22,496 nucleotides of DNA from a virus. Location of the stretch: the IMG/VR virus record IMGVR_UViG_3300009159_000347, positions 1 through 22,496 of that record. One strand, given 5' to 3'. The notes under the pieces are model-generated. The model ran no database searches. It had not been told where the DNA came from and was given only the letters and a program-made list of their open reading frames with translations. The position numbers were made by a program, and so were the translations under genes. Shown here piece after piece: positions 1 through 22,496 of this stretch (its first letter is position 1; each line of letters begins with the position of its first letter).

Positions 1-591
1 GTTAAGGGTGCTATGGATAACACTACTACTCAGGGCGTATTCGACCTTGACACCGACTCAAACGGTCGTTGGTCAGTTGAAAAGTTCAAGGGTCTTATGT
101 TCCAGCTTGAAAGAGAAGCTAACGCTATCGCTCGTCAGACTCGTCGTGGTAAGGGTAACCTAGTTATCTGTTCTTCAGACGTTGCTTCTGCTCTTCAGAT
201 GGCTGGTGTTCTTGATTACACTCCTGCTCTTAACTCTAACAACCTTCAGGTAGATGACACTGGTAACACTTTCGCTGGTGTTCTAAACGGTCGTCTAAAG
301 GTATACATCGATCCATACGCAATCGGTGGTAACTACCTAACTGTTGGCTATAAGGGTTCTTCAGCATTCGACGCTGGTCTATTCTATTGCCCATACGTTC
401 CTCTACAGATGGTTCGTGCAGTTGATCAGTCAAGCTTCCAGCCAAAGATCGGCTTTAAGACTCGTTACGGCATGGTAGCAAACCCATTCGCCGAAATGAA
501 TGGTTCTTATCAGCCAGTTAAGGGTCTTGGCGAGCTTACTTTCTCATCTAACGTTTACTATCGTCGTATGATCGTTAACAACCTAATGTAA
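1..591 (+). CDS. 23: Major capsid protein gp23, C-terminal part (5' end outside window)
   Basis: The reading frame is open from base 1, so the gene starts upstream and only the last 196 codons are here. The protein resembles the C-terminal half of T4-family major capsid protein gp23, the shell protein that forms hexamers in the prohead and is cleaved by the gp21 protease in T4. Visible features are a glycine- and aromatic-rich beta domain (NYLTVGYKG, FYCPYVPLQM), a KTRYGMVANPF block and a YYRRM..NNLM end, all typical of the family. Codons are strongly biased to GGT, CGT, GCT and AAC, as expected for a very highly expressed gene. It is followed by a strong terminator and by tail and recombination genes, as in cyanophage-type T4-like genomes. 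The in-frame ATG at 13 is internal, not the start. Confidence 0.9.
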   Translation, partial: VKGAMDNTTTQGVFDLDTDSNGRWSVEKFKGLMFQLEREANAIARQTRRGKGNLVICSSDVASALQMAGVLDYTPALNSNNLQVDDTGNTFAGVLNGRLKVYIDPYAIGGNYLTVGYKGSSAFDAGLFYCPYVPLQMVRAVDQSSFQPKIGFKTRYGMVANPFAEMNGSYQPVKGLGELTFSSNVYYRRMIVNNLM

Positions 592-652
592 TTGAAACCT
601 CGCTGATTCAAAGGCGAGGCAATACAAGACGGTTTCAAGCCGCAAACTTAAG

Positions 653-676
653 GGGAGCAGAAATGCTCCCTTTTTT
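653..676 (+). terminator. Rho-independent terminator after gene 23
   Basis: A 7-bp GC-rich stem (GGGAGCA / TGCTCCC, 653-659 and 664-670) with a GAAA loop is followed directly by TTTTTTC. Upstream, between the capsid stop codon and this hairpin, lie a second hairpin (CCTCGC 598-603 with GCGAGG 614-619) and a weaker one around 630-642, so the capsid mRNA 3' end is heavily structured. This fits termination or 3'-end protection of an abundant late transcript. Confidence 0.88.
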
Positions 677-725
677 CTTTACCTTTTTCCAATTTACCAG
701 TATAATCATATATGAAGAAAATGAT

Positions 726-733
726 AATAAATA
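726..733 (+). promoter_or_regulatory. Late-promoter-like box (AATAAATA)
   Basis: AATAAATA matches 7 of 8 bases of the T4 late promoter TATAAATA and fully fits the looser NATAAATA form reported for T4-like cyanophages. It lies in the short gap between the gene 23 terminator and the next structural gene, about 23 bases before that start. This is where a gp55/gp45-dependent late promoter would be expected. No -35 element is needed for this class. The A+T-rich setting makes chance matches possible. Confidence 0.45.
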
Positions 734-755
734 GTAGTAGATCCAGGAGGTACTG

Positions 756-1277
756 ATGACTGCTATAGATAACACACCGTATAACAAGAATTTCCTTAGT
801 CCGCTCAATTTCGTCTTTCAGATCAAGCGAGCGCCGTATGTAAATTTCTTTATTCAAGAAGTTAATCTTCCATCTATTTCTGTCAACTTCCCAACTCAAC
901 AAAACCCATTCGTACGCATCCCTATTTCTGGTGATCATGTTGATTTCGGTAAGCTTAAAATTTCGTTTAAAGTTGATGAAGATATGCAAAACTGGTTCGA
1001 ACTCCATAATTGGATTAGAGCATTAGGGTTCCCGTTTGAATTCGAAGAATATAAAGCTCTATCTACATCTCCAATTGCAACAGGTACAGGCGTAACTTCT
1101 GACATCAATTTAATTATATTAAGTCAGACTAAGCTTCCCATTTTCGAAATTAATTTTCGAGATGCATTCCCAACTTCGTTATCTGATTTAAGCTTCACAT
1201 CTACAGATAATTCTGTTAACTACATAAGTGCTACTGCTGAGTTTAAATATACTCTTTACGACGTAGTAAAATTGTAG
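756..1277 (+). CDS. Virion structural protein, tail tube/tail completion-like
   Basis: A 173-residue protein with a strong Shine-Dalgarno (AGGAGG at 745-750) and the ATG at 756. It resembles a conserved structural protein of marine T4-like phages with the pattern LSPLNFxFxIxRAPxVNFF, a central GDHVDFGKLKISFKVDED, then FELHNWIRALGFP and a C-terminal FKYTLYD. The length and beta-rich, HNW-containing layout suggest a tail-tube or tube-initiator (gp19/gp54-like) fold. The position, between gene 23 and uvsY, is where many T4-like cyanophages carry a protein named gp3 (tail completion and sheath stabiliser). I cannot decide between these names, so no symbol is given. That it is a tail or neck component of the virion is fairly secure. 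It has its own late-promoter-like box upstream. Confidence 0.68.
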   Translation: MTAIDNTPYNKNFLSPLNFVFQIKRAPYVNFFIQEVNLPSISVNFPTQQNPFVRIPISGDHVDFGKLKISFKVDEDMQNWFELHNWIRALGFPFEFEEYKALSTSPIATGTGVTSDINLIILSQTKLPIFEINFRDAFPTSLSDLSFTSTDNSVNYISATAEFKYTLYDVVKL

Positions 1278-1306
1278 TATACTTTTATCCCTAATTACGC
1301 TATAAT
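1278..1306 (+). promoter_or_regulatory. Possible sigma-70-like promoter upstream of uvsY
   Basis: A perfect -10 hexamer TATAAT lies at 1301-1306, 22 bases before the uvsY start. The matching -35 position (1278-1283, TATACT) is poor, so an activated (middle-type) or weak promoter is more likely than a plain one. It sits in the only gap between the structural gene and the recombination operon, so a promoter is expected here. Confidence 0.4.
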
Positions 1307-1328
1307 ATGATTATAAAGTGAGGGGAAT

Positions 1329-1763
1329 ATGAAGCTAGAAGACATTTACATCGAGTGGGATAAAGACAGCGATATCGATACTACTGACCTTGGTACCGAA
1401 AGCATCAAGATACCTAAACTCCACAATAAATATTATAAACTATATACTACTGAGAAGCTACTGCTACGTAAGTACGAAGGCGAGATGAAAAGCTTGAAGC
1501 TTGCTAAGTATGAGTTTTATACTCAAGGACCATCAGCTGAGACACGTGAACTTGGATGGGACATGCCCGCTCGTGGTATGATCCTCAAGCAAGAAATGCC
1601 TATGTATATGGAAGGCGACAAGGATCTTATTTCTTTGTCTTTGAAAATTGGATTACAGCAAGAAAAAGTAGATTTACTTGAATCAATTATTAAAAGCTTG
1701 GTCAACCGAGGATTTCAAATTAAGTCTGCAATTGATTGGCATAAATTTACAATGGGAGCATAA
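1329..1763 (+). CDS. uvsY: UvsY recombination mediator
   Basis: A 144-residue protein close in length to T4 UvsY (137). In T4, UvsY loads the UvsX recombinase onto gp32-covered single-stranded DNA during recombination-dependent replication and repair. Shared features are the MKLEDIYIEWDKD-type start (T4 begins MRLEDLQ), a middle rich in lysine and tyrosine where T4 has its DNA-binding region (LKLAKYEFYTQG), and the ending IKSLVNRGFQIKSAIDWHKF, which mirrors the T4 ending around IKSRGFAIKHIQDMRAF. A GAGGGGA Shine-Dalgarno lies just upstream. The stop codon overlaps the uvsW start by one base, so the two are probably translationally coupled. uvsX itself is not in the window. Confidence 0.88.
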   Translation: MKLEDIYIEWDKDSDIDTTDLGTESIKIPKLHNKYYKLYTTEKLLLRKYEGEMKSLKLAKYEFYTQGPSAETRELGWDMPARGMILKQEMPMYMEGDKDLISLSLKIGLQQEKVDLLESIIKSLVNRGFQIKSAIDWHKFTMGA

Positions 1764-3211
1764 TGGACGTAATTGAGATCTCAAGGTTCGATGAAACCTA
1801 CAATAAAATTACATGCGAGCCTGGAGTTGGTTTCGAACTAAACGAATTTTTTACGTTCGAAGTACCAGGAGCAAAGTTTATGCCAGCCGTCCGCAATAAA
1901 GTGTGGGACGGCAAAATCCGTTTGTACAACGTGATGACTGGCTTGCTTTATGGTGGGCTTAATGCATATGTAAAAGAGTTTGCTGACAAACGTAATTATA
2001 CATTAGTTTACACATCTGATTTCTCGGCTGATGAGTTTTCACTCAAGGAAGCAAATGATTTTGTTGACTCGTTAAACATTCCAAAGAAATATGAACGTAG
2101 AGACTATCAAATCGATGCGTTCACATATGCTGTACGTAATCGTAGAGCACTTATGCTTTCGCCGACTGCCTCTGGTAAGTCATTCATCATCTACTTGATA
2201 ACGAGATATTATAATGCACGGACTCTTATTATTGTTCCAACTACTTCTCTGGTTAGTCAACTTGCCTCTGATTTTAGTGACTATGGCTTTGTATCTGACG
2301 ACTTCGTCCATCGAATATACGCTGGGCAAGATAAACGCACAGATAAACCAATTACCATCTCAACCTGGCAATCGATATATAAACTGGATAAAAAATATTT
2401 CGAACAGTTTGATGTGGTCATAGGTGACGAGGCTCATCTCTTTAAAGCCAAGTCTCTCACTTCTATTATGTCTAAGCTTAGTAGCTGTCGTTACCGTTTT
2501 GGTTTTACTGGAACCCTTGATGGTACTCAAACTCACAAGCTTGTTCTTGAAGGTTTGTTTGGCCCTGTTAGAAAAGTTACTACTACTACTGAGTTAATTG
2601 AACAAAAACACTTGACTTCCTTTCTCATTAAGGCTATAATATTGAAGTATCCCGATGAGATACGTAAACAACTTAGTAAATCAGATTATCAGACAGAGCT
2701 AGATTTCCTAGTACGTAATGTCGCCCGTAATAATTTTATCAAGAACCTCACGCTCTCGCTCGAGGGTAATACTCTGTTGATGTTTCAGTTTGTAGAAAAA
2801 CATGGCCAGGTACTGTATGACTTATTAAAAGATTGTGGACGCCCTGTGTTTTTTGTTCATGGTGGTGTTGATGGAGAAGATCGTGAAACAATTCGTGAGC
2901 TACTTAAGACAGAACAAAACGCTATTGTGGTCGCTTCTGCAGGAACTTTCTCCACAGGTGTTAACATTCCTTCTCTCCGTAACATTATATCTGCTAGTCC
3001 TTCAAAATCCAAGGTTCGAACTCTACAATCAATTGGTCGTGTATTACGCAAATCAGCTGATAAAAATGGCGCAACTCTTTATGACATCGCTGACGATTTA
3101 ACTTGGAAGACTAGAAAGAATTTTACTATACAACACTTTGTTGAACGTATGAAAATATATAATGAGGAAAAATTTGATTATAAAATTTATCCAGTAAACA
3201 TAAAGGCATAA
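1763..3211 (+). CDS. uvsW: UvsW helicase (SF2, DEAH box)
   Basis: A 482-residue superfamily 2 helicase, similar in length to T4 UvsW (503). T4 UvsW unwinds R-loops, reverses forks and branch-migrates joint molecules, turning replication from origin-dependent to recombination-dependent. An N-terminal domain (about 1-105) is followed by the Q-like motif RRDYQIDA (113-119), motif I SPTASGKS (133-140), motif II DEAH (222-225), motif III FTGT and motif VI QSIGRVLRKS near the C-terminus. The one-base overlap with uvsY and its position before gene 55 match the T4-family core order. Start ATG 1763 is the only good choice. Specific assignment rather than a generic helicase rests on length, order and the uvsY neighbour. 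Confidence 0.92.
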   Translation: MDVIEISRFDETYNKITCEPGVGFELNEFFTFEVPGAKFMPAVRNKVWDGKIRLYNVMTGLLYGGLNAYVKEFADKRNYTLVYTSDFSADEFSLKEANDFVDSLNIPKKYERRDYQIDAFTYAVRNRRALMLSPTASGKSFIIYLITRYYNARTLIIVPTTSLVSQLASDFSDYGFVSDDFVHRIYAGQDKRTDKPITISTWQSIYKLDKKYFEQFDVVIGDEAHLFKAKSLTSIMSKLSSCRYRFGFTGTLDGTQTHKLVLEGLFGPVRKVTTTTELIEQKHLTSFLIKAIILKYPDEIRKQLSKSDYQTELDFLVRNVARNNFIKNLTLSLEGNTLLMFQFVEKHGQVLYDLLKDCGRPVFFVHGGVDGEDRETIRELLKTEQNAIVVASAGTFSTGVNIPSLRNIISASPSKSKVRTLQSIGRVLRKSADKNGATLYDIADDLTWKTRKNFTIQHFVERMKIYNEEKFDYKIYPVNIKA

Positions 3212-3212
3212 T

Positions 3213-3785
3213 ATGGCAAAACTACCAAGAGCGAAACGTAATTATGTTAACAATAAAACATTATACGAAGAGATGATTAAATACAAAGACAAACTGAAGT
3301 TCGCAGAAGAAATGGGTAGAACGCCTCCCTCTGTCCCTAACTATGTTGGCCAATGCTTTCTACAAATATGTAACAGGCTCTCAACCAAGCCTAACTTCAT
3401 GAATTATTCATACAGAGATGAGATGGTAGCTGACGCTATCGAGAACTGTGTATCGGCTGCTCATAGTTTTGATCCTGAGAAATCATCAAATCCGTTCGCA
3501 TACTTTACGCAAATTGCTTGGAACGCTTTTATTCGTAGGATTCATAAAGAGAAGAAGCAAGCTTATATCAAGCATAAGAATTTCGAAAACTCTGGTATTA
3601 TGGATGAGCTGTATGATCAGCAAGACGGTAGCCATACTATTCAGGTAAAACACAACGAATATTCTGACGATATTATTCGAAATTTCGAGAGTAAGTTGGC
3701 TAAAAATTTAAAGAAAACAAAAATAGGATTAGAAAAATTCGCAGAGGAAGAAACTAATGAAGAACTTGCACCTAGTACCAGCTAA
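3213..3785 (+). CDS. 55: gp55 late-transcription sigma factor
   Basis: A 190-residue protein matching T4 gp55 (185) in length and place. gp55 replaces the host sigma on RNA polymerase, recognises the single TATAAATA-type late promoter box and links transcription to replication through the gp45 sliding clamp. The sigma region-2-like core is visible: SFDPEKSSNPFAYFTQ followed by AWNAFIRRIHKEKKQ, the helix pair used for polymerase and -10 contacts. The start lies two bases after the uvsW stop. gp45 is encoded in this window, while the gp33 coactivator is not seen. The C-terminal 30 residues are charged. The last 29 bases overlap the next small ORF. Confidence 0.9.
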   Translation: MAKLPRAKRNYVNNKTLYEEMIKYKDKLKFAEEMGRTPPSVPNYVGQCFLQICNRLSTKPNFMNYSYRDEMVADAIENCVSAAHSFDPEKSSNPFAYFTQIAWNAFIRRIHKEKKQAYIKHKNFENSGIMDELYDQQDGSHTIQVKHNEYSDDIIRNFESKLAKNLKKTKIGLEKFAEEETNEELAPSTS

Positions 3786-3948
3786 TGTTATGGATCTTGT
3801 TGATAAGATCAATGATGGCATCACGAGAGAAAACGAACGTAACAATTACGTCCTTCGCCTCGAGGCTATCAGGGATTATACGACTATCTGTTTGAACACA
3901 TATTCAAGAGATAAAAATTCTTTCTCAAATAAGAAAACTGCTAGATGA
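3757..3948 (+). CDS. Small protein of unknown function between 55 and 47
   Basis: A 63-residue ORF that starts inside the 3' end of gene 55 (29-base overlap) and ends four bases into gene 47, so it is tightly packed in the operon. A good Shine-Dalgarno (GAGGAAG near 3745-3751) precedes the ATG. The N-terminal half has a helical pattern VMDLVDKINDGITREN, and the C-terminal half is basic. I do not recognise a family. T4-like genomes often carry short non-conserved ORFs here. Its packing and ribosome site support that it is real. Confidence 0.6.
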   Translation: MKNLHLVPANVMDLVDKINDGITRENERNNYVLRLEAIRDYTTICLNTYSRDKNSFSNKKTAR

Positions 3949-5015
3949 AGATTGCACTAATTACTGATACACACTGGGGTATTCGCAATGACAACATTGC
4001 GTTTATGGATAATTCGAAGAGGTTCCTTGATGAGGTATTTTTTCCATATTTGGACAGTAACAATGTTCGTACTGTTGTTCATCTCGGCGATCTTGTAGAC
4101 CGTCGTAAGTATCTCAATCACTATACGATGCATCGATTGATGAAAGATTTTCTAGTTCCTTTGGATAATAGAAATATCAACTGTCATTTCATCGCAGGTA
4201 ATCACGATACCTACTTTAAAAACACAAACGAAATCAATGCTATTGAGAATATCATCGGTGATAGATTTGAAGATTGCTTCACTTCATATCAACGGATTCC
4301 ACGTGAATTTGATTTTGATGGAACTATAGTGCTAATGCTACCATGGATATGCGATGAAAACAGAGAAGTTTGCTTACACAAAATCAAAACTACGCCAGCT
4401 CAGATTGTTATGGGCCATCTCGAGCTTGCAGGCTTTGAGATGCACAGGGGATCTATGGTTTCTCATGGAGATGATCGTCATATCTTTGATCGCTTTGATA
4501 TGGTTCTTAGTGGCCATTATCATCATCGTTCCTCTGATGGCACTATCCATTATTTGGGTAGCCACGCTGAGTTTACTTGGAGCGATTATGATGATCCTAA
4601 AGGCTTTCACATCCTGGATACAGAAACCAGGGACTTGACTTTTATACCGAACTCGTTTATAATGTTCTCTAAGGTCTGGTATGACGATGCAACTCCTGGT
4701 CATGAGCCAGAAGGTATCGATCTTAGTTTGTTGAAAGATAAGATCATCAAGGTGATTGTTAAGAACAAAACTGATCCATACAGGTTCGATAGATTTATTG
4801 AGCAAATTGAAAAGATTGGTGTGTTAGAAATGCAAATCGTTGAGGATCATTTGAACCTTGCCACTGAGGTAGATGATGATATTATCAATGAGGCAGAGTC
4901 TACCATCAACATTTTTAAGAAGTATATCGATCAAGTCAACTCTCCTAATTTGAATAAAGATAGACTAGAAAAAACTATCGTGGAACTTTACAACGAGGCT
5001 ATCGCTATAGAATGA
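3945..5015 (+). CDS. 47: gp47 recombination nuclease subunit (Mre11-like)
   Basis: A 356-residue metallophosphoesterase, slightly longer than T4 gp47 (339). With gp46 it forms the SbcCD/Mre11-Rad50-type complex that resects double-strand ends for recombination-dependent replication and helps degrade host DNA. The metal-binding motifs are in order: DTH (8-10), GDLVDRR (48-54), GNHD (85-88), GH (157-158) and GHYHH (190-194). All catalytic histidines and aspartates appear present. The C-terminal 130 residues probably form the capping and gp46-binding part. The gene overlaps its partner 46 by four bases (ATGA-type junction), typical of subunits made together. Confidence 0.94.
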   Translation: MKIALITDTHWGIRNDNIAFMDNSKRFLDEVFFPYLDSNNVRTVVHLGDLVDRRKYLNHYTMHRLMKDFLVPLDNRNINCHFIAGNHDTYFKNTNEINAIENIIGDRFEDCFTSYQRIPREFDFDGTIVLMLPWICDENREVCLHKIKTTPAQIVMGHLELAGFEMHRGSMVSHGDDRHIFDRFDMVLSGHYHHRSSDGTIHYLGSHAEFTWSDYDDPKGFHILDTETRDLTFIPNSFIMFSKVWYDDATPGHEPEGIDLSLLKDKIIKVIVKNKTDPYRFDRFIEQIEKIGVLEMQIVEDHLNLATEVDDDIINEAESTINIFKKYIDQVNSPNLNKDRLEKTIVELYNEAIAIE

Positions 5016-6718
5016 TATTTTTCAAAACACTACGTTGGAAAAATCTACTCTCGACTGGTAATATTTTTACAGAGATAGATTTAGCTAAATCAAACAACAC
5101 ACTTATTGTCGGCGAGAATGGGGCTGGGAAGTCTACCATTCTCGACGCTTTATCGTTTGCACTGTTTGGGAAACCTTTCCGTAAGATCAACAAGCCACAG
5201 CTGCTTAACACGATCACGAAGAAAGAACTTGTTGTTGAGATTGAATTTAACATCTCCAGCAACGAGTACAAGATCGTTCGTGGAGTCAAGCCAAATATTT
5301 TTGAAGTGTATCAAAACGGTATCCTGCTTAACCAGTCTGCAGAGATAAAAGACTATCAAGAAATTCTTGAGAAGCAAATACTTAAGCTTAACATGAAGTC
5401 TTTCTGTCAGGTTGTTGTGCTTGGTTCGGCTACGTTCCAGCCGTTTATGCAGCTTCCAGGAGGACAGCGTAGAGATATTATCGAAGACCTACTTGACCTT
5501 CAAATCTTCACAACCATGAACTCGCTCCTCAAAGATAAGATGCTGGATAATAGTAGCGAATTAGATGATGTTTCAGCCGATCAAAGAGTTTTGATGGGTA
5601 GAATAGAAATAATCAAGGAACACCTGCTCGAGAAGCAAACTAACAATGAGAAGCTCGTTGCTGAGAAAATTAACGTTATTGATGACACAAATGAAAAGCT
5701 TATTGCTCTCCACGACCAATGTAAAAGTATCGAAGAGCAAATAGCTAATTTTAAAGAAAGTATTCAAGACGAACCTAAAATCAGCAAGCGTATTAATCAA
5801 CTCTCGCAGCTTAGGCATAAAATTGAAGCTAAACGTGCTCTGATTGATAAGGATGTAGCCTTTTTCGAAAGACATGAGAACTGTCCTACTTGTACTCAGA
5901 GTATTAGTAATGAGTTTCGCGAAAATACGTTGTTCACTAAGAATAATGAGATCAAAAGTATCGATACCGCCCTTGTAGATCTTGTTACACAGTACGATGA
6001 AACTAATGCTCGTTTGAATGAGATGATAGAGGTTCATGCGAATGTACAAACTTTGCAAATGCAACAAATTAAATTACGTTCTAATGGCGAATCTTTAGCT
6101 AAATATCGCGACCAGCTGATGAAAGAAATCAATCAGATAAATGTTTCACATGAGGCTGACGAAGATTCTAAAATGGCTGATCTTGAGGTAGAACTAAATT
6201 CTGTCGCCGCTCGTTATAATGATGCAATGGATCAAAAGCAGATTTATTCAGCGGCTGCTATGCTACTGAAAGACGGTGGTATTAAGGCAAGGATTATCAA
6301 GCAGTATGTTCCTGTTATTAATAAGCTCATCAATAAGTATCTTTCAGCTATGGATTTCTTTGTGCAGTTCGAGCTTGACGAGGAATTTAACGAAACAATT
6401 AAATCTCGATTCAGAGACGAATTCTCATACGCTTCTTTCTCTGAAGGTGAGAAGATGCGAATTAATCTTGCTATCTTGTTTACATGGCGTTCTGTGGCTA
6501 AGTTGCGTAATTCTATCAGCACTAACCTTCTTATTATGGACGAAGTGTTCGATAGCTCTCTAGATTCTAATGGTACAGAAGAGTTTATGAAGATACTAAA
6601 TAACCTGACATCGGATACGAATACGTTTATTATCAGCCATAAAACTGATCAGCTGTACGATAAATTTACTAATGTGATTAAATTTGAGAAGCATAAAAAC
6701 TTCAGTAAGGTTGCATGA
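5012..6718 (+). CDS. 46: gp46 recombination nuclease subunit (Rad50/SbcC-like ATPase)
   Basis: A 568-residue SMC-like ATPase, almost the same length as T4 gp46 (560). Visible parts are Walker A GENGAGKST (34-42), a Q-loop region, a long charged coiled coil with a zinc-hook CPTC (291-294) at its turn, the return coil, the ABC signature SFSEGEKMR (about 475-483) and Walker B LLIMDEVFD with D-loop SSLD (about 506-518), then the H-loop ISHKTD. The hook pairs two gp46 coils so that the gp47 nuclease heads can bridge and process DNA ends. Every key motif is intact. The stop overlaps the start of the PP-loop gene, where the T4-like core order is broken by about 8 kb of accessory genes. Confidence 0.95.
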   Translation: MIFFKTLRWKNLLSTGNIFTEIDLAKSNNTLIVGENGAGKSTILDALSFALFGKPFRKINKPQLLNTITKKELVVEIEFNISSNEYKIVRGVKPNIFEVYQNGILLNQSAEIKDYQEILEKQILKLNMKSFCQVVVLGSATFQPFMQLPGGQRRDIIEDLLDLQIFTTMNSLLKDKMLDNSSELDDVSADQRVLMGRIEIIKEHLLEKQTNNEKLVAEKINVIDDTNEKLIALHDQCKSIEEQIANFKESIQDEPKISKRINQLSQLRHKIEAKRALIDKDVAFFERHENCPTCTQSISNEFRENTLFTKNNEIKSIDTALVDLVTQYDETNARLNEMIEVHANVQTLQMQQIKLRSNGESLAKYRDQLMKEINQINVSHEADEDSKMADLEVELNSVAARYNDAMDQKQIYSAAAMLLKDGGIKARIIKQYVPVINKLINKYLSAMDFFVQFELDEEFNETIKSRFRDEFSYASFSEGEKMRINLAILFTWRSVAKLRNSISTNLLIMDEVFDSSLDSNGTEEFMKILNNLTSDTNTFIISHKTDQLYDKFTNVIKFEKHKNFSKVA

Positions 6719-7752
6719 TGGGATTACTACTTTACACAAAAATGTTCGATAACGAAAATTTAGACCTACTACCGTGGTGTCCAAAACAATATCCATACAC
6801 TCAATCTGTTAATAGAGTTATGCAGGGTATGGATCCTTTTAATGTGACGCTTGGTTGTGAAACTATTGCTGAAATTTTGCAGTTACCAACGAACAATAAA
6901 ACATATGAAGATATGGCTATTGAAAGAGCTATTCAGTTTAAGGAACTAGATGGCGATATATATATTATGTACAGCGGCGGTGTTGATAGTACTACCGCTG
7001 TAACAGCCTTCCTTGCTTCTTGGTCTACAGAAGAATTGCAACGTGTTCATATTTTAGCTTCTATCACGAGTATCGCAGAATTTCCGCAAATGTGGAATTT
7101 AATTGTGGAGAAGTTTAAGGGTAGAATTACTTCTTCATACGCTCATGTTGAGAAAGCATGCAAGAAAGGTCATGTCATCACTGGCGAGCATGGCGATCAA
7201 ATATTCGGTAGCGATGTAATTAAGAAAGTTGTCGATCATCATGGCGAAGAAGGTATACATGCTAACTGGAAAACTAAAATGCCAGTTGTGTATAATGATA
7301 TGTTTGGCAAATCAATCGCTTCAAAATTTATAGAAGTTTACGAGCGAACTACAGTAGCTTGTCCGTTTCCTATTAAGAGCTGTTTTGATTGGGTATGGTG
7401 GTTTAATTTCACCAACAAGTGGCAGCATGTTAAGTACAGATTGCTAGCATATAAAGATTGGGAAGATCCAAGAACTAATTTTTCTAAGATCCATCATTTC
7501 TTCGATACTCCTGAATGGCAGCGATGGAGTTTAGATAATCATGATCAAAAAATTGAAAACAGCTTGAGATCTTATAAAGTAGCAGGGAAAAAATTCATCA
7601 TAAAGCACACAGGCTATGATGAATATATAACTAAGGGTAAAGTAGGAAGCTTGAAAAATCTTTGGAAAAATAAAGGGTTTTATGAAGCCGTTGACGATAA
7701 TTTGAATTTTATCACAAAAGAATATGCTATGGAGTTTATCAATGGAAAATGA
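6715..7752 (+). CDS. PP-loop ATPase, asparagine-synthase-like (amidotransferase/ligase type)
   Basis: A 345-residue protein with the N-type ATP pyrophosphatase motif SGGVDS (87-92), which binds the ATP pyrophosphate, and a second motif GEHGDQIFG (157-165) resembling the GEGxDExFGG loop of asparagine synthase C-terminal domains. Such enzymes adenylate a carboxyl or carbonyl group and transfer nitrogen to it. No N-terminal glutaminase domain (Cys-2) is present, so the nitrogen source would be ammonia, another protein, or an amine substrate. The C-terminal 150 residues are rich in Trp, Lys and His with no family I recognise. ATGs at 6715 and 6718 are both possible. It overlaps gene 46 by four bases and the next gene by eleven. 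QueC-like chemistry is a less likely alternative because of the length and second motif. Confidence 0.7.
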   Translation: MMGLLLYTKMFDNENLDLLPWCPKQYPYTQSVNRVMQGMDPFNVTLGCETIAEILQLPTNNKTYEDMAIERAIQFKELDGDIYIMYSGGVDSTTAVTAFLASWSTEELQRVHILASITSIAEFPQMWNLIVEKFKGRITSSYAHVEKACKKGHVITGEHGDQIFGSDVIKKVVDHHGEEGIHANWKTKMPVVYNDMFGKSIASKFIEVYERTTVACPFPIKSCFDWVWWFNFTNKWQHVKYRLLAYKDWEDPRTNFSKIHHFFDTPEWQRWSLDNHDQKIENSLRSYKVAGKKFIIKHTGYDEYITKGKVGSLKNLWKNKGFYEAVDDNLNFITKEYAMEFINGK

Positions 7753-8365
7753 ATATATTGAAGATAATGATATTGATTATGACTACTACCTTTATGTTTA
7801 CAGAAACAGAATCGTAAAAATCGTTAAAACTCGAAAAGCGTATAATGTGGTAAAGTATAGTACTGTCATCACATACTCTAAATCTTTTATTCCTAAAGGA
7901 TTAACAATTAAAGATCTTTTGTATAACTACAACTATACTCTTACAGAGGGTTATCATAAGGTCGACGAAGAAGGCGATGAAGACAATTTAAATTCACTGA
8001 AGCGAATGACTGCTGTTCTTAGATATCTTGAAAAATTTCAATTGTTGACAAATTTCTTAAAATCTTCTATAATTTCAAGAGCGGCTGATGAAGATATCTA
8101 CAATCGTTTGTTGATGCAACAAATTCAAAATTACGAACAGAATCCTGAAGATATCGGCAGCTTACTTGAGGCTGAATTTAAATGTTCGAAATATGAAAGT
8201 TATGAAGCTCTAATCGAATCTATTAAGCTAAAATATAGCGATGCTTCAGAAGTATTTGCATATATACGATATAAGGAGTTTGAGTTTAAGAACCTCCTTC
8301 GTAGCAATAATTTCCTAGAGGTCCAAAAGATCTTAGTAGAAATGAAACAAAAACTCAAAATATGA
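7742..8365 (+). CDS. Protein of unknown function between PP-loop ATPase and cupin genes
   Basis: A 207-residue protein from the ATG at 7742, chosen because GGAG at 7731-7734 is correctly spaced; the frame is open to an earlier ATG at 7724. The first 20 residues are very acidic and tyrosine-rich (DNDIDYDYYLYVY), followed by a basic beta-rich stretch and then a mostly helical C-terminal half with charged heptad-like spacing. There is no signal peptide, membrane segment or catalytic motif I can name. The overlap with the PP-loop gene and the nine-base gap before the cupin gene make it part of a three-gene cassette, perhaps a partner subunit or substrate-binding protein of these enzymes. Confidence 0.72.
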   Translation: MENEYIEDNDIDYDYYLYVYRNRIVKIVKTRKAYNVVKYSTVITYSKSFIPKGLTIKDLLYNYNYTLTEGYHKVDEEGDEDNLNSLKRMTAVLRYLEKFQLLTNFLKSSIISRAADEDIYNRLLMQQIQNYEQNPEDIGSLLEAEFKCSKYESYEALIESIKLKYSDASEVFAYIRYKEFEFKNLLRSNNFLEVQKILVEMKQKLKI

Positions 8366-8374
8366 GAAATTGAA

Positions 8375-9055
8375 ATGATTGTTTTTCCTAACAATAAAGT
8401 TAGAGCAGACGTTATCGACAAACGTGATAGCATGTATCCAACATACGCCGTCATGACAAATACGTATCATAAAATTGATAACGACCAAATTGGCTGGGCG
8501 ACTATGTTTGGCTTCTCGCTAGGTGATTGCAAGGTTGTTGTTGGGGCTGACGTTTATCATCTAAAGCCAAACCAGTATTTTTCTATCCCTGTTAGAAATA
8601 AATGTGTTCACATAACACACGAAGATCAGCCTTCTTGTTTGTTTGCAGTATTCCGCCTTGGGTTTATTGGTCATGAACTTATTGGAAAACAAGATGTTAC
8701 ACGTACTGGTAAGTTGTCGTATATTGACGGCTGTTCTGACTCTCTGATGGTTTATCCGCCTCGCCTTGGTGATCCAACGTTGAATTATTTGTTTTTCCCA
8801 CCAAATACCAATCAGTCGTTTCACACGCATCCGAGTCTACGCATTGGTTGCGTTATTGATGGTGAAGGTATTTCGCATGCAGAATATGTCGTACCGCTTA
8901 CCCCAGGTACTTTCTTTTGTCTTGAGGAACATGAGCTTCATCGTTTTGTAACAAAAGATAAAAGTATGAAAGTAATCGCATATCACCCAGATGGCGACTG
9001 GGGTCCAACAGACGAAAACCATACTATGTTAAACAGGACTTATATAAAGAAATGA
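8375..9055 (+). CDS. Cupin-fold protein (possibly bicupin)
   Basis: A 226-residue protein whose C-terminal half carries a cupin pattern: FPPNTNQSFHTHPS (His150, His152) followed after about 33 residues by TPGTFFCLEEHELHRF (His186, His189). The two histidines of HTH plus a later histidine would bind a metal; the glutamate usual in motif 1 is not seen. The N-terminal half (GFSLGDCKVVVGADVY, PNQYFSIPV) looks like a second, degenerate cupin barrel without metal ligands. Cupins include isomerases, dioxygenases and sugar epimerases, so the reaction is open. Being placed right after the asparagine-synthase-like gene suggests small-molecule or modification chemistry. The Shine-Dalgarno is weak. Confidence 0.72.
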   Translation: MIVFPNNKVRADVIDKRDSMYPTYAVMTNTYHKIDNDQIGWATMFGFSLGDCKVVVGADVYHLKPNQYFSIPVRNKCVHITHEDQPSCLFAVFRLGFIGHELIGKQDVTRTGKLSYIDGCSDSLMVYPPRLGDPTLNYLFFPPNTNQSFHTHPSLRIGCVIDGEGISHAEYVVPLTPGTFFCLEEHELHRFVTKDKSMKVIAYHPDGDWGPTDENHTMLNRTYIKK

Positions 9056-9288
9056 TCACTCAATTAGAAACAGATCCAGAAACTGGCGAGCTGATAATGA
9101 TCATCCCACCTGATCTTTTATCGCAGATGGGATGGATTGAAGGCACAGAATTATTTTGGATTGACAATGAAGATGGCTCTTATAGCTTGAAGGAAAAAAA
9201 GAATGAATCTAGTGAAGCACAACGACCCGATCCTGATCACCCAGTGTCAACCGTTCAACTTTCAGGAACCTCCATTCGACCCGATTGA
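9052..9288 (+). CDS. Small AbrB/MazE-like (SpoVT fold) protein
   Basis: A 78-residue protein. Residues 10-48 (ELIMIIPPDLLSQMGW, EGTELFW, DGSYSLKE) follow the swapped-hairpin AbrB/MazE pattern of a beta strand, PxxLxxxLGW, EGD and a closing strand; small proteins of this type are common in T4-like marine phages. They may bind DNA as a dimer or be antitoxin relatives; no toxin gene is adjacent. The domain ends near residue 50, while the ORF continues about 28 residues inside the deformylase gene in another frame (86-base overlap), giving a proline-rich, low-complexity tail. The tail may be genuine or the result of a lost stop codon. It overlaps the cupin stop by four bases. Confidence 0.68.
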   Translation: MITQLETDPETGELIMIIPPDLLSQMGWIEGTELFWIDNEDGSYSLKEKKNESSEAQRPDPDHPVSTVQLSGTSIRPD

Positions 9289-9751
9289 GTTTTCACATGA
9301 GCTCGTGAAGTTCATGTACGATAACAAAGGTATCGGTCTAGCAGCTAATCAAGTCGGCGTTCCTTATCGTGTATTCGCTATGCGTGGTGAGCCACAAAAT
9401 TTTGTCTGTTTTAATCCTAGAGTCGTACAACCTTCTGCAGAAAAGATAAGTCTCGAAGAAGGATGCCTTTCGTTCCCAGGCTTGATTGTTAAGGTAACAA
9501 GACCAAGGCATGTTCGTGTTCGTTTTCAAACACCAAATGGTGATACTCGAACCGAAACGTTTATCGGTATGACTGCTAGAATTTTTCAACATGAGATTGA
9601 TCATCTTGACGGAAAGCTTTACTTTTCTCGTGCTTCGAGGTATCATAGAGAAATGGCAATGAAGAAGTGGAAACGAGGCGACTTCTCATCTATCGAAGTT
9701 AAACATAATCCTATCGGAGTTTATAGTGAACATCTTCTACGTCGACCCTGA
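9203..9751 (+). CDS. def: Peptide deformylase
   Basis: A 182-residue metalloenzyme that removes the formyl group from the N-terminal methionine of new proteins. All three family motifs are intact: GIGLAANQ (43-50), EEGCLS (85-90, the cysteine metal ligand) and QHEIDH (129-134, two histidine ligands and the catalytic glutamate). The length is normal, with a basic C-terminal tail, unlike the shortened C-terminus described for some marine-phage deformylases. A clear AAGGA site precedes ATG 9203. Phage deformylases are known from T4-like cyanophages, where they are thought to help maturation of host or phage proteins during infection. It overlaps the gene on each side. Confidence 0.95.
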   Translation: MNLVKHNDPILITQCQPFNFQEPPFDPIEFSHELVKFMYDNKGIGLAANQVGVPYRVFAMRGEPQNFVCFNPRVVQPSAEKISLEEGCLSFPGLIVKVTRPRHVRVRFQTPNGDTRTETFIGMTARIFQHEIDHLDGKLYFSRASRYHREMAMKKWKRGDFSSIEVKHNPIGVYSEHLLRRP

Positions 9752-10271
9752 TCCTGGAACTGCAGCCCAATGCTTGGTTGATAAGCATGTTGTCAAAATG
9801 ATTCTCGAGAGCGCCCAGTTGCTCTCGACAGCACATCGAGTGCTAGATGGTATTGAGTATGAAGGAAAATCTAAATCTGGTAGGAAGGCTCGACGATGGC
9901 TTCTTCCAGACTCTCGAGATTACACTATGTATGCAGCAACACACATTAACCATCCATCAGCTGTATGGTGTCGTCAATCAATTGAAAATTACAATTGGCT
10001 GGTAGACCATATGTTTGGACTCATGGGTGAGTATACACATCGTTACGGCAAAACACACAAGTGTTATGGAGAGCTTTCTTATCAGCTTCAATCTCCTCCT
10101 AAAAACTTGAAAGAATGGGACTGGACTCCTATGCCTTCGTGCATGGTAGAAGAATATATTATTTCAGAAGACCCCTTGACAAATTACAGAAACTACTATA
10201 GAATAGGAAAGTTAAATCTTCATAAGTGGACTAACAGGCAACCTCCGGAGTGGATAGATGGGCAGATTTGA
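9726..10271 (+). CDS. Conserved phage protein, DPDP/DKHVVKM family (pyrimidine-dimer glycosylase-like annotation)
   Basis: A 181-residue protein starting at GTG 9726 with GGAG at 9716-9719. It belongs to a family widespread in phages and marked by NIFYVDPDP, DKHVVKMILESAQLLSTAH, INHPSAVWCRQS..NYNWL, EYTHRYGKTHK and a C-terminal NYRNYYRIGK..KWT..QPPEW. As far as I remember, relatives are often labelled pyrimidine dimer DNA glycosylase-like (Pyr_excise), by distant likeness to the T4 DenV enzyme; that function is not shown here, and DenV itself has no such motifs. The many conserved His, Lys and Trp residues suggest an enzyme. It overlaps def by 26 bases and the membrane peptide gene by 14. Confidence 0.72.
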   Translation: MNIFYVDPDPGTAAQCLVDKHVVKMILESAQLLSTAHRVLDGIEYEGKSKSGRKARRWLLPDSRDYTMYAATHINHPSAVWCRQSIENYNWLVDHMFGLMGEYTHRYGKTHKCYGELSYQLQSPPKNLKEWDWTPMPSCMVEEYIISEDPLTNYRNYYRIGKLNLHKWTNRQPPEWIDGQI

Positions 10272-10461
10272 GTGGGATTGGTTTATTGGGTGGACATGCG
10301 CAACGACTATGGTTCTAGGTATTGTAACAGTGATTTATCTTGGATCGACTGATAATAATCAAAGGTATTATGCATCAATGGATAAGTGCACTACTGCTGG
10401 TGGATCGTTTATTCCTCAAAGCCGTGGAGACGCAATTTGTATCATGGGGTTTAAGCAATGA
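10258..10461 (+). CDS. Small membrane protein
   Basis: A 67-residue protein with one predicted membrane-spanning helix (about residues 8-29, FIGWTCATTMVLGIVTVIYL). It is followed by a short polar domain containing three cysteines, two of which may pair if the tail lies in the periplasm. CCGGAG at 10244-10249 serves as the ribosome site. The start overlaps the previous gene and the stop overlaps the MazG-like gene by four bases, which supports it as a real member of the operon. I do not recognise the family. Confidence 0.6.
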   Translation: MGRFEWDWFIGWTCATTMVLGIVTVIYLGSTDNNQRYYASMDKCTTAGGSFIPQSRGDAICIMGFKQ

Positions 10462-10829
10462 GTTTTTATACAGATGTACAAGACTTTCATCAGGCATTCG
10501 GGCAGCGTATTGGTGAGAAGCCAGAGTTTCCTGATGATGATGAACGTAAGCTGAGAGTTAAGCTTCTTAGGGAAGAATTTACTGAATACCTAGACGGAGA
10601 ATCTTTCAATGATCTTGTTGAAGTTGCCGATGCACTTGCTGACATTATCTATATTGCTTGTGGCACTGCCGTTTCTTATGGTATTCCTTTGGACGATGTT
10701 TTTGCTGAGGTGCATCGAAGCAATATGGCAAAGCTGGTCGATGGCAAGGTAATTCGTCGAGAAGATGGCAAGGTTCAAAAGCCAGAAGGCTGGACGCCGC
10801 CTGATGTTAAAGGTATCTTGGGAGTTTGA
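10458..10829 (+). CDS. MazG-like / all-alpha NTP pyrophosphohydrolase
   Basis: A 123-residue all-helical protein with the metal-binding pattern of the MazG/dUTPase/HisE superfamily: LREEFTEY (Glu39, Glu40, Glu43) and ExxDxxxD in EVADALAD (Glu55, Asp58, Asp62), then YGIPLDDVFAEVHRSNMAKL. It resembles phage proteins annotated as phosphoribosyl-ATP pyrophosphohydrolase-like. These hydrolyse (d)NTPs to monophosphates; in phages they may clear a normal or modified nucleotide from the pool or alter alarmone levels. Its position one gene before the TET/JBP-like oxygenase makes a role in nucleotide pools for modified DNA possible, though T4-like phages carry MazG genes without such pathways too. Confidence 0.82.
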   Translation: MSFYTDVQDFHQAFGQRIGEKPEFPDDDERKLRVKLLREEFTEYLDGESFNDLVEVADALADIIYIACGTAVSYGIPLDDVFAEVHRSNMAKLVDGKVIRREDGKVQKPEGWTPPDVKGILGV

Positions 10830-10831
10830 TG

Positions 10832-12130
10832 ATGGTAGAAGTATTGGTTAGAAAAAATGTTGGTGCCGAGGAAACTCTTGGTACCTTCATCAGTAAAGAA
10901 TATTATGACAGGGTAATTGATTCTGACTGTGATCTTTATGCTGAGATGATTGATGGTACTATTTCTGAAGAAAATCTTATCTTCAAGTACCGTAAGAATA
11001 CCTTCACTAAGGAAGAGCAAGATGCAGCCTATGCTGGTCTTCGCGAAGCTGCAACTGAATCTCAAAATCGTGGTATGGCGGCTGGCCCTCGTGGCGAACA
11101 GCTTGGCCAAGAGAAGCGTCAAAATCGCGACTGGGTGACGGGCGAGCAACTTAATATTCTCGAGCATTTGGCTCGTCCGCTCAACACTATTGATGATGGT
11201 ACTACCATTGAATCTATCAAGGAAGCATACAAGCGTGGCCACAAGGAGGAAACTCGTGGTCAGGTTTGGCTTCGCTCAGAGGTAACTAAGCTTTATCCTG
11301 AGTATCATGGTTGGTTTGATAAGTGGCTGGCAGGCGCTGAGAAAATGCCTCGTGAACAGCAAATCCATGATGCTAAATTTATAGTTAAAAATTACATTTC
11401 TGATACCAACTACGCTCAGTCAGTTATGTCTGGTATCGCTGGGTATTTCGATCGTTATCCACGTATTCCGTATGGTCGTGCTACATCATACACAGAAAAG
11501 AACTATGATAAGTTCGCTCTGTGTTATCCTTATCTTCATAAGCTTAATGATCAGTTCGCAAAGTTAATCCCTGGCAGATGGAAGGCTCAAAATGTACAGG
11601 CAAATAGACTTGACCCTCGATTCCGTATTGATGGCACTGTCTTCACTACTCTTACTGTTAACCACAACTGGCGTACTGCCTGTCACCGTGATGCTGGCGA
11701 TCTTACTACTGGTTTCAGTAACATTTGTGGGGTTACTGGTCCTGAAGGTAAAGGATGGCGTGGTGGTCAGTTTATTCTGCCTGAGTACCGCATTGCTATT
11801 GATCTCCAGCCTGGCGATATGTTGCTTGTAAATAACCATGCTGGCATCCATGCTAACGACGAGCTTATCGGTGATGACAACGACCGTATGACCATTGTTG
11901 CTTACTTTCGCGAAAAGATGGTTGAGTTGCAGTCATGGGATTACGAGAACCTTCGCAAGCAATATATTGACGATCGTCGTCTCAATAAGGACCATCCTCT
12001 TCAGCGTACTCTTTGGAACGGTGTTTCTGCAGGTATGTGGGAAGAGCAGGAGTGGTATGATTATATGAAGGCTCACAATATTGCTGATCCTTATGGTAAA
12101 GAAACATCTTCTTTGGAGGGATTCTTTTGA
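10832..12130 (+). CDS. TET/JBP-like 2-oxoglutarate/Fe(II) dioxygenase
   Basis: The C-terminal half fits the TET/JBP family that oxidises the methyl group of 5-methylcytosine or thymine in DNA. The core is NWRTACHRDAGD (Fe ligands His287 and Asp289, numbered from the TTG at 10826), GWRGGQFILPEYRIAIDLQPGD (the GG..xLPEY strand typical of JBP and phage TET), NNHAGIHAN (third ligand, His338 or His342) and DDNDRMTIVAYFRE, where Arg354 may hold 2-oxoglutarate. About 250 N-terminal residues with helical and aromatic content are unassigned and may bind DNA. Phage TET enzymes are known to act on DNA methyl groups as the first step of hypermodification. The gene overlaps the glycosyltransferase gene by four bases. 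Starts at TTG 10826, ATG 10829 and ATG 10832 are all possible; GGAG at 10821-10824 is best spaced for 10832. Confidence 0.82.
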   Translation: MVEVLVRKNVGAEETLGTFISKEYYDRVIDSDCDLYAEMIDGTISEENLIFKYRKNTFTKEEQDAAYAGLREAATESQNRGMAAGPRGEQLGQEKRQNRDWVTGEQLNILEHLARPLNTIDDGTTIESIKEAYKRGHKEETRGQVWLRSEVTKLYPEYHGWFDKWLAGAEKMPREQQIHDAKFIVKNYISDTNYAQSVMSGIAGYFDRYPRIPYGRATSYTEKNYDKFALCYPYLHKLNDQFAKLIPGRWKAQNVQANRLDPRFRIDGTVFTTLTVNHNWRTACHRDAGDLTTGFSNICGVTGPEGKGWRGGQFILPEYRIAIDLQPGDMLLVNNHAGIHANDELIGDDNDRMTIVAYFREKMVELQSWDYENLRKQYIDDRRLNKDHPLQRTLWNGVSAGMWEEQEWYDYMKAHNIADPYGKETSSLEGFF

Positions 12131-13119
12131 GTCTACATGCATTTTTCGATGAACCTTCAGACCTCGATTGGTTTAATCAAGGCAACGCTAATTCGACAGG
12201 CATAGGCATAAAAGTCGGCTATCGTAGAGTTGCTGGTAAAATTGGATTAACCACACACGAAGGTGGGACTCGTGGAGCTTGGGTAGATAAACGTGTCGGT
12301 TTGTTCAAGTGGATGTTTTCGCTTGGTTATAACATCAGTTTGTTGTCAGAAGGAACAGAACACACTCGTAACGAAGGTATTAACAGATCTGAAACCTATC
12401 ATGGTTATGATATTCTTTGTCTTGAGTTTGGCGGGACAAATATGCAGTTCTATGGTAAAGAGTGGATGAAAACTGTTAATATTATTGCAAACCATAAAGA
12501 CAAACTGAAAATTTTTATCTGCGACGACCCAGATCTTTCGTTCTTGTGGGAGCTTCTACCCGCCGACGAAGATTACAGTAAGTGGTCTATTTGGGCTAAT
12601 GCTACTAATGCAGAAGAAGTACTACGTGTTTTGAAAGCTCCTGTTGGAGTTAAATGTCGTCACGTTGCCATGGATAAATACATGGAAGCAGATTCTTTCA
12701 GTCCAGGATCTATCGATAAGGTAGTGTATATTGGGCGTAATAGTGGACGAGCTGCATATTTTAAAACCTTGGGCAAGTCCCCATATCTTCAAATTGCCGG
12801 TAAAGCAAAAGAGTGGGAAGACTATCCAAACCTTACGCTTGTCGATGTTCCTCAGCAAAAGGATCGTCGTAAGTTTTATCGCGACTATTATGGGTGTTTA
12901 GCTATCTATGACAAAAAACATAAAGAAACTGGGTGGCATACAGGAAGAGCATATCATGCATTATATGCCGGAATTCCTGTTCTGGCTCCTCCTGGGAACG
13001 ATGGCCTTGCTTGGTGCTACCCTATTAATGAACCTTCCGACATAGAAAAGTTTGTCCAACTTTCTGTTGAAGAAAGGCAAGCTATTTGGAAGAAACAACT
13101 TGACAAAGTGAGAGAATGA
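12127..13119 (+). CDS. Probable GT-B type glycosyltransferase (DNA-modifying candidate)
   Basis: A 330-residue protein starting at TTG 12127, supported by a strong GGAGG (12115-12119) at ideal spacing and a TTGA overlap with the oxygenase stop; the next in-frame ATG is far downstream. Two Rossmann-like halves can be guessed: an N-terminal one ending near DILCLEFGG, and a C-terminal one with VVYIGRNSGR and YLQIAGKAKEW, then KETGWHTGRAYHALYAGIPVL and LAWCYPINE. The H-T-G-R-A-YHAL-YAGIPVL pattern is like the GT-B nucleotide-sugar binding region, but I see no diagnostic motif of T4 alpha- or beta-glucosyltransferase. Translational coupling to the TET/JBP-like gene suggests that it adds a sugar to the oxidised base; capsule or protein glycosylation are alternatives. 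Confidence 0.6.
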   Translation: MSLHAFFDEPSDLDWFNQGNANSTGIGIKVGYRRVAGKIGLTTHEGGTRGAWVDKRVGLFKWMFSLGYNISLLSEGTEHTRNEGINRSETYHGYDILCLEFGGTNMQFYGKEWMKTVNIIANHKDKLKIFICDDPDLSFLWELLPADEDYSKWSIWANATNAEEVLRVLKAPVGVKCRHVAMDKYMEADSFSPGSIDKVVYIGRNSGRAAYFKTLGKSPYLQIAGKAKEWEDYPNLTLVDVPQQKDRRKFYRDYYGCLAIYDKKHKETGWHTGRAYHALYAGIPVLAPPGNDGLAWCYPINEPSDIEKFVQLSVEERQAIWKKQLDKVRE

Positions 13120-13559
13120 TAGTATCATATGATATTGATGGCGTTTTAGCTGAAGGTCCACCACTCTCAGAAAAGAAGTGGGGGCGTATGAATAAGTTCG
13201 AGCGTTCTGATAGAAAGAGGTTCCTGGTAGAGTGGTACCGCTCCGCTGCTCCTCTTTTAGTGCCGAAAGATCCTTATTTTATTGCAGTATCTGCTCGTAA
13301 AAATGAAGGAGAAGTGTACGCAGCAACTAAACAGTGGTTGGACTACCATTATCCAAAACGTGTAGTAGATTTGTATCTTCTAGAAAATTCTAGATCAGTT
13401 TTGAACGCTGCTACTTTCAAGGCTAATATTATGATCAAGGAAAATGTGCAAGTGCACTATGAAGATAATAAGCCAGTGCTGAAAATTATGAAAGAACTAG
13501 CTCCCAAGGTTCAGTATTACTTTTGGAAGCAAGGAATGCAAGAACCCGTGGAGTACTAA
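13116..13559 (+). CDS. HAD-superfamily phosphatase
   Basis: A 147-residue protein with HAD motif 1 as YDIDGVL (Asp6, Asp8) at the very N-terminus, a motif 2-like VSARK near residue 66, a conserved KANIMIKENV segment and motif 4-like HYEDNK near residue 126. This small type resembles deoxynucleotide or polynucleotide phosphatases and 5'-nucleotidases of phages rather than large cap-bearing HADs. It overlaps the glycosyltransferase stop by four bases, so it is made with it. It could remove phosphates from nucleotide or sugar-phosphate intermediates, or act in DNA end repair; the sequence does not decide. Confidence 0.8.
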   Translation: MIVSYDIDGVLAEGPPLSEKKWGRMNKFERSDRKRFLVEWYRSAAPLLVPKDPYFIAVSARKNEGEVYAATKQWLDYHYPKRVVDLYLLENSRSVLNAATFKANIMIKENVQVHYEDNKPVLKIMKELAPKVQYYFWKQGMQEPVEY

Positions 13560-13570
13560 GGAGATATATT

Positions 13571-13948
13571 ATGGATGAAGTTAAGGTGGTATATGGTATG
13601 GAAGATAAGCTCGAAGTTACGAAGGTAACAGCTAGTTATGGTGAAATCAATGTTTTTGGAAAAAACTTCTATAAGTACGCCGAAGATCGCATTATCACAG
13701 ATTTGCATGACTATATAGATAATACGTATGGCGAACACTACAAGACAGAAAATCACGATATCGAGTGTTTTGATGCTTGGATTGCTCTAGGAGAATCAAC
13801 TCCTACCTTCCGTAATACAGCTCTTAAGTACCTCTGGAGGTATGGTAAGAAAAATGGCAGCAATAAAGCTGATTTGATGAAAGCTCTACATTACACGATG
13901 ATGTGTTTGTATGTAGATCACTATAAGGATGATGATAATGGAAATTAA
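13571..13948 (+). CDS. DUF3310-like (SaV-type nucleotide kinase-like) protein
   Basis: A 125-residue protein from the ATG at 13571; AAGGAG at 13558-13563 decides this start over an upstream in-frame one at 13523 inside the HAD gene. The C-terminal half carries the DUF3310 signature: ECFDAWIALG, a short gap, RNTALKYLWRYGKKNG and then DLMKALHYTMMCLYV. The family is found in many phages as a stand-alone domain or joined to other modules, and has been proposed to be nucleotide-kinase-related. The N-terminal 55 residues are not recognised. Its neighbours are nucleotide/sugar enzymes, consistent with nucleotide metabolism, but this is inference. Confidence 0.78.
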   Translation: MDEVKVVYGMEDKLEVTKVTASYGEINVFGKNFYKYAEDRIITDLHDYIDNTYGEHYKTENHDIECFDAWIALGESTPTFRNTALKYLWRYGKKNGSNKADLMKALHYTMMCLYVDHYKDDDNGN

Positions 13949-14792
13949 TGTACCTGTTGAATTGCTACGTGAGAATAAGTTATTTGTTGCTACGCCAATG
14001 TATGGCGGTATGTGTGCTGGCATGTTTGCCAAGTCTACCGCCGACTTGTCTGCTATCTGCACCCAGTACGGGATTCCTATCCAGTTTTACTACCTCTTTA
14101 ATGAATCGTTAATCACTCGCGCACGAAACTATTGTGTAGATGAGTTCATGCGTTCTGATGCAAAGCATCTTATGTTTATTGACGCCGATATTGGTTTCAA
14201 TCCTCAGGATGTTATTGCTTTAATGGCGCTTCAGGCTCAGGAACCCGAGAAGTATGATATTATCGGCGGTCCTTATCCTAAGAAGTGCATCAGCTGGGAA
14301 AAGATCAAGCTTGCTGTTGACAAGGGCGTAGCGGATGAAGATGCTAATGTTCTTGAGAAGTTCGTTGGTGATTATGTTTTCAATCCTAAGAACGGTACGG
14401 GATCTATCCCGATTTCTGAGCCAGTCGAAGTTCTTGAAATCGGTACTGGCTTTATGATGATCACAAAGCAAGCCTTGACAAAGTTCAAGGACCATTATCC
14501 TGAGTATAGCTACAAGCCTGATCACGTACGTACGGAAGCTTTTGACGGCTCTCGCGAGATTATGCAGTATTTCCAGGCTGAGATTGATCCTGCTTCAAAG
14601 CGTTATCTTTCTGAGGATTATTGGTTCTGCCAGAAGGTTCAAAACATTAACTTGCGCACTTGGTTCTGCCCTTGGATGAAGATGCAGCATGTTGGTACAT
14701 ATATCTTTGGCGGTTCGCTTGCAGATCTTGCATCTATCGGTGCTTCTGCAACAGCTGATCCTGGCGCTCTTGGTGGCAAAAAGAAGAAGTGA
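13938..14792 (+). CDS. GT-A fold glycosyltransferase (phage type)
   Basis: A 284-residue protein. The GT-A core is visible: KLFVATPMYGG, a nucleotide-binding start; NESLITRARNYCVDEF; the metal/sugar-nucleotide DxD in LMFIDADIGF (Asp82, Asp84); EIGTGFMMITKQAL in the acceptor half; and SEDYWFCQKVQ followed by HVG near the end, the usual catalytic-base and ligand positions. Related proteins are common in T4-like marine and rhizobial phages, where targets are unknown; DNA bases, virion proteins and host surface sugars are all possible. AAGGA near 13925-13929 suits the ATG at 13938 better than ATGs at 13929 and 13932. The C-terminus is a Gly/Lys tail (GALGGKKKK). It overlaps the DUF3310-like gene by 11 bases. 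Confidence 0.85.
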   Translation: MEINVPVELLRENKLFVATPMYGGMCAGMFAKSTADLSAICTQYGIPIQFYYLFNESLITRARNYCVDEFMRSDAKHLMFIDADIGFNPQDVIALMALQAQEPEKYDIIGGPYPKKCISWEKIKLAVDKGVADEDANVLEKFVGDYVFNPKNGTGSIPISEPVEVLEIGTGFMMITKQALTKFKDHYPEYSYKPDHVRTEAFDGSREIMQYFQAEIDPASKRYLSEDYWFCQKVQNINLRTWFCPWMKMQHVGTYIFGGSLADLASIGASATADPGALGGKKKK

Positions 14793-14803
14793 GGTAATAT
14801 ATT

Positions 14804-15046
14804 ATGTTGATTCAGCTTACACATCCAGAAGCCAACTACGAGTTTTGGATTGATGATAACGAAATTACAGTGATGGAACGTTATAATCGCCCGCCTTCTA
14901 TGTTGATTACAATGAACGACGATCGTCCTAACGTTACAGCATTGGTTCTCAAGAGTGGAAAGATTATGTCTTGTAAGGAAACCCCAAGCCAAATTTTCGA
15001 AGTTATGAAGAACGCCAAGCCCCCATTTGTGATTACTGGAGAATAA
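14804..15046 (+). CDS. Small protein of unknown function, FlbD-like pattern
   Basis: An 80-residue protein just upstream of the clamp gene, with GAGG upstream at good spacing. The run LIQLTHP..NYEFWIDDNEI followed by SMLITMND and later KETPSQIFEVM loosely follows the FlbD/YlzI pattern (short beta strands, then a C-terminal helix starting with TP or SP). The resemblance is by eye only and no function follows from it. It closes the accessory block between 46 and 45, and the clamp gene begins six bases after its stop, so clamp and this ORF are co-transcribed. Confidence 0.68.
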   Translation: MLIQLTHPEANYEFWIDDNEITVMERYNRPPSMLITMNDDRPNVTALVLKSGKIMSCKETPSQIFEVMKNAKPPFVITGE

Positions 15047-15052
15047 TATAAC

Positions 15053-15712
15053 ATGATTTTGAGTGAAAAGACCATTGAAGTTTTGAAGAACTTCTATTCC
15101 ATCAATCCTTCGCTCGTTGTGAAGGAAGGTAATGTTTTGACTACCATTTCGACTGCTAAGACGATTGTTGCTAAGGCGACTGTGACTGACATGTTCGTTA
15201 AGCGATTCGCAATGTATAATCTCGGTCAGTTGATTAGCACTGTAACTGCTGCCGAGAAGGCTGACATTACCTTCAAGGATAATTGCCTCCTCGTCAAGGA
15301 CAATGAATCTGAGGAAACCACGCTGGTCTATGCTGATGAGTCAGGCATCAAGGTTCCGCCTGAAAAGCCGATCAACCTTCCGACTATCGAAGCTTCATGC
15401 AATATCACTGCCGAGCAGCTTCGTAGCGTGCAGAAGCGTCTTGGTATCCTCAATCTCCCTGAGATTGCAGTAGTTGGCGATGGCGATAAGGTTTATCTTC
15501 GTGCTATCGATACCAAGAATCCTTCTAGCAACATGTTCTCTATTGTTATTGGTTCGACAGATAAGAATTTCCGTGCTGTTTTTAAGCCAGAAAATCTTAA
15601 GGTTATCCCAGACAATTATGAAGTGAGTATCTGCTCTAAGGGTATTTCCCACTTCAAGGGACAGGATATTGAATACTGGATTGCTGTTGAAGCCCATTCA
15701 ACCTATAATTAA
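15053..15712 (+). CDS. 45: gp45 sliding clamp
   Basis: A 219-residue protein close to T4 gp45 (228), the trimeric ring that holds the gp43 polymerase on DNA and, in T4, also activates gp55-dependent late transcription. Family features are the start ILSEKTIEVLKNFYSINPSL, IFKxG-type KEGNVLTTISTAKTIVAKA, a mid-protein strand block VTDMFVKRFAMYNLGQL and the C-terminal half with VIPDNYEVSICSKGISHF, ending EYWIAVEAHS. It stands next to the clamp loader genes, as in T4, but with one extra small ORF before 44. A promoter and hairpin structure follow, so gp45 can be expressed separately from 44-62, as needed for a protein used at high copy number. Confidence 0.93.
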   Translation: MILSEKTIEVLKNFYSINPSLVVKEGNVLTTISTAKTIVAKATVTDMFVKRFAMYNLGQLISTVTAAEKADITFKDNCLLVKDNESEETTLVYADESGIKVPPEKPINLPTIEASCNITAEQLRSVQKRLGILNLPEIAVVGDGDKVYLRAIDTKNPSSNMFSIVIGSTDKNFRAVFKPENLKVIPDNYEVSICSKGISHFKGQDIEYWIAVEAHSTYN

Positions 15713-15715
15713 AGG

Positions 15716-15744
15716 TTGACTTTTTCTACGGGAGGGGCTATTAT
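15716..15744 (+). promoter_or_regulatory. Sigma-70-like promoter after gene 45
   Basis: TTGACT (15716-15721) and TATTAT (15739-15744) are separated by exactly 17 bases, five of six matches at each box. The expected transcription start is around 15751. It would give independent transcription of the next ORF, genes 44 and 62 and possibly regA. The -10 box lies inside the loop half of a hairpin described separately. Confidence 0.68.
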
Positions 15745-15758
15745 AGTTCCTCCCACTT
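15730..15758 (+). terminator. Terminator-like hairpin after gene 45, overlapping the promoter
   Basis: GGGAGGGGCTA (15730-15740) pairs with TAGTTCCTCCC (15744-15754), an 11-bp stem including two G-T pairs and a three-base loop, followed by ACTTTTAT. It ends 18 bases before nothing coding begins upstream and starts 17 bases after the gp45 stop, the usual place for a terminator. The T-tract is short (four Ts), so it may be partial, allowing some gp45 transcript to run on to 44. The same bases hold the -10 element of the promoter. Confidence 0.6.
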
Positions 15759-15777
15759 TTATATTATGAGGTATGTG

Positions 15778-16110
15778 ATGACTGATCGCAAAACCAGATT
15801 GACAAAATCTTATGCACCAATTAAGAACGGTCTTACTATTCTTCTTGATGATGTAAAACCAGATCCAGTTCCGCTGAAGAGATATGATAAGAGATCTGGA
15901 AAAATGTTAACAGTTGATAATTTTTACACAAAACAAAACAAACAAGATATAGATCCTAGATTTTTATCTGTACGAGATTTCCGTGGCTATACAACTGATG
16001 ATTGGAATGAAGCTTGCGCTAACCAACGTCGTGGGTTGAAATTTAAAACCAATGCAGAATTAGAATTTGCAAATCTCGAACAGTTTTTGAAGGATAATGA
16101 AAATGCTTGA
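15778..16110 (+). CDS. Small protein of unknown function between 45 and 44
   Basis: A 110-residue protein from ATG 15778, chosen because TGAGG at 15767-15771 is well spaced; an in-frame ATG at 15766 lies too close to the hairpin. The protein is basic and polar with RTRLTKSYAPIKNG early and a DPRFLSVRDFRGYTTDDWNEACANQRR segment in the second half, possibly a small binding domain. I recognise no family. T4 has no ORF between 45 and 44, so this is an insertion in the replication core. The 3' end overlaps the gp44 start by eight bases, indicating translational coupling. Confidence 0.75.
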   Translation: MTDRKTRLTKSYAPIKNGLTILLDDVKPDPVPLKRYDKRSGKMLTVDNFYTKQNKQDIDPRFLSVRDFRGYTTDDWNEACANQRRGLKFKTNAELEFANLEQFLKDNENA

Positions 16111-17041
16111 AGAATTTCTCTGGGTCGAAAAATATCGCCCTAAGACTGTTGAGGAAACTATCCTACCAGCCGAACTGAAGGCTGTGTTTCAACAATTCGT
16201 TGACCAAAAGAATATTCCTAACCTAATCCTTTCTGGCTCTGCTGGAGTTGGTAAAACAACTATCGCCCGTGCTATGCTCGAGCAGCTTGGTTGTGATTAC
16301 ATCGTAATTAACGGATCTATGAATGGTAACATCGACACACTACGGAATGAAATTCTCAATTTTGCCTCAACAGTATCGCTTTCCGGAGGTCGAAAGTATG
16401 TCATATTGGATGAAGCCGATTACCTTAACGCAAACTCAACTCAACCTGCCCTCCGCAATTTTATGGAAGAGTTCTCACGAAATTGTGGTTTCATCCTCAC
16501 TTGCAACTTTAAGAACCGAATCATTGAACCGCTACATTCTCGGTGCTCTGTCGTAGACTTCAAGATTAGTAAGAAGGATATGGGCAAGCTCGCTATGCAG
16601 TTTATGAAGCGAGTGCTTGGTATCCTTGCAACGGAAAATATCTCGAGCGACAAGGCGGTAGTAGCTGAAGTTATTCAGAAGCATTTCCCTGATTGGCGTC
16701 GTGTTCTTAATGAACTACAGCGCTACGCTGCAACAGGTTCAATCGACTCTGGTATCCTTGCTAACGTCCAGGAAATTTCAATCAAGGAACTGGTCGAACT
16801 TCTTCGTGATAAGAACTTCACCGAGATCCGTAAGTGGGTGGCGAACAACATTGATCTTGACCAGAACGAGATCTACCGTAAAATTTATGATCAAGCGTCA
16901 AATTTCCTGACGCCCACCAGCGTAGCACAGCTTGTTTTGTTCATAGCTAAATACCAGTATCAGGCTGCTTTTTCTGCTAACCCAGAAATTACTCTTGTTG
17001 CATGTCTAACAGAAATTATGATGGAGTGTGAGTTTCAATGA
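16103..17041 (+). CDS. 44: gp44 clamp loader ATPase subunit
   Basis: A 312-residue AAA+ protein (T4 gp44: 319). Four copies with one gp62 load the gp45 clamp at primer ends. Visible are the opening WVEKYRPKTVEETILPAE (the VEKYRP box), Walker A GSAGVGKTT (45-53), Walker B ILDEAD (101-106), a sensor 1-like ILTCNF, and the SRC motif in LHSRCSVVDF carrying the arginine finger. Start ATG 16103 has AAGGA at the right distance; ATG 16097 is too close to it. It is coupled to gp62 by a four-base overlap, in the same order as T4. Confidence 0.94.
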   Translation: MLEEFLWVEKYRPKTVEETILPAELKAVFQQFVDQKNIPNLILSGSAGVGKTTIARAMLEQLGCDYIVINGSMNGNIDTLRNEILNFASTVSLSGGRKYVILDEADYLNANSTQPALRNFMEEFSRNCGFILTCNFKNRIIEPLHSRCSVVDFKISKKDMGKLAMQFMKRVLGILATENISSDKAVVAEVIQKHFPDWRRVLNELQRYAATGSIDSGILANVQEISIKELVELLRDKNFTEIRKWVANNIDLDQNEIYRKIYDQASNFLTPTSVAQLVLFIAKYQYQAAFSANPEITLVACLTEIMMECEFQ

Positions 17042-17418
17042 CACCATTCGATGTTATTAACTCTATAACATACACTAAAAAACCCTTGGTCGTTGACGAA
17101 GCATCTGAAAAGATGTACAATGCGTACAACGTTAACAAGGGTCTATCATATTTCAAAGACACTATCTTTCATGCCCAAGAGATGAATATCAGTTATCATC
17201 TTGATTCCAAGCTCCAACATGATTATCTTTTCAATTCTATTAGGAAGCAAAAGAGATTCGCTAAGTGGGTTAAACCAGAAAAGGATGCTGATCTTGAAGC
17301 TGTCAAAATTTATTTCAATTATGGTTATCAAAAAGCAAAAGAAGCAATGTCAATTTTGTCGAAAGACCAATTAATTTACATTAAAGAAAAGGTTAAAGGT
17401 GGAGCATGCGAGAGATAA
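17038..17418 (+). CDS. 62: gp62 clamp loader small subunit
   Basis: A 126-residue protein that fits the short form of gp62 seen in marine T4-like phages (T4: 187). Recognisable features are the start FDVINSITYTKKPLV, the NVNKGLSYFKDTIFHAQEMN block, HDYLFNSIRKQKRFAKWVK and the closing helix SILSKDQLIYIKEKVKGG. It holds the gp44 ring to the clamp and lacks an ATP site, as expected. Compared with T4 about 60 residues are missing, mainly from the C-terminal side, which is the normal state in this branch rather than a truncation. It overlaps 44 by four bases and the oxygenase fusion by 13. Confidence 0.88.
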   Translation: MTPFDVINSITYTKKPLVVDEASEKMYNAYNVNKGLSYFKDTIFHAQEMNISYHLDSKLQHDYLFNSIRKQKRFAKWVKPEKDADLEAVKIYFNYGYQKAKEAMSILSKDQLIYIKEKVKGGACER

Positions 17419-18440
17419 AATCTATTGATAATTTTTATCCAAAAGAAATGTTCGAACAATTTTTAAAAATGTATTCGAACGTACCAATGAGGTATGGATG
17501 GAAAGGTGGTCATAGGGTAGATCCTCATGGCCATTGGAACCATTCATTTTTCACAGCTAGTTCTCAAAATTTGGCTGATTATACATTTAAATTGGACGGG
17601 TTGCTCGCTGAAATGTGCGAGTATGTTAAGAATCATGAAGCGTTGAGTGGTGAAGATCTCGCTCTGGTAAGATGCTACATCAATGGTCATACCTATGGTG
17701 TAGAAGGTTATTTCCATCAAGATAGCAGCAGAGAAGATGAGATCACAACAGTCCTTTATATGAATGATGAATGGAATCCTAATTGGGCTGGTGAAACAGT
17801 TTTCCTTGATACGAAAAGTAAAACAAGATTGCAAAGAAGCGTTCTCCCATACCCAAATAGAATGGTAATGTTTCCTTCACAAATTCCACATGCAGCTAGA
17901 GGAGTTTCTAGAAAGTGTTTGGTGCTTCGTCAAACGTTTATGTTCAAATTTAGAAAAAAGAGAACTGCAAATTTTGAAAAACTAAGTACATTCCTTGTGA
18001 AGAAGGGTACTACTAATTTTAAACACCAGAAGGGAACTTTGCACGATCATCTCGTTCGTGTCTATCAGCTTTTAGAATCGAATGGATTTTCAGAAGATAT
18101 CTGTTTTGGTGGTGGTCTTCATTCCGTATTCGGCACCAATGCTTTTACAAGAAACGTATTTACTGCCGATGACGAACAAACTCTGATTGACAATTTTGGC
18201 GCTAGAGCTACAGAACTAGCTGGCCTTTTCAGTAAAATAAACAGACCTAAATATCTCGAGAACCCAAAATCAATCAGCGATGATGGAGTTGTTGTGGTGT
18301 TAAATGATGAAAGTGAACTTACTCTCGATCGAGATACGTATTATGCACTCTGTGCTATAGAGTGTGCTAATCTTATAGATCAGGAATCTATGAAAAACAA
18401 GTCCAACCTCCAAGCATTCTGGGATCAAAATGCCAAATAA
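17406..18440 (+). CDS. 2OG-Fe(II) oxygenase fused to a DUF6817/HD-like domain
   Basis: A 344-residue two-domain protein. Residues 1-180 look like a prolyl-hydroxylase-type 2-oxoglutarate/Fe(II) oxygenase: RCYINGHTYGVEGYFHQDSS gives the HxD ligands (His104, Asp106), LYMNDEWNPNWAGETVF the Asn/Trp-rich strand, and MFPSQIPHAARGV the distal His162, with Arg175 as 2OG-binding residue. Residues about 205-300 carry GTLHDHLVRVYQLLESNG and CFGGGLHSVFGTNAF, matching the histidine-rich pattern of the DUF6817 family, which resembles an HD-type metal hydrolase. The substrate could be protein, nucleotide or DNA. It sits between 62 and regA, which are adjacent in T4. It is a different class from the TET/JBP-like gene. 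Confidence 0.8.
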   Translation: MREIKSIDNFYPKEMFEQFLKMYSNVPMRYGWKGGHRVDPHGHWNHSFFTASSQNLADYTFKLDGLLAEMCEYVKNHEALSGEDLALVRCYINGHTYGVEGYFHQDSSREDEITTVLYMNDEWNPNWAGETVFLDTKSKTRLQRSVLPYPNRMVMFPSQIPHAARGVSRKCLVLRQTFMFKFRKKRTANFEKLSTFLVKKGTTNFKHQKGTLHDHLVRVYQLLESNGFSEDICFGGGLHSVFGTNAFTRNVFTADDEQTLIDNFGARATELAGLFSKINRPKYLENPKSISDDGVVVVLNDESELTLDRDTYYALCAIECANLIDQESMKNKSNLQAFWDQNAK

Positions 18441-18448
18441 AATAAATA
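18441..18448 (+). promoter_or_regulatory. Late-promoter-like box (AATAAATA) before regA
   Basis: The same AATAAATA octamer as in front of the tail gene, immediately after the oxygenase stop and 28 bases upstream of the regA ATG. It matches the NATAAATA late form. In T4, regA is expressed early, so a late promoter here would be unusual; an A-rich leader or a RegA operator (RegA represses its own mRNA in T4) explains the sequence equally well. Confidence 0.25.
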
Positions 18449-18475
18449 AGAAGAACAATAATCATGAGGTAAACA

Positions 18476-18874
18476 ATGGCTATATTAGATTCACTGATCG
18501 AGGTGAGAATCGCTGAAGAAGAAGATTTCCTAAAGATCAAGGAAACGCTTACACGTATCGGCGTTGCTTCCAGAAAAGATCACAAGCTTTACCAATCTTG
18601 TCACATCCTTCACAAGCAGGGTAAATATTACATCGTGCATTTTAAAGAGCTTTTCGCTCTTGATGGCAAACCAACAAATTTCAGTGAAGAAGATATCGGT
18701 CGCCGAAACACTATATGTCAGCTGCTTGAAGATTGGAATTTAATCAAGGTAGTTGAATCTGACAAGATCAAAGCAATAAGGACTCCTATGAGTCAGATCA
18801 AGATCCTTCCTCACAAAGAAAAAGATGAGTGGGAGCTTGTGGCAAAATACAACATTGGCAGGAAAAAAATCTAA
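18476..18874 (+). CDS. regA: RegA translational repressor
   Basis: A 132-residue protein clearly homologous to T4 RegA (122), which binds the ribosome-start region of many early phage mRNAs, including its own, and shuts off translation late in infection. Matching segments are EDFLKIKETLTRIG, LYQSCHILHKQGKYYIVHFKELF (the best conserved stretch), RRNTICQLLEDW and EWELVAKYNIG. A GAGGT ribosome site lies upstream. Position after the clamp loader follows T4 order, apart from the inserted oxygenase gene. Genes with A/U-rich ATG-flanking leaders here are plausible targets. Gene 43 (DNA polymerase), which follows regA in T4, is not next; small early genes follow instead. Confidence 0.95.
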   Translation: MAILDSLIEVRIAEEEDFLKIKETLTRIGVASRKDHKLYQSCHILHKQGKYYIVHFKELFALDGKPTNFSEEDIGRRNTICQLLEDWNLIKVVESDKIKAIRTPMSQIKILPHKEKDEWELVAKYNIGRKKI

Positions 18875-18890
18875 TATAATGTGAGGTGAA

Positions 18891-19238
18891 ATGTTTAATA
18901 TGTTCAAGCCAAAGCCAAAGACTACCGCCGAAGAAAAGCTGGAGGAAATCAAGAATATTCTTTTTCCTCCTTTTTCCAAACAAACCAACAAAGACATCAT
19001 CTTCCTAGTCGACTACTCTGCAGACTCAAATTTGCAAGCAGCAGTTGGTGACTTGGAGGAAGGTCACAACGACGAAATTGTCCAGAAGACCATCACGAGG
19101 GTAATTGATCGGCTTATTGAAGTTAGGAAAATCCTCAAGGCATATGGAGAATTTGATACCGAAGCCCAATACATCATCGTTGATGATTTGCCCACCGAAG
19201 AAGAGGAAATTGAAGTTGGAACCGAAAGACGATATTGA
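18891..19238 (+). CDS. Small acidic protein of unknown function
   Basis: A 115-residue protein. GTGAGGTGAA at the start gives a good ribosome site. The N-terminus is basic (MFNMFKPKPK), followed by a helix and the segment NKDIIFLVDYSADSNLQAAV, a long helix (RVIDRLIEVRKILKAYGE), and a very acidic C-terminus with EEEEIEV. There is no recognisable family or membrane segment. It may share a transcript with regA, since no terminator separates them. The 3' end overlaps the start of the next ORF in another frame. Confidence 0.68.
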   Translation: MFNMFKPKPKTTAEEKLEEIKNILFPPFSKQTNKDIIFLVDYSADSNLQAAVGDLEEGHNDEIVQKTITRVIDRLIEVRKILKAYGEFDTEAQYIIVDDLPTEEEEIEVGTERRY

Positions 19239-19425
19239 TTGTTTCATAGAGGCGCTCGAGGAGATCATTGACGCCCGAGACGATATGTGGCAGGAAGAAA
19301 AGTATGCCAACTACCGTCAAGCCAACAAGATCTACGACGAGCGGCTCGTTCCCGCTAAAGACAAGCTCAGGTTCTTTTTGACCGAAATCATCAAGGTAAC
19401 GAAGGTTTCGGAAAAAGAAACGTAG
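19216..19425 (+). CDS. Small helical protein, TTG start
   Basis: A 69-residue ORF that has no suitable ATG; TTG at 19216 is proposed because AGAGG (about 19202-19206) lies nine bases before it, and TTG 19210 is too close to it. The open frame reaches upstream to an ATG at 19105, but that section would overlap the preceding gene for most of its length and reads as unlikely protein. The product is mostly helical with DDIDCFIEALEEIIDARDDMW and YANYRQANKIYDERLVPAKD, ending KTKVSEKET-like. Overlap with the preceding gene is 23 bases. It is unknown; confidence in the reading frame is better than in the start. Confidence 0.6.
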   Translation: MEPKDDIDCFIEALEEIIDARDDMWQEEKYANYRQANKIYDERLVPAKDKLRFFLTEIIKVTKVSEKET

Positions 19426-19442
19426 TTTGCAAATCTTTTTCC

Positions 19443-19471
19443 TTTACAAATTCACCCGACTACGGTAGAAT
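19443..19471 (+). promoter_or_regulatory. Early-type promoter, copy 1 (TTTACA-17-TAGAAT)
   Basis: TTTACA (19443-19448) and TAGAAT (19466-19471), 17 bases apart. It is one of three near-identical promoters in this region, sharing CTTTACAAAT at the -35 and TAGAATGATAATAG across the -10 and start region. It drives the 51-residue ORF. Confidence 0.78.
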
Positions 19472-19498
19472 GATAATAGTGAAACAGGAGATGTGAAA

Positions 19499-19654
19499 AT
19501 GACTAAAGCTTACCTTTTTGAATCGTTTAAGGCGCTTGATTCCGTTGAAGCCAAGCTTGAGTTTCTCCGGTCTATTGCCAAGCTTAACCTTCCCTATGAT
19601 ATTAATTTTGATGCCTTGATTTCGGCGTGGGAAAGCCAAGCTGAAGTCGCCTAA
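19499..19654 (+). CDS. Small protein of 51 residues, unknown
   Basis: A short ORF with AGGAG at 19486-19490 and ATG 19499, directly downstream of promoter copy 1 and closed by a hairpin. The product begins MTKAYLFESFKALDSVEAKL and ends SAWESQAEVA; it looks like two amphipathic helices, with no cysteines or membrane segment. Its own promoter, ribosome site and terminator support that it is expressed despite its size. No family is recognised. Confidence 0.65.
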   Translation: MTKAYLFESFKALDSVEAKLEFLRSIAKLNLPYDINFDALISAWESQAEVA

Positions 19655-19663
19655 AATTCTATT

Positions 19664-19698
19664 GCCCAGCTTGAGTCTAAAAACTTGAGCTGGGCTTT
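19664..19698 (+). terminator. Hairpin terminator after the 51-residue ORF
   Basis: GCCCAGCTTGAG (19664-19675) pairs with CTTGAGCTGGGC (19684-19695) in a 12-bp stem with two G-T pairs and an eight-base loop. Only three Ts follow the stem before GAAAAAAAG, so it is a weaker terminator or an RNA-stability hairpin. It lies ten bases after the stop codon. Confidence 0.55.
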
Positions 19699-19731
19699 GA
19701 AAAAAAGTTATTGCCAAGCTTCCTTTTTTGC

Positions 19732-19760
19732 TTTACAAATATCCAGTTCTAAGCTAGAAT
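19732..19760 (+). promoter_or_regulatory. Early-type promoter, copy 2 (TTTACA-17-TAGAAT)
   Basis: TTTACA (19732-19737) and TAGAAT (19755-19760) with a 17-base spacer and the same following GATAATAG. The leader after it contains GGGCGCTTCGCCC, a short stable hairpin (19779-19791). It drives the 94- and 59-residue ORFs. Confidence 0.78.
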
Positions 19761-19812
19761 GATAATAGAGGTTGAAACGGGCGCTTCGCCCCCACCTGAC
19801 TGGAGCTAGGCA

Positions 19813-20097
19813 ATGGAATACAACGGTACGGTCTACGTCATGATCCGCCAGTTCAATGGCCATTACTACATGGTCCCGAAGCAGCATGCTTCGAAGTTCA
19901 ATAAGCGTACCAAGCTGGTCATCGAGACCTCGCTGCTCACCTCTAGCCCTGAGGATCAGGCAGAGAAGGCGAGGATCGTCTCTAAGATCATCAAGGTGAA
20001 TCGGTCGATTCCTAAGTCGGTGGTCGCCTTCCCCGTCGAGCAGTTCAACCGTATGCTCTGGAAGCACCAGATACCTGAGCTTGGCTACGCTGCCTAA
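19813..20097 (+). CDS. Small basic protein of unknown function
   Basis: A 94-residue protein starting at ATG 19813 with GGAG in the leader (ACTGGAGCT). The first half is beta-like with aromatic residues (TVYVMIRQFNGHYYMVPKQHA) followed by a basic segment, and the second half has RIVSKIIKVNRSIPKSVVAFP. The coding sequence is richer in G and C (CTC, GTC, ATC codons) than the replication genes, hinting at a different history. There is no known family. It shares the ACTGGAGCT leader pattern with the next ORF. Confidence 0.68.
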   Translation: MEYNGTVYVMIRQFNGHYYMVPKQHASKFNKRTKLVIETSLLTSSPEDQAEKARIVSKIIKVNRSIPKSVVAFPVEQFNRMLWKHQIPELGYAA

Positions 20098-20114
20098 TCA
20101 ACTGGAGCTGAACA

Positions 20115-20294
20115 ATGTTTGTAGCCATCCTGACGAATTTCGGTAACACCATCTACAGCGGTAACAGCCTCGAAGCTGCTATTGCTAAGGTAGAGTCGGC
20201 TTGCTTTGAAGCTACGGTCCAGTCGTATCAGCCTGACGGTAGCAGCCGCCTCATGTCCTTCAGCCCGATCGGCGGCTGGAAAATCATTTGTTAA
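20115..20294 (+). CDS. Small protein of 59 residues, unknown
   Basis: A short ORF with ACTGGAGCTGAAC before ATG 20115, almost the same ribosome-site leader as the preceding gene. The product starts MFVAILTNFGNTIYSGNSLE, continues with a short helix (AAIAKVESACFEA), and ends with a beta-like SFSPIGGWKIIC, an alpha/beta mini-domain. Codon use is as in its neighbour. It has been seen only as a small hypothetical in this reading. Confidence 0.62.
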   Translation: MFVAILTNFGNTIYSGNSLEAAIAKVESACFEATVQSYQPDGSSRLMSFSPIGGWKIIC

Positions 20295-20312
20295 TCATAT
20301 TGAATTTTTCAC

Positions 20313-20341
20313 TTTACAAATATCGAAAAGTACGGTAGAAT
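20313..20341 (+). promoter_or_regulatory. Early-type promoter, copy 3 (TTTACA-17-TAGAAT)
   Basis: TTTACA (20313-20318) and TAGAAT (20336-20341) with a 17-base spacer; the following TACGGTAGAATGATAATAGTGAAA block equals copy 1 base for base over its core. It drives the 33-residue membrane peptide and the genes after it. Confidence 0.8.
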
Positions 20342-20366
20342 GATAATAGTGAAAGAGGAGAGTTGA

Positions 20367-20468
20367 ATGTCTAGCTTTGAAACTCTGATCGTGTTCGGTC
20401 CCCTTCTGGTTCTCGCCTTTGGCTTGACCATAGCTATGGCCATTTCTCACTACAATGAGGTGAAGTGA
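20367..20468 (+). CDS. Membrane peptide of 33 residues
   Basis: A very small ORF with GAGGAG before ATG 20367. Residues 7-27 (LIVFGPLLVLAFGLTIAMAI) form one hydrophobic membrane helix, followed by a short polar end SHYNEVK. The stop overlaps the next start (TGATG), so they are coupled. Tiny early membrane proteins of this kind in phages often affect the host envelope or holin timing, but nothing in the sequence settles this. Confidence 0.6.
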   Translation: MSSFETLIVFGPLLVLAFGLTIAMAISHYNEVK

Positions 20469-20827
20469 TGTCTGGTATGAACCTGCTGTTGTCTGATTCT
20501 CGTGGTGTCTATATCCCTCGTGACTTTGCCGATTTCGGCGAGCACTGGCGTGGCGTGTCAGCTGAGGATCTCGCTATCCTCGCCGCTGGACCCGAGCACG
20601 AGCAATACTGGGATGCTTGGGATTCGATCCTGTATACCGCCTCATATGTCGACGAGAAAGACAATGTGTGGCACCTCCATCAGGATGGTGACCTCTGGGC
20701 TATCTGTGAGGCTCTGATGACCGACGAGGAGTACTACGGCTACTACGGCGAGCATCGGGTAGATCTTGACGCTGACAGCCGCCTTGAGACTGATAACTGG
20801 TATGACACTTCTGCGGAGTTGCACTAA
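20468..20827 (+). CDS. Conserved phage protein, YIPRDF/DGDLWAIC type
   Basis: A 119-residue protein from ATG 20468, a better start than GTG 20465 because of the GAGG spacing. The N-terminus MNLLLSDSRGVYIPRDFADF and the middle HEQYWDAWDSIL, VWHLHQDGDLWAIC are blocks I recall from a small acidic protein found in many phages of diverse hosts. The function is unknown. It is very acidic (Asp/Glu rich) and tyrosine rich (EEYYGYYGEH), features shared by DNA-mimic proteins, though that is only a thought. Confidence 0.72.
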   Translation: MSGMNLLLSDSRGVYIPRDFADFGEHWRGVSAEDLAILAAGPEHEQYWDAWDSILYTASYVDEKDNVWHLHQDGDLWAICEALMTDEEYYGYYGEHRVDLDADSRLETDNWYDTSAELH

Positions 20828-21042
20828 TGACTGATACATTCCTTGCCAAAGACCCAGTGGTCGCCCTGCGAGAGTTGGTTGACGAGCTATATAAGCGTAT
20901 CACCGATAGCCGTAGGCTGTTAGCGATGTATGACGAAGATCCTGATCTAGCTCGTCGTGGTCACGACAAAGGTTATGCTCAGGGTATTCGTGAGGAAATT
21001 GCGTACCTTGAGCGACTCCTTGACAAGGTGGAGCGTAGCTAA
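20827..21042 (+). CDS. Small coiled-coil protein, unknown
   Basis: A 71-residue charged, nearly all-helical protein (ALRELVDELYKRITDSRRLLAMY, then REEIAYLERLLDKVERS) with a heptad pattern of leucines, probably a dimeric coiled coil. The start ATG overlaps the preceding stop (TAATG) and its stop overlaps the next start, so it is in a coupled chain of genes. There is no function to name. Confidence 0.66.
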   Translation: MTDTFLAKDPVVALRELVDELYKRITDSRRLLAMYDEDPDLARRGHDKGYAQGIREEIAYLERLLDKVERS

Positions 21043-21413
21043 TGAGTATGCATATTCTTCCTGCATTCGTCTCAACGACGAGTACCCGAAAGCGTAAGTC
21101 AACGTTGACGGGGAAGCAGAAGATTCAACTCGCTGCTCATCAGCAGTGGATTGAAAAAATGACGAAAGGTGTCAAGTCTGATAAAAAAGTTCTTGACAAA
21201 TTATGGAGAAAGAGCTATAATGAGTCTATGGTAGTTGATCGAGAGGCGTTCACGAAGTCAGGTATGGCTCCTGGCGTTTGTGCGAAGCCTGACGAGAAAG
21301 TCTACTCTGGTGAAATGAAGCTCATAGGCATCGCTACGATGCACAAGAGCAACATGGTTCCTGTGTTCAAGAAGCAGGATGCCGAAGATATAGCTAGAAT
21401 GCGGAGAGGTTAA
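21042..21413 (+). CDS. Conserved phage protein, MHKSNMVPVF/DIARMRR type
   Basis: A 123-residue basic protein. The C-terminal block (YSGEMKLIGIATMHKSN, MVPVFKKQDAEDIARMRRG) is a signature I recall from a small conserved protein in many phages, including siphoviruses and T4-like phages; the role is unknown. The N-terminus is rich in Lys, Arg, Ser and Thr (STTSTRKRKSTLTGKQK), possibly nucleic-acid binding. The gene contains a perfect sigma-70 promoter sequence within its own reading frame (21193-21221). The start overlaps the previous stop. Confidence 0.72.
   Translation: MSMHILPAFVSTTSTRKRKSTLTGKQKIQLAAHQQWIEKMTKGVKSDKKVLDKLWRKSYNESMVVDREAFTKSGMAPGVCAKPDEKVYSGEMKLIGIATMHKSNMVPVFKKQDAEDIARMRRG
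21193..21221 (+). promoter_or_regulatory. Perfect consensus sigma-70 promoter inside a gene
   Basis: TTGACA (21193-21198) and TATAAT (21216-21221) match the bacterial consensus at all 12 positions, with the ideal 17-base spacer. It reads in the same direction as the surrounding genes, so it would transcribe the 62- and 57-residue ORFs and beyond, starting about 21228. Confidence 0.78.
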
Positions 21414-21414
21414 C

Positions 21415-21603
21415 ATGAAGATTGCAGATAAGCTTAAGAAGATCAATGGGTCGCTGACCGTTAATTTCTATGACAACGGATACATGGTTGAAGTGAATGG
21501 TCGTGATTTCGATGACGACTACACCGATATCAAGATCGTTTGTCTCTCTCTTAAAGAGATCAACGATGTGATCGCTGAAGCTGTTGAGATGGAGAAATCG
21601 TAA
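21415..21603 (+). CDS. Small protein of 62 residues, unknown
   Basis: The ATG at 21415 follows GAGAGG at good spacing. The product KIADKLKKINGSLTVNFYDNGYMVEVNGRDF, then a helix (LKEINDVIAEAVEM), looks like a small beta-beta-alpha domain; similar acidic small ORFs are frequent in phages. The stop overlaps the next start (TAATG), so both are probably co-translated, and the internal promoter above would serve them. Confidence 0.66.
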   Translation: MKIADKLKKINGSLTVNFYDNGYMVEVNGRDFDDDYTDIKIVCLSLKEINDVIAEAVEMEKS

Positions 21604-21776
21604 TGGATAGGATTGAAATTCAGGCTCAAGACACTTCTGGTATGTGGCGTACGTATCATGTTACCATGAATGACTCACAACGAATTGTAGCTGAGATGCG
21701 TTCAATCCAGTCTCGTTACCCGAGCTATCGCGTACGAGCGGTAGACCAGAATGGTCGAATTGTTGACATTCTGTAA
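21603..21776 (+). CDS. Small conserved phage protein, RVRAVDxxGRxVDI type
   Basis: A 57-residue ORF starting at ATG 21603, overlapping the previous stop. The second half SRYPSYRVRAVDQNGRIVDIL follows a pattern I recall from short proteins in phages of several hosts (YPxxRVRAVDxxGRxVDIL); the function is not known. The first half is a strand and a helix starting at SQRIVAEMR, giving a compact beta-alpha-beta-beta shape. Confidence 0.7.
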   Translation: MDRIEIQAQDTSGMWRTYHVTMNDSQRIVAEMRSIQSRYPSYRVRAVDQNGRIVDIL

Positions 21777-21784
21777 AATAAACC

Positions 21785-21813
21785 TTGACTTTTTTCATAA
21801 AAGTCACTATAAT
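21785..21813 (+). promoter_or_regulatory. Sigma-70-like promoter with inverted repeat in its spacer
   Basis: TTGACT (21785-21790) and a perfect TATAAT (21808-21813), 17 bases apart. GACTTTT and AAAAGTC (21787-21793 and 21799-21805) form an inverted repeat filling the -35 and spacer, a possible operator. It drives the helix-turn-helix gene. Confidence 0.8.
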
Positions 21814-21819
21814 AATGAA

Positions 21820-21839
21820 AGTTGGTCGTTCGACTGACT
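21820..21839 (+). other. Leader hairpin before the helix-turn-helix gene
   Basis: AGTTGGTCG and CGACTGACT, separated by TT, can fold into a stem with two G-T pairs at the very 5' end of the predicted transcript. Such 5' hairpins often stabilise phage mRNA. It lies between the start point and the ribosome site. Confidence 0.45.
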
Positions 21840-21864
21840 AAATAAAGTGAAATTGGAGATCATA

Positions 21865-22116
21865 ATGACTAAGACTAATCGTGTATTGGAAGCCCTTCAG
21901 AATGGTGAGGAACTCACTGCTAAGCAGATTACCGCTCGCTTCGGCGCTGCAAATCCGCATGACGTAGTGTATCAGCTTCGTAGCCAGGGTTACTGCATCT
22001 ATCTCAATGAGAAGCGTAACTCGAAGGGTCATGTTAAGGGCAAGTACCGTATCGGTACGCCATCACGTGCCCTAATTGCAGCTGGCTACAAAGCCATGAC
22101 TGCTGGTCTCGTCTAA
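21865..22116 (+). CDS. Small helix-turn-helix / winged-helix-like DNA-binding protein
   Basis: An 83-residue protein from ATG 21865, chosen for the GGAG at 21855-21858. NRVLEALQNGEELTAKQITARFGAANPHDVVYQLRSQGYCI matches a winged-helix layout: helix 1, the ELTAKQIT turn and helix 2, then AANPHDVVYQLRSQG as recognition helix, and a basic wing EKRNSKGHVKGKYRIG. A conserved small protein of T4-like marine phages looks the same, ending in the SRALIAAGYKA segment. It may be a regulator or a DNA-coating protein. It has its own promoter, leader hairpin and terminator, and may recognise the inverted repeat in its promoter. Homologues appear to be highly expressed, which would suit an abundant DNA binder. 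Confidence 0.8.
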   Translation: MTKTNRVLEALQNGEELTAKQITARFGAANPHDVVYQLRSQGYCIYLNEKRNSKGHVKGKYRIGTPSRALIAAGYKAMTAGLV

Positions 22117-22138
22117 ACGGTAGGGAAACCTACTAGTG

Positions 22139-22169
22139 GGCGGGATCCGAAAGGTTCCCGCCTTTTTTT
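22139..22169 (+). terminator. Strong rho-independent terminator
   Basis: GGCGGGATCC and GGTTCCCGCC form a 10-bp GC-rich stem with one T-T mismatch and a GAAA loop (22149-22152), then TTTTTTT. Just before it is another short stem (GTAGG 22120-22124 with CCTAC 22129-22133, also with a GAAA loop). This ends the early gene block. Confidence 0.92.
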
Positions 22170-22203
22170 ATGCATACGCTGTTTGACATTGTTGGAAGAC
22201 GAA

Positions 22204-22362
22204 ACACCGGGGATTCTGGCTCCCAAGGCTAGGATTCTTACCCCATCGTGGGTGTAACGGTTGTTTCTTCTAAAAGAGCTATGCGATGCTGCCACATCGT
22301 TAGTGGCAGCTACAAGATACCTCGTATGGGGTATGCAAGATATCTCTTTTAGAAGAAACAAC
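22204..22362 (+). ncRNA. Candidate structured non-coding RNA
   Basis: Two folded units lie next to each other. The first is closed by ACACC (22204-22208) with GGTGT (22251-22255) and GGGG (22209-22212) with CCCC (22241-22244), around a small CTGGC/GGCTAG hairpin. The second is a 19-bp perfect stem (22260-22278 with 22344-22362) enclosing two hairpins: GCTGCCAC/GTGGCAGC with a seven-base loop (22288-22310) and ATACC/GGTAT (22317-22334), a three-way-junction shape. The strand of transcription is not known; the plus strand is assumed from the genes. No known RNA class was recognised, and no promoter was found directly upstream. Confidence 0.5.
22260..22362. repeat. 19-bp perfect inverted repeat, 65-base spacer
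   Basis: Left arm 22260-22278 begins GTTGTTTCTTC; right arm 22344-22362 ends GAAGAAACAAC and is its exact reverse complement. One mismatch inward, TAT/ATA pairs extend the stem. The arms are A+T rich, while the enclosed hairpin is G+C rich. No duplicated flanking target site or transposase is seen, so a mobile element is not supported. Confidence 0.85.
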
Positions 22363-22454
22363 TTATTAGGTGTGGTGTTATGGAAAATCCCAGTGTTCCT
22401 GGGCAGCGCACAGTCAATGGGTCCTCTGTCCTGCAGGCACGGCCAATACTGAGT

Positions 22455-22494
22455 TGTAATCGAAATAGGAGTCATGACCTGAAATAAGATTACA
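22455..22494. repeat. Nested palindrome at the window end
   Basis: TGTAATC (22455-22461) and GATTACA (22488-22494) flank two direct GAAATA copies and a central GTCATGAC palindrome (22471-22478). It could be an operator or the foot of a structured RNA continuing beyond the window. Confidence 0.6.
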
Positions 22495-22496
22495 GA

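What the first reader, a model, noticed from the sequence alone, without database searches (positions are those of the whole stretch)
6715..9055. Three-gene cassette: asparagine-synthase-like PP-loop ATPase, unknown protein, cupin
The PP-loop protein has both SGGVDS and a GEHGDQIFG loop like asparagine synthase, yet no glutaminase domain. It is overlapped by an unknown 207-residue gene and closely followed by a cupin. Such ATP-dependent amide-forming enzymes paired with a cupin are not part of the T4 core and point to a specific small-molecule or nucleotide-modifying chemistry, possibly tied to the modification cluster about 2 kb downstream.
Basis: partly seen in the sequence, partly recalled or inferred. 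Interest (0 to 1): 0.7.

Follow-up and report, generated by a model that had tools for sequence, protein, structure and literature searches.

The report
Recurrent phage AsnB-like ligase–cupin cassette
Three neighbouring phage genes form a recurrent cassette (an ATP-using bond-forming enzyme, a small companion protein and a metal-binding cupin) that is largely missing from reference databases; what it modifies is unknown, but it is not tied to the DNA-modification genes nearby.

Summary
In detail: a stand-alone asparagine-synthase-type PP-loop synthetase (6718-7752), an overlapping 207-residue protein (7742-8365) and a cupin (8375-9055) in a T4-like phage fragment, all under purifying selection. 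The PP-loop model (pLDDT 94) matches TsnB9, beta-lactam, asparagine and carbapenam synthetases best (Z 10.5-12.8), well above thiolases. Starting from the cupin alone, 29 of 36 non-redundant viral groups carry the PP-loop gene within 3 kb, 18 within 30 nt. The small protein is a fast-evolving partner, duplicated with the PP-loop gene. The same cupin subfamily sits beside asparagine-synthase proteins, apparently with a disabled glutaminase, in 31 of 62 bacterial loci. The TET/JBP link fails as a rule: 7 of 30 records. I read it as an ATP-dependent amide-type ligase module (ligase, dedicated partner, cupin tailoring), substrate unknown. A protein substrate, perhaps on the virion, is possible: five loci lie near glycine- or cysteine-rich tail-like proteins, four of them with a radical-SAM maturase. 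New variant of a known kind.

The parts
6718..7752 (+). PP-loop synthetase, asparagine-synthase/beta-lactam-synthetase type, without glutaminase domain (ORF also opens at 6715)
   Evidence: no Pfam or PHROG family at useful E-value
6973..6990 (+). SGGVDS PP-loop motif (residues 87-92)
   Evidence: G88, G89, D91 and S92 in 74 of 74 relatives; S87 in 71 of 74
7183..7209 (+). GEHGDQIFG loop (residues 157-165), counterpart of the GEGGDPxFGG loop of true asparagine synthases
   Evidence: hhalign A4 vs A7, prob 93.6, E 2.1e-07; D161 in 70 of 74, E158 in 61 of 74
7576..7641 (+). C-terminal lysine motif K288-x3-K292 ... K307-x-K309-x-G
   Evidence: K288 in 74 of 74, K292 67, K307 68, K309 67; falls opposite the K-x3-K ... 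RPKSG motif of bacterial asparagine-synthase relatives in a forced full-length alignment (low per-column confidence)
7742..8365 (+). 207-aa partner protein: short N-terminal beta part, then long helices; no family matched
   Evidence: (pLDDT 90); partner families adjacent to 50 of 65 non-redundant PP genes
8375..9055 (+). cupin (degenerate N-terminal half by eye, catalytic-looking C-terminal half)
   Evidence: Pfam Cupin_2 7.6e-07
8822..8830 (+). cupin HTH (H150, H152): two presumed metal ligands
   Evidence: 61 of 61 phage and 49 of 49 bacterial homologues
8939..8941 (+). cupin H189: third presumed metal ligand
   Evidence: 61 of 61 phage and 49 of 49 bacterial homologues

Best explanation
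The three genes are a mobile, self-contained phage enzyme module. The PP-loop protein is an AMP-forming ligase of the asparagine-synthase/beta-lactam-synthetase kind. It binds ATP with SGGxDS, activates a carboxylate as an acyl-adenylate with the help of the GExGDQ loop and the C-terminal lysines, and joins it to an amine (or a similar nucleophile) that does not come from glutamine. The small protein is its dedicated, fast-evolving partner and most likely selects or presents the substrate. The cupin, with three histidines for a metal, then tailors the product. Shown: the genes, their fold class, the missing glutaminase, the recurrent linkage, the co-duplication of ligase and partner, and the invariant cupin histidines. 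Inferred: acyl-adenylate chemistry, an amine as acceptor, the order of steps, the partner's role, and that the cupin acts on the ligase's product. Unknown: the substrate.
For: Fold: model of pLDDT 93.9; the best solved matches are all asparagine-synthase-class synthetases (TsnB9 Z 12.8, 256 aligned, 4.7 A; beta-lactam synthetase up to 12.4; asparagine synthetases 11.4-12.3; carbapenam synthetase 10.5-11.4), then GMP synthetase 9.0 and LarE 7.4. Sequence-profile link to bacterial asparagine-synthase proteins (those tested match PF00733), prob 95, E 3e-8 over the synthetase domain. Linkage: PP gene within 3 kb of 29 of 36 non-redundant cupin groups, 18 within 30 nt; next commonest family 11. Partner adjacent to 50 of 65 non-redundant PP genes, both partner and cupin near 45 (the partner clusters were picked from PP neighbours, so this count is descriptive). 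Loci with two PP genes that also carry more than one partner gene: L061, L108/L109, L111. Where the cupin lies on the other strand (e.g. L063, L064, L067, L071, L074, L100), partner and PP stay together. Independent support: the same cupin subfamily in 62 bacterial loci, 31 of them with an asparagine-synthase-type protein and 27 with a zinc-ribbon-like protein; where the start is readable these bacterial proteins lack Cys at position 2 (my reading), as expected of ligases that do not hydrolyse glutamine. All three genes are under purifying selection.
Against: No Pfam, PHROGs or NCBIfam family is matched by the PP protein above chance, and the profile link to asparagine synthases is confident only around the two loops. 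Some PP relatives have no cupin (Cygsa01 and the 167-kb record of L029; L039-L047) or no partner (15 of 65), so the trio is not obligatory. The relative L006 lacks the 207-aa gene. The cupins of 6 of 36 groups have no PP gene within 3 kb and one has only a weak PP-loop match. E158 of the loop is D, H or Q in 12 of 74 relatives. No substrate, product or assay is known.
Confidence: 0.6

Rival explanations
1. DNA or nucleotide hypermodification: the ligase and cupin add a group to a base, in series with the TET/JBP oxygenase and the glycosyltransferase-like genes 2 kb downstream.
For: In the window's own clade the TET gene lies downstream in L003, L004, L005, L011 and L015, and two other cassette-bearing records (L076, L080) also have TET; the L006 clade carries GTP cyclohydrolase I, a PTPS (QueD-like) and a radical-SAM gene nearby, i.e. 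another possible base-modification route.
Against: TET in only 7 of 30 cassette-bearing records; not found in several records of 117-244 kb. The genes between cassette and TET (peptide deformylase, pyrimidine-dimer-glycosylase-like, PRA-PH/MazG-like) are ordinary. The cassette also occurs in prophages and beside capsid genes.
Confidence: 0.12
2. Ammonia-using amidotransferase: the PP protein amidates a small acid with free ammonia (as QueC or NAD synthetase do) and the cupin binds or isomerises the product.
For: No glutaminase domain but an intact ATP site; stand-alone PP-loop enzymes that use ammonia are well known (recalled). Weak motif-level matches to QueC and NAD synthetase.
Against: Those matches cover only the PP-loop motif; NAD synthetase (Z up to 8.1) ranks well below beta-lactam/asparagine synthetases (Z 10.5-12.8). 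A fast-evolving protein partner is not expected for such an enzyme.
Confidence: 0.15
3. Sulfur transfer (tRNA thiolation or LarE-like).
For: Cygsa01 homologues are annotated MnmA; LarE is the top NCBIfam hit, far below cut-off.
Against: No Cys among invariant or near-invariant residues of 58 aligned relatives; LarE and NcsA reach only Z 7.2-7.4 against 10.5-12.8.
Confidence: 0.03
4. Secondary-metabolite pathway: the module makes a small diffusible compound that alters the host or excludes rival phages, as proposed for cyanophage clusters with carbamoyltransferases, oxygenases and cupins (PMC7824862, section 22 read). This shares the ligase chemistry of the main reading and differs in the target.
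For: Large loci such as L112 add TauD, fatty-acid desaturase, GNAT-like, GARS-like ATP-grasp and several PP-loop paralogues. Some bacterial cupin loci (Xenorhabdus, Chromobacterium) look biosynthetic by eye.
Against: Most loci hold only the two or three genes; a dedicated protein partner is not needed for a small-molecule ligase. Export genes were not looked for systematically.
Confidence: 0.25

Closest known systems
Beta-lactam synthetase / carbapenam synthetase / asparagine synthetase B (PF00733 class)
   Same: PP-loop synthetase fold, SGGxDS, GExGD loop, apparently the C-terminal lysine motif; model Z 10.5-12.8
   Different: No N-terminal Ntn (glutaminase-like) domain at all, no Pfam match, family-specific WW..NF..KWQ and FF.T..FQ.W motifs, and a separate partner protein
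Bacterial cupin + asparagine-synthase + zinc-ribbon clusters (Methylococcales, Planctomycetes, Competibacteraceae, Lentisphaerales)
   Same: Same cupin subfamily (H150, H152, R156, H189, H204, D206, H216 identical in 61 phage and 49 bacterial sequences) beside an asparagine-synthase-class enzyme, apparently without a working glutaminase
   Different: Bacterial ligase is a full-length PF00733 protein; a zinc-ribbon-like protein stands where the phage has its partner protein; function unknown there too
Hydrazine synthetases (adenylating MetRS-like domain + zinc cupin) and the asparagine-synthase-like Afn14 of albofungin (PMC11705231, passages read)
   Same: ATP-dependent carboxylate activation paired with a cupin that rearranges the product
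   Different: Different adenylating fold; no N-hydroxylase recognised next to the phage genes; analogy only
Lasso-peptide cyclases (asparagine-synthase-like ligase plus small recognition protein; recalled, no call)
   Same: AsnB-type ligase used without glutamine, with a dedicated small partner
   Different: No precursor peptide or protease recognised next to the trio; partner model matches no solved recognition domain in the rows seen

Membership tests
Asparagine-synthase class of PP-loop synthetases (synthetase domain) | SGGxDS ATP-binding loop | tested here: met
   G88, G89, D91, S92 in 74 of 74 relatives
Asparagine-synthase class of PP-loop synthetases (synthetase domain) | GExGD loop at the right place | tested here: met
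   hhalign prob 93.6 to asparagine-synthase proteins at this loop
Asparagine-synthase class of PP-loop synthetases (synthetase domain) | Overall fold closest to this class | tested here: met
   top 12 rows all asparagine synthetase, beta-lactam synthetase, carbapenam synthetase or TsnB9, Z 10.5-12.8; Foldseek alone is weak, best E 2e-3
Asparagine-synthase class of PP-loop synthetases (synthetase domain) | C-terminal catalytic lysine motif | tested here: inconclusive
   invariant K288 and conserved K309 fall opposite the class motif in a forced alignment; per-column confidence low
Glutamine-hydrolysing asparagine synthetase (AsnB) | N-terminal class II glutaminase with Cys2 | tested here: not met
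   no domain N-terminal of the synthetase part; gene starts at the gp46 stop
Cupin superfamily | Profile match and metal-binding histidines | tested here: met
   Cupin_2 7.6e-07, above cut-off; H150, H152, H189 in 110 of 110. The usual motif-1 Glu position (recalled) holds invariant R156
tRNA thiolation / LarE sulfur transferases | closest structural relative and a conserved Cys | tested here: not met
   Z 7.2-7.4 against 10.5-12.8; no conserved Cys in A4
QueC (7-deazaguanine) | full-length profile match to QueC | tested here: inconclusive
   only motif-level matches; QueC is absent from the listed rows, which does not exclude it
TET/JBP-linked DNA modification pathway | regular co-occurrence with a TET/JBP gene | tested here: not met
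   7 of 30 cassette-bearing records; several records may be fragments
RiPP-type protein-modifying system | recognisable substrate protein encoded next to the enzymes | tested here: inconclusive
   Cys-rich tail-like protein plus SPASM radical-SAM beside the trio in L075, L086, L096, L098; radical-SAM only in L093 and L097, which are cut off there; none seen at the window
Known anti-phage defence proteins | PADLOC profile match | tested here: not met
   0 families for P0001-P0003

The most novel reading that the evidence does not exclude
The cassette is a virus-encoded post-translational modification machine: an AsnB-type ligase, steered by a fast-evolving adaptor protein, builds an amide or isopeptide-type bond on a phage protein (a tail fibre, tail-tip adhesin or head protein) and a cupin finishes the modification, so phages would decorate their own virions with RiPP-like chemistry.
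Probability: 0.22. Interest if true: 0.85.

Novelty: new variant of a known kind. Interest (0 to 1): 0.6.

Why it matters
A recurrent two- or three-gene enzyme module that spans T4-like phages, other large phages and prophages has a ligase that Pfam, PHROGs and NCBIfam do not recognise, and it is nearly absent from cultured phages (one distant, cupin-less hit among 50,697 records). Conserved ligase-cupin coupling in both viruses and bacteria points to one shared reaction that I could not find described. Copies in Xanthomonas albilineans and Paraburkholderia prophages make it testable in the laboratory.

Tried and rejected
TET linkage: tested and rejected as a rule. tRNA thiolation and LarE: rejected on fold ranking and lack of a conserved Cys. 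Known defence proteins: no PADLOC match for P0001-P0003. Partner protein as a known family: no convincing Pfam, PHROG or PADLOC family. No solved fold stood out: Foldseek E 0.55 at best, VIA best Z 6.3 to a designed helical bundle. Viral models gave a few unnamed phage proteins (best prob 1.00, TM 0.59) and one 'tail fiber assembly' protein at prob 0.75 and TM 0.26, which I do not rely on. All partner clusters as one family: only partly supported. hhalign joins c20/c37/c335, c53/c58/c107/c120 and c8/c140; links between these sets are weak, and c102, c476, c627 stay unlinked. Glycine-rich tail-like protein as general substrate: seen near the PP gene in 5 loci only (4 by the motif scan plus L086, which the scan's pattern missed), so not general. 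Radical-SAM enzyme as part of the system: of 63 radical-SAM loci with 4 kb downstream, 8 have the cupin and 11 the PP gene, so it is a separate system that sometimes neighbours the cassette. Full-length PP family in bacterial chromosomes: apart from the two centre genomes only motif-level matches in 398 and 399 sampled genomes. QueC and RiPP recognition domains were absent from the listed structural rows, which excludes nothing. Literature: searches (open-access library only) showed no paper describing the phage pair; I saw the listings of all, passages of PMC11705231 and PMC7824862, and section 22 of the latter.
Full report
What is there. The window is a 22,496-base viral record, a fragment of a T4-like phage judging by gp46/gp47, UvsW, clamp-loader and other genes (gene names for the core are partly recalled). 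Between gp46 and a MazE-like/peptide-deformylase pair lie the three genes of the finding. The PP-loop gene opens at 6715 or 6718; close relatives start at the last base of the gp46 stop, i.e. 6718. The 207-residue gene (7742-8365) overlaps it by 11 nt and the cupin (8375-9055) follows after 9 nt. The genes are real: against L003, dN/dS is about 0.08 for the PP gene, 0.25 for the 207-aa gene and 0.10 for the cupin (ratios from the dN and dS).

The PP-loop protein. It matches no Pfam family and only chance-level PHROGs and NCBIfam entries. Fifteen viral relatives were found with the single sequence, 38 with a profile. A 58-row alignment gave a model of mean pLDDT 93.9. Foldseek found no E below 0.001, but its top rows are carbapenam, beta-lactam and asparagine synthetases. 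The second aligner gives Z 12.8 (TsnB9, 256 aligned, 4.7 A) to 10.5 for twelve chains of this class, then GMP synthetase 9.0, NAD synthetase 8.1 and less, LarE 7.4, NcsA 7.2. A profile of twelve bacterial proteins (the three tested are Pfam asparagine synthases) aligns with prob 93.6 at the GEHGDQIFG loop and prob 95, E 3e-8 over the synthetase domain. Forced end to end, K288/K292 and K309 fall opposite the lysine motif of that class, with low per-column confidence. In the matches the aligned part mostly starts near residue 45, so no glutaminase domain exists. Among 74 non-redundant relatives G88, G89, D91, S92, W228 and K288 are invariant, D161 is D in 70 and E158 is E in 61.

The cupin. Pfam Cupin_2. 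H150, H152, R156, H189, H204, D206 and H216 are identical in 61 phage and 49 bacterial homologues. The bacterial loci were fetched with patterns that cover residues 116-123 and 204-211, so conservation there is biased; H150, H152, R156, H189 and H216 lie outside. Three His and no motif-1 Glu suggest a metal enzyme; the metal is not known. The best solved relative by sequence is BacB of bacilysin synthesis at E 0.004, too weak to assign a reaction.

The third protein. Its model (pLDDT 90) has a small N-terminal beta part and long helices; nothing solved matches well and no family was found for 32 members. It evolves faster than its neighbours: 44-54% identity to close relatives in which PP has 73-78%. 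Small proteins of about 200 residues occupy the place next to the PP gene in 50 of 65 non-redundant cases. I chose these clusters because they neighbour PP genes, so the count describes and does not test. Three homology sets are supported by hhalign. In L061 and L108/L109 two PP genes each have their own partner, and L111 also has two PP genes and more than one partner-type gene.

Recurrence. With the cupin profile alone, 163 viral stretches were confirmed and the best 80 kept. Collapsed at 90% identity and limited to cupins with 3 kb on both sides, 36 groups remain: 29 have a PP gene (90 bits or more) within 3 kb, 18 within 30 nt, 1 has only a weak PP-loop match, 6 none. The 21 groups with shorter flanks were left out of this count; 12 of them have the PP gene, 1 a weak one, 8 none. 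The next commonest family within 3 kb is in 11 of 36. Backbones differ: T4-like recombination genes (window), a major head protein (L065), a baseplate wedge gene in a Xanthomonas prophage (L124) and replication-type genes elsewhere. PP relatives without cupin exist: Pseudomonas phage Cygsa01 and the 167-kb record behind L029, and L039-L047. Cultured phages: only Cygsa01 among 50,697 records, 22-23% identity.

Bacteria. The cupin profile gave 62 loci in bacterial genomes; my ORF caller found the cupin reading frame in 51 of them. 31 of 62 have an asparagine-synthase-type protein in the fetched stretch and 27 a zinc-ribbon-like protein (four and five of these loci respectively seeded the models). 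Where the start is readable, these ligases have S, A, D, G or P where glutaminases need Cys2 (my reading). Four of 62 have a phage-type PP gene: Paraburkholderia BCC1886, X. albilineans, Xanthomonas GPE 39 (within about 2.4 kb) and L182 (8 kb away). So the same cupin is coupled to two very different members of one ligase class, which argues that ligase and cupin act in one pathway. In the other 27 loci I recognised neither ligase type.

Not TET. Of 30 cassette-bearing records chosen from the fetched contigs, 7 have a TET/JBP gene: five of the window's clade (L003, L004, L005, L011, L015) and two others (L076, L080). Records of 117, 167, 210, 235 and 244 kb do not. All may be incomplete.

What it does. 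I commit to an ATP-dependent amide-type ligase with a dedicated partner and a cupin that tailors the product (0.6). Activation plus cupin has a precedent in hydrazine synthetases, where a MetRS-like domain adenylates and a zinc cupin rearranges, and the asparagine-synthase-like Afn14 joins a hydrazine to an acid (PMC11705231, passages); this is analogy. Protein versus small molecule is open. Pointing to a protein: the dedicated fast-evolving partner; Cygsa01, where two PP genes follow a tail-fibre gene and a glycine-rich protein; the place after a baseplate gene in the Xanthomonas prophage; and the Cys-rich tail-like protein with its radical-SAM maturase next to the trio in four loci. Pointing to a small molecule: the large clusters of L112 and L063 with oxygenases, acyltransferase-like genes, desaturase and ATP-grasp.

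Noticed in passing
L075 5913-7775, L086 5861-7741, L096 5547-8114, L098 311-2880; also 26 of the 65 radical-SAM loci that have 1.5 kb upstream: Phage contigs carry a Cys-rich protein (NCxNCD...NCNCACTYNC tail, in some behind a glycine-rich tail-like part) directly followed by a SPASM radical-SAM enzyme whose best NCBIfam match is the PapB ranthipeptide maturase (1.5e-22, far below cut-off). 180 viral stretches encode a relative of the enzyme. It looks like RiPP-type modification of a phage protein and deserves its own study.
   Followed up: partly
window 8375-9055 versus L005 3831-4511: The cupin genes are 96.9% identical in DNA and 100% in protein while neighbouring genes of the same two contigs are 57-82% identical in DNA: recent transfer of the cupin alone.
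   Followed up: partly
bacterial loci L131-L176: Bacterial cluster of cupin, zinc-ribbon-like protein and asparagine-synthase protein apparently with a disabled glutaminase, in Methylococcales, Planctomycetes, Competibacteraceae, Lentisphaerales and others; function unknown.
   Followed up: partly
L006 10404-13513: In a relative lacking the 207-aa gene, GTP cyclohydrolase I, a PTPS (QueD-like) and a radical-SAM gene follow the cassette and peptide deformylase, i.e. a possible 7-deazaguanine route; a zinc-ribbon-like 97-aa ORF lies just upstream of the PP gene.
   Followed up: no
L161, L178: In two bacterial-contig loci with phage-like genes the cupin sits beside PAPS-reductase-type PP-loop and ParB-like genes instead (PAPS_reduct 3.8e-15 in L161; the rest read by eye).
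   Followed up: no
L124 9654-11348: Between PP gene and cupin of the Xanthomonas prophage lies a 108-aa protein of a family (c48) also seen in L033, L036, L037, L066, L104; a 2OG-Fe(II) oxygenase (2e-10) follows the cupin.
   Followed up: no
L112, L105, L109, L084, L115: Several different PP-loop paralogues in one phage locus, up to four in L115; L084 and L115 also have a glyoxalase-fold protein (for L084).
   Followed up: no
window 17406-18440: 2OG-Fe(II) oxygenase fused to a DUF6817 domain (5.6e-09 and 4.9e-14), downstream of the clamp-loader genes.
   Followed up: no
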